The notes under the pieces are model-generated. The model was not told the DNA's origin. It did no database searches and saw only the letters and a program-made list of their open reading frames with translations. Both the position numbers and the translations under genes were made by a program. 64,000 nucleotides of DNA from Beroe forskalii (taxonomy: Eukaryota > Ctenophora > Nuda > Beroida > Beroidae). Positions 1 through 64,000 of the stretch are shown here, in pieces. Position 1 is the stretch's first letter, and every line of letters begins with the position of its first letter. Location of the stretch: NCBI GenBank assembly GCA_011033025.1, contig WFMF01000001.1, forward strand, positions 1,417,755-1,481,754, written 5' to 3'.

Positions 1-154
1 TGTTACACAGCACACTCAGCCCCTACCGCAGCGCTGAATTTTTCGATCAAGAGTTTCTCAGCAGGGTTTGCGGAAACAGTTTGCAACAAATGTAAAATCA
101 TCAATACAGTGTACACTGTGCACTGCACAGTGTATTTGTACATTAAACACGGTG
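1..154. repeat. Left copy of a 154-bp inverted repeat
   Basis: The first 154 bases match the reverse complement of 3372-3525 with only six substitutions and no gap that I can see. The match runs to the first base of the window, so this copy may extend further left. The two copies face each other across a spliced gene, with tgttacacag at the outer edge of both. The reading frame starting at base 1 stays open through the copy. The pair could be ends of a mobile element, two copies of a dispersed repeat, or an inverted duplication of an exon. Confidence 0.85.
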
Positions 155-596
155 TCGGCACATTACTATTAAACTATTCATACATCGAAATAAAATGCCC
201 CCTACGGATGTAAAGAATTAACTTTGTTTATATAAGAATGAAACTGAGATTTGCGCCGCATGTGATGCGTTACAATGATGATGCAATATCTCCCAGATAT
301 CTCCCAAGTCCCCGTTGTTTTCTTGTTGTCTCTTGTTCCGAGGTTATACAGTTTCACTGCCTCATTTTGACTGTGTATCTACATAGTACAAAGCGTAGCC
401 TCAACATTCAGTTCAGTTTCAATTTGATTATACGCGTTACTGTCAATTTCCTGCTGCTTTGTTCAGAACTATAGAAGTTATATTTTCAAATTATTATGTA
501 TGTATCAAGATTATTAATAAGCAATTCATGTTGTACACTCATTTGCTTGGAGACTTAAATAATGTCTTTTATGATAATAAATAATTATGATAGCGA

Positions 597-850
597 TCTT
601 CCACCGGGGAACGGACATTTCATCTCACGACACTTTATCTCGCAATATGTCAACTCTACGGAAAGGTTAGGGTCTGGGTTAGGGTTAGGGATTGGGCATG
701 GGTTAGAGTTAGTGTTCCGGAAACGGTTAGGGTTATGGTCAGGGTCAGGACAGGGAGATGAAGTGTCCTGAAATCTTGAGATGAAATGTCGTGAGATGAA
801 ATGTCGTACACTTATCGCGAATGATGTTCCTATCTTCTGGTGGAAGAACA
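597..850. mobile_element. MITE-like inverted-repeat element with telomere-like core
   Basis: The core at about 665-760 is rich in GGTTAGGG-like words. It is flanked by inverted copies of gacatttcatctcacgac (about 614-640 and 780-805). A further outer pair built on tcttccacc lies near 598 and 846. No coding sequence is present. This looks like a short palindromic non-autonomous DNA element that captured or imitates TTAGGG repeats, rather than a true telomere remnant. A second, unrelated element with the same kind of core lies at 17987-18250. Confidence 0.6.
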
Positions 851-1117
851 TCATTTGCCATAAGTGTTACATCTAACACTTACAGCCTTGATTGGAATGG
901 GTTTTAAATCAATTTGCCTATACAACTATACAATGTTTTGATTTTGTCTTATCTTCTTATACCTACATCGGACCTGTAGCTCTGTAGGTGCTAGATTCTC
1001 CGTTCTTTTAATAGCGTTTGTTTGTTTCGAAATTATTAAGTCACCAGCTAACTCTTGGCATCTAAATAACCTACTGTAGATTATACTCTTTTGACCCTTA
1101 TTCAACCGTAAACCAGA

Positions 1118-1240
1118 CATGGAGGCGGCGTGGAGGCTAATGGAGGCTAGTGGAAGCTAATTAGCTTCCACAGTGGAGGCTTTTTTCGAACATTAGCCCA
1201 TTGCAACCATTAGCCTCCATGGGGGCTAACTTTGGTCATG
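1118..1240. repeat. Nested palindrome of GGAGGCTAA words
   Basis: A perfect 22-base palindrome, with arms gtggaagctaa and ttagcttccac, sits near 1149-1170. Outer arms of the type tggaggctaatgg and ccattagcctcca flank it. The structure could fold into a long hairpin just upstream of the first exon of the unknown gene at 1313. It may be a tiny foldback repeat. No promoter function can be read from it. Confidence 0.6.
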
Positions 1241-1312
1241 TTCCTGTGGTAACATTTTGCCATGTTTTGTCTATTGGCAAGATTAATATTTGTCTGTGCA
1301 GGTTCTATTGCC

Positions 1313-3031
1313 ATGTCAGGAGATGGGGCTGAAGGTAGTGTTAAATCGAAGTTGGGGACTCTGTTTACCACTACGTTTCAAGGCAATGTAAAATATCTAA
1401 AGAAGTCGTATCAGGTAGGACTTTTTTATGTGAATGTAGTTACTTACATACCTACAGTAATAGGATTCCTAGAAATGGGATCAAAGTAGCAATGATTACA
1501 TGAAGCAAAACCGAGTGTGAAACCAGGCATGTGACGTCGGAGTTTTCTAAAGCCTTGAGTATAATAGATACCTTAGAGTTCCCAATTATGAATGGTATAG
1601 TTTGTTTTTTCATTTCAGGCATCGGAATCAGGACACGTACTTCAGTTTACCTTCAAAGAAATGACGGTAGAGGGACTCGTACAAGCCAGTATGAAAGATA
1701 AAGCATACAGAGTAAAGGTAAAGATTAATCAGTTCAGCTATTAACAGCAAATTCAATTCTTAAATATCGAATGATCAACTGATCAATAATAGTTTTTTGA
1801 TAGGTATTCGTACAATTTATTACGCATATACCCCATGATAGCAACATTATTTATGCATTCCCCATGTCTAGATAAAGACAGTTTACTTTGCGACAGTTTT
1901 ACCCGCGATGGGTTAAACTATCGCATGGTAAACTGCCTACTACCTAGATAAAGCTGGACCAGACAATGGAATCTATCCTCGAAAGGACATGTGAGTGCCC
2001 TTTCAATGTTGGGCCATGGCGGGGTGCCTTATTGAGATCAGCCGGTAATGTTACATGTATGTCATGAACGTAACCAGCTGAATACCGAATCCTAATGCAT
2101 TAACTTAAAATAATGCAAAAAACTAAAAAATAGATCTGTTTTGCCAATACCAACTCACGTTTATGCTTTTATGCAATACCTACCATTGCTTAACTTTCGT
2201 TGCATAAATGCATTTTCTTTGCCATTAAGTTAATTAACTTAGTTGCCTAATGTACGTAATTAATTCATCATAAAAATAGTCAACGTCACGTTTCAATTCA
2301 AATTTTGTTCTAGGCACGAAAAGCACTGCTTGAACAAGCAGCCTGAGTACCTCAAACGAAAGGACCCTTCCGCACAAGATCCTGAAAGGATCAACCTTAA
2401 AAACGACGAGAAGAAGAAGACAGAGCTGAAGAAAGCCTTGGATAGATACTATCCGACAGCGAGTCAGAGTGTAACACTATCGACAGCTGCTGTCAAATCA
2501 CCTCCTTACACCCTATCAAAGGAGCAGCAAGACATTGAACTCAGTCCATTGTTGAATATTTTGCAAGTTAGGAAAGACCCTAAAGATGGACTTGGCCAAT
2601 CAAGTTCTGCAGTAATTGGATCATCTAAGGGTAAACACAAGGCTCCAGTAGCTCAGAGAAGTAATAGATCACCATTAGCTGTGGCATTGGAAGAATCGCC
2701 GAGGGATAAAGTGAAGGCAGCAGCAGACTCCTCACCCCTGTCCTCATCACCATTCAGACTGTTGGTGAATTCGCCACATTCAACAACATTCAGACTTCCC
2801 ACAACCACACATCAGCCAAAATCAAAACGCAGACTTAAACTAACATCGAAAGGGACTGGGAATCCCAACAAGTCATTCAAGTCACCATTTGCTGCACATC
2901 CCTCCACCGCATCATCTTCTGAGGATGCCCCAGGACCATCTTCTGCCTACAGAGACCCCGGGCAAAGTTCAGAAGAGGCCCAGCAGCCCGCTGTGATCAA
3001 GATCACAAACAAATTTATTAAGAAGAAGTAG
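1313..3031 (+). CDS. Unknown Ser/Lys-rich nuclear-type protein, three exons
   Basis: I do not recognise this gene. The model joins 1313-1414, 1619-1717 and 2324-3031, giving about 302 residues; both introns are phase 0 with GT-AG ends. Exons 1 and 2 read MSGDGAEGSVKSKLGTLF... and ASESGHVLQFTFKEM..., a compact mixed segment that could be a small folded domain. Exon 3 encodes 235 residues of low-complexity sequence rich in Ser, Pro and Lys, ending ITNKFIKKK, typical of a disordered nuclear protein. The third acceptor is uncertain. Using the first AG (exon from 2314) shifts the frame and ends the protein after ARKALLEQAA, so there may be a short and a long form, or a missed exon. The frame is also open back to an ATG at 1262 with a hydrophobic leader, but a plausible acceptor at 1300 makes that doubtful. 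AATAAA at 3347-3352 fits the 3' end. Confidence 0.55.
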
Positions 3032-3371
3032 CTTCAAACAATACATAACCCTAAGGATTCACAGTTTTATTCTTTACAGTTCACTCTTCGCAGTTTGTTC
3101 TTTTTGTTTTCATATATACAAAGTTTAATAGTAATGTGCATAGTTAATAGTTTAATAGTTAATTAGATATACTTTATTTTTATTCTTAATCTTATTAGTA
3201 CAGCATTAAATTGTTTCCAGTGTATGAAGTATTGGCTCGGGTGAGTGTTGCCGGTGTAGAAGTACTTTAAGCCCGCCGTTGTTATTGTTCATTGCTACAA
3301 TACGATGCCCATCTCAAGGCGTGGAAGCCAATGTCTGATTCAGTAAAATAAAGCCTTTCATTGTGTGTATA

Positions 3372-3525
3372 CACCGTGTTTAATGTACAAATATACTGTA
3401 CAGTGTACAGTGTACAATGTATTGATGATTTTACATTTGTTGCAAACTGTTTCCGTAAACCCTGCTGAGAAACTCTTGATCGAAAAATTTAGCGCTGCGG
3501 TAGGGGCTGAGTGTGCTGTGTAACA
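3372..3525. repeat. Right copy of the 154-bp inverted repeat
   Basis: This is the reverse-complement partner of 1-154. It begins about 20 bases after the AATAAA of the unknown gene, so the transcript may end within it. It carries a minus-strand open frame beginning upstream at 3552, whose residues match those of the left copy except for two changes. No target-site duplication can be checked because the left flank is outside the window. Confidence 0.85.
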
Positions 3526-6500
3526 TTTACATAGGATAACATGCACACACATTCCTATATATACCGTATCAAAGTTACTATATAATGTATCATAGGTTTA
3601 CGTGTGGGTCGTATCACTATCCACCTAGCTGCTAGGTGTATCATACAATAACATTGCGCCCCAGTGTGCGGTCGGTGCTCCGAGGCGTATCGAATGTCAA
3701 ATACGGTCACATGACACGCACTCTACATGTTTTACCTGATATGCGCGCTGTGACGTAGTAGTCACGTGAACGGGTTGGGGTGGGTGCGTGATAATTGTGT
3801 TCAGGTGACAGTCACGTGATGCCAAAGGAAAGCTCGTGATGCCAAATGAAAACACGTTTTAGTTTCTTCTTGTATCAGCAATTGTACTCGAGCTCTGATT
3901 GTTGGTTGGTAGGTTTGAACAATGATAGATCTGGGCTTGGCAATGCCAGGAGAGTGGCGACTTTAGGAAAGCTCAGGAAGTTCATATTATGAAACAACCT
4001 CATACTCTCATAGCATGCTCTTAAAATTTTTACATTCAAAACATAACCGAGCAGAAGGAAATAATGCAATAACATTTTTTCAAACAACGAACCGCCTTGC
4101 TACAGAGCCAACAGAATTCTTAATAACTTAATTTTAAGTATAAGATTTATCTTTGTCTACTATTAATTATACTATTGAATTCCAATCTTCACATTGTTTT
4201 CAACAGCTTTTTGTTAGATTAATTTTTGGCAGAAGACAATAGCATGCAATTACAGCAATTTTTGCCTTTTGAGATTTCCTTGGAATGATACATTATCACT
4301 CAAAATACATTATCATTCATACAGGTTAATCGCTAAATTATCATCGAGGGCGAAGCGCGAGATTATAATTGGAGTCAAATCCGAGACCGAAGGTCGAGGA
4401 TTCAACGAGCGCGAAACGGAGATAATAAAGAATATTTTACAACGACATACATTGTGAAACGTGTGAATATTAATCAAATTAACCATGACCCAAACGCTTG
4501 GATGGACCAAAACCACAAGTTTTTGTTGGCGGGGGAAGGGTTAAAAATACAATTTCTGCTCTCTTGCGACGAGAAGTTTATGAATGGCAAACAAATGGAT
4601 ATTATTTTTCAAAATTGCAGGAAGGTGGCCAAAGTTTTGAAATGATCATTCAACACCAAAAACACAGGAATGCGGCATTACAACTTAAAAGTATAACAAA
4701 CCTACGACAAAGTACCTTCAACCAGAGTACCCTAAAATATTGATAAGAGGAATGCTAATATTGCATTCAAGATCATGGCCCCACTCTCTATGGACTATGG
4801 ATAAGATGTAATCAGCTGTTATGAATACATCAAGAGTGGCTCTAAGAAGATGTTGGACCACTTCCATCATACCTAACTCACTAACTGATCCCAAGAGACC
4901 GCATGGAGTTATGTTTTGTTCCTTTTATATCCAGTATTCCAGTATTCCAGCATCGATATCTCTGAATCCCTCGTGGTATGAATAGAATGTATCGGATTAT
5001 CAACGTAGTAACAATATAAAACCAGTTGCAAATATGTCTTCCAGATGGTATCAGATTATATGGTACATGGTATCAGTTATAGCCACTAACCAGTCTTCAA
5101 AATAAAGAAATAATGATTATTTCAAAGTTTTAAGGATAAAAACCACACGAAAATTCTCGTACGAGCGGAATCTAAAATTTAGTTTGGGTACTGCACGCCT
5201 TTCGTCCAGAAAAACCATACAACTACAGTGGATAAACTTAACTCGACAGATTTGAAATTTACCGGTATGCATTGTTCCTGATGTCTTACTATAGGCACTA
5301 TGGATCTAATTCATTCAAAAAATACTTTTCATGTCAAACATTGTGTTAATCTCAGCCTGCCATTGACAACGCAGGTGTCAAATATTCTACAGAAGACATT
5401 CTACTCCAGTCTAAAAAGGCTGGACATAAATTCTTTAATTTTTGCATACCAGCAGAAGAATACAATACATTTACATAACTTTACTAGACCTCGTACGAAT
5501 GAGACAAACCGATCCGAACAGTTTAACACGGGCCTGGTGACTTGGTGAGCTGGTGGGAAGTACAGGCCTCATGAAATCTGCGTTTTAATATCATGTTCAC
5601 CTACTTTAAGTGATTTAATAACCTTAACCGCCCTTGGATGAGCCTTTTGTCGGGAAGCGCAACCGTATAAACTTACAAAAGTTGGTAATTACATAATCTC
5701 TGTTTCAGATATAATGGTTATATTTAAAAATGTTCAGCTCATTTTCTTATCACTATGATCATATGATGGTCCTGTGCAACTCCAATTAACTAATACCAGC
5801 TGAATTCAAGGGCTAACTTGAAGGGAGACTAACTAAAACTTGAGACGAAAAGTGAGAACTTGGATTAATTTTCGCGGAAAGTTAGAATCTATTAAGTCAC
5901 AAAACAATAAATTAAGAAAATATAAAAGTATCTTAGCTGTACATTGCTAAAACAAGTTGAATTGCTTGTAGCAGCAGAGTTGCTGACAAGGAGAAATGAG
6001 AAAATAATAGAGCGAAGTTTTTCCGTTACAGTACTCTGATACAGGTGGGCCCAGTACCGTCTACAGCTTAGATTCATAAGAGGCGTTTGGAGTTAAAGTT
6101 GAATACGATAAAGTGACTGAGGAGTCGATTGCCGAATTGAATGAAAATCGAAATCGAAAAGCATCAGAAACGATTTCTGTTCCACGCGCATGTAATTAAT
6201 TTCAATTAGCAGTGATAGTTGATACTTAAACTGAAGAAAGTTGAAAACTTATTAAAGTATTAATATAGGTAGCTATACATGTAAAAAAGTCAAAAATACG
6301 AAAATAAAATCTGGAAAACCATTATTCGTCAGACATTTCCGAAGAATGGAGAATTACGTTATACAGTTTGAATTGTACAAGTTGATTGTCACTTGATACT
6401 GCAATACCATTTAGCTCGAAACAAAGAATGAAAATTTAAATAAAATCTTATTTGAAAAATTCTATTGTAAATTCAAACATCATCAAAATGGATAAAGTAC

Positions 6501-9500
6501 ACTGCAAAATATCTCAATATCAACTAAAAAAGGAACACGTGGCACGAGTTTAGGTGATAATATATGGGCTGACTGAGCTCTGAGGTTATTTATATTCGGT
6601 AGGTACTCTGTTATGTAATTTGAGATGGCAGAAGTGGACGAGGACGTTAATGTGAACAACATGATATTCACTTATCATTCGTCTAACCCAATGCACCAGG
6701 CCAACTCTCATGCATCGGTAAATAACAGTCATCCTATTATAACCCTACCCACAGACCATATCAGCTTTATGCATCATCGCCTTATAACCCACCCGACACC
6801 AGTTTCATGCACCATGGGTCTTATTCATATAATCCCAAAAATTCGTAACTTTCTCCACTTATAATTCGAAACCTTCTCAAAAGAATGTCATTTGACCAGA
6901 TCAAAAATAAATGCTTTAATGGTCCGCCTAAGGAGTAGGTACCAGCTGGTAAACAAAACTACTGCTCTACGCTGAATTATACACCTTCCTTCTTTTCGCG
7001 TTTTCATTGTCGAACATTTTCCAAACACAAGGAAATATCCGTGATCATCACATTATGATCATGAATAGCACTACCCTTCACAATAGATTGGTTGCGCACC
7101 GTTCGGTAAAACATAATGAACTATTGTGATTCCTTAATTGATGATAAATTATTATGAGCCACGGCACCACAAAGCGAATAGGGGTCAAAGTATTCTGCAA
7201 TTTAGCCAAGAACACGGTTTCTAGCCCAGTGCATCTCTGACTTTTCTGGCCTTAAATTATTATTAAAGCCATAAAATTTGCCTTTGTGTTGAATGTATGA
7301 ATGATCTAAAATTTTAATTACGAATGCATGAATGTCCACATTCATACCTGTTTTTTCAAAATAAATTATTCATAACACAGGGACATGAGTTGATCGAATC
7401 ACTGCAACTTTGTACTGTGTTTTATAGATTACAATAAGGAATGGGTACCAATTAATCATGGTGTTGATAAGAAAATCGCCATTTGTAGTAAAGATGAATA
7501 ACCCATGAATAAGCGATGATTAAGAACAAAACGATAAACAAAAGATGGCATATAGAGCTTATAATAAACTCACTAATATCGGTAGTTAACGTAAATACAA
7601 ACGAGTACCAACAATAATGGGTCAATACTCTATATCTTGAACCAAGTGCTAAGGAGGGAACAATACAAGAATTGACAGGGGGCCAATTGTTCAATATCAT
7701 CAACTTTGAGCTATGATGATATACGAGCTACCATCATGGTACTGGGACTGCAGTAGAACAATCGGATGAAGGTTGAATACAAGATGTTTGTTGTGAATTT
7801 GTGACAGTATCGAACACTATTTGGGTATTGGGTGTCTGTATTAATCATCTTTGGGTGTGTCTGTGAGCGTTTTAAATGTGCGTTTGTGTGCGTTTAAATG
7901 TGTGTTTGTGTGCGTTTAAATGTACGTTTTTGTGCGTTTCAGTGTTTGGATGTGTGTAGGCGTTTGCTTTTAAATGTGTGCGTGTTTAATTGACTGTTTG
8001 TGCTCGGAGGGATGTGATTGTATGGTAGTAAAACTGACTTACTGCTTTACTGATTACGGATGTTTATGTGTTACTACAGCGGTAGTGAGCAGGCGATGAC
8101 AACTGTTCCTCATCAAATATCATAGCTCATTACATTATTAAGAATTAAGATATCAATGTATATAATTTGTACACATGGCCCGGCGTATAATTGTATTCAA
8201 TGGTTGTCGAATTTGTAATCAAAGAGTCTTGCCTTGACAGAGATTCATGGTTCTACAGAATACGGTATCATTAGCCAGTAAAACGTCGCTTATTAAGTTG
8301 TGACTTTAGCACTTTGGTATTCCAATGAAGGAATGAATACCAAATGTGTCCATAGGACAAAAGACACCTTTGGTTTGGATCCATTGAGTCCAATGGGTCC
8401 ACAGGACTCTGACTATTGCGCACAATGTACCTTTCCATTGGATGCATTGTAATCGCACAACTCTTTAACCTGTAAGTCACTAGTCCGTCTAGTATTGTAA
8501 ATTGTAAATACTAAACAGTGGCCACTGTTTAATGGTCATTGGCAAACGGGTAAATATTCGTATTCGTAACGACTCAACATAACCCTTGAACAAGATGGAT
8601 AGCTTCACCACAGATCACTTAGATCAAACCACACCAAACATTTCTACTCCTAGAGTGCACCAGTGACGAGAAACACAGACATGAACTGGCAAGTGGCATT
8701 TCACTAAAGTCCAATTCAACTGTTAATGTTTCGAATTTCGATAGCATGATACTAGTCACTTCACCATGTATATACCATTCTTTTGATAGTTAAGCTATGA
8801 CTGCTATTGGCAAGTGCTTTGAGAATTGGGATTTTCTTGCTCGGTTGTATGACTCCAATCCGCAATTGCGGGACAAAACACCACTTAAGTGGTATAAATT
8901 TGTTTGGAACGTATAACGGAGCAGAAAACTATTTATGCCGTTATTTGTTCTGTATCTCCACAGACCCAACGGCCAACATGGCTTGTCAATTAACTCGAGA
9001 GATGCTCATTTCCAGAGGTCAAACAAAACAGTTCAAATACACAAAAGGTCGAATATTATGAACTTATCGGCAGTAATTTTGAATGACTTGTCATCTGCGC
9101 TGAATAAGTGACTTGTCATAGCTCCACATGAGACGTAATGACGCTCAGTGGCCAACGCTGAGAAACAATCCTGCATTTCAGCTCACGACGACTAACTCAT
9201 GACATAACGATGACATATGGACCGCATGCAACGCTCGAAGACATCATCATGGGCAGGCTTCTCAACTACTGCCGATCATGAAACTGTCACGGTATGTTTG
9301 GTAAAAACAATATAAAGTTAAACCACAGAACTGCGAACAAAAGCTAAAAAGGTGCACACTACTAATACTCAAAGACTAAATACTAAAATGTAGGCCGGTA
9401 GGTATAGCTTTTACACGGCACTACACTTAAGTGCACTTTATACTAGCTCATATAAAGGTAGATTATTATTAATAATATCACTCAACAGTCATCAAATTAC

Positions 9501-11940
9501 GTGTTTGAGCAGAGCCGCACTGCTGAGGAAGAGAGGATATAACTGCCCAAACTCTAAACAAGATAATATAGAGACCCATTCTGCGTTTACTGTTTAGTGC
9601 CGCACTATAACCGATACGCTGCATATATATAACTACATATAAACCGGCCACGTGGTGGTTTTATCCGGGGGCTCCAATGCGAGGGAACAACCTCACGATA
9701 GAGTGTGCAAAGTACAATCGAATACAAGTTACCAGTTTACTGAGTTACAAAGCTCCTCAAACAAATGATCGCACTCCTATCAAAGGACTCATGGTTCACA
9801 GCATGAAATTTAATTCGGTAAGTTGGATTTAACATTTTTCAATCCAAAAATTTGGACGAGAAACTCTTAGAACGAATTCTCAATCAGTGCCGATTTCTCA
9901 ATCATTTAAGTTTATTTTAGAGGAGTAAATAGGAGTGAAGATTTCTATGTCAAATAGTTTATGCAATTAGTATATTATGCAAATATGTGCCAATGAACTT
10001 ATGAACAGGGATTTCTTTATTTACCCAAATTTCATGCCATCACCTCGTAAGCTCGCAGCACAAAGCTCGCAGCTCTTTTTCATTTCTTTTTTTGATGTCT
10101 CGGATGGAAAGCAAGGTTTGGAGCAGCCAGCAGCCCTCAAACCCACAGATGTAACTTGCGATTCATGGTCAGAAGTATTTTGTTCTAAATTGTGGCCTCC
10201 AATGAAAAGAGGTCTGAACTCTGGGGGCGCAGCCCCAAAAGCCTGAGTGAATGAAAATTATAAGCGTTGAAATTGAATTAGGACTTTTGTCGGTTCAGAG
10301 GGGCAGAGGCATCATACCTCGCGCTTCTTTTGCCCCAAACATCAAGGTTAACTTTATAAACAGAAACTATACCACATTGAAAACGCAAAGTCCAGTGTTG
10401 GAGCCCCTCTTTCACATCAAACATTCAAAACGACCGCATTTCAGAAAGCTGTAATACTGAATTATAAATTTCCATTATCCAACTACATAATCAGGTTTAT
10501 ATTTTGCCTTTTGGTCACTCTTTGACAGTCATTAATCGCTGCAATACTGTTGATAACTGATAAGTAATACAGGCTGCTCCATCTGGATTCACGTACTGAG
10601 TGCTAAAACAGCAATATGACCAGATGACCTAAGAAGTTAATTAAACTCAAAGCCATGGGAAGGTATAATGGTTACTCATTTTTACGCTCAACAATAAACT
10701 TCCCCAATAAAGTTAAACTCAAAGCTCTGAGCCCTTACTTATATCTACGTGAAGTTAAACTTTAATCTGGAGCCAAGAATTATTGCATAATTGTTAAACA
10801 GGAGATTTAACAGATTCCTAAGTATGATTAGAATTTAAACTGGCAGTATTTTTATCGCCATTGTCAAGTTAAGAATGAAGGGTGAAGAATTGAAGATCTA
10901 TAGTGCGGTCGTTGAACTTCGACGCTAGATAAAATATCGATTATCGATTCCAAAAAGCACGAACATCGCCGCCAGTATCGCTTTTTAATTATTAATTATT
11001 CAAGCACTCCCGGTGGTGTTCCCAGGGTAAGAGTGTCTTCAATTTTATTTTCTGAATATTCAAGGGGACGTGGCATGTGAAATGAGCTTGGCATAAAAGA
11101 TTATCCCAGCTTCATGATTGCTCCATGTCATGATAGGTACCTGTTTTACATTTCGACCAATTAGTACACACTCACAATTTCACAATAACTGCAAACTACA
11201 ATTCACAAACTACAACGATCTGTAGTTCTATGGAAATTTTAGCAAGTTCAATGGAAACGTCAGCAAGGTTAGAATGAAAAGGAATATGAAAATGTTTCGA
11301 ATAAGCTCATAAAGGGCTGTAAGGTGTTAATAATTGAGGAAAACATAAAAGACCACTCGATCGTGTACATTTCTTGAATATATGAACTTTGAACACAAAA
11401 GTTCGCGAGAGTCAACGGGAAGGCATGGTACACGAGTACAAGCATCGCTGCTCTATTGATTTCTGTTTCAAGCATAAAATAGTGCTAAAATCATCGCATT
11501 GAAGTGTGGCTAAAGTTAAAACGGAAAGTGTCGAAGGCTATACGCGGCAAACTATAACAACCTTCAAGAGAGGTGAGGCAGGGATATTTCCTGGCACCTG
11601 AAGGGAAAAACTGTCACTGTCAGATCAGGGACTCAGGGACTGCGAACATTGCTATATCGGCTCAATTTCTACCTGTCCTCTCGACTGTACCCTTTCATTG
11701 TGTTGGCTTTTCGACCAATGAGCACACATTAACATAATTGTAAGTGCTCGGAAAATTCTAAATCGGATCGGGATAAGCTTTAAGCAGAAAGGGTAAGTAA
11801 GAAATTTGTTAATTCAGCTAATTTAGTCGCTTAATGGTAGCTAATTGTTCAGTGATAAAAACTAAACAGATCAAGACGCAGATGCGAAACACAAACAGCG
11901 GAAACAAAATGAAATGAGTGGCAGTCCTCAGAACACACAC
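3526..11940. other. Long stretch with no recognisable gene
   Basis: I see no convincing coding region here. The open frames are short, AT-rich and lack splice context or familiar motifs. A 49-base GC-rich piece ending gggggcgcagccccaaaagcc near 10224-10244, inside an 89-codon frame (9977-10246), looks repeat-derived. The only clear structure is the TG-rich minisatellite at about 7855-7990. Confidence 0.5.
7855..7990. repeat. TG-rich minisatellite
   Basis: About six degenerate copies of a ~22-base word related to gtgtgcgtttaaatgtg follow one another. The copies differ by single changes and small length differences. No coding potential is evident. Confidence 0.7.
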
Positions 11941-11945
11941 GCTGT

Positions 11946-12002
11946 GACGCCGCGCGCAGTCACGTGCCACTAAATTGAAGTGTCACGTGACTGCGCGGCG
12001 TA
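11946..12002. repeat. GC-rich hairpin with paired CACGTG boxes
   Basis: The arms acgccgcgcgcagtcacgtg (11947-11966) and cacgtgactgcgcggcgt (11984-12001) are complementary apart from a two-base gc insertion in the left arm, around a ~17-base loop. Each arm holds a CACGTG E-box and a CpG-rich block unlike the AT-rich surroundings. It could be a MITE core or a regulatory palindrome. Confidence 0.65.
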
Positions 12003-12223
12003 ACATGGCAACATGGTGGCGATGTCACGTGATATTTTTACACGATACATGATACACATGATACAAGTGGTTACCCGTTTTGAATGTTCTTGATCTGGCA
12101 TAACTCTACGGTTTCAACTTCAAATTCCTAAATTTCTCCCACAGATACGTGTGACAGATACCATTACCAGATACATGTGCAGTTTTTTCTAAAGTTTAAA
12201 ATCTCGTCGTTACGTCTTTGGTT

Positions 12224-12368
12224 AGATTTCTGCCAGAGCCCAGATTCCGATCAAAAGTCCGATGGTCCGGCCGAGGAGTCCTTGAGTAAACGAATCAAAT
12301 TTCCACAATTACAACTACAAGACTATAGAGAAGTAGAGAATCTCAACGCAACTGTCATTGTGAATTGA
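12224..12368 (+). other. Possible terminal exon of an unknown gene
   Basis: After an AG at the end of ...tttggttag, a frame of 48 codons reads ISARAQIPIKSPMVRPRSP... in one phase, and in another ...SPDSDQKSDGPAEESLSKR..., ending in TGA at 12366-12368. The second reading has a hydrophilic composition like a real protein tail. No upstream exon was found and the family is not recognised, so this is only a candidate. Confidence 0.2.
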
Positions 12369-13609
12369 GATTATGCAATTATGAGAGTATGAGTGAGTTC
12401 GATCCAATTATAATTATATACTTTTGTGTAAGGCAACAGCTATATAATCACTTGATGATGATTTATAAATATTCATCACTTTGTGTCCCTTTGCCTCATT
12501 GTGATCGTGATATGATTGTGGTATCATTCAGGGCAATACCTAGGTTGGATAACAAAAGGTTGGTACCTACATGCTTACAATTACATGGGGAGAAGCAATT
12601 TGTCTGGATATTTCGGCTATGGTCTGTCAAAAGCTGCCAGTTAAACATCGAGGCTAAACTTGCTTCAAGTTCAATAAGTTCACGTCATCTTTATATATGA
12701 ACATTAAAAAATTTCTCTTCGGCTTTCCATTTTTTCGTGAAAAAAAATTAGAAATTTTGTCATTTCCAACCATATTCATTATCGATAATGGCGATCGATT
12801 GGAAATGAATCACCATTACAATGAATTGCCATTATCGACGGTTGCCAATGGCAATTCTATCTACCATCAGCAAGTTGCACCATTTTTACCATTTAATTTT
12901 ATGATATAACTGTCGACAATGACTGTTCTAGTCAGTGTCAATGACGATTGCGATTGCAGGCGATTAATTAAAGGCGATTAATTGTCGACGACGGCGAAAT
13001 CATTGGATTACCATTGCCGAGAATCATTGTCGCTTTTGTCGATAAGGACGAGATTTTCCAATTCTAAACAACCCTTTTGCCTGCACATTCAATCGGCCAT
13101 ATTATGCCCTGACTGGTGTGTATACTCATGATAAGTCGAAAGCAACATTTCAAAAGAAGGTGGAAAGCTATCAAACGGGTCTCAAAAAGACCTAGCAAAG
13201 ATGAAGACTAATAGATTCAATTCATGGCTTCAACATTGCGTAATATAGTCCTAATCTTCAAGGGATAATTGCTGTGCTGGCGTCTGCTGAAGAAAAAACC
13301 TGTCTGAACGGGGGCTATAAGACAATGCTCATTGCTCAGTACTTTCCATCGGTAGAAATATCCTTTTCACCTGCCTTTTAGCGTGTTGCAGTTGCTTCTA
13401 ACCTTCATGGATAGGACCAAACTTTTCAAAAAGAATAAGTTTACAGTCAAGTTTTGCATTCGTAGATTACTGAATAATACGGTTTGAAAGTTAACATAGT
13501 AAACACGAAAACACTTGATTATTAAGTTTTTAGATGTAGCTTAGAAAATATGATATCAAATCATAAGTGAAATAAATATCATACCGCTCAAATTGCTCTC
13601 ATGATCTAC
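12369..13609. other. Non-coding stretch with ATGGCAAT-type simple words
   Basis: From about 12770 to 13030 the sequence is a degenerate mixture of short palindromic words such as attatcgataatggcgatcg and gccattatcgac. Two longer open frames at its left side lack splice context or recognisable motifs. I see no gene. Confidence 0.4.
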
Positions 13610-13615
13610 TTTATT
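13610..13615 (-). terminator. Polyadenylation signal AATAAA
   Basis: The plus strand reads TTTATT, giving AATAAA on the minus strand about 70 bases after the stop codon of the gene at 13686-14084. Spacing and orientation fit its 3' end. Confidence 0.6.
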
Positions 13616-13685
13616 TAAGTAACAAGGTCAATCAACTCATCAATCTGTTCCCAGTTAAAGTAAATTAAGCATTTCTTATGTGAAA

Positions 13686-14084
13686 TTACCATCCAATTAG
13701 CCACAAAACAGCAATACTTTGGAACACGGTCAGCACGAGTGATACAGCTACCAGACCCAGTTTAACGCAGTCAGGGAAGTGTGATCCAAAGCCGTGTCTG
13801 CAGGAGATAGTAGACTTGATTGGCTGAACGATTACTCGGTCATCTTCCGATTCTTCTGTCTCAGCGTCGCTACACCTCAAACTTGCCACGGTTAGCAGAC
13901 TAGGAGTCCTTCGGAGCTTCCGGTTAGGTCGGGAGAATATTGAGAAAGAGTTGCTTTTCAACCGTATCTGTCTCTTGATAGCTGATATGTTAAGAGGGAT
14001 GGGGGACCGCCTAGATGGGATTTCTGACAGACTTCTGCTCCGTGATCGTCGCCGACGGCTGAACATTCTTTTCAACTTCGCCAT
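13686..14084 (-). CDS. Basic protein with C-terminal membrane helix
   Basis: This single-exon frame of 132 codons is not a family I recognise. Residues 1-20 are strongly basic (MAKLKRMFSRRRRSRSRSLS) and Arg/Ser-rich patches continue to about residue 62. An acidic stretch (DAETEESEDD) lies near residues 73-82. The last ~25 residues are a hydrophobic segment, LGLVAVSLVLTVFQSIAVLW, followed only by LIGW. The layout is that of a tail-anchored protein: a cytosolic, probably phosphorylated and charged domain, held in a membrane by its C-terminus. A minus-strand AATAAA follows at a normal distance. The codon use and complete frame suggest a real gene. The basic N-terminus could alternatively bind nucleic acid or acidic lipid; nothing visible decides this. 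Confidence 0.65.
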   Translation of the reverse strand: MAKLKRMFSRRRRSRSRSLSEIPSRRSPIPLNISAIKRQIRLKSNSFSIFSRPNRKLRRTPSLLTVASLRCSDAETEESEDDRVIVQPIKSTISCRHGFGSHFPDCVKLGLVAVSLVLTVFQSIAVLWLIGW

Positions 14085-15096
14085 TCATTGTTGAAGATGT
14101 GAAACCCAATACGAACATCTGTAACACTTCAACCAAACGAATGTTGGTTAGTGCATCAAAACAGTTACCAATAATTCTAATAATAAGACCCGGTTGTCAT
14201 GGTAACCAAATGTATCAACACGTGTTTTCTGTCACTGTCAAGACTTTAGAGAATCTTAGTTGATAGAATTCAAATTTTATTGAGGAGATATCTACATGAA
14301 TGAGGTCTAGACTCATTTCAAATTTGCTATTGTCATCAAAAACAAGTCGAATTTCATTATCAAATCACGATTCATAGTTCACATCAGATATTGATTTCAA
14401 TGCGCGTGGCGTGCGCGGCGTTGAGTTTACGTTAGACTAAGTGTGAGCCATGAAAATTGGTACACCAAAAAGACGTTAATATTTCGCGCGTTCCATAAAG
14501 TCTTTGACTTGACGATATAATAGTGCTCTATATTGTTGATTGCAATATTTAAAATGTCCTTGACGAAAATCTCGGATATTTTAACGGTTGCCACCTCGGT
14601 TCAACCAAAATAATAATAAATCATTCATAAATTTACAAAAGATACTATAAAGTATATTTAGAGTTTATACCGAATAGAAATAAGTAAGAACCCAAAAATC
14701 AAAATGTCACGATTGTTAGCTCAACTAAGTGTTTTAATTTGATTAGAACAGTAAGTTGTACTAAGTTAATATTTGTTAAGCTTCATAAACCTTGATCAAA
14801 GTCTAAATAAGATTACAAGAATATGTATAATCTTGAATCCACGTAATTTTGCACTGTGGATTGAATGATATATGCTACTAAATTCAGACGGTAGTTTTTA
14901 AAAGACCCAACAAATGATTGACACGGCAAGGGACAAGCTGTGGTGCAGGTCACATTGCTGAATGAATCGACTCAACAAAGCAGCACCGTGCATGTTGACA
15001 CTAATGTGCACCGTTTTCTGCTGCAACTCTAGAAGAGTTTAAAATCTTTGTTCGTCTTGGACATATCGTCGACAAACCTGGAGGATAATGCTTAGT
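14085..15096. other. Intergenic AT-rich stretch
   Basis: I find no coding sequence, RNA gene or clear repeat between the start of the 14084 gene and the TTAA element at 15097. The first ~200 bases presumably hold that gene's promoter and 5' UTR. Confidence 0.4.
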
Positions 15097-17598
15097 TTAA
15101 CCCATTAGTGCCCAACGTAGCCTAAAAGCAACAGTTACGTTTTGAGTAATTGCGGCTTCTCTGAATGAGATATTAATTTCGTTTTTTCAACAACACCAGC
15201 TCTATTAAATTTCACACACTTCCTGATCTCGAAATATATCTTTTTGGCATCAGGCAACCAGTTAATTGACCAATTAATTTGACCATTTATTTTTTGATAG
15301 GATTTTCTACCACCTTCAGTAATTGGGTTAATTGAGGTAGCTAAACCAGATTTTTGATTTTATTGCTGCATACACCTAAATGGTCATTGGATGTGGCATT
15401 CAGATGGTGAAAGAATGAACTCATTAGTCCAAACCAGTCAGGAGATATAAGCATTCAAAGTTCCGATTGCCTTTATAGGCAACACTGAGGTTCAAAAGCA
15501 ACAGTTCTAAATGGGCTAGAAACCTCAGAATCATGTTTTATCTGACCATTTTGCATCGTCTGATTGCTTTATAATTGAGCCAAATTGCAAATTCACTAAG
15601 CAGAAGAACGTTATATGCAACATTTTGTAAGTGTTGCTCTTGGGCAACACTGGGAGAAGCTGAAAATTTGCCCAAAATAGCGAAATTAACGGCTTTTAAC
15701 AAAAGGCTGATACTATGTAATAGAAATCTGTATGCTGCACGTTCAGAAAGGCTAAAATATATAAAAATTGTTGCTTTGTTGCCTCTGGGCAACACCAGGA
15801 CACACCATTATATTGTGAGGCATGGCCTACCACACGCCAATTTAAATAAACATATTGTTCTTTCTGATATAAATGTTTAAATTGTTCGTTCAGCAATGTT
15901 AAACTAAACTATATCTGTTGCCTCTGGGCAACACTGGGATACACCTGTATTTTTGGGTCGTTCAGAACTTGACCAGAGTCATAATTTTTCAACGGAACCA
16001 ACATTAATTAAAAACATTATAAAAATATATAATTATGATTGGCATGTACTGTAATGGTATTTGCTATTGGTGTTAAAAAGGTCTGTGCACAATAGGCAAG
16101 TAAAATTAAAGCTCCCTATAGATGGTACAATACTCTTCATAGCCCTGAACGTACAGATTATGAGTAGTAACAGTATGGAGTTTTCGACTGGATCAGGTGA
16201 GAGATCTAGCAATAGCAGAAAACTGACAAAAAATACCATCAAGTGGGTTCCACCTGCATTTGCATGTCCTGTTAGAGTCTATAAACAACCTTCATTCATT
16301 TCTACACATTATGTCTATTCAGCTTTCACTTTTCAGACTTCAGGGACATTGCATACCTAATCACAAATTACTGAAATGACGAAAGTCTCCTTATAAAATG
16401 CCTAACTGTGGCCAGGTTGAGCCTATCTGTGTCTGTAAACATCCAGTTGCAACTTTCAAGGGGCAATCCATAACCCAAACAAGCCAAGCCGAAACGGAAA
16501 CTTAACGAATATTCATTATTCACCTGTGTATAATTACTATTGGCTATACAGTATACCTACGAGCTGCCTATAAATCCACGATCCTTTTCACAATCATCTA
16601 ACCATTCTTTTAAGGAAAATGTAAACTCTGAAGGTCAGTCAGAGCCATTTGCAAGCTCGGAGTTATAAATAGAGTGCGCCTCAATGCTTCAATGGGGGTA
16701 ACGGTCATGTCAAGGCAGAAATCAGAAATGTGGCGTATCCAGTAACTCATGCAGTAAGGGACATAATTCTATGTTATCTAAAGTCCATTTGAATAATAAT
16801 AATTATTACAATCCAGTTTTCTAATAGACCCCAATGGCCTCATCTATGAAGATTATCTGTCTTTTCAATCTACAGCCAGGGGTCAGTGCAAAGAAGGTCC
16901 TGCCAATGCATAAAATACCAACATGCAGTTTTATAGAAATGTATTTTGGAGCAAAATTGATCATGTTGAATCCTGGTGTTGCCTAGAAGCAACAATAATC
17001 TTTGAAATTTATGCCAGACTTCACATCTATAGAAGTATAGACATCTAACACACCAAATAAGGCAAGAAAATAACCATTCTCGTAGTTGGTAGTTGAAAAA
17101 TATTGTCGCATGATGCTATGTAAAATCCAGGCATAGTGTTGCCTAAAAGCAACAGCATTTATGGAAATCATCCCATATTTAATGATTATATATGTTTAAA
17201 GGCATATTGTTTCCGTCCACACGTGATATGAATGTCCAAGAACGTGAAATAAATAGTTAAATGTCATTCTCCCCAGTGTTGCCTGTGGGCAACAGTACGT
17301 TTTGAGAGGCTTTGGGTTCCCGTGAGTATTGCATATGATTTCCATTTCCATCTGTGGCTACTTGCTCAGTAGAATAAACCATAAATTCACTTTTAGATAC
17401 CAAATATTGAGAGATAAAGTAATGTTTCCCAAGGCAACAGCCCAGTGTTGCCCGAAAGCAACAGGTTCATAACTCGAAAACTACTGAAGTACCAGTATTG
17501 GGATTTTAAACTTAGTCATTGTGGCCCAGTGTGGTTCGGAAAATAAACATGTTATATAAAATACTCTGCCAGTTTTTCCTTGGGCACTAATGGGTTAA
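15097..17598. mobile_element. piggyBac-like non-autonomous element with periodic hairpins
   Basis: The element is bounded by TTAACCCATTAGTGCCCAA at 15097-15115 and its exact reverse complement at 17580-17598. TTAA directly flanking a CCC-starting inverted end is the hallmark of the piggyBac superfamily, which duplicates TTAA on insertion. No transposase frame is present in the 2.5 kb. Inside, small hairpins of the form GTTGCCTnnGGGCAAC recur at about 15467, 15634, 15778, 15917 and again at 16978, 17138, 17278 and 17447. Spacing is ~140-170 bp in both clusters, which flank a hairpin-free middle (15950-16970). The superfamily assignment is an inference from the ends only. Confidence 0.7.
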
Positions 17599-17986
17599 AT
17601 TCAAGTCAGATCTCGGTGAGATAGGCTCTAGTCAATCACTGAACCTTGAATAGTCTATAGAGTCAGTGAGTGATTACTGATTAGGGCCTATATCGTGAAG
17701 TGTTACTGACAAAACTAAGAGAAAAGAATGATGTAAGCCTGTTTAAAAGTGCCATATCAGAGTCTGGCAACTTCACAGACAACTGCAGCTTCCTACACCT
17801 TCATCAAAAAGATTGATTCCTGGATAATGGAGCTGCGGATGTACGCCAAGACCTGCTCTGGCATCAACTCTAGAGCTCTAGGGAAAAAGGCCTCTGAACC
17901 TCTGATCAAGCACAGAGCAGCAAACCTTATATACAGAGGCACTGAAGTGGTTTGGAAGAGTTCAACGAATGGAGTACATCCCTCCT
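17599..17986 (+). other. Possible decayed coding fragment
   Basis: From 17749 a frame reads through ...YTFIKKIDSWIMELRMYAKTC and ...LIKHRAANLIYRGTEVVWKSS with balanced codon use, then runs into the MITE at 17987. A further 50-codon frame with similar texture begins at 18575 (MYRRELSYLRLSNAQEVKNK...). They may be pieces of one gene or of a transposon protein interrupted by the MITE. The family is not recognised. Confidence 0.25.
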
Positions 17987-18250
17987 ATATGGGTATGTGT
18001 CCCATATAACTCTGGCTGAGTGACGTCACAGATCTAAACGTCAATTTTTTGTATCCTAAACCTAAATATGGCCCTAACCAAAACCCTAACCTTAAACCTT
18101 ACCCTAACCCTAACAAAACCTAACCCTAATCTTGACCATAACCCTTAAACTTAAAGCGCTATGTGCGCTTAAATGTATTTTTCTGAGTGACGTCATTATC
18201 ATAGATAATGAAGGCTCTGGAATTATATGGGACACTAGCCCCTATATGGG
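17987..18250. mobile_element. MITE with telomere-like CCCTAA core
   Basis: Inverted ends of the type cctatatggg...tgtcccatataa lie at about 17987-18013 and 18217-18250. A second pair, ctgagtgacgtca, lies inside them (about 18013 and 18184). The centre (18058-18150) is a run of degenerate CCCTAA words. The element carries no gene. Confidence 0.65.
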
Positions 18251-19627
18251 TAGCACTAAAGGAACTATACATTCTGAACCATATTGAGTTACGAGTAGAT
18301 CATATTTTAATCATAATTATGAAATTTTGACAATTTTTTCTGCAAATGGTTAATTTTTGGTAATAAAAATTCGGAAACCCTTAAAATTTTCATAAAAAAT
18401 TTTTGAAATTTTCATCAAAATCCTTGAAATTTTCATGAAAATTTAGATATTTTGATTACGCAATCATTGGCCAAACCCCCCTCCCCCCTCGTAATCAAAC
18501 GTAATCATTTGGAAACCCCCTCCCCCCTCGGCTGATTACGTAATATGTGAACGATCCCTAATGAATTCTGTCTATATGTACCGTCGTGAACTATCATATC
18601 TGCGACTATCCAATGCCCAAGAAGTTAAGAACAAAGGAGGCTTGAGGCAAAATGAGGCCATTGCCATGAGACTGGGTGTTTTGAAAGTGCTTTCTGTGAA
18701 GTTTTTGAAAATTGTGTTATGCATGTAAATAATAGGAACTGTGTGTTTTTGGACTTGCATGAAAAACTGCCATTAATAAACAATGATTCGAATCTCGATG
18801 CATTCATTCCTTCATTCAGAAATACTCACAGCCCGAATATTTGCAGTGTAAAGGTTACCACTTTGTTTGATGATAACTAAAGTAAAAAATTTGATGTTGG
18901 TTACAATTTTATAAAATGATAGAAAAGTATTATCTTGATTCATAATGTGAAGAAATTTTGCAGGAGAGAAAATTACAATCGGCAGCATATCCCATATATT
19001 ATGTGTGTTCATGCATCAATCAAAGAAGGGCTTGATGAAGACACGCTTTCTGCAGTGCGTGGAATTATTTTTTCGTAGAATTTTTGTCAACCATAGAAAA
19101 TGATAGTTCCAAAATTATAGTATACATGTCAATGAGGAAAAATGCCAGCTTCTTTAAATCGGATACAAACCAACGTGAGACTTAAAACGTCACAAAGTCA
19201 CAAACGTCAGAAAACGTAAAAGTGCCCCCGGAAAAAGTGAATTATATTCGTTATTTGCGTTGATATAATTATTAATAAAAGCCCGCACAAATTTGAAAGT
19301 GAATTTTGACAGTTTGAATGGCAGTAGGTAAGTAGAATTAACTCTGTTTACTTTTTCATTTCACTTATTATAGGTCAATGAGAGTGGATATTCTATTCGT
19401 TCGTACCACATAAATTATTACAGGGTCATTGGTAACATGCGCTATCTTCAATCTTGGCACATCATCTTATTGGCAGCCCCCTGTTATTTTTTAGCATGAT
19501 ATTTTTCAAAATGATTACCATAATATTTTAAGCTGCTATGAGACCTTGTGTCATGCAACTATGCATCAGTTTTAAACTACATTAACCCTTGTTTATAGAT
19601 TAAATTGGAAACGTATCAGCTAGTTAC
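18251..19627. other. Intergenic stretch without recognised gene
   Basis: This contains a ~90-bp stretch with two blocks of accccctcccccctcg between inverted ttacg words (about 18455-18543). Apart from the coding-like frame near 18575-18727 noted above, I see nothing supportable. A third exon of the TEX49-like gene should lie here or further left but was not identified. Confidence 0.35.
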
Positions 19628-20136
19628 CTTGTCATTTCGCTGTTAACATGAGCACATCTGATGGACTTGGCCCACTCAGGAGGTGTTTTGCTGTCTTTCT
19701 GCCACCACCCGTAGTCTTGGGATGTTGCCACCGGGTTCCTGTGCAAATCTATGGGACCTGAAAATACATATTGGTAGAAGCTGGCGTTATCGGTTGTTAT
19801 TGAATCTACAGGAAAACTTTTATGAAAAATCATTCACTGCATGTTGCCTTAATAAGCAGCTTATAAGAGATGTAACACTGCTCATTTATATGATTAGTGG
19901 AGTGCAGACACCAAAAGGTCATGGAAATTTGTCCAACATTCATCAGTTAATTGCTATGTAAACTTGCAAAATACTTTTCTTTAAATTAAAACAACACCTT
20001 TGTCATTTCGTGTGTGTTTAGTCTTCATGTCTGTGAATTTGACATGTGACCCCTCTGCAGGCGTGGGCGTCTTCTGTTCCAAGCTTTGTGCTACTGTGTT
20101 GTCATATCCCATGTAGGTTAGGTTGAAGAAAGACAT
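19628..20136 (-). CDS. TEX49-like protein, two exons seen, 3' exon missing
   Basis: Exon 1 (20136-19998) starts MSFFNLTYMGYDN and exon 2 (19757-19628) encodes GPIDLHRNPVATSQDYGWWQ... and ends ...HVNSEMTR. The intron is phase 1 with GT-AG ends. The N-terminal M-x-FFNL...GY-x-N motif, the paired Trp (WW), a W near the middle of exon 2 and the S-x-MTR end resemble the small vertebrate testis protein TEX49. The resemblance is from memory and short. Members are thought to work in sperm or cilia. The frame is open to an in-frame ATG nine codons upstream (20163). Exon 2 ends in phase 2 at a GTAACT donor, so at least one more exon must encode the C-terminus; I could not find it. Confidence 0.5.
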
Positions 20137-20163
20137 AGTCTGATGATAGTTTTTAGTAAACAT

Positions 20164-21770
20164 TTTAATATACCAAACCCACTCATGGCTACATGCTACT
20201 TCACTGCAAGGGCTTAATCGGCGAAAGATTTTTCCTATTGCTGATAGTAAAAATCTTTAGCTGGAAGGGACTCCCTTCCATTCCATGAACACCATGCATT
20301 TCATGTTGTTATGTTTGGTCATACAATCATGCCCATTGCCCAGCACTATCAAGCAACAGGCTGCAAGTGAGAGCAAACAAGGTTCATCAAGATGGTGCCA
20401 AAGGCAGCAGACTGGTGAGCCTAGTGAGCTGTCAGCTGTTATTGAAATTTGAACTGAACTGGACAGGTGTAAGGCATTCATGCAATGTTGGTTACTTGTT
20501 AAAAGTGAGTGAATAGACATTCTCGTGACTCAAAAATACTGTAGCATGTAACAGCTTGTCCCATTTTACATTGGATATTGCACAAAAATCGTAAGCGTTT
20601 TATATATAGAAAAACATGATCACACTTAAGGTAATTGGTGCAGTTCAGTATTTGTATTTTCAATATGTTTCAATTATCATCTCTCTTATTCCAATGCTTA
20701 TCTCAGTAACAATTCGAGACAACTTGTTTAACATGCACAGTCTTTACTCTTTCCTTGTAAATATAATGTAGGTAAGAAATATTGTATGAAATTGATCATG
20801 GGTACAACTAAGCGTTTAGTTAGTTACTTGGAGTCAAGACACCCTCAGGCAGTAGTTGCAGAAACATTATTGAAAGTTTCCAAGCATCGATTTTAAGGAA
20901 ATTAACAGGTTGAACAAGCCAGAGCTTACAACTCATCATTTATCCATTAGTAGGTTGCTTTGTAGGTCATTGCACTATATATCGACGAAATGATGGTGTA
21001 TGAGAGAAACTTCCAGAATATTTCCAGTTCAGTACAAAATTATCTTATAGAGAGTCAGAAGCAAGTGCTCAGTGTGAAAATTAGGTACTTGAAACACTTG
21101 AAAGACACTGTTGTGGACTTAGTGAAGTCTGATTTTCACATTTTCAGTTTTATTTGTGGAGAAATCTCTACCAAAAGAGCAAGTCATCAGCTCTCAAGTC
21201 TCAAATACTGGAGACTGTAGTGAAGCACATCGTACAGTATGAGGACTGCAGTCTGGTATGATTGAGGAGAAAAAAAGTGGCCTAACAAACACTGTGAGCA
21301 AAATTTTCTGAAGCATCAGCCAAAACAAGCAAAAATAGCCAAGACCTGTAGAATTGGCAACAAGTCAAGAACTTATTATCAGACTTCTGTCTGGCAAGTG
21401 AAATTGAAAGTTTCGAGCTTGATCATTGCTGGTCAGTTGGTTGCCAATGCTAGGAATCTCCACATTTTTGAGAAGTTCAAAGCTGTTTTTGTGAGTCCAG
21501 ACTGATCCCTTGAACAGCATCAGATTCAGAGTCCTGCAAAGAGAGACCTGGTGAGAGAGATGATGGAGGGCTTTAAAGTAGATTGGGAAGATTTTCATCA
21601 TTTAAGACAGACAAATAATTTTCAGGGATAAGGTTGCCTAAATTAGATGAAAATACCTCATAGAAATGAGAGCTTTCTATGAGGCAAAAATAAATTAACA
21701 AAATCAAATTAGATCTCTATTTGCACTAAATTATTTAATGCTTCCTAAATTATGCATTACATACACTAGT
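20164..21770. other. Intergenic stretch, no gene recognised
   Basis: Open frames at 20257-20520 (minus) and 20990-21220 (plus) have no recognisable motifs or splice context. The first few hundred bases should include the promoter of the TEX49-like gene. Confidence 0.35.
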
Positions 21771-21889
21771 CGGTTCCCGTCCTACGGACGGCGAATGATG
21801 GCAGCCGCATGAGCTAAGGGCCACATGTCCCTTTGACAGTGATTTGGCCGAGCGAGTTTGGAGGGGAAATTCGAAACTTTAATTTCTGC

Positions 21890-22465
21890 GAAAAAAAAAG
21901 CTTCCCACGCCCCCAACGGTAAATATTGCCGACAATATTCTCAAAACCTTTACTCATCATAAGCAACTCCATAGCGAAGGAATTTTGAAAAAATTCGAAA
22001 ATTAATTTTTTCCCGAAAAAAGGGCGTGGCCTCCCACGCCCCTTAGGGTGACCCAATAATTCGGACAAAATTCTCAAACCTTTTATTCATCATAAGCAAC
22101 TTGATGGCGAAGGAATTTGGAAAAATTCGAAAGTTTAATTTTTGCGAAAAAAAGGGCGTGGCCTCCCACGCTCCTCAGAGTGACCCAATAATTCGGACAA
22201 AATTCTCAAAATTTTTATTCATCATAAGCAGCTCAATAGCGAAGGAATTTTGAAAAATTCGAAAGTTTAATTTTGTGAAAAAGGGCGTGGCCCCCACGCC
22301 CCTCAGGGTGACCCAATAATTCGGACAAAATTCTCAAAATTTTTATTCATCATAAGCAACTCGATGGCGAAAGAATTTTGGAAAAATTCGAAAGTTTAAT
22401 TTTTGCGAAAAAAAGGGCGTGGCCCACCACGCCCCTCAGGGTGGCCGAAAAAATCTCATATTATT
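21890..22465. repeat. ~130-bp tandem repeat, four to five copies
   Basis: The word gggcgtggcc recurs at about 22022, 22155, 22284 and 22415, giving a period of ~126-133 bp. Each unit contains accccataattcggacaa-like sequence, a shared ttcatcataagcaactc and a shared gaaaaattcgaaagttt. A degenerate first copy lies near 21895. It lies between the TEX49-like gene and the last exon of the small membrane-protein gene. Confidence 0.85.
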
Positions 22466-22540
22466 TTTCTGATTTATTATAAAGTTTTTGCAACACGATG
22501 AAAAAAGAATTTCGTTGCCTACTTGAAAACGAATCGCCAT

Positions 22541-22575
22541 AAATAAATAAATAAATAAATAAATATATATATATT
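22541..22575. repeat. AAAT/TA microsatellite
   Basis: Five or more AAAT units pass directly into a TA run. It is a simple-sequence tract with no other content. Confidence 0.9.
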
Positions 22576-23004
22576 AACAACACGCATTATATATAGTAAG
22601 ATACATACTATGCAACTTCTCTACATACCACATACTATAAATATAAATATAAATATCAATTACAGTCTTATTACAAAACATACTTAACCGTATATTCCAT
22701 GTAATGTCAGACCACGGAAAGAGGCTCTTAACGAAACTCTTAACGAAACTAGAAGGCCAAAATGAGATACCCAAAACTGAAGAGGCTAGGTGAAATGTTA
22801 AGAAACCAAAAATCTTGTCCGATAATGTAAGGTTAGAAAAGAAATGCATGCCAAAGTTGAAAAGCCAAAACTTAATTTCCCAAAACTGTAAAGAAACCAA
22901 AATATAAAAAGCCAAAGTTGAAAGGAGCCCTTTGAAAAAACCTGAAAATTATAAGGATAAGTTCAAAGCGGAATGATTTGCAAATTTAAAGAGAATGATT
23001 GTTA

Positions 23005-26000
23005 TCAAGAGTTTAACAGATCAGAGTGCAAAGCTGTTAAGGCAAAGCTGGTGGACGGATGATTTTTTCCAGGATGATCTTGAGCCCAGATCCTCATTCT
23101 TTCCTCTTCTTTCTTGTAGATGTCTTCTTTCTGGGCACATCTGAATCGGAGTTGCTCAAATTATGCTTCGAGGGAATCAGATGTTCATAGATATATGGCA
23201 AAGGACATCATCAAATCCTTTTGGATGGTTTTTAAAAAAGGGTAAAAAATACGGTTTTTTTTGGAAAAAAAAAACTGGTAAATTTTTTATTTTTGGCTAA
23301 CAGAAAACCCTTTTCCCCTCAGTCTTAAATAAGGTAAAAAAGGCTTTCACCAAAAAACGATTTTCCCCCCATAAAAAAAATTTTCAATTCTGGGCCTTTT
23401 AAATTCTTTTCGGTGTTCCATGAATGGCTAAAATTTTAATCTATCGTCAAAGACATTTTTTTTTTGGGTTTTAAAAAAAACCCCAATTTTGCCAAAAAAT
23501 AGGTTTTAATTTTTGGAAAACAAGGAAAACGGTGTATCATTGGTTCAGGGGTTTGGGGCAAATTTATGCCCAAAACACCTCTTTTACCTCCTCGGGGACC
23601 TTTTCAAAATAAGGTAAAAAAAGGCAGTTTCAGGCCGAAAAACGTGACTTTTCACCCCATAAAGACGAAAAATGGGTGATTTCAGATTCTGAGGCCTGTT
23701 ATGTCTTTCATAAGGTGTTCCATGAATGGCGTGCAAAGTTTCAGCTCTATCAGTCAAAAGACACATTTTTTGGATTTTGGGTGCACTCAAGAAATAGAAA
23801 ACACCCCCGGATCACCTTATTAGAGGTAAAATACGGTTTTTCGATTTTACAGGAAAACAAAAAAAACTGGTGAATATCATTGGTTCAGTGGTTTCAGGCG
23901 CATAACTTATGACCAGATACACCTCTATTTCACCTCCTCGAGACCTCTATATCGAATAAGGGTCCGAAAAAGGCAGTTTTCAGGCCGAAAAACGTGACTT
24001 TTCACCCCATAAAGACGAAAAATGGGTGTTTTCGGAATTCTGAGGCCTGTTATGTCTTTCGTGGGTGTTCCATGAATGGCGTGCAAAAGTTTCAGCTCTA
24101 TCAGTCAAAGACACATTTTTGGATTTTGGGTGCCTCAGAAATGAAGACACCCAGATCACCTTTTAGAGGTAAAAATACGGTTTTAGATTTTACAGGAAAA
24201 CAAAAGGAAAACTGGTGAATATCATTGGTTCAGTGGTTTCAGGCGCATAACATGACCAGATACACCTCTATTTCACCTCCCTCAGACCTCTATATCGAAT
24301 AAGGGTCGAAAAAGGCAGTTCAGGCCGAAAAACGTGACTTTTCACCCCCCATAAAAGACGAAAAATGGGTGATTTTGGAATTCTGAGGCCTGTTATGTCT
24401 TTCGTAGGTGTCCCATGAATGGCCGCAAAGTTTCAGCTCTATCAGTCAAAAGACACATTTTTTGGATTTTGGGTGCCTCAGAAATAGAAGACACCCCCAG
24501 ATCACCTTTTTAAGAGGTAAAATACGGTTTTAGATTTTACAGGAAAACAAAGGAAAACTGGTGAATATCATTGGTTCAGTGGTTTCAGGTGCATAACTTA
24601 TGACCAGATACCTCTATTTCACCTCCCTCGAGACCTCTATATCGAATAAGGGTCGAAAAAAGGCAGTTTTCAGGCCGAAAAACGTGACTTTTCACCCCCA
24701 TAAAAAGACAAAAATGGGTGATTTCAGAATTCTGAGGCCTGTTATGCCTTTCAATGGGTCTTCCATGAATGGCGTATAAAGTTTCAGCTCTATCAGTCAA
24801 AGACACATCTTTTTGGATTTTGGGTGCCTCAGAAAAATATGAAGACACCCATGGATCACTGTTTTTAGAGGTAAAATAGGGTTTTTTAGATTTTACAGGG
24901 AAAACAAAGGAAAACTGGTGACTATCATTGATTCAGAGGTTTCAGGCGCATAACTTATGACCAGATGCACCTCTGTTCCACCTCCCTCAAGACCTCTATA
25001 TCGAATAAGGGTCGAAAAAAGGCAGTTTTCAGGCCGAAAAAACGTGACTTTTCACCCCCATAAAAGACGAAAAATGGGTGATTTTGAATTCTGAGGCCTG
25101 TTATGTCTTTCGTAGGTGTTCCATGAATGGCGTGCAAAGTTTCAGCTCTATCAGTCAAAAGACACATTTTTTTTGGATTTTGGGTGCCTCAGAAAATATG
25201 AACACGGATCACCTTTTTACTTTTTAGAGGTAAAATACGGTTTTTAGATTTTGGGAAAACAAAGGAAAACTGGTGAATATCATTGATTCAGTGGTTTCAG
25301 GCGCATAACTTATGACCAGATACACCTCTATTTCACCTCCCTCGAGACCTCTATATCGAATAAGGGTCGAAAAAAGGCAGTTTTCAGGCCGAAAAACGTG
25401 ACTTTCACCCCATAAAAGACGAAAAAATGGGTGATTTCGGAATTCTGAGGCCTGTTATGTCTTTCGTAGGTGTTCCATGAATGGCGTGCAAAGTTTCAGC
25501 TCTATCAGTCAAAAGACACATTTTTGGATTTTGGGTGCCTCAGAAATGAAGACACCCCGGATCACCTTTTTTAGAGGTAAAATACGGTTTTTTAGATTTT
25601 ACAGGAAAACAAAGGAAAACTGGTGAATATCATTGGTTCAGTGGTTTCAGGCGCATAACTTATGACCAGATACACCTCTATTTCCCCTCCCTCGAGACCT
25701 CTATATCGAATAAGGGTCGAAAAAAGGCAGTTTTCAGGCCGAAAACGTGACTTTTCACCCCCATAAAAGACGAAAAATGGGTGATTTCGGAATTCTGAGG
25801 CCTGTTATGTCTTTCGTAGGTGTTCCATGAATGGCGTGCAAAGTTTCAGCTCTATCAGTCAAAAGACACATTTTTTGGATTTTGGGTGCCTCAGAAATGA
25901 AGACACCCCCGGATCACCTTTTTAGAGGTAAAATACGGTTTTTTAGATTTTACAGGAAAACAAAGGAAAACTGGTGAATATCATTGGTTCAGTGGTTTCA

Positions 26001-29000
26001 GGCGCATAACTTATGACCAGATACACCTCTATTTCACCTCCCTCGAGACCTCTATATCGAATAAGGGTCGAAAAAAGGCAGTTTTCAGGCCGAAAAACGT
26101 GACTTTTCACCCCCATAAAAGACGAAAAATGGGTGATTTCGGAATTCTGAGGCCTGTTATGTCTTTCGTAGGTGTTCCATGAATGGCGCAAAGTTTCAGC
26201 TCTATCAGTCAAAGACACATTTTTTGGATTTTGGGTGCCTCAGAAATGAAGACACCCCCGGATCACCTTTTTAGAGGTAAAATACGGTTTTTAGATTTTA
26301 CAGGAAAACAAAGGAAAACTGGTGAATATCATTGGTTCAGTGGTTTCAGGCGCATAACTTATGACCAGATACACCTCTATTTCACCTCCCTCGAGACCTC
26401 TATATCGAATAAGGGTCGAAAAAGGCAGTTTTCAGGCCGAAAACGTGACTTTTCACCCCCATAAAAGACGAAAAATGGGTGATTTTGGAATTCTGAGGCC
26501 TGTTATGTCTTTCGTAGGTGTTCCATGAATGGCGTGCAAAGTTTCAGCTCTATCAGTCAAAAGACACATTTTTTTGGATTTTGGGTGCCTCAGAAATGAA
26601 GACACCCCCGGATCACCTTTTTAGAGGTAAAATACGGTTTTTTAGATTTTACAGGAAAACAAAGGAAAACTGGTGAATATCATTGGTTCAGTGGTTTCAG
26701 GCGCATAACTTATGACCAGATACACCTCTATTTCACCTCCCTCGAGACCTCTATATCGAATAAGGGTCGAAAAAGGCAGTTTTCAGGCCGAAACACCCCA
26801 TAAAAGACGAAAATGGGTGATTTCACCCTGTTATGTCTTTCGTAGTGATGAATGGCGTGCAATATTTTTTAGAGGTAAATACGGTTTTTAGATTTACAGG
26901 AAAACTGGTGAATATTTCGGTTCAGTGGTTTCAGGCGCATTCCACCAGATACGTGCAAAGTTTCAGCTCCTCGAGACCTCTCAGTCAAATAAGGGTCGAA
27001 AAAGGCAGTTTTCAGGCCGGTGACTTTTCACCCCATAAAAGACGAAAATGGGTGATTTCGGAATTCTGAGGCCTGTTATGTCTGGTATGAATGGCGTGCA
27101 AAGTTTCAGCTCTATCAGTCAAAAGACATTTTTGGATTTTAAGACACCCCCGGATTCGATTTTACAGGAAAACAAAGGAAAACTGGTGAATATCATTGGT
27201 TCAGTGGTTTCAGGCGCATAACTTATGACCAGATACACCTCTATTTCACCTCCCTCGAGACCTCTATATCGAACAAGGGTCGAAAATATGCATTTTTCAG
27301 GCCGAAAAACGTGACTTTTCACCCCCATAAAAGACGAAAAATGGGTGTTTTCGGAATTCTGAGGCCTGTTATGTCTTTCGTAGGTGTTCCATGAATGGCG
27401 TGCAAAGTTTCAGCTCTATCAGTCAAAAGACACATTTTTTGGGTGCCTCAGAAATGAAGACACCCCCGGATCACCTTTTTAGAGGTAAAATACGGTTTTT
27501 TAGATTTTACAGGAAAACAAAGGAAAACTGGTGAATATCATTGGTTCAGTGGTTTCAGGCGCATAACTTATGACCAGATACACCTCTATTTCACCTCCCT
27601 CAAGACCTCTATATCGAATAAGGGTCGAAAAAAGGCAGTTTTCAGGCCGAAAAACGTGACTTTTCACCCCCATAAAAGACGAAAAATGGGTGATTTTGGA
27701 ATTCTGAGGCCTGTTATGTCTTTCGTAGGTGTCCCATGAATGGCGTGCAAAGTTTCAGCTCTATCAGTCAAAAGACACATTTTTTGGATTTTGGGTGCCT
27801 CAGAAATGAAGACACCCCTGGATCACCTTATTAAGAGGTAAAATACGGTTTTTTAGATTTTACAGGAAAACAAAGGAAAACTGGTGAATATCATTGGTTC
27901 AGTGGTTTCAGGTGCATAACTTATGACCAGATACACCTCTATTTCACCTCCCTCGAGACCTCTATATCGAATAAGGGTCGAAAAAAGGCAGTTTTCAGGC
28001 CGAAAAACGTGACTTTTCACCCCCATAAAAGACAAAAATGGGTGATTTCGGAATTCTGAGGCCTGTTATGCCTTTCGTAGGTCTTCCATGAATGGCGTAT
28101 AAAGTTTCAGCTCTATCAGTCAAAGCGCACATCTTTTGGAATTTGGGTGCCTCAGAAAAATATGAAGACACACATGGATCACTGTTTTTAGAGGTAAAAA
28201 TAGGGTTTTTTAGATTTTACAGGAAAACAAAGGAAAACTGGTGACTATCATTGATTCAGAGGTTTCAGGCGCATAACTTATGACCAGATGCACCTCTGTT
28301 CCACCTCCCTCGAGACCTCTATATTTAATAAGGGTCGAAAAAATGCAGTTTTCAGGCCAAAAAACGTGACTTTTCACCCCCATAAAAGACGAAAAATGGG
28401 TGATTTCGGAATTCTGAGGCCTGTTATGTCTTTCGTAGGTGTTCCATGAATGGCGTGCAAAGTTTCAGCTCTATCAGTCAAAAGACACATTTTTTGGATT
28501 TTGGGTGCCTCAGAAATGAAGACACCCCCGGATCACCTTTTTAGAGGTAAAATACGGTTTTTTAGATTTTACAGGAAAACAAAGGAAAACTGGTGAATAT
28601 CATTGGTTCAGTGGTTCAGGCGCATAACTTATGACCAGATGCACCTCTATTCCATCTCCCTCGAGACCTCTATATTGAATAAGGGTCGAAAAAAGGCAGT
28701 TTTCAGGCCAAAAAACGTGACTTTTCACCCCCATAAAAGACGAAAAATGGGTGATTTCGGAATTCTGAGGCCTGTTATGTCTTTTGTCTAGGTCTTTCAT
28801 GAATGGTGTGCAAAGTTTCAGCTCTATCAGTCAAAGCGCTCATCTTTTGGATTTTGGGTGCCTCAGAAATGAAGACACCCCTGGATCACTGTTTTTAGAG
28901 GTAAAAATAGGGTTTTTTAGATTTTACAGGAAAACAAAGGAAAACTGGTGAATATCATTGGTTCAGTGGTTTCAGGCGCATAACTTATGACCAGATACAC

Positions 29001-30826
29001 CTATATTTCACCTCCCTCGAGACCTCTATATCGAATAAGGGTCGAAAAAAAGGCAGTTTTCAGGCCGAAAAACGTGACCTTATAATACTCACTAATTTTC
29101 CTTTGTAATCCAGTTTCTCCCAATTCTTGTAGAGATACGTTGTTGTTATCCAGAGAGGTCCAACGAAGAACATGAACTGAAATTTAAAATATAAATGTGG
29201 AGCAGGTCAATTGTCACTTCTTGCCCCACAAAAAGACTAAGCGGAGTCCTTTCAAACGGGGAGAATGGAGAGCCTGATCAAAGACGAATGGTAATCTATT
29301 CTTTAGCTACATTACACTCTACAGTGTCATTGTAAAATGTGATGAAATTTGGACACTTTGTACTTTGTAAGAGTTTTGGGCTGTGATAGCGGTTGTTTGG
29401 TACTTTATACATATTTTAGTGAGGTCCTTACAGAAATTGAATGATGAATCTATTTAAAAGAATACTAATAAGGATTCTTTCCATCTCAGAAATTAATTCA
29501 GTTACCATTTTTACTCAGGAATGTGCCGTGTGACTGTCCCTCAGTGTATTACGAAGGTCTGATATGCGAGTGAGACTTCAGAAGGTACTATCAGCTCTTT
29601 GCCTCCTTTCAGTATTACTCGTTATTGCATGGACCGTAGTTGATATACATCCAAACTACCCAAACACATATGAACCAATCCAACTCCAATCAACCCCATC
29701 AAAACCCAAATACTTCTTCATTCTTCTTATTCCATCAAAACCTGAAGAACGAGTCCGGAGATTCCACTTCCGGACTAAATACCTCAACATAGCCGCGTGG
29801 AAGAGGAGGGAGTTCCGAGGAATAGCTCCCGAATACCTCACATTTAAACCCATGTTTATTGTGGGGAGGAAAGAAAACGAAACTACGGCCAGGGATGACT
29901 TAGTCCGTGAAATGGCCGAACACGATGATCTTTTCTACGACCCCTCCCTGATCGAAGGTAGAGACACCCTCCGTAGCAAGGTCCTGTGGGGCATGAGGAA
30001 GAGCCTGGAGAGCTACTCCTACTCCTTCCTGATAAAACTAGACACGGACACCCTGGTAGATCTTCCCCATCTGACCCGGGGACTCCCAGCTCTATCCAGG
30101 ACCCATGTCTACACTGGAGCATGTAGTTACTACGTGTTTAACATAGAACACTACCACTTCAACCAGTACAGGAACACTCAGTACTGTCAGGGAGGAGCCT
30201 ATGTCTTGTCACGTGACATGGTCCAGATGGTAACGGATATGCATGCCAGGGCACCGGACCTTGTGGTAAAGCCGGAGGATGGTTATGTGGGGGTGCTAGT
30301 GAGGAAGGTGGCAGTGGAGAGGAACATTACAGGGATACCGCAGATGCAACACAACATCATGGCGCATGTTTTCAAACCCTGGTTACGGCACTTCATCGAG
30401 TTGAAGTGGTGGTTCTACCACTACCTCAAGTCGGTGGTAAGGTTGGATGCGGTGTTTAAATGTAGGCTAGCTATGGATGAAAGGGCGTGTCCAACAAGGA
30501 ATTATACGGTGTTTGTGGAAGGTTTGGAGGATTGTCTGTGTATAGATAAGATAAGGGGAGTGCCAGTAAAGATGGAAAATAGAACTGCAGACGAATTAAC
30601 AGTAGCACCGGACAGGAAAAGGGAAGGCAAGAATGGGAGGTTTCATTAGACTTTGTGAATTCGTTGTGATTAATTCAAATGTTTTGAAAAGACATATTTG
30701 TTATTCAGTACGTAAAATAAATAAAATTTTTCTAAAATTGAGACTTACCGATAAGAATTCCGAGTTTCTTTTCTTGATGAACCAACTGAATCTGAAAGTT
30801 CCATGTTCGCGTAAACCCCGTGCCAT
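23005..30826 (-). CDS. Small single-pass membrane protein; satellite-filled intron and nested gene
   Basis: The model joins 30826-30749, 29176-29093 and 23154-23005: 26 + 28 + 49 codons, both introns phase 0, for a 103-residue protein. It starts MARGLREHGTFRFSWFIKKR. One hydrophobic helix spans about residues 26-42 (SFMFFVGPLWITTTYLY), and a charged tail follows (KEDIYKKEEERMRIWAQDHP). The size and layout are like small mitochondrial or ER assembly proteins, but I do not recognise the family. Donors GTAAGT and GTGAGT are strong. The exon 2 acceptor (AAATTTCAG) is good; the exon 3 acceptor (tttgag) has a poor pyrimidine tract and is the weakest part. Intron 1 contains a complete GT31 gene on the other strand. 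Intron 2 (23155-29092) is almost wholly the ~350-bp satellite. TDG lies ~370 bp upstream on the same strand. Confidence 0.55.
23220..29078. repeat. ~350-bp satellite array, about 16-17 copies
   Basis: The word gaggcctgttatg recurs near 23691, 24042, 24385, 24737, 25101, 25447, 25797, 26148, 26496, 27068, 27360, 27706, 28057, 28416 and 28766, so the period is ~343-364 bp, most often ~350. Interior copies are near-identical. The left end (23220-23600) is much degraded, with long homopolymers, and 26790-27150 is a shortened, scrambled copy. The array ends abruptly at 29078. Minus-strand frames inside it are repeat shadows and do not persist from unit to unit. Confidence 0.95.
29564..30649 (+). 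CDS. GT31 beta-1,3-galactosyltransferase-like enzyme
   Basis: A single exon encodes 361 residues. Residues 7-26 form a signal-anchor (LCLLSVLLVIAWTVV), giving the type II Golgi layout of this family. The GT31 landmarks are present in order: the metal-binding DxD as LDTDTLVD at 159-166, the acceptor-site glycine block CQGGAYVLS at 208-216, and the EDGYVG motif at 238-243, which carries the likely catalytic Asp. NxS/T sites occur at about 105, 254, 313 and 339. Family members transfer galactose or GlcNAc from UDP-sugar in beta-1,3 linkage to glycoproteins, glycolipids or the proteoglycan linker; the exact acceptor cannot be told. The gene sits inside intron 1 of the minus-strand small membrane-protein gene. 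AATAAA at 30716-30721 gives a 3' end that stops just short of that gene's first exon. The single-exon form is common in this family. Confidence 0.85.
   Translation: MRVRLQKVLSALCLLSVLLVIAWTVVDIHPNYPNTYEPIQLQSTPSKPKYFFILLIPSKPEERVRRFHFRTKYLNIAAWKRREFRGIAPEYLTFKPMFIVGRKENETTARDDLVREMAEHDDLFYDPSLIEGRDTLRSKVLWGMRKSLESYSYSFLIKLDTDTLVDLPHLTRGLPALSRTHVYTGACSYYVFNIEHYHFNQYRNTQYCQGGAYVLSRDMVQMVTDMHARAPDLVVKPEDGYVGVLVRKVAVERNITGIPQMQHNIMAHVFKPWLRHFIELKWWFYHYLKSVVRLDAVFKCRLAMDERACPTRNYTVFVEGLEDCLCIDKIRGVPVKMENRTADELTVAPDRKREGKNGRFH
30716..30721 (+). terminator. Polyadenylation signal AATAAA of the GT31 gene
   Basis: AATAAA lies 67 bases after the stop codon at 30649. It is about 25 bases from the splice donor of the convergent minus-strand gene, so the nested transcript can end within that intron. 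Confidence 0.6.
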
Positions 30827-31043
30827 TTCGCTAATGAGAGGTAGAATTGTTAGAATGAGTTGAAGAATTTTTTGAATGAATTTAATCTTATGAGATTTAT
30901 TAAGTAACTTAAATTATTCTAGACAATATGTAAGAAGTGCTATAAATTCACGTGATTTTGATTCATAAACGATATAAATTATAGGAATCAAGACAAAACA
31001 TAGTAAAAATTCATAAAAATGAAATATAAACGCAATTTGTAAT

Positions 31044-31050
31044 TTTTATT
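31044..31050 (-). terminator. Polyadenylation signal of the TDG gene
   Basis: The plus strand reads TTTATT within aatttttattttatag, giving AATAAA on the minus strand about 150 bases after the TDG stop codon. Confidence 0.5.
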
Positions 31051-31199
31051 TTATAGATAAACAGATTACATTATTTCAATTAAAAAAGGAAACTGATATA
31101 CAATATAGTTGATCTGATCCACAATCCACATAGCAGAAAAATACAATTTTATTCTTTTGATTTCAAAAACAAAATTTAAAGCGATATTGTTTATACAAA

Positions 31200-31895
31200 T
31201 CAAGTTTTATCATCGCACGAGGCATCATTTTTTGAACTTTTCACCTCAAAATATGGACTCTTTTTCAGGCTGTCCACTAAATCTCTTATCTCATCATAGT
31301 AGAACATTCTAGATTGTGGGGTGGGGAAGTGTGCGTTGAGAGGAGAAGAAGACGTCATCACGTAGAACTTGCTTACACACCCCTCTAACACATAACTCTG
31401 AACCCCGCAAACCACTTCCTTCAACTTAACCCCCGTGAACTTAGCGAATATCCCTTTACCGTTAAACACAACCAACATTGGGTTACAAGCCGTAATTTTC
31501 TGACACAATTCCACTGTTCCGGCAGCGAATTCCTCGTCCGATAGCTCGTTCTGATTACGGGTACACCGTCTGACAATGTCTGTGAAACCAATACCAAGGT
31601 CCAAACAATCCCTGTCATTATCAGGGCCATAATGTGCTGGCACAAGTCCAGAAAGTGTCAAACAGGGCCAGAAATGGTTCCCCTTCTTGGAGTAATAGTG
31701 ACCCCGATAAGCGGAGTAGAGCCCAGGGTTAATCCCCACAAAAAGTATCTCCAGGTGGGGTTTGATCAGGTCAGGAAGGGTCTTTCGTCTGACTTCTTCT
31801 TCGGAACAACCTCCAAACATAGGTCCGAGTATCCCTGATGCTCTGGAAGTGGAAGCAGGCTTCTTACGTTTTCTCGGCTGAAGAGCTTTAGGCAT
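31200..31895 (-). CDS. TDG: G/T mismatch thymine-DNA glycosylase (MUG/TDG family)
   Basis: The frame encodes 231 residues covering the complete catalytic domain. The enzyme removes T or U (and oxidised 5-methylcytosine products in animals) opposite G, starting base-excision repair in the nucleus. Motif 1 is GINPG at residues 54-58, whose Asn corresponds to the catalytic Asn140 of human TDG. It is followed by the family's GHYYSKKGNHFWPCL block, GIGFTDIV near 101 and VVFNGKGIF near 142. The minor-groove loop MTSSSPLNAHFP (180-191) aligns with the human MPSSSARCAQFP. A Lys/Arg stretch at 8-12 precedes the domain, as in TDG. The protein is shorter than vertebrate TDG because the long N- and C-tails are absent. 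A good acceptor (CCCTGTAG, ending at 31904) lies nine bases before the ATG, so an upstream exon and a longer N-terminus are likely; that exon was not identified. Confidence 0.9.
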   Translation of the reverse strand: MPKALQPRKRKKPASTSRASGILGPMFGGCSEEEVRRKTLPDLIKPHLEILFVGINPGLYSAYRGHYYSKKGNHFWPCLTLSGLVPAHYGPDNDRDCLDLGIGFTDIVRRCTRNQNELSDEEFAAGTVELCQKITACNPMLVVFNGKGIFAKFTGVKLKEVVCGVQSYVLEGCVSKFYVMTSSSPLNAHFPTPQSRMFYYDEIRDLVDSLKKSPYFEVKSSKNDASCDDKT

Positions 31896-31904
31896 GTCAT
31901 AAGC

Positions 31905-33397
31905 TACAGGGAGAGAGAAAGTTTACGCATCACTATCAGTTTCATTGGTGGTAAACTATTGGCACTGCCATTGTATATTGCAAGAAATAAATATAAAATT
32001 ATTTATTGAATCCATGTTTTACCTTAAACGGCAATAATCCCAGGCAATAAACTATAAACACTGACTAGTCACCGAAGAAAGTGGAAGTTGTAATCAATCG
32101 TATATCACTAATTACAGTATAGGAGCATTGACGCACGTTGCTTCTCCCATATCATTTGGAATGCCCCCGCAATTCCCTATTTGAATACCTAGTTAATCAA
32201 ATGTCTGATTGAAATTCCACTGCTTCTGGGAGCTTCTATACTATATAATACTAATATTGCCACCCACAATTGTATTGCACTCACTCGTGCCTCTGTTTTA
32301 AATAGGGGTTACTATTACTATGATATGAAGTAAAAATACTTGCGAAACATATATGATCAAAATAATCCTTTAAAGGAAATTTGTTAAAATAATGAAAACA
32401 AACAGATGCTTGGCAACATTCATAGCTTCTGAAGTGACGTACAGCTTATTTATCAGCCACAAATCAACTTTTCACATTGAGAAAACCGCATATTTGGTAT
32501 TTCTAAAGTCTGTTGATATCTGTTATGAATGGGCTTTTTCTTGAGAGGGAATTCAGTGATTTGGATAAAAATTAATTCCCATCTTGATCTTGCAGACATC
32601 AAACAAGTCAAGTTACACAGCTAACCGAATTCTTGTTGACTCGCACAAACATTATCATTTTGACAGTGGTATATTTAAATCATATTAGAATGATGAATTT
32701 AAAATTGATATACGCAGGAGCCCCACTTCCTCTCAGTCTCACGAATTCACTTTATGATGATAATATAATGAAGAGCTGTCACTGCTAAATTATAACCATG
32801 CACAGCGAATCATAAAAAATTAGTAGAGTTTCCTTGTCGCAACTTGAAAATTTCACACGTTTCGCAACCAGGCAGGTTTCAACTCGAATAAAAAGTTAAA
32901 AAATTATATAATACCCGGTTCCCTTTCTTCTTGCTTTCCTGGGATTGCGGCGCTCAAGGCTCAACTACACGTGAAACCACATAAACGGATTGAAAAACGG
33001 TTTTGAGAACCACAAAACCACCACCAGGGTAATTAATCAAGGGATTGAGAGGCACGAGACTAGGTAAATAGGCGATTATTCGTCAACAGTTTAATGCTTT
33101 AAACCCTGATAATGACGTCACTACAACCCGACTAATAGTTCTGAGTCTCGAGACATGATGATAGCTTCCTACCAACCAAAGAGAGGATCAGCTCAATCCA
33201 TATTACCATTTGAGAGAGTGTTGCAGTTTAACCTTTCCTTTTGTGTTGGGTAGAGCGAGCTCTTTATGTACCCAGAGCATTGAATCAGAGCATACAATTT
33301 CCTGATTTCCCCTGAAGTGATCGCACATGTTTTCCAAGGACATGATATCCAAAGGACATGTTTTCCAAAGGACATGTTTTCTAAGGACATGTTTTTG
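31905..33397. other. Intergenic stretch between TDG and UBL5
   Basis: The sequence is AT-rich and has no convincing exon. It should contain the TDG promoter and possibly a first TDG exon, and the UBL5 3' UTR at its right end. Confidence 0.4.
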
Positions 33398-35318
33398 TTA
33401 TTGGTAGTACAGTTCCAAGTTACACCCGTCGTGGATTTCATAGTCACTGAGAGCAATGTGATCCTGAAGATTGATATTTAATTAGAGGTGATAAGTGATT
33501 GACCACACGTCCACAGGTCTAAATGAAATTGACCAATCACCGCAACTGTAAACTCATAAACTTGATTTGATTGGTCATAAACCACAGTTCATATCTCTCT
33601 GTTTTTGGGATCTTACGGGTGAGCTAATACCCCGCCGATATTAGATTGAGAGTATTTCATCCCTCAAGACATGGATGAGATTGAGAGGACCATAGTGCAT
33701 ACCGTGCATGTGCAGAGGATGAGTATTCATTATTGGATTGAGGGACTGGAGAGGAGACGGGTATTTTTGGAAAATACCCATCTCCAGACCCTCAATCCAA
33801 TGATGAATACTCTAGAAATATTCACGCGCATTGCACCCAAGGACCCAAATTACCTCAATACCTCGACTTCTGTAGAGGTCATCCTCATTTCGAGAATACC
33901 ATCTTCGAAATGAGTATGAGCTCTACAGCCTGCAGGTGTAGAGGTAATTTAGGTGCAACTGCGTGAAAATGATTAAATTATTGATAGCAGCACCTCCGAT
34001 AGGAATTGTCATACGTCATGAAGAGAAAATGTCAATAAACGTCAATATATAACCGGCAATTCCGTGAAAGCCAGGCAATCGGTAGCGTCATTAAATTCTA
34101 ATATCCTGGAATTTCCACCTTGCATTATGACGGGTTTGTATTTTATTGTTTCATAGTGGAGGGTTTTATTATCTTTATTATGTTGTGGAGCTCTCGTTTG
34201 TAGGATATAAGTAATAATAGCGATTTAGTTCGATTTCATCTTAATTTCCATTTTCCTGTGTTTTTCCAACTTGTAGCATAAAGATGCAGACCGCATCTTA
34301 CGGTCATCTTGATTTAAGCCAGAGCTGTCAAAACATAGTTTAGCTCAGGAGCATTATATTTCGTCTTTATTGCTAAGGTGTCAGATATAAAATGATAGCA
34401 TTTAGGGTGCGTCGGGCAACTGGTCAATGACCAATTTATCGCTATCGAAGTATAGAGCGTCAGAATGCTTTCTTTAGGCACATATGGATGGAATGCCATT
34501 TTGGGAGCTACCCAGGTGACTGCATACGGAAAACCACCCACAGAACATCCCCCACTTCACATATCATAGTCGTAATTTTCCAGTGCTGCAGCGAAAATTC
34601 TCCAACTTCAGAGCGGTTTTAAAACACTTGTGACGGTGGAGTGAGAGAGTGGGCAGTGTAACTCCCATAAACGAACCGGGGAGAGGATACCATATTTAGG
34701 ACTACAGCTTTCAAGACAAATATATATATATCATTATGAGCCGGGGTGGAGTATTATATATATTATAGATGATGCTTATATAGAAATTTCTAGTTTTCGT
34801 ATAAATACCACAGATTCCCCTCTTTGTCAGTTGAACTTTGTGTTAGCGCTTTTTCCTTGCAGTGAAATAATGACTGGTGTTTTTAAGGGAGCGAGAATAG
34901 GGGAATATTGTCAGTTTTGTCGAAGTTTATTGAAACTTTTATTCTATGCCGTCGGTTGAGATAAAAATTAATTTTAGAGATTTAGCAACAAAAGGATAAG
35001 TTTGCCCCTTTGTTTAAAAAGGCGTTGCTAATTTACCTTGAAGATCGTGTACCACTTCTTGAGTACGATTCGTTCCCACTTCGTTCCGGTTTGAGCTGCT
35101 ATCAACTTCTTGAGATCCCCCACAGTATCGTCTGGGTTACACTTCACCCTGGGTGAAATATTTTAAGATATCAGAACTAAAGGAGAGCAGCAAATTTTTC
35201 CGAAATATGAATTGATTGTATTTTGCCAAGAAATTAATTCAACTTTACCATAAAGAATAACAAATATTGTTTACCTGACTTTCTTACCCAGCCGATCATT
35301 ACATGTTATCTCAATCAT
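33398..35318 (-). CDS. UBL5: Ubiquitin-like protein 5 (Hub1)
   Basis: Exons 35318-35275, 35148-35037 and 33463-33398 join in phase 2 and phase 0, each with GT-AG ends, to give exactly 73 residues, the usual UBL5 length. The protein starts [19 protein letters not shown] and ends [10 protein letters not shown]. The invariant block [15 protein letters not shown] and [14 protein letters not shown]-type sequence (here [14 protein letters not shown]) identify it. The C-terminus ends in YYQ instead of the di-glycine of ubiquitin, so it is not conjugated. It binds the HIND motif of spliceosomal SART1/Snu66 and supports splicing; in worms it also acts in the mitochondrial unfolded-protein response. 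Intron 2 (33464-35036) carries two hairpin repeats. The next gene upstream on the same strand is PPME1, ~2 kb away. Confidence 0.95.
33721..33812. repeat. Hairpin repeat in UBL5 intron 2
   Basis: Arms of ~32 bases at 33721-33752 and 33781-33812 pair almost perfectly (gagtattcattattgg... with ...ccaatgatgaatactc). The loop itself contains the palindrome gggtatttttggaaaatacc. Confidence 0.85.
33847..33952. repeat. Second hairpin repeat in UBL5 intron 2
   Basis: Inverted words aaattacctc and gaggtaattt bound nested pairs such as cctcatttcgaga with tcttcgaaatgag and tgtagag with ctctaca. With the hairpin at 33721 this may be one composite MITE of two stem-loops. Confidence 0.7.
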
Positions 35319-36851
35319 GCCTAAGTGGAAGGCAGAGGTTAGAAAACATATATGTCAACAAATATGTTATCATGTTACGTATCATTTCATCGTGGTTATG
35401 TATTCATTTTCGTTTAAATAATACGGTTTGATATTGGAACATGATCGAACCGAATCGATATTTCACTGTAAAGCTGTAAGAGGATAAACTTGACCTTGGA
35501 TTTAAAACGACGCTAGAGAGAGTGAAAAAATTCTCAACGGGTAGTAAGAGTCAAAATAATCAATTATTAATTCTACAGACAGATATGTACAATAACATAA
35601 AATATACATTGGTAATTTATCATAAATTTTAAAACAAAATTTTGCACCTTCCTAAAAAAATATATCTTAACAATTCCATAAGGACTGAAGGTTCCTTCGA
35701 ATCAAGATTCAAGTTTTATTTCTAAAGCATTTTCGGATTTAGTTTAGCCAAGGACCTTACTCCCTTAGTTTTAATGCAATTCAATATAGCATTTCCCCGT
35801 GACATTTCTGATTTCCAATGTATTTAAATGCTGCTGAAAGGGCCATTAGCCATTTTATAAATGGTAAACACCATTATTTCTTGGAAAATCTAACAATATA
35901 CAGTGAATATAATACACATATCATCAACCATCCTAAGCACGTGTGTTCCAATATACTTAACCCATAGGTCTCACAAACAGACTCAAGGTAGACATTTGAC
36001 TGAGATGTCATTACCATAGTTCAAAACCGAGAATTGATGACGATAAATGAACTGCCAGCTTCTCTCTGGTGCAAGAATGAAGATACCATTTCTCCAGACA
36101 GAGTCAAAGTGCACTCTTCATCTCTTGCAAGCAGGTAATCTTAGAGATTACTCAGTGAAGAGACATCACATAATATATACATATTATATAGTGTGTGTAT
36201 CGTACAGAAAGAGGAGGCAGTGAAACGTCATCAATTCCATATTTTAATCTATGATAATGACGTAACTTTTCACTGTCTATAATTCGTTTAAAGACGTGCT
36301 ATGTGGTGCTGGACTGAGATGTACAGGCTGACACTTATTTGAGTGATGTATCTGTAAATCGTTCATCATGATTCAGTGTATTGCTAGACCTGTGTGCTTT
36401 GGTGCGATCTGTAATTTCATTTTGATAGGTTTCGTGGATTTTAATACTATGAAACGTATTTCAATTTAATACTTCATTCATCAGTTGTGTCGATAAAATT
36501 CATTTTCTAGGACATAGGATAATGTGGATAGACGATTTGTAAACATCTATCATATGCAATCGAGGCACCCGAAACATTAGAATAAGTGGCGATACCATTT
36601 CCTCAGAAATAATTGTCCACTGTCCATATTGGGCCATATTATGCTTATTAAGGTAAAGATAATCAAGCAAAAAGAATGGATCTTTTAACAGGTTCAGTCA
36701 CAATTCACAAACTCTGCTCATCTAGTGACACGCCAAATAGTCAGTCACCGCTGAGCTAAGATCCATTAACTGCGATTTGACAGATAATTCTGACTGATCT
36801 AATGTAGATAACAGGTTAAATTTCGCTTATAACTTTCTAACTGTCGTGGCT
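35319..36851. other. Intergenic stretch upstream of UBL5
   Basis: There is no gene that I can support. The right part leads into the 3' UTR of PPME1, whose likely AATAAA (minus strand) is at 36852-36857. A TATA-rich run, cataatatatacatattatata, lies near 36168. Confidence 0.4.
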
Positions 36852-36857
36852 TTTATT
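36852..36857 (-). terminator. Candidate polyadenylation signal of PPME1
   Basis: TTTATT on the plus strand gives AATAAA on the minus strand about 460 bases beyond the PPME1 stop. If used, the minisatellite at 36973-37362 is transcribed as 3' UTR. Confidence 0.45.
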
Positions 36858-36929
36858 AGTTGTGTCTATTGTCCATCATAGCGTGGGTTTCATTACGTTG
36901 TGGTATTGATTCGCTGGTTCATTTCTAGT

Positions 36930-36966
36930 TTCACTGAACATTTCCGGTTCCGCTGTACCGGAAATG
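36930..36966. repeat. Short palindrome catttccggt/accggaaatg
   Basis: A perfect 10-bp stem, catttccggt with accggaaatg, around an 8-base loop lies at the edge of the PPME1-derived minisatellite. Confidence 0.7.
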
Positions 36967-36972
36967 ATAAAC

Positions 36973-37362
36973 TGCTGTTTGAAGGTAACGGTTGCTGTAC
37001 TAGAAGCAAGTTCTGATGTACCGTTTGCTATACTAGCAGCAAGGTCTGATGACTGTTTGTTGAATGTACCGATTGTACCGGTTGCTATTTTAACAGCAAG
37101 GTCTGATGGACTGTTGGTTGAATGTACCGGTTGCTATACTAGCAGCAAGGTCTGATGACCGCTGGTTGAAGGTACCGGTTGCTATACTAGTAGCAAGGTC
37201 TGATGACCGCTGGTTGAAGGTACCGGTTGCTTACTAGCAGCAAGGTCTGATGACTGCTGGTTGAAGGTACCGGTTGCTATACTAGCAGCAAGGTCTTATG
37301 GACTGTTGGTTATCCTAGCAGCAAGGTCTGATGGACTGTTGGTTAAATGTACCGGTTGCTAT
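36973..37362. repeat. Minisatellite derived from the PPME1 coding end
   Basis: Six or more copies of a unit of ~57 bp run through this stretch, each with ggttgctatactagcagc and aaggtctgatg followed by a gaccgctggttgaaggtacc-like segment. Some copies are shortened. Read on the minus strand, a unit is the same sequence that encodes the last ~14 residues of PPME1 and its TAG stop. The copy nearest the gene supplies the actual C-terminus and stop codon, so the array starts inside the coding exon. Confidence 0.85.
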
Positions 37363-40300
37363 GCGTTGTCTCACCAGGAAAGCAGATACCACGTCTGCCA
37401 CCTTTTCAGGCAGGTCCTCGTGCACAGAGTGTCCAGAGTGGTTGAACATTTGCAGTTGGAACTTACCCTGCAAAGTCCACACGATAGGATTAAAGGATTT
37501 CAACAAATTACGATTGGATGTAGAGAATATTATAAATAATACTAAAATTATCCAAATTCAGCATTCTAGGTCTCCCGACTATCTTCGAGAGTTTGAAATA
37601 TAGATAATAATTTCTTTCTTTCCAACTGACCTGCATATGGGCTACAGTGAGCTCTGTATCAAGTCTATCTGGACCAGCCAACAGCAGAAGTTTGGGGGCA
37701 GGTACCGAGAGAAAGAGCTTACTCATGCCAGAGTACCAGCCTGGCCAGTACTTCTCAGTAGCACTCAAGTTCACCTGAAAACAGAAAAGCATCAGAGTTT
37801 GCGAGTGAAAAGGGTTGATTAGAAGAATGTTGAACAACCGAAATCCAAAGTTTGGGCCTTGAATAATACTATTCAAACGTCTGATAAGCCCATGCTAGGG
37901 GAAGTTTTGTTCGATAGCTATATGATGCATTCGTTTCTAAGATTGGTTAGACTTAGAGGTTGGGAAGGATTATAATTATTTGGAAATCAGTCGAAGCCTC
38001 ACGCATCATTTGACGATGAATTAGAGCTACTCAAATTTCAAACATGATACAGAATTCACACATATCCTGATTTGGGGATGGAATCTTTGTTTGGGGGATT
38101 TGATACACATTTCGTACATTCTCGACACAACGTTTGGCGCAACTTTTGAGGCAAAATTTGCGACATTCTCAAAGTAATATTTATTATTTTCAATATTTAT
38201 TATTTCACTCTTAAAGCAACAGTGAAACAGCTGAAAACTATTATTATTATTATGGATTACATTTTTTCAGACTGTCCTATTCAGAGGCGAATTATTAAAC
38301 TTATCAGGCCTTATACCATGAAATAAATTATCACCATGCCCTTAGATCCAACCTAAACTTGCTGAACCAATACCATAACAAATCATCTTAGTTTCATTAA
38401 ACACCCTATCTCCAGTGCTTTGATTCATATACATCATACAAAGAAAATATTATATTAATTCGATAATATGTTTATTCGTGATTATACTGAATATAGTTTA
38501 TTTCATAATTTATAATACGTTTTATTTAATGTCAATATTAAAAAGCTTAAAGCGATAATTCAGTTTGCTACAAATTTAAACGGTTAGAGATCTGCACACA
38601 AATCAGGCACTTTCCCGTCGTTAATCTACCATTTTAAATAGCAATAATGATGTCATCTGTTACTGACCATTCCTCACGCTTCCCCCAAATATTATACCTC
38701 GTGACTTGCGTGACGAAGTGAAATCCGAAGTTTCGAATTTTTGAGAGAGATTACCGATTATGTTTCGTTTACTAATATAACAGAGTAGTTCGGGAAGTGA
38801 TCTCAATGTTCTGGGTTTGACATTGTTTCAACTTTCAAGTTTGGTTCTGGACCTATTTAGCAACACTTAACATATTCTGTAACTATGACTATGATTTGCA
38901 TTAACTCATTAACCAAAACTGCCTAAGTTTAAGTTCAATACATCCAGAGTGAAGTTATTCGATTTGTAAGCTTTGTTGAAGTTCGTTACATTGTGATATG
39001 GTGTTGTTAAATTTCACGTAAGCACGTTTAACTTCGAGCAGATGTGAAAGTTTTCTTGAGTTACCTACGTCATACAATATATCTTTGATTATCATTTACT
39101 ATCCTCAGTGCGAAATTTAGCACGACTGAGCCGGCTGTGGGCATTTTCTTAATTTTCAGTTGCTTTCCTTTCCAATTCATTGAACCTTACCTTATTACTA
39201 AACCACGCGTTATGCCCCTACTATCTTACTGCCAGTATGATCTTGACAGGTTTCTGGCCTAACTAATTTCAAATTTAACAACATATCAACCTCCGTGTGT
39301 TGACATGACACTGTTGTTTCTACCATCAAAGCCAGAGCAGCCTACCACCTGGTGTCACTACTGGTGTCACCATGGTGTCACCAGGTGGTATAAAACAGTT
39401 GCCATGGCAACAAGGCAGGTGGTGTTAATATGGGCATATCAAATACACAGCCCGTGCTATATAACATGTATTTATATACTTGTTATCTTGTTAGCAATTA
39501 AATGAGTTTCTCCTTTTAGCACACTCTGCATTTAGGACTTGACGCATTCCGCAGGTTTTCGTGTATTTTTGGTTGTACAAGGTTTAAAGTTGCATTGAAA
39601 TCCGATTAAGTGAATATATTCAGTATTCACACTGTATGTGCATCAACATTTAGCTTGTTTCTTATCAGATGTATTATTACTTTATAAGGCATTTATAACA
39701 GGGCGCGGCACTGTTCGGTGACCAACTTTCAACTTGAGAATTGTCTTTTCGATGTTATAGGATGGATTTTGAGTTGTAACGAGAAATATGAGCCACCGCT
39801 GAGATTGATGCTGCAAAAATTACAAAACCCATTATCACGAAATATGCATATTGTCATGCCAGTCGTTTAATTTGATTTGTCGCCAGAACTGTTTCTTAAA
39901 CGGTTGAAATTCCACTAATGAAAAACCTTCAATACCCTTAAACTACCAGACCTATTCAATGTTTACTATGCAGTTAGTTCACTGAACATTCATCATGGAA
40001 TTCAAATCTTGATGATCCAAAATTTTCATTCCCAAAAATCATTAGAACGCTGGCCAGTTCTCGAGTTTCTAAAAATAGAAATACCACAGGCTACTGCTAT
40101 ATGAGGAAATATTTTTTATCAGAAAGTACCACGGTTTCAATTTGATTCTTCTTGTGAGGCGACACTTTAGTCAGCCCAAAATAGCGTAGCACGCTCCATT
40201 TGAATCTTAGGTGCATCATCCCGATGGATAGCAATTATCATATCTTCGTTGGCGACTTGAGAACGTTGGAGCATTATCACGGGATTGATCGTGATCTCAA

Positions 40301-43300
40301 TGATTTATTGTGATCAGGCCACCTCAACTTTCTGCGGCCTAATTTATCGCTATCTTCTGAATCTGACAACTTACCTGTTTAAAATCACGAGCAGGCTAAT
40401 AGGGGTTACCGAACTGCAAGATATGAACCACAGTTTCGTTGACATCTTAAGTGAGGGTTAATCGAGATATTTGTCGGTTGAGCTATTGTGTCATGAAGCA
40501 TTATTATATTCGATACTTATCCTAAGACCCAGATAAAATGTCTTTGAAAAGAGTGTCACAACTTCGCGGGAACCTGTCCTTTGTTTGTTGATAATCTAGA
40601 TTCTAGATCTACGGCGTTTATCAAAGTGGTTGATTATCTTAGATGCTCACATATTATGGTACATTCCGGCATGGGAAATCAATTCACGTACTACGTAGTT
40701 TTCTTTTTCTTACATTTTAATTAAGTTTTAAATAACAAGTTAAATTTATATCGGAACACATCTGATGACAAGGTTAACTAAGAATTTTTGGTATCTTTTG
40801 GATTTTCTGACCAGGGCGGGTGTGGTCCTCCGGAATTTGTACACTTGGGAACGAAAAATTGTATTGCCTTTCAACTCACCCGCCAAGTGTATCCCATGTC
40901 TGGTTGTGACGTCATCTCTCCTTCTGACGTCATCACTACCTCTGATGCCTGCATCGATCCCTCTGATGGTGACATCTCAACCCTCTCAGCACCTCCCTCC
41001 TCTATCTCTTCCGCGAGATCTGTACTGGTGTTTGGAACAGGGTTATCAGGGGTGGCAGATCTATCTTTCTTAGTTACTTTCTTAAGCTGTCCTCCCATAC
41101 TGACCTGAAACGATGTAAAGTTTCAACGATCAGCAACAATATAGGCACCAAGTTCGTGGAATTCCCAGGATATGCAATCTGCATCACAGGACATTTTAGA
41201 CATTTGGTTCAACCAAATCTGCCAGTCTAGCCTGATAAAAGGCATGTACTATGCTTACTTCCTGATTCATCCCACGGCCGCATGGATCTTACATACTATG
41301 ACCTGGCTCCTATAACATACCCTTGCGCTCTCGTTATTTCTAAGTTGTCCGCTCTTCAGTACCCATTCAATAGCTTTCCTCTTGTCAGAAAACTTCTTGG
41401 GCCTTCTTTTGAGAACACTCTGAAATGGTATAATTGAAATAAACTCTATTTCACAAGATAAAGCGATTACTAGAGTAGCCCAGACTAAGTCAGTATGCAA
41501 CATTCGAGTGGACAAAGTTGCTCAACGGCTTTTGGTAGTTCTAACTGTCCTTTATCAGAAAAATTAACTGCCCCTCCGTGAATCGACGTCATGGGGGTGC
41601 TAGGGCCACGCCCATTTTTCGCATGGTTAAACGGCTGTAACTCCGGTTCCTTTTGGAGTTGGGAGCAAACCAACCACCTTAAAATGACCGCAATGGACAC
41701 ATTATGTCAGGCGGATGATGGTTCTGAAGCCCTCAGACCTTTCGTTTTCGAGTTAGAGCCAAAAAACTGATTTTTCGTCACCCATGAGCCAACGCAAGGT
41801 AAAAATCGTAACTTTCATTCCTTTTGGAGTAGGGCATGAACCAACCAGGTTAAAATAAGCACTATCACCTAATTATTTGGGATAGATGATGGTTTTGAAG
41901 CCATACGACCTTCTATTTTGTAGAAAATGCACAAAAGAAGAGATTTAAGCAGCTACATAGCCATCGAACCTTATCGAAACTAATATATTTTTTTCTTCTC
42001 CACCAACTCCAGGACGTAAGGTCCATCCGTGAGCAACGGTTACTAGCCCTTCAGATCGTGTAGAATCGATGTAGCTTTAGCATGACATCTGATCTCTATA
42101 GTGACAAGTCGATATTGACCACGCCCTTTTTTAAGGTCACGCGCACGCTTGATATTTCATAACTTGGCTCAGGAAGGTCATAGGACGTAGATCCTCTCTT
42201 TTGAGCACCAACGAAGCTCAAAGACCATGTTTGTATACAACTTGTACCTTAGCATATATGCTTTAAAATGCTCAGAAAGAGAGTTATGGGCGAAAAGCTG
42301 ATTTTTTGGGGCACCAGCTGGATAGCAGAGTCGATTTTTGTATCTTGGCCCAGTAAAGTCGTAGAGAATTCGTTTTGGGCGCAAATGAACTGTAATAGCC
42401 ATGTTTATACACTATACAGTACAACTTGTTAATAAAAATATACCCTAAAATGTTCAGCAAGAGAGTTATGGCCGAAAAACTGATTTTTTGGGTATCCATA
42501 GGGTAAAGAGTAGGCGATTATTGTACCTTAGCGCAGGAAGATTTCAGAGAATTCACTTTGGGCGCAAACAGAGTGCAATTGTCATACTGTTTTATGTACA
42601 ACTTGTTAGTAAGCATATGCCCTTCAATGATCAGGAAGGGAGTTGTGGGCGAAAAACTGATTTTTGGGCACATGTGCTGCATCGTACCTACCTATAATTG
42701 TACCCATTGTCCGCTTCCAATGGGGACCCAATTTGACAACCTGCTGTAGGCAGCCCGTGGTCCAATCTAGTATTGAGTTCGATGTAGTGTAACCTGGAAC
42801 TGAAGGTAGATCAGGAATGCTTCTCAAGAGGATTCCAAGTTGAGGATGATCAAGGCAAGAGGTGGGATGTGAGTCTTGATTTGAATGCCTCGAAGGATGG
42901 AGGACTTAATTGTCTTTTGGAACAACATTCCACAAACTCTGACCAAGAATGGCAGATGAGTGACTGTACAGCGATTATGTGAGGGTTGTTGCCTTCGTAG
43001 AGTCTTTGTATTGGTCTTTAAGAGTATAAGAAGCCTGAAAGCCATACAGTTTATACTTTTACATACGAATTTCTGAACAATTTCTATATAAACATGGCCA
43101 TTAATGTTCTTTTAAGACCAAATCAAAGTTTTACATTCTGTACATCATTGAATGTCCTACTGGGAAGTGTGAATCTAAGACATCAAGAAACTGGAATCCA
43201 TCCAACATGCTTTTACATGCAACATCATTGGATATCCTTCTGAGAAAGGTTGAAGAGGCTTGGTCTGATGTCCCTCCAATGCATATTATGTGAAAGATCT

Positions 43301-46300
43301 GGCAGTGTGCTATACGAAACGACCTAGGATTCTTCATCGAATATGATCACCGTTGACTTGGAAGCTACTGTTTTAAAGTACACCCAATGAATAAAAAGGC
43401 AGGAGCCCTCGATGAAATCGATGTATGATCACTCATTTGCCGTGCTTGGTCTGAGGTTGTGGAATGTTGTTCCAAAAGACAATTAAGTCCTCCATCCTTC
43501 GAGACATTCAAATCAAGTCTGACATCCCACCTCTTGCCTTGACCATCCTCAACTTGGAAGCCTCTTGAGAAGCAATCCTGATCTATCTCAAGTTCCAGGT
43601 TACACTACATCGAACTCAAACTCAATACTAGATTGGACCACGGGCTGCCTACAGCAGGTTGTAAAATTGGGTCCTCATTGGGAGCGGACAATGGGTACAA
43701 TTATAGGAAGGTACTATGCACCACATGTGCCCAAAAATCAGTTTTTCACCCACAAATCCCTTCCTGATCATTGAAGGGCATATGCTTACTAACAAGTTGT
43801 ACGCAAAACAGTATGACAATTGCACTCCGTTTGCGCCAAAAGTAAAGTCTCTGAAATCTTCCTGGGCTAAGGTGCAATAATCACCTCCTCTTTGCCCTAT
43901 GGATACCCAAAACATCAGTTTTTCGCCCATATCTTGCTGAACATTTTAGGGTATATTTTTATTAACAAGTTGTACTGTATAAACATGGCTATTACAATTC
44001 ATTTGTGCCCAAAACGAATTCTCTACAACTTTACTGGGCCAAGATACAAAAATCGACTCTGCTATCCAGCTGGTGCCCCAAAAAATCAGCTTTTCGCCCA
44101 TAACTCTCTTTCTGAGCATATGCTAAGGTACAAGTTGTATACAAACATGGCCTTTGAGCTTCGTTGGTGCTCAAAAGAGAGGATCTACGTCCCATGACCT
44201 TCCTGAGCCAAGTTATGAAATATCAAGCGTGTGCGTGACCTTAAAAAAGGGCGTGGTCAATATCGACTTGTCACCATAGAGATCAGATGGCATGCTAAAG
44301 CTACATCGATTCTACACGATCTGAAGGGCTAGTAACCGTTGCTCACGGATGGACCTTACATCCTGGAGTTGGTGGAGAAGAAAAAAATATATATTAGTTT
44401 CGATAGGGTTCGATGGCTATGTAGCTGCTTAAATCTCTTTTTTTGTGCATTTTCTACAAAATAGAAGGTCGTATGGCTTCAAAACCATCATCTATCCCAA
44501 ATAATTAGGTGATAGCGGTTATTTTAACCTGGTTGGTTCATGCCCTACTCCAAAAGGAATGAAAGTTACGATTTTTACCTTGCGTTGGCTCGCGGGTGAC
44601 GAAAAATCATTTTTTGGCTCTAACTCGAAAACGAAAGGTCTGAGGGCTTCAGAACCATCATCCGCCTGACATAATGTGTCCATTGCGGTCATTTTAAGGT
44701 GGCTGGTTTGCTCCCAACTCCAAAAGGAACCGGAGTTACAGCCGTTTAACCATGCGAAAAATGGGCGTGGCCTAGCACCCCCATGACGTTGATTCACGGA
44801 AGGGCAGTTAATTTTTCTGATAAAGGACAGTTAGAACTACCAAAAACCGTTGAGCAACTTTGTCCACTCGAATGTTGCATACTGACTTAGTCTGGGCTAC
44901 TGGAGTAGATTCTATTTTCAGATCTTACTTTTCTTATTTCGAAGTAATTTAATAATATCCTTTTTTATCCTTTCATGGGTACTTCTGATTCCCTTCTAAG
45001 CTTCTAGGCTAGATTTCAGATATTCATGTGAAATGATTGCAACACATTTGATGATTTGAAAGTCATTATTCATTACTATATTATAATCCATGAGCTAAAG
45101 GACGTTTACTGATGGTTGGATATTTCACAGAAATAAATTTGAATTTAAAAGAGGTTCCAGGAATAGAATATAATTATCGAAATATACAGCCAACGTAGAA
45201 CCTACGTATTTATTGACAGGGTTCGGTGATATCTGATTCTCCTACGGATACGTTCACATGAGCCAATTGATCCGGAAGGATCAACCACCACGGCGGGTGA
45301 CGAAAAATCATTTTTTTGGCTCTAACTCGAAAACGAAAGGTCTGAGGGCTTCAGAACCATCATCCGCCTGACATAATGTGTCCATTGCGGTCATTTTAAG
45401 GTGACTGGTTTGCTCCCAACTCCAAAAGGAACCGGAGTTACAGCCGTTTAACCATGCGAAAAATGGGCGTGGCCCTAGCACCCTCCATGACGTTGATTCA
45501 CGGAAGGGCAGTTAATTTTTCTGATAAAGGACAGTTAGAACTACCAAAAACCGTTGAGCAACTTTGTTCACTCGAATGTTGCATACTGACTTAGTCTGGG
45601 CTACTGGAGTAGATTCTATTTTCAGATCTTACTTTTCTTATTTCGAAGTAATTTAATAATATCCTTTTTTATCCTTTCATGGGTACTTCTGATTCCCTTC
45701 TAAGCTTCTAGGCTAGATTTCAGATATTCATGTGAAATGATTGCAACACATTTGATGATTTGAAAGTCATTATTCATTACTATATTATAATCCATGAGCT
45801 AAAGGACGTTTACTGATGGTTGGATATTTCACAGAAATAAATTTGAATTTAAAAGAGGTTCCAGGAATAGAATATAATTATCGAAATATACAGCCAACGT
45901 AGAACCTACGTATTTATTGACAGGGTTCGGTGATATCTGATTCCCTATTTTAATTCGTGCGTAACACAACTATATCTCCAATGATCCACATACACGGGGT
46001 GTTTGACAAGGGTAAACGACTGTGACGTCATTATCAGGCGTCAGAATGGTGAATTGATGACGCTGAACCGCCTATGATTTTGTGAGGGTTACTATAAATG
46101 GGCACTGGGTATGATCCCTTTCCACCACGCTATCGGCAGCTGTTGCTAATGTAACGCTTGCTTCGCAAACGAGTATATTTATAAATATATATTTGAATAT
46201 TTATATATTATATGGTTTGCGTAGTTTGCGCGCTGTACTGTTTTATATGTAAACGAAAATGCGATAATTTCATAACTTTTTGTTCATAGTTATACAGACT

Positions 46301-49300
46301 GTTAAATGGCTTGTTCTAAATAATATATTTTAGCTACAAAATTTTCATTGATAATTGTTTTATAGATGATCGAAAGATTTTGCTGCAACTATCTTAGAGA
46401 CCCCCCTGTTATACTATATAAAGAACATAATATTTTGTGAGTTATAAATAAACTAAATGGATTAATATATTAACACATGCTCACGCTCATTCATTTGCAC
46501 ACAATATATCGTAGAAGTAATGCATTACGCTGAGCAAGACAAATATATAACGAGGTAGGCGGTTTGATTAGAATATTTTGATCAGATGTTCCTTACATAT
46601 TTTAAGAGCAATGGTATAAAGACGTTACTATATATTCATACCGCCTGTAATTTATTTTGTGCGTGGGTTGGGAGTTAACTGTTCACTTGGTGGGCGTTAA
46701 CGCTGTGTCTAGCGAATAATTATTTGGGATGGGCGACTGGGTGCTTTAAAAAGCATTATCTGATTATTGCACTCAGCAGTTTTCTGAAGAGACCGAGCAT
46801 TTTGTTGCTTAGGATTTTTAACATTCTTCATTTTATATCTTGACTTTTTAGTGGCTGATTTTCGAGATATAAATTGTTATATTCAATTCAGGATCTCGGT
46901 AATTAAACAAGTGCATATTCCAATCCTAGATGAGTCTATTTCGATTTCGTTCCCATGATTTTCAATAATTCTTGAATCTATTTTGGGGTTAAGTAAGATG
47001 AGAAGCAAAAGCAGAGATTCTAAAATCAATTTCTCAAGTTGTCAGATCTTGAGAGATTTGGGTATTATTTCAATTCAGCCATATCAAAGAAATAGTGCGA
47101 TTCATCGAGAGCTAAAAAATTTATAAATTACTGAGGCACATTCGCTACAGTGGCATATTCATTATCTGTTTTGGAAGCTTCCTTTGTAGCTTTCCTATCT
47201 GAATTGCTGGCAATTTAGAACTTCAATGCAACTTGAACTGTTATAATTTAATTTTCTACTTAATCTGGTTCTTTTTCTTGAAAGGAGTAATGTTTGACGC
47301 GTTTCGACTTCTAATAAATCTTCCCTAAAATAAATCAATCCCGGATCATACCCCAGCTCTGATGCCTCTATATTTCCAGGTTATGTCAATTAGCCAGACC
47401 GTGTGGAGTCCCTCAATCACGACGACCATCATCGGTCTAATCACCTGCCTCGTTTCCCTAATCTGTATCATGGGTAACATCCTCGCACTCCGTTACTTCC
47501 TAGCGCACCGCAAAACCACCTCCGCACTCAGCTACATCTTCCTAGCCAGTAACGACACCGCCACCCTCCTCCTCTTGGCACCTCTCCAACTTTCCCTGAT
47601 CCGGGGCGCCAGTCAACTGGCAGGGAGCCGCGCAGCGTGCTCCACGTGGGCTGTCCTGTGGTGCGTGACCCGCCGACTTAACAACTTCGTCGTTATGTGG
47701 GTGTTAGGGTGTCGGACAGTGTCGCTAATGTCGCACTTTAAGTACGTGCGGGCAGTGAATATCTACGGGCACATGGTGTCATACAGCCTGCTGCTCCTAC
47801 TCCAGGGACTAGTGCCCGTCATGAGGAATGGAGGATATGTGCAGGACCAGACTGTTGGGATCTGTGATTGGACTTATAACGTGCTTATTGTCAGCAATAG
47901 GACCGGGGTGCGCGCTGTCATGGTTACTGTTGATATGACGGAGTTTGGGGGTCCCGTAGCGGCGGATATTGTAATGATTGTCAGCGCAGTTGTCTTCATC
48001 AAATCAGGTTTGTAGGAGGGGGAGTTTTCTTTTAAAAATTTTACTTTTCAGTTTTACTTTGATTTGTGCTATTGATACCATCTTATCGACTAAAAAATGA
48101 GTCGTCATGTACAATATGGAATTCAATATTGTAGCTCTAGATCCTATTTGTCTGTCATAGTGAAACTGTAACAAGCCTATATATATAGATGGAATTAAAA
48201 CCTTTCCTAATGACGGAAGAAAGAAGCCCATTTTAGGACATATTCGTTCAATTGACAAATTTAAGTGGTTTTGTATTATGCTATTTTTATCACATCGGCA
48301 AAATCGGCCAGTTCAAAATGATATTAGTAATAAGTAATCTCTGATAGCATATAGATTGGAATCGGCGTGGAGTTAAATGGAGACAAATTAGAAATTTTTC
48401 AATCGCCCCATGAATTTCTCGCTAAATATGACCATGATTCATTTTCGATTATCGAACAATAAATCAGCGAATTTTCTCAAGAATTCAACACTTAGTATCC
48501 GAGCCGAAGTATTTTCACTTATAAACTATCCAACCAACCTGATAATTGCTCTGCTACATCCCTTGAATCAAAGAGTTTTATATCAATTAACCACCTGGCG
48601 AATAACCCACATTATAGTTTACTCCCAAATGCTTCATTAATATACGAGACTTTATAATTCGGAGTAACTGTGCGAGACAATAATGAGAAACTACCTAACT
48701 CTATCGCTCACCCCATTTTACAGACATAAAGTATGTGATTTATTATGCATGTTCTCGAGGTTTGTGGGGAAATCATAGAAGATCTCAATTCTCTTAACGT
48801 GAAATTTGAGCGAGATCAAAATATCAAGACATTAGCGCATATGATCACGGCGTAAGCGGAGACGATATTTATCATGTCTGTCGCTGAATTTCGACTGGAC
48901 AATGCCTTACAAAAATATCTTACATATTGTTCAGTTAAAAGTTGGATCAGTTGACATGTTCGAAAATTTTCGTTAAGATTGCACTGGACAAATTTATTTG
49001 TTTAATTTATCAACTCAGTGCTAAATTGCTAAACTACTACACCAAATTCAATATCATGAAAATTTCATGAGTTGATTTTAGTCGTTGAATTTCTTTGCCG
49101 TTTACCAAATTTTAAGGGAACTATTTACCGACTTGTAACTCAAATACTATCATATGAATGTGAGCACCCCGTACATAATAAAATAATCACTCGATGCACT
49201 TCCTCGAGTATTTAATGCTCAGAGGTGTCGTGAAATGAAATGAAGGAAATTGCCATTTAAACGATTTACTATAGCGATTCAAGGTTTGTAATTGATGCCT

Positions 49301-51407
49301 GATTTACTACAAAATCACGAATGAAATAAAATAGAATGGAATATAATGTCAGCATAGGAAACGGATGGAAAATAAATAACAAAGAAAGAAAAGCCAAATC
49401 ATTTTCTGTACCCTCAATATGATAACCGGGGCCTTGCATCCTTAATAACTCTTGCTTATCCTTTCAGGTGACCAAGTTCTGGGTAAAGTCCACATCTCTA
49501 GCGTCTCCACGAAGACCAAAGTAACAGTAACCATCCTAATGCTGGGCTCGTGTCACGTGCTCCTGAACATCCCCCAACTCGTGCAGCTGGTCATGTTCTA
49601 CTCCGCAAACTTCCACAACACCACCTCCCTCCCCCCACTCACAGACCACTCCCTCAAAGTGCTCGTTATCCTCATCTTCCCGCTCATTAACTGCGTGTCT
49701 AACATTGTGATCTACTTCGGCCGCATGAACACGCTCCGGCTGCAGGCCGTGCAGCTGCTCGGCCTGGCGTACATGCACTGGCAGGTATTCACGGACTGCG
49801 TGAAGTACATGTGCCATGAGAATAACCGAGTAGTGCCGTCTACTAGTGAGCAGAGCGAGTTGAACGGAGGAACGGGAGGGGGACGGAGGCAGATGAAGTG
49901 CATGCAGCTGTCAGAGATCATAGACTCGGAGTTAGCTAGTGAGGAGAAGAGGAGATATGTGGATTATTTGTATCAGGGAGAGGAAGAGGGAAGGGAGGAA
50001 GTCCGCTAGTTTGATAAGCGAAATTAGGACGAATTTAAGACTTGATCTATCATTATAAGTTGTACTCTATTGAGTATTGAAAAGGACGTTCAGTGAATCA
50101 TTGAATGATTGATGCAAAAACATGCCTTCTGTTATTAAGGATTCCAGATGCTTTTGGATAAACCTTTTGTAAGCTGTATCTGTTAGCTAAATCGTAGATA
50201 TGTCACTAAGCTTTAAAGATTCAAGTTATAAAATATAAATGACCCTCTACACTATAATTATGGCTTAAAATTTACTGTTGTTGAGAAATATTTTAGTCAG
50301 TAGTGAACGTATTAGTAAGTGTTATGTTCTAATGATCATTGGACATTGAATTCAACTTATATCAAAAAGTGATTTTTCTTTGAAATCCTTTTTATTGTGA
50401 AAACTTCATAAATTTTCTATTTCAAAGCTAGATGGTGAGTGAGTTAAATGACGTTAATTCTGACGATAAAGATAGCTTTATTACTCGTAAATTAGTCAGT
50501 AAGTCACAATCTCTTGGCGTCAGCAAGACTGATGTTACTAAAGAGTTTGAATAATTGACATTCTAGACTCTTAGTTCCTACTATTTTTTTTGCAATCAAT
50601 CAACATAAGAACGATTGTCATGTGAATGATAAGGCTTAGACTAATTGAATAACTAATGATATTTGGGCACAAGAGAATGTGAACTTATCATTCATATAAT
50701 AGAACTGAACTAATGATAGGCAATCTGGTGATGTCATCATCTTGGTTTACAATGGTGAATTGATGATATCATACAGTCTATTACCTTCCCACTCGCTGAC
50801 TGACCTGCATAGAGCTGAGTGCGTCCATTGCTGATCCCTCCACAACGTCTATAACAGCCACACCCCTAATGTTGGGTATTACATCCTGCGCTGCTACCCT
50901 GTGAGATGCTGTGATTAGGGCTGGCAAGAAGGTAAAATACGAGGAAATAGCAGTCTAATCGTACTTACACTTTATCATATTTTATCCTCGTATAATCATA
51001 CAATGAGATAGGGTCGAATGGACCCTCTCACTCGGTCACGGTTGGGTTTGAGTAACTCCTAGGGTAGCAGTTAGGGTATTGGTTAAAATTTTGGGTAACA
51101 GTTTAATAGGGTTTGGATTATGGCTGCAAGGAAGGTGTCGGACTACTCTCGAGAAGCATCAAACCACCTGAAACCCTTTTCACTCCACCAGTACTCACCG
51201 GATAGCCACGGCACCGCCCATGCTATGTCCCATGAGCACTACAGGGGGTTTGTCTTCAGGGTACATAGCACTCCACAACACCCCAACATCTCCTGCTAGA
51301 GTCTCTGCTGATAGGTCTGAGTCGTCTTCTGTCGTAGTGTCGCCATGTCCGCGTTGATCGAACGCAACGACCTGAAGATTTGCGCCGTAATACTGTGCGC
51401 GCAGTAG
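37315..51407 (-). CDS. PPME1: Protein phosphatase methylesterase 1, 5' end not found
   Basis: Six exons join in phase: 51407-51199, 50898-50805, 41419-41321, 41104-40880, 37774-37631 and 37467-37315, giving 307 residues. The enzyme demethylates the C-terminal Leu of PP2A catalytic subunit. The alpha/beta-hydrolase triad is complete: Ser in GHSMGG, Asp in VIDVVEGSAMDAL, His in GHSVHED. The blocks RRPKKFSDKRKAIEWVLKSG, MGYTWRV, SATEKYWPGWYSGMSKLFLS and KLLLLAGPDRLD match PPME1. The 75-codon fourth exon encodes the variable acidic Ser/Glu-rich linker. The last residues (ATGTFNQQSIRPCC) come from the adjacent minisatellite and replace the usual tail. About 90-100 N-terminal residues, including the HGGG oxyanion strand, are not seen. 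The 9.4-kb intron (41420-50804) holds a receptor gene on the other strand and large palindromic repeats. Confidence 0.9.
37775..40879. other. PPME1 intron, 3.1 kb
   Basis: I see no nested gene. A hairpin (ccacctggtgtcac with gtgtcaccaggtgg) at about 39348-39388 is followed by the 14-base palindrome gttgccatggcaac at about 39399-39412. The rest is AT-rich and unremarkable. Confidence 0.45.
39347..39412. repeat. Hairpin plus short palindrome in a PPME1 intron
   Basis: The arms ccacctggtgtcac and gtgtcaccaggtgg pair perfectly around a ~14-base loop. The perfect palindrome gttgccatggcaac follows within 15 bases. Confidence 0.75.
41473..44907. mobile_element. 3.4-kb foldback element with ~1.48-kb arms
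   Basis: The left arm (about 41473-42962) and right arm (about 43430-44907) are inverted copies, roughly 90-95% identical by eye, around a ~470-bp spacer. The outer ends read agtagcccagactaagtcag and its complement. Each arm carries modules of ~175-182 bp, marked by gttatgggcgaaaa-ctgatttt and gttttgggcgcaaa. The innermost ~200 bp of each arm resemble the 3' end of a LINE ORF2: a W-N-x-x-P-like segment, then fragments resembling an FK-x-x-L-K-T-H tail, with broken frames. No transposase is seen. The element lies in the 9.4-kb PPME1 intron, starting ~54 bp from an exon. Confidence 0.85.
42824..43560. pseudogene. Inverted LINE ORF2 3'-end fragments in the foldback core
   Basis: On the plus strand from about 43430, SFAVLGLRLWNVVPKDN resembles the ...RLWN-x-LP... 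motif near the C-terminus of CR1/L2/Jockey-type LINE reverse-transcriptase proteins. It stops a residue later, with FK/LK-type tail residues recoverable in other frames. The mirror copy on the minus strand (42824-43045) reads LVRVCGMLFQKTIKSSIL. The match is short and remembered, so the clade is not assigned. Confidence 0.4.
44593..45943. repeat. Direct tandem duplication of ~650 bp
   Basis: 44593-45239 and 45294-45943 are the same sequence with only a handful of differences. They share the outer ~310 bp of the foldback element's right arm plus ~335 bp of its right flank. A 54-bp spacer (45240-45293), starting tcctacggatacgttcac and containing gatccggaaggatcaacc, separates them and is not part of either copy. 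The near-identity means the duplication is very recent or an assembly overlap. Confidence 0.9.
45944..47361. other. PPME1 intron and upstream region of the receptor gene
   Basis: There is no coding exon that I can support. The stretch is AT-rich, with several runs such as tatatttataaatatatatt near 46155-46210. It should hold the promoter and perhaps a first exon of the receptor gene. Confidence 0.4.
47362..50009 (+). CDS. Rhodopsin-like seven-helix receptor, two exons
   Basis: Exons 47362-48007 and 49468-50009 join in phase 1 to give ~395 residues. Seven hydrophobic segments are visible: TM1 IIGLITCLVSLICIMGNIL with the class A GN motif; TM2 SYIFLASNDTATLLLLAPLQ with the expected N-D; TM3 from ~97 after a Cys, ending WVLGCRTVSLMSHF where DRY would be (CRT here); TM4 VSYSLLLLLQGLVPVM; TM5 AADIVMIVSAVVF; TM6 VTVTILMLGSCHVLLNIP; TM7 VLVILIFPLINCVSNIVIYF, a variant of NPxxY. 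The C-tail is long and acidic (EEEGREEVR). The ligand cannot be inferred; the altered DRY and NPxxY suggest a divergent lineage-specific receptor. An acceptor-like tatatttccag just before the second ATG means the start may lie in an upstream exon. The gene is nested in the 9.4-kb intron of PPME1 on the opposite strand. Confidence 0.75.
48008..49467 (+). other. Intron of the receptor gene
   Basis: The intron is 1460 bp, phase 1, GTTTGT...CTTTCAG. It interrupts the loop between TM5 and TM6. It is AT-rich and shows no repeat or gene. Confidence 0.6.
50985..51115. other. Telomere-like GGGTTTG/GGTTAG tract in a PPME1 intron
   Basis: Between the two upstream PPME1 exons lies a GT-rich tract with words such as ggttgggtttgag, gttagggtattgg and aatagggtttgg. 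It resembles the degenerate TTAGGG cores of the two MITEs on the left of the window, but clear inverted ends were not found. Confidence 0.35.
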
Positions 51408-51639
51408 CTGTGATCGCACGAATTTGCCAAATTTTGTCACAACTGTCAGGAATTTGCCAGTTTGTATTCGTAACTTGTATGTGTACTCAAAGGTCAAATA
51501 GAACAGGTCAAAAGGACGGGAAGAGTGGTCGTGGCAGATAAATTCCGCGGCTTCATAATTGCATAACATAGTCCCAATCATCAAGACAGAATACAGATGA
51601 GGGAGAAATAGTTCAAAGCAAATACACTTCTTTGTCAAA

Positions 51640-52377
51640 AAGGGAATAAGGAACTATAGTATAAACAATTGTTGTATTGATACAACATTCTCTTCATAAT
51701 TGCAAGATATCACGAAAAATGAAAAATAAATACTATGTACCAAAATCCAATCTCACTTAGCACTTCAATTCATTAAATGTTTCATTATTGCGGTTTCTTG
51801 ATTGAATGAATGTTCATAAAATCGATATTTAATAGTAAATTGTAGGCATGGGACCCCCCTTCAGGGGCCAGGCCCCCTAGTTTTCGAAAGGCCACCTCTG
51901 GAAAAATCTTAGGGGGGCTTGGCCCTACCTAGGATTTTTTCAAAAATTTGGGCGTCAACAGAAACTTCAAATTAACGTGTTCAGTTAGACAGAAATCTTC
52001 TTGGAATTAACCTTTTTTAGAGTTTAATCAATCAATAGTTATATAATGTATATTTCTGCAAAATAGCACGAAAATTAGGCTATGAACAATGAAAATTTGC
52101 TTATGTAAATTTCGGCCCCCTTAGATTTCAGGCCTTGCCCACCATTTGCCCCAGAAAGTGTGTAAATGGTATGTTTAGGTAAAAATTCGTTAAAACGACC
52201 TGTTAAGTATAATTGAAACAAAATAATCAAAGAAGAATCAATGGGTTCGATAATAATAGCTACCTAACTACTTTTCGTTAACGGAATGTCATAATACAAA
52301 TACGAAATATTCTAAAATCTGAAATCAGTGGAAAAGTATGAACGATGAAATGATTTTAGATTAGTAACCACAAAATG
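51640..52377. other. Gap between PPME1 and the J-protein gene
   Basis: At 51847-52155 lies a C/G-run-rich repeat (gggaccccccttcagg and gccccctagttttcg) resembling a dispersed element. The rest is AT-rich. I searched it for the missing PPME1 N-terminal exon and found none. Confidence 0.4.
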
Positions 52378-52383
52378 TTTATT
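52378..52383 (-). terminator. Candidate polyadenylation signal of the J-protein gene
   Basis: TTTATT on the plus strand gives AATAAA on the minus strand about 200 bases past the stop codon at 52581. Confidence 0.5.
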
Positions 52384-52580
52384 CTCATTGTATCGAAAAG
52401 GAAATCAAAAAAGTTCTATTTTCAATGTGAAAAACTTATTGTCTTCACTCTTCAAACGCCAACTCAATAATCAACTCGATCCCACTATGTATAGATAATG
52501 ATAATATTATGTACACGGTGATAAAACTTCACTTAAACTTGAACTCTTAAACTCTTAACAAATCTCATCTCGTCCCGTTT

Positions 52581-55500
52581 CTAGTCCCCGAAAAGTCTCC
52601 TGACACCGTATTTCTGTTCTGGAGTAAGGGACGGAGGAAAGACGACTTCGACAGTAACTAGCAGATCCCCGTAGTGTCCTGGCTGCTTGCTTATCGGCAT
52701 CCCGCATCCCTTGATCTTCCTCTTAGCTCCGGGACGGACTGTGTTATCCCCGATAGGTATGGGTATCTTCTGCGGGGGAGATGAGACGGTGAAAGGCAGG
52801 AATTGTTTTTGAATTGTCATGAAATGCAAAGAAGTATTGACGTAACAATCTGATTTCACTGAAATTTATGTTCAACTACTGAACTAATTTCTATCGATCG
52901 GCTGAATTTCGTATCTTTAATCGTACGCGCATGAAATATAACCCTCGAGGGCGCTAGCCCGAGTGGGATAATGGGATATACCTCTGTCATCTATATCCCC
53001 TCCCCAATAAGGCAATAACACTCAGCACCCACAACGCATGCCCACATTCTCCTGACCCGCAAGCCCCCATTCTCCTTACTCCCATGCCCCCATTCCCCTT
53101 ACCCCTTCCCATACATTTCAGCTCTATGATAATTACCTCTTGGGTTATTGCAGGGACTATTATCTCAAAGTTCCCACACAGCGCTTCCACCAGTGATATC
53201 TGGGCTGTGTACTGCAGGTCGTTGCCTGAAATGTAGAGGAGTAAATTCACCCAAAGAGGGAACCACACGGTGACAGTTCGAACTGCAGTTTTGTGTACGC
53301 GGTGTGAGTTTGTGCGGCGTAAAGACATATAAATAACATGTCTGTACGCCCGCGCACACCAAATTTCAGTTTGAACTACCACTTGAAGGAAAAGGGTACC
53401 TTATTGGCCTTTATTTAGCCGGCCTTTTTTTTCAACCGGCCCTTTTTTTAACCGGCCCTATGGACAAAAATCGAATCATTTTTGAACCATTTTAGCCGGC
53501 CCCTTGGACAAAATTTTTTGAAGTGGTTGTCAAAACAAAACAAAAAATAGCCACAAAAACCAACTTACACTAAAGTAAATTGTATCAAAAAACTCAAATA
53601 CTGGTCTAATATCATGATTTAGGTCATTATCTTTGTTATATTATGACGCTCAAATGAATTTGCCAGTACATAAGCCAAGTAAGAAAAGTTTCATCTGACC
53701 TCAATCAACTGGCCTTTAATTTAATCGGCCCCATTTTATATAAATTGCTAACCGGTACCAGATGAGTTCATATGTCAGCACTGGGTACTACCGAAAATTT
53801 TGATTTTTTCGATCATTTTTGGGGAATGAGCGGGCAAAGTTGATGTGATATTTCACGTCAAAGTTTGTTGTCCATTTTTTGGGAACCATACCGTTAAATG
53901 TTGACTTGCATGCATAGATTCAACATGTCCAAGATAAACCTAAATCTGTTTGAAAATCGCAATTGATTGGCGGTTGTTTATGGCCATGGCTACCCTAAGA
54001 AAAGTTGTTAGCCCGTCATTTTTGAGCTAAAGTGGGATTCCACATATAGTGCCTTTAGAAGTTTCATTATGTGCCAAAGGGCTGGGCATTATTATAGTTC
54101 ACATAATAAATAAGGCAAATTAACATTTTGTTGTAATAATAATATCATCCCACAACGAATAATTCTTACCGAGAACTAAATATACTATTAAATTTGTTAA
54201 GTTCATGTTCCCTGAATTTTGGATTTTTGCTTTTTTTTTTAACTATTTTTATACCCAAAATGCGTTTTGCTTTATTTTCAGCCTACGAATATCGTGAGAC
54301 TTTCAGCTTTGGCGCAACGAATGCAATCATCGAGTTTATATAACTAGAATAAACATATTTCTAAATCGCTCAGGAAAAAGTTACGGGCCAAAACTGATTT
54401 TTGTCGTTTCTGGCTTATAAAGGTGAAAAATCGTATATCTCAGCCCAGGAAAGTCGTAGAGACTTCGTTTTGGGCGCAAACGAATCGGAAACATCAAGTT
54501 TATTTGTAACTTGTGAATCAACATGTGTAAAATGCTCAGAAAAAAGTTATGGTCCAAAAACCATTTTATCGACCCAAAATATGGCCCTATCTCGGCCGAG
54601 GAGTATCATAGAGACTCGATTTTGGGCTCGAAATATTTCGAGGGGTCATATTTATATATGACTTGTGAACAAACATATAGCTTAAAACGCTCAGGAAACG
54701 AGCTTTGAGCCAAAAACTGTTCTAAGATCATTTTTGCCATCTCATAAAATTATGGTTTGGAAGGTTTGGCCCATAACCTGTTTCCTGAGCGTTTTGAGCT
54801 ATATGTTTGTTCACAAGTCATATATAAATATGACCCTCGAAATATTTCGAGCCCAAAATCGAGTCTTTATGATAATTCTCGGGCCGAGATAGGGCCATAT
54901 TTTGGGTCAATAAAATGGTTTTGGACCATAACTTTTTCTGAGCATTTTAGAGCACATGTTGATTCACAAGTTACAAATAAACTTGATGTTTCCGATCTGT
55001 TTGCGCCCAAAACGAAGTCTCTATGACTTTCCTGGGCTGAGATACGATTTTTTCACCTTTATAAGCCAGAAACGACAAAATCAGTTTTTGGCCCTTAACT
55101 TTTTCCTGAGCGATTTAGAGTATATGTTTGTTCACAAGTCACATATAAACTCGATGATTGCGATTCGTTTGCGCCCAAAACGAAGTCTCTACGATATTCG
55201 TAGGCTGTAAAATAGCCAAAACACGCATTTTTGGGCCTTAAAATGGTTATATCAAGAAATTAAAAGCAGAAAATCCAAAATTGGCTCCGGGAAGTTGAAC
55301 AGCATGAAATTTTACATCAAATGAAGTATATTAAGTTCTCGGTGGGAAATTATTCATTGTGGGATGATGAAATATTGTGTACAATTACAGCAAAATGTTA
55401 AATTTTGCCACTTATTTGATAATTATGTGAGGTATAACTGATGCCCGGCTTAGCCCTTTGGCACGCATGTAGAGCTTCTAAAGGCACACATTTCCATATG

Positions 55501-58500
55501 TGGAATCTCACTGTAGCTCAAAAAATGACGGAGCTAGCAAACTTTTTCTTAGAATTTGGTACCCTTACAAGAATGGCCATAACTCAGTCAATTTTGCGAT
55601 TTGACAAACGAACCTTTGGGTTTATATAGTGGACATGTTGATTTACATGCATGCAAATTTTCATGCATTAAACTGGTTTGGTTATTAAGCTATGGACTAA
55701 CAAACTTTGACAGTGAAATAGCATACCAACTTTGCCCGCTCATTCCCAAAAAATGTGTCCAAGAAAAATCAAAATTTTCCGGTAAAGTACCCCTTATATG
55801 CTGCAGAATGAGCATATGAACTCATCTGAGCGGGCCGGTCAACTTGAATTTATGTGTGCCCCCCCCTTAACCGGCCATTTTTTTAACCGGCCCTTTGGAC
55901 AAAAATCTCAAAGTCGTTTTTGTCCTTAAGGGCCGGTTAAATAAGGGCCAATAAGGTATATTCACCTATGTATGACACTGGTGCTTTTCGAATTTACCTG
56001 AAGTTCACCTGTATACCAGATACCTACCCTTTATAAACCGAATATTTCGACCGAATCATATAACATCGTTGACTCTCCATTCTATGGACTTATTGAAACT
56101 ATTCCAAAACTGCTGTTTCGGTTTTCACAGCTCGTCTGCTCGTGCTGTGTTTTGATTCAAAATTGTTTAAATAAAGCCCAAAAAGCGAAATACTGTAACA
56201 CGCCCGTGAAAAATCCTGTCAGGGATGAGCAGTAACACCCCTTATCAGTCCCAGAGATCCCCCAGAGATGTATACTCAAGAAAATTCGATACTTCAAGCA
56301 GGAACTAGCCGAATCAAGCCGAAACAAGCGGAAAAACCCGAAACCACCTCGAACCAACCCAGAAACCTCCCCGAATTAAGCCAAGACTATTCGAAAAGCC
56401 GAAACAAGCGAATCAACCCGAAACAAGTGGAAACAAGCGAATCAACCCGAAACTCCGAAATAAGCAGTTTTGGGATAGGATCTATTCGGGTTGATTCGCT
56501 TGTTTAGGGCTGATTCGCTTGTTTGAGGTTAATTCGCTTGTTTTGGATCGTTTCGGCTTGATTCGGGGAGGTTTTTGGGTTTGGTGCGGGGTGGTTGCGG
56601 GTTGTTCCACTTGTTTCAGCTCGATTGGACCAGTTCCTGTTTGTAGTATCAGCGGCTCAGGAAACTTATTTATTTTGATACTCAAGAAAACAGCAGTGTT
56701 ATAATGCGCAAAAATTTATTTGTTGACGAGAAAACTATTTATTAACATAGTTGGAACTTTCAGACCTAATTAGTTTACAGAGTTTCCCAATTTCGTGCCA
56801 AATGTAAATAAAATAATTTAATGCTGATTAACTTATTTAACAGGTTGGATTATGGGTAACCAATTACAATGTTGTGAAAATGAAACCACGAATATTATAT
56901 CTTTAAATATTATAATACTCAACAGTAGTTAAATACTTATAACAAAAATCCAAATTTCCAAAAACCCCAAATATCGTGTGGAAATAAATTTAATTTTAAA
57001 CGATTTCAAATTTCAGTCCATCGTCCGTATTCAAATTCAGTCCATAAATTCAAGAGAAATTCTTGCTGAAACAGCAAGAAAATCTCAGTTTACGATGTCA
57101 TCACCATGACATCACCATGACATCACTAGGACATCACCATGACATCATTCCTCTCATTCCACTCTCCGTCTAGTGCATATCAGCCATGTGGGTCTCAGGG
57201 AGGAGTTCAGTGATGTGAGGAACACAAGGTCTGATGTACTCGCCAGTCTTGGATTCGTTAGACTTGAACCAACGTCGGATGGGACAAATTCATTCCGATC
57301 CGTAAACCACCAACAATTCTAGTTTAACTTTCCTCCCCTAAACATAAACCCCTTCCTTCGAAATGAAGCCTACAAGGCGGCGGGCGACCTGGTTCCCAAG
57401 CGCCTCGTAATAAGAATTGCCTGCTTTAGAGCAATAACGCGTCTCTGATCCCACAAGACTTTGAATTTAAAAGCAGACGAGCAGTAGTAACAATTTATCA
57501 GGTAGCTTTCAGTAGTGAGATGAACTTAGTTATATAAATAACCAACCCTTACAAGGAATTTCTCTACCTGAATACCTGACCTGCAACCTGTTTTTAGTGA
57601 TATCCGACATATCGGAGTCTCCTAAGTCACTTAAGGTTTAAAAATGGGTGTGATGAATCGCGCATCCGGAACCTAAAATTACTACAGTGTCAAAACCTGT
57701 GCTTTCATTTTGTGAACCTTTTTAATAACCGTTTGTCCTTTTGAACCTCTATCTCTCTATGTACCTGCAATAGATCTTAAAACACCTGCTTACCATCTCG
57801 CTTGTAGATTGCATGGGGTTTCTCCTCCACAATAAAGACTATGTCCTGCGGCTTCTTACCCGGGTAAACGTCTCCCTGTGAGAGACAGTGAGACTGTGAG
57901 ACAATGAGAGGGTTTATAAACTTTATACAATCAAATTTGAGGTAGATGTCTTACTTTAATTGTGCTCCCGGCATATTGGTCCTCGTGGCTTCCTGGGGAG
58001 GTACGGGACTCGTTCCCATTCACAGTAGCCCTGGCAACAGGGACCTCCCAGCGGGAGGTCCCGTGCTGGGGACTATGTTTGGATCTCTCGTAGATCCATC
58101 CCCCGTTTAGTAGTACTTCCTATAATTCCATTTGAAGTTCATTATCATCAAATTAATCCTGTTTCATTTCTACTGCGATCTGAAGTTAGGTCAGAGAGCA
58201 CATATCAGACCATTTTCATTGGCACCAGTACATAAGACCTGTTTCCATGACACCAGTACATCAAACTATGTTTCCTTGACACCAGTACATCAAACCATGT
58301 TTCCTTGACACCAGTACATCAGACCATTTTTCCTTGACAGCAGTGCATCAGACCATGTTTATTTGCCACCAGTTCAAAAGACCTATTTCCTTGACATCAG
58401 TCCTACCAGTATATCAGACCATGTTACCTTGACACCAGTACATAAGACCTGTTTCCTTGACACCAGTGTATCAGACCGTGTTCGTTGACACCAGTTCGCT

Positions 58501-61217
58501 GGATCATTTTCTCCTTGACAACAGTTCATCAGTTTCAGGCAACTTGGATACTGCCGTTTCAGTATCCAAGTTTACCACCAGTTAATCAGAGTATGTTTCC
58601 TTGACACCAGAACACCAAACTATGTTTCCTTGACACCAGTACATCAGACCATATTTCCTTGATACCAGTCCATCAGATCACCATTATGCTGGATCATTAT
58701 TCCTTGACACCAGTAAATTCGAGTATGTTTCCCTGACATCAATACATAATACCTGTTTCCTTGACAACAGTACGTTAGACCATGCTTCTTTGAGAGCAGT
58801 ACATCGGGCCATGTTTCCATGACACCAGTAAATCAGACCATGCTCCTTGAAAGCAGTACGTCAGACCATATTTCCTTGACACCAGTCCAGGAGACCATAT
58901 TTCCTTGACACCAGTACTTGAGACCATGTTTGCTTGACACCAGTACGTGCGACCATCAACCATGTTCCTTGACACCAAAATTGGGGAGGGGGTATATAGT
59001 GTATGCCCCCTTAAGTAAGAAATTGTATACCACCCTCTTGTGGGAACGTCATCTTTGTTCCAGCCTTCCATCCAGCCTTGATATCGAGGGTCAAGATCTT
59101 TTCGTCCTGAAAATAATCATTGCATATAAGATTAATGATATGTTAGTAGATACTAGATAGTATTAATGTTATCAGATTATAGCACCCATTATTATATATT
59201 ATAGTGACAGTGCCAAAACTCAAAATGCAATTTATGGAATGTATTGAAAGATAGAAGCCTCATATAGTGCTACTTAAAATGATGAGAATTACTACAGGTT
59301 AGTACATTGCATCATACTTGAATTAAAGAACATGTGAGAATTATTAGGTCATGTACCTGTGTGGCAGTTCCATTAGGCTGGTATATCTTTCTAGTAATCT
59401 TCATCTTCTTGGTGCAACCTTCATACAGTTCTTCTAGTGATAGTGCAACTGTCTGAAGAGAAATACTATCATAAGCGACAAACAATTATGGAGTATAGGG
59501 TTATGGTTCATTTTGATGGGAGTATGAAAGAAGAACAAGTGAGGGTTGACATATTCTACATACTTTGCAGGTATATTCTCAAGCAAAAATTCAAACTTTC
59601 CAACAGATTGGTCATCTGAAGGGCCAGTAATGTATCAAAATGTATCATATACTTAAGAAGAAAGAAACATTATTTGAAAACTTCATGCAAATTTATCTGT
59701 ATTCTGTACAGTATCCAATTAATTAACTACAGTATCCAATTAATCTAAAAGAGTACTTGATAAAATACACATTCACCATATGTTGGACACCAATATGTCA
59801 CCTGCACCTGTTCATTACTGCAAGTGTTATTGATATACCTTGTGCTCCTACTTTATGTATCCAACACATAACTAATTTGGTTGACAACAGGTCACTCTTC
59901 TTCAGGTGATTCAACTTCAAGGTTAGATTCAAGGCTTTGGGAAGGTTAGGGCTTTGGTTAGGGTCAGGGCAAAGAGACAGGGAGCCAAGAGGTGAAATAT
60001 TGTGCTCCCAATCAAATAAGTGGTCTGTCACTTACATGAATTATTGAGGACACATCTTATATCAATAACACTTCTAGTGACAAATTGGTATGGGTGACAA
60101 ATCAGTGTTTACCTGATTAAAACCATACCTTCTCAACTGCCTGAGGTTGTGAGGGAGAGCTGCTAAAGCCTCCCAGATTTCCAAATGCAGAGGTTCCTGG
60201 CATACCACCTCCCATACCTCCCATACCTCCCATACCACCAGGCATGCCACCCATGCCACCTCCCATACCACCAGGCATGCCACCCATGCCACCTCCCATA
60301 CCACCAGGTCCACCCATTCTCTGAAATTTATATTGCTTCAGAAGGATATGAATATTGAATTAAATCGATTAAATTAAAGCTTAATTTTATTCATCTTAAA
60401 TTATTTATTATAAGTTTTGAATTATGCTGGTGCACTGTCATAGCACTGCTTGATTGTATTGTTTTCGTGGCACAACTGTGCAATTAATTAAGTTGATGTG
60501 CCACTATAATTTATAAGTTTAAATTATTATTATTAATTCTGAATAATCAGTACATATCAAACAAAACTTTTGACATGAAAAAAATCTGACTGATGTCTTG
60601 ATGCAATTACATTCACAAGCTAACATTAACTACACATTATAATGTGTGATAAGATAAAATACAAGCATAAAGGGTTTCAAATGAAAAAAGAGCAAATTTT
60701 ATTAACTTACAGAAGAAAATCCACCAAATCCTGAATCCCCAAACTGAAACATGGATGCAAATGGATCCTCATCCCCAAAGAATGCAGAAAATGTGGCAAA
60801 AGGATCTCCATGGAACTGGAAGGTACTTGGTCCAGCACCACTTCCACCACCCATACCACCTGGACCAGCGCCTCCTTTCAGACCCTCCTCTCCATATTTA
60901 TCAAATACAGATCTCTTTTCAGGGTCACTCAATATCTGAAATGTTAAAATGATTTTAGTGGATTGATTCTATGAACAATTATCAATTATTCATGATAGTC
61001 AAGATCATCAGGTCTCATGCATAGATCCCATAGATAGATCAATATGATGGATTCAAACCTCAAATGCTTCAGCAATTTCCTTGAACTTTTCTTCAGCCCC
61101 AGGATCTTTGTTTTTATCAGGATGAAATTTCAATGCCAGCTTCCTATATGCCTTTTTAATTTCGTCATCTGTTGCACTTTTGCTGACACCAAGGACTTGG
61201 TAGAAATCTTTTCCCAT
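52581..61217 (-). CDS. Class B J-protein (DNAJB1/4/5-like Hsp40 co-chaperone)
   Basis: Eight exons: 61217-61059, 60935-60711, 60320-60129, ~59452-59358, 59106-59031, 57871-57794, 53225-53137, 52769-52581; ~367 residues. The J domain ([20 protein letters not shown]...) has HPD at 32-34, which stimulates Hsp70 ATPase. A Gly/Phe segment follows (exon 2: [19 protein letters not shown]), then a GGM-repeat tract in exon 3 ([13 protein letters not shown]), then two beta-barrel client-binding domains: [71 protein letters not shown]. There is no zinc-finger region, so it is class B. It is a cytosolic/nuclear chaperone partner. The end is LFGD, not EEVD. The exon 5/6 junction keeps frame only if the first AG of CACAGGGAG is skipped. 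Introns carry a 2.56-kb foldback and a minisatellite. Confidence 0.92.
53397..55958. mobile_element. 2.56-kb palindromic foldback element in a J-protein intron
   Basis: The ends are taccttattggcctttatt and, at the other side, aataagggccaataaggta, flanked or begun by TA. The arms (~1.2-1.3 kb) pair around a centre near 54740, with a left-arm-only stretch at about 53500-53740. Each arm holds modules of ~156-166 bp marked by gttatgg-ccaaaaact and gttttgggcgcaaacgaat. The same core words occur in the 41473-44907 element, so the two belong to one superfamily. No transposase gene is present. It lies ~170 bp from exon 7. Confidence 0.88.
56268..56700. repeat. Palindromic repeat of GAAACAAGCGAATCAACC words
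   Basis: The left half carries several short direct repeats of the type gaaacaagcgaatcaacccg. The right half carries their complements (gggttgattcgcttgttt), centred near 56470. The outer words tactcaagaaaa occur on both sides in the same orientation, at 56270 and 56680. It may be a simple foldback element. Confidence 0.7.
57100..57146. repeat. Short catgacatcac tandem repeat
   Basis: Four to five copies of an 11-18-base word, catgacatcaccatgac, lie in J-protein intron 6. Confidence 0.7.
57170..57430 (-). other. Exon-like, higher-GC fragment of unknown origin
   Basis: A minus-strand frame of 38 codons at 57286-57170 reads [20 protein letters not shown]... and ends ...[12 protein letters not shown] before TAG. 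This looks like a protein C-terminus. No acceptor precedes it and a stop lies two codons upstream. A GC-rich block follows at 57365-57455 (ggcggcgggcgacctgg). It sits inside J-protein intron 6 and might be a decayed gene copy. Confidence 0.25.
58205..58975. repeat. ~30-bp minisatellite, roughly 20-25 copies
   Basis: The word ttccttgacaccagtac followed by atcagaccatgt recurs through J-protein intron 5 with many point changes. The array is interrupted once by the hairpin at 58540-58573. One end lies only ~55 bp from exon 5. Confidence 0.9.
58540..58573. repeat. Perfect hairpin inside the minisatellite
   Basis: The arms aacttggatactg and cagtatccaagtt pair perfectly around a short ccgttt loop. 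The hairpin interrupts the minisatellite and is not part of its unit. Confidence 0.85.
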
Positions 61218-62240
61218 GTTACTAAAAGGAATTGAATAGTATTTCAGTATTGGAAGATATTGGAAGATATTGGAAGATAATCTTGAAACTGTCGGTAGAA
61301 TAGTGGAGTATAGTGTGTGGGTTAGATTACTTTATTGAAAGTTGTTTGTTTCACTGCATCAATGATCAATCACATCAAACAAGATATTGGTTCAATTTGT
61401 AAAAGCATGATCTTACAAAATCTCAGTTTTTAAAGTTAAAGCATTTTAAATTTTGGCAGACGCTTCTGAGAATCCGATCAAGCCAAAGAAAAGAAAATGA
61501 CAATGAACACAGCAATTACATAACAGACAAAACTTAATAAGTTTCCAAGAGTTCTAAATAACAAATTGCTGGCCATATATGAGGATCATAAGTGACCCCA
61601 AATCTTTTCAAAGTTTGATTGATTGAAATTGTGAGCTTTGTAAATTGCAGCCTGCAGAATGCAAAATTGTGCTCCAAAGTGAGATTTAACAAAACAAGGC
61701 AATTGGCAGTGCCTAAAAACTTTATTACACATTACAGATAGGCTGAGAGGGGCAAAATAAATGCATTGAGGCCTTTGCTGGAAATCTTATAACAGGCAAC
61801 GAAAGCACAAGGGGCTGCCAAATAAACAGGTTGGCCTAATAGCCTGAAGACCTGGTTTTAGTTTGTAATGAAGAAATTGAAGCTTTACTAATAACTAAAG
61901 CATATCTCTCCTTTAGTCGACAGCCAATGAAATGATGAAATCAACTCCAATGAGTAAAACTTGGGATCTGGTTAGATCAAGTCTTGTATTACAGCTGTCA
62001 ACAACCAATTAAGAATGTCTAGAAAGAGCACATTTGGTGAGTTAAAACATGGTTTCAAGTCTTTATATCATACCAATTTGATGAAAATTTATAAAAAAAA
62101 CCCCATTTTTTGCAAAATTCAGTGGGCTAAACGTATAAAAGAGGTCGAAATACGTCTTAGGCGAGTAATCATTTTCACATAAGATGACCATTTCTGATTG
62201 TTAACAAAACATAAAACACTATTATAATCCATAAATACAT
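61218..62240. other. Upstream region of the J-protein gene
   Basis: The word attggaagat is repeated three times at about 61248-61278. No perfect heat-shock element (three alternating nGAAn units) was seen in the first few hundred bases by eye. No other gene is apparent. Confidence 0.4.
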
Positions 62241-62242
62241 CG

Positions 62243-63147
62243 TACCGGGGGGGGGTTCAGCAGTAAGTGGGAGGACGGCATCACCCTATCTGGTCAAGAA
62301 TCCCAACCACCCACCCACCCACCAGATAGCGGCATGCCTGTAACTGGTCAAGCTGAACTGAAAATTAGACCCACCCCTACAAGCTACAGAAATTGTTTCA
62401 GGGACCACAAATTGGTTGCAAAAAAAAGCGACCCTTTGTTTCATATAATCTTAGTTTCTCACTCTTATCAAATATATAAAGTCACTTACTCTTTACGAAG
62501 TGATTCCTTTCTAGGGACACAATCAATTTAATACCCAAAATTGCTACAGATTTAAAAAAACACAAGAGAATTTTACCATACAACTGCCTAGATATCTAGA
62601 TACCTAGAACTATCTAGACTGCACTGGGTGCAATGGGTAGGTATTGATGTGACCCGCAACATTTTTTACGAACTCAAAACTTTTTTACTAACTACTCTTA
62701 GGTACTAATCAACTTGAAACTTTGAAGTCTTATCTACATAGTAACATTTATGTCACGTGAATTCTTCAAACAATTGTGCCAAATCATTGGCATATATCAT
62801 CGATATTAGAAATCAGCTGGTTACGTCATCTTTTGTAGCATGTAATAGTCCATGATGACGTCACACCAATTTAAGGTTAAGATTCTGATTCATAATTAAA
62901 TTTACTTAAGAGCGCTAGGAGCAGCCGAGAAATCCAGTTTCAATATCCAAAATTTCTGAAAATGGGCATTTTTGACAAATTTTTCACAAATTTCGTAACA
63001 AATTTAGTGGATTTACTGCATTTTACCCTAAAATTTATACCATTTACCGTCTGCCGCTATCTGGTCGCTAGTTCGAAGTACCCACCCACCCCCCATGCCC
63101 TTAAGTGTGATGCCGTCCATACCACTTACCGCTGAACCCCCCCCGAT
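62243..63147. mobile_element. ~0.9-kb MITE with ~45-bp inverted ends
   Basis: The left end reads ccgggggggggttcagcag and aagtgggaggacggcatcac; the right end, at 63107-63147, is its complement, gtgatgccgtccatacc and cgctgaacccccccc. An inner pair, ccaccagatagcgg and ccgctatctgg, extends the match (62320-62333 and 63053-63063). The interior is AT-rich with no coding sequence. Confidence 0.8.
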
Positions 63148-64000
63148 CGTACTGAAATGGGGAAGCAGTAATTTTAAGTTTGATATTACAAAATAAGCAA
63201 CTAAAATCACTTCTTTTCATCTTACAAGGGTCCTTCAGATTTAGATGCTACTTATCTTTCAAACCCATGAGGTTTGAAATAGCAGTGTTTCTGAACTTCT
63301 TTCTCCAGCAGAAAGCACACAGAATCATGCTTGCAACAATAGGTAAACAACATAACTGCTGCCAGTAAGGAAATTTCTGTCCTCTTTGACAGTTTGCCAA
63401 AGCTTCTCTCTTTATCAGATAAGCCCCATGGATTTTGGATAGTTGCTTTCATGATGTCATTCTCTAAAGAGTGTTTTAACATGGTATATATCCAACCAAG
63501 TATATCCCATGTCTTCCTTGCTGCCAGAGTTGGGATTAATATCTGCTTGAAGAGTCATATTTTTTTTCAGATGGGTATAATATCTTGTGGTAAGTGCTTG
63601 GGAATTTACCTTCAACTTAAATTCTTGAGAAACCATTCCAAAATCCAAGGTATAAGGGCACACCCATTTATACATTTATGGTAACCATACTCCGACGCCC
63701 AGCTAGACTCACAGCAATAGAAAGTTGACAATTGCTTGCAATGCGAAATCTTGAATGGAAAAGTTATGTTGAATACATTATTAAGGCAAGAGCACGAAAT
63801 TGATGCTTTAAGGCCATCTATGCATTGTCTGATTGACATTAAATTCCGTAGAAACCCCATCTTTCCTGGCCAGTACGTTTGGCAGGATAATATTTGAGCA
63901 TGGCTCTCTACCGGAAGGAATGAATCCAATCTGAAAAACCATATATGTTGGGACAACATGCAAGTGGAACTTGTATTTGTATTTTCATTTCAACAGTGTT
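63148..64000. other. Right edge of the window, no gene recognised
   Basis: Several overlapping open frames up to 115 codons run here on both strands, at 63394-63684 (plus) and 63612-63959 (minus). None shows family motifs or splice-consistent exons. They may belong to a degraded repeat cut by the window edge. Confidence 0.3.

Follow-up and report, generated by a model that had tools for sequence, protein, structure and literature searches.

A module array shared by two foldback elements with different ends and target sites in the ctenophore Beroe forskalii

The window considered here, a stretch of 64,000 nucleotides from contig WFMF01000001.1 of Beroe forskalii, contains two large foldback elements, termed F1 and F2, which have different ends and carry the same repeated module within their arms. 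A shared module behind different ends raises a direct question: do transposon ends and transposon bodies evolve as separate, exchangeable parts? A preliminary description of this locus had instead proposed a single undescribed foldback family growing by module duplication and propagating as palindromes. We consider it probable that F1 and F2 are non-autonomous cut-and-paste foldbacks in which a common arm array, recombination of ends and homogenization of arms all had a part.

Anatomy of the two elements and their module

F1 was originally placed at 41473-44907. The foldback itself is upheld, while its exact ends are now set at 41470 and 44905, where a TA abuts each end. Its inverted arm blocks agree at 91-99%, and the inner arms flanking the centre (42773-42976 and 43416-43619) are mirrored at 91%. 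At the right edge of F1, a unit of ~700 bp is present in tandem duplicate, the two copies being 99% identical. The second element had been described as a single palindrome with ends at 53397 and 55958. This is ruled out, as those ends, the "different ends" of the earlier account, belong to a host TIR element of ~434 bp, which F2 interrupts at an internal TTAA. The mirrored long arms are retained, but the element they belong to spans only ~53739-55866 and is nested. Eight other genome copies of the host lack F2 and are uninterrupted at the insertion point (one further copy, on C558, has diverged more and is not counted); their matched pieces overlap by 3 bases in six of the eight, leave a 1-base gap in one, and overlap by 10 bases in one. 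The F2 terminus starts GGGGGGG. By reading, ~13 bases are gone from the left terminus of the window copy, whose outer arms have best matches of 81% (left) and 97% (right) among other F2 arms. The features are as follows, with modules located by nhmmer.

41468..41469, unstranded: TA target-site copy, left flank of F1
41470..44905, unstranded: F1 foldback element, 3436 bp, ends CTAGAGTAGCCC... and ...GGGCTACTGGAG, TA on both flanks
41470..41620, +: F1 terminal block, ~150 bp, ~85-88% match to two C331 elements and one C598 element
42155..42273, +: F1 module 1, outer end truncated
42282..42455, +: F1 module 2
42464..42632, +: F1 module 3
42977..43415, unstranded: F1 centre, without mirror partner
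43766..43933, -: F1 right-arm module 3
43939..44105, -: F1 right-arm module 2
44113..44220, -: F1 right-arm module 1, truncated
44906..44907, unstranded: TA target-site copy, right flank of F1
53397..53738, unstranded: host TIR element, left part (TACCTTATTGGCC...), 8 uninterrupted copies elsewhere, ends read
53739..55866, unstranded: F2 foldback element, left terminus short by ~13 bases
54276..54371, +: F2 module 1, truncated
54379..54537, +: F2 module 2
54545..54692, +: F2 module 3
54787..54933, -: F2 right-arm module 3
54940..55100, -: F2 right-arm module 2
55108..55241, -: F2 right-arm module 1
55867..55958, unstranded: host TIR element, right part, first four bases TTAA
55867..55870, unstranded: TTAA target site at the F2 right end; TTAA precedes 23/23 distinct matched F2-type ends of the fetched loci

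Both elements thus show a foldback architecture of mirrored arms with modules, and the early count of about three mirrored modules per arm resolves into two full modules and one truncated. The module common to F1 and F2 measures ~165-175 bp, and its presence in both was confirmed with leave-one-family-out profiles, which makes the comparison non-circular: a profile built from F1 modules only scores up to 75.5 bits in F2 (200 Markov shuffles reached no more than 9.1), and one built from F2 modules only scores up to 68.6 bits in F1 (best of 200 shuffles, 8.2). In line with the absence of an encoded protein first reported, neither window copy has an ORF of at least 150 aa (start codon required); in three elements with F1 ends and one of the C66 family, flanks included, the longest stop-to-stop frame is 163 aa. 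Scanning the window for Rfam families and tRNAs gave 0 matches, and 0 stretches of viral contigs matched a 25-base module pattern exactly. The C331 and C598 elements that share the F1-like terminal block differ from F1 in their interior.

Genome-wide occurrence, target sites and end polarity

The module is widely dispersed. A search of the genome recovered 987 near-exact cores (471 on the plus and 516 on the minus strand) against 0 in a reversed control; F1-type ends number 107 and F2-type ends 45. Among the 100 matches listed of the 987, 28 of 41 same-strand neighbour spacings fall at 161-179 bp. Where clusters have modules on both strands, the arrangement is strictly facing in 19 of 21; 11 places hold single modules, and 4 clusters are confined to one strand. 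The same anatomy recurs on many contigs with differing flanks, and the module array is associated with three or more sets of ends, those of C66 being read from one copy. The loci fetched for closer comparison were picked by similarity, and tallies made from them are not random samples.

In the fetched loci, TA precedes 41 of 43 distinct F1-type ends. F1 has TA at both ends in the filled sites read, as do Tc1/mariner and pogo elements, and F2 has the TTAA of piggyBac, both at the 23/23 matched ends and in the uninterrupted host copies; the C66 target site is apparently TA (one copy read). Among the ends printed, the flanking bases shared are TA alone for F1 and TTAA alone for F2. Because these are only two and four bases, membership in Mutator/MULE (target-site duplications of 8-11 bp) and in the P superfamily, which includes Galileo (7-8 bp), is ruled out for both elements. 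F1 and F2 differ in ends and target sites and agree in their internal modules. A group defined by its shared module survives from the preliminary description, but one family does not, since the array lies behind at least three end sets and at both TA and TTAA targets.

The F1-type ends also carry a polarity. By side, 21 read CTAGAG and 20 read CTCCAG, and two adjacent columns fully split the sides across these 41 ends, the next highest printed column reaching 0.083 bit (columns below 0.08 bit were left unprinted). Every facing pair of F1-type ends (16/16) consists of one CTAGAG and one CTCCAG, which is expected if whole elements move and their arms are homogenized later; propagation as palindromes is therefore not the best reading. 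Two bases of fixed polarity within largely homogenized arms provide a marker separating whole-element transposition from arm copying.

Origin of the arms and the search for a transposase

On average, the two arms of an F1 element are closer to each other than to the arms of other copies, with a mean distance of 0.032 within elements; permuting the pairs gives 0.083, and none of 20000 permutations was as low as the observed value. This does not hold in every element. The arms are mutually nearest in 6 of 10 F1 elements, and 6 of 10 pairs are starred sisters. In C861, C1005 and C814, both arms have their nearest match outside the element, and in C1126 this is so on one side only. For C861 and C1005, the nearest arm on both sides is the same-side arm of another element, as expected from independent arms. 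Supported sister arm pairs number 1 of 8 for F2.

The reading we prefer begins with an ancestral array of inward-facing modules, the first truncated and the later ones complete at ~172 bp, from which the arms of both F1 and F2 would descend. As the array now lies behind at least three end sets, we infer that arms and ends recombined between families, which may have occurred when one foldback was nested in another, as at C802. There, 11.6 kb lie between F2-type ends and a 52-bp tandem array makes up the interior, with an F1-like end and modules at each edge; no stop-to-stop frame exceeds 121 aa, and C802 was rejected as an autonomous copy. Whole elements would then transpose and the two arms of each would be homogenized afterwards, with gene conversion across the palindrome as the presumed mechanism. 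Growth by module duplication, as first proposed, is not confirmed for F1 or F2, whose modules cluster by position across copies; of the families examined, tandem expansion is clear in C66 only. A bolder version, which we put forward tentatively, treats the array as a tradable arm cassette used by at least two unrelated systems (TA and TTAA), in which recombination lets nested or neighbouring foldbacks swap ends and retain their arms, homogenization reaches to within ~14 bases of the tip, and two tip-near bases hold the polarity that the transposase needs.

The same observations might be explained if the module were a dispersed satellite or independent repeat captured separately by different transposons, implying no shared arm ancestry. 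Module copies do mostly cluster by family and position: in the module tree, C66 modules 1-4 and one further C66 module group at 99/92, and a single fork (94/74) unites every F2 module with a C66 module. Other tandem repeats are carried as well, such as the 52-bp satellite filling C802, and Helentrons carrying satellite-like repeats are reported in oyster, in the portion of that account compared (PMC7492417). The stretch outside the F2 array is only weakly similar to its counterparts in other elements, leaving room for separate capture by F2. Against separate capture stand the strictly facing arrays in most of the mixed-strand clusters listed, despite the single and one-strand places. Moreover, F1, C66, C331, C598 and C802 have a block, GCCACGCCC[A/T]TTTTT, in common on the outer side of the truncated first module, and the first-module truncation itself is similar in F1, C66 and the C331/C598 elements. 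We regard separate capture as improbable. Even less probable is that arm homogeneity and mirroring are partly artefacts of assembling or polishing long palindromes. Palindromes like F1 and F2 may indeed disturb assembly, mis-polishing of repeated arms by short reads could mimic homogenization, the ~700-bp duplicate (99%) at the F1 right edge might have such an origin, and C396:42150-42950, whose contig also bears an F1 arm, is strongly homopolymer-distorted (compressed length ratio 0.43 versus 0.69-0.72 in five other loci). Yet the two arms of an F1 element remain 0.5-6.6% apart, the two side-specific bases stay unmixed throughout the 41 ends, and the anatomy is repeated on many contigs, each with different flanks.

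If F1 and F2 are non-autonomous, as our preferred reading holds, their target sites point to the enzymes that move them. TA is the target site of the Tc1/mariner and pogo superfamilies, and F1, which inserts at TA, is therefore probably mobilized by a transposase of the Tc1/mariner-pogo group. Kolobok elements have TTAA target sites, and piggyBac ends usually start CCC, whereas F2 starts GGGGGGG. A TTAA site is also described for piggyBac in the account compared (PMC7351741), and F2, inserting at TTAA, is therefore probably mobilized by a piggyBac- or Kolobok-type transposase. The search for an autonomous partner with the same ends, suggested earlier, established none, as no transposase is securely linked to F1 or F2. 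All 15 piggyBac (PF13843) matches are more than 100 kb away from, or on other contigs than, each of the 45 F2-type ends, and no TTAA-flanked TIRs (11 of 16 bases) were found in the 3 piggyBac loci fetched of the 15. With 100 of the 107 F1-type ends listed, 0 of 5 DDE_3 matches share a contig with such an end, and 1 of 22 DDE_1 matches lies within 10 kb of one.

That single match, on C396, raises the possibility that F1 is moved by a pogo-like DDE_1 element of which this locus is the transposase-bearing copy, an idea we consider doubtful. HTH_psq and DDE_1 domains occupy a 397-aa stretch (C396:45695-46885) which, inside a 733-aa frame without stops, lies ~2 kb inside an F1 arm (C396:48872-49829), and the TA target sites of F1 agree with pogo/Tc1-type transposases, of which such sites are typical. 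In a homopolymer-compressed search for the left arm, C396:42150-42950 matches L051, an F1-type locus, with an E-value of 6e-10, the best reversed control having 0.002. In a second test, however, the C396 stretch scored 72.6 against L051, where the maximum of 200 controls was 70.6, and 56.9 against the window F1, under the control mean of 59.5. Furthermore, the closest relatives of the gene (C714, C872 and C447; 39-54% identity) are near no listed F1 end, and a second F1 end was not found at C396. The gene may possibly be a chance neighbour or a nested insertion beside the F1 arm, and for now it constitutes an unreplicated lead.

Relation to known foldback systems

F1 shares its TA site with Tc1/mariner and pogo elements, as C66 apparently does, and differs from them in arms of more than 1 kb with modules. 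F2 has TTAA in common with piggyBac and Kolobok, although no transposase with F2 ends was found (piggyBac searched). Foldback architecture with repetitive arms is also found in Drosophila FB; the Mutator-type foldbacks FB and Tm1 have target sites of ~9 bp, unlike F1 and F2, and that of Galileo is ~7 bp, as opposed to TA or TTAA here. Nematode Tm1, as far as the account compared goes, is likewise a foldback with repetitive arms.

The closest parallels come from Drosophila. In the portions of the account compared, Tetris of D. virilis is a foldback, apparently non-autonomous and with its transposase not found, whose arms comprise a terminal domain, ~220-bp tandem repeats of varying number and a variable middle (PMC4079207). 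F1 and F2 resemble it in being apparently non-autonomous foldbacks with long arms of tandem repeats, but Tetris target sites are 8-10 bp (Mutator suggested), and Tetris and DAIBAM have ends in common whereas F1 and F2 have inner modules in common and different ends; the two-base end polarity of F1 has no counterpart in the parts of that account compared (PMC4079207). Galileo, which has generated natural inversions, is foldback-like with long repetitive arms, and in two copies its TIRs are >99% identical within a copy and ~7% apart between copies, much like the average arm coupling of F1; unlike F1 and F2, it belongs to the P superfamily and its transposase is known, again as far as the account compared extends (PMC2775673). 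F1 and F2 vary a foldback architecture already known from Tetris and Galileo. In the accounts compared, a foldback has one set of ends and its own repetitive arms, while here one module lies behind several ends and target sites, a pattern suggesting that families exchange parts of their transposons.

Limits of the two palindromic elements

The presence of two palindromic elements in the window, as proposed in the preliminary description, was confirmed by an inverted-repeat comparison. For the second element, the palindrome stands, but the ends previously assigned to it (53397 and 55958) are those of a host element of ~434 bp in which the foldback is nested.

Features, with the ends of F1 read in the sequence
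41470-44905: F1, foldback element, TA on either side
53397-53738 and 55867-55958: host TIR element, ~434 bp, inverted ends TACCTTATTGGCC
~53739-55866: F2, foldback element nested in the host TIR element

F1 has a centre of 439 bases and arms that are 91-99% alike in their longer mirrored blocks. Within the 216 Mb genome (1134 contigs), its near-terminal 33-mer occurs at 107 places (50 forward and 57 reverse; ≤3 mismatches; 100 places listed), while the reversed control yielded none. A second F1 right end is found at 45596-45609, because a ~700-bp unit comprising the outer ~314 bp of the right arm plus flank is tandemly duplicated at 44592-45947 with 99% identity. The phrase TTCCTTTTGGAGT..GGG...AACCAACC occurs twice in the outer arm (41620-42000) and may represent a diverged module-like unit. 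In the inner arms (42773-42976 and 43416-43619), one frame may resemble a LINE reverse transcriptase in its C-terminal tail. Two ORFs of the window have matches in the uracil-DNA-glycosylase and galactosyltransferase families, and the genome is probably an animal's.

The span of F2 follows from eight host-element copies elsewhere, which are uninterrupted at the point where the window copy carries F2; their flanking pieces overlap by 3 bases in six cases and by 10 bases in one, with a 1-base gap in the last. Other F2 copies start with TTAA, a run of G and CACAC at 11 of the 12 ends printed, and the twelfth (right end of locus L016) has a diverged form of this start lying further in. TTAA precedes all 23 distinct F2-type ends matched in the fetched loci by a pattern that does not itself contain TTAA, and the genome total of such ends is 45. 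Judging from these end sequences, the window F2 probably lacks ~13 bases of its left terminus. Its outer left arm matches another F2 arm at 81% at best and its right arm at 97%. Since an F2 copy on contig C111 (locus L018) is flanked by sequence similar to the ~434-bp host element, F2 may have entered this host on two separate occasions. Adjoining the host element in the window, GAAACAAGCGAATCAACCC-type units form a short and imperfect inverted repeat (56396-56559).

A module array behind different ends

F1 and F2 alike carry about three modules per arm (repeat units of ~165-175 bp, two full and one truncated), and both this number and the common core agree with the preliminary description. 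To avoid circularity, separate profiles were built from the modules of each family alone, with 200 Markov shuffles as control. The F1-module profile scored up to 75.5 bits against F2 (best shuffle 9.1) and the F2-module profile up to 68.6 bits against F1 (best shuffle 8.2); both also matched elements on contigs C66 and C331. With one mismatch allowed, the 17-base core occurs at 987 genome places and its reversed control at none. Among the 100 places listed, 28 of 41 same-strand neighbours are spaced by 161-179 bp and 7 more by 335-346 bp. These places form 36 clusters (gap <12 kb), of which 11 are single, 4 one-strand and 21 both-strand; 19 of the latter are strictly facing, one spans two neighbouring elements and one is outward-facing.

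Three elements with F1-type ends (two on C331, one on C598) have only the terminal ~150 bp and the modules in common with F1, the remainder being different. The C66 element, known from one copy, has ends that differ from those of both F1 and F2, apparently TAGTCA[A/G]AGACC with TA, and each of its arms has six matches to the module, several being partial. A block, GCCACGCCC[A/T]TTTTT, is found ahead of the truncated first module of F1 and of the C66, C331, C598 and C802 elements; the F2 stretch at this position is weakly similar only. Given that the array is found with different ends, either ends and arms have recombined or modules have been captured more than once. At the C802 locus, F1-type ends and modules lie within F2-type arms, and such nesting would be a plausible route for recombination between ends and arms. 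At locus L067 (C802:1446200-1454900), a foldback has its interior filled by a tandem array of 52-bp units, in which 111 copies match a 51-base reference at ≥60%.

The earlier suggestion that the arrays grow by module duplication is supported for C66, but not for F1 and F2. In a tree of 73 of the 74 extracted modules (one of <90 bases was dropped), F1 and F2 modules group by position across copies, and their arrays had therefore become fixed by the time the copies spread. C66 modules 1-4 and one further C66 module group together (99/92), each left module pairing with its right partner; this grouping is the sole clear sign of tandem growth.

End polarity and arm coupling

The 43 distinct F1-type ends in the fetched loci comprise 21 TA-CTAGAG, 20 TA-CTCCAG, one truncated and one degenerate end. 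All 16 facing pairs combine one CTAGAG with one CTCCAG; eight of these pairs come from one locus, and three of the others (C248, C330 and C581) span >6 kb and may each be more than a single simple element. Two adjacent columns fully distinguish the sides, the next highest printed column holding 0.083 bit (columns <0.08 bit were not printed), and lineage variants 14-17 bases from the tip are equally common on either side. This fixed polarity fits better with movement of whole elements than with copying of single arms.

Among ten two-armed F1 elements, the mean arm-arm distance is 0.032 vs 0.083 with partners permuted (0 of 20000 permutations as low). Arm pairs are mutual nearest neighbours in six of ten and starred sisters in six of ten. 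Against such coupling, the partner is not the nearest arm for either arm of C861, C1005 and C814, or for one arm of C1126, and both arms of C861 and C1005 have a same-side arm of a different element as nearest neighbour. Across elements, distances are equal for same-side and opposite-side arms (0.087, 0.085 and 0.088). For F2, one of eight arm pairs is a supported sister pair. At locus L072 (C396:42150-42950), homopolymers are strongly inflated in the assembly (compressed ratio 0.43; five other loci, 0.69-0.72), which may be a signature of read errors in foldback DNA.

Mobilisation and known foldback systems

On the simplest reading, F1 and F2 would be non-autonomous elements that move by cut-and-paste, the transposases acting in trans and targeting TA and TTAA, and the arms of one element would occasionally be homogenised with each other. 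Of 15 genome matches to piggyBac (PF13843), none lies within 100 kb of any F2-type end. DDE_3 has 5 genome matches and DDE_1 has 22. On C396, a DDE_1 gene lies ~2 kb inside an F1 arm, with a 397-aa HTH_psq and DDE_1 stretch in a 733-aa open frame; no relatives of this gene were found near F1-type ends among the 100 of 107 listed. On its far side, the locus consists of homopolymer-distorted sequence. Once compressed, this sequence matches an F1-type locus (L051) with an E value of 6e-10, the best reversed control reaching 0.002. A second test gave a score of 72.6 for L051 (control maximum 70.6) and one below the control mean for the window F1. The C396 gene is a lead towards a possible F1 transposase.

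A literature search with thin coverage of subscription journals returned no foldback families described as having a common body but different ends, which supports their absence weakly. Of the known systems compared, the nearest in anatomy is Tetris, whose target sites are 8-10 bp (PMC4079207). Tetris and DAIBAM have ends in common (PMC4079207), the reverse of F1 and F2, in which modules are common behind different ends. The within-copy likeness of F1 arms has a parallel in two copies of Galileo (PMC2775673).
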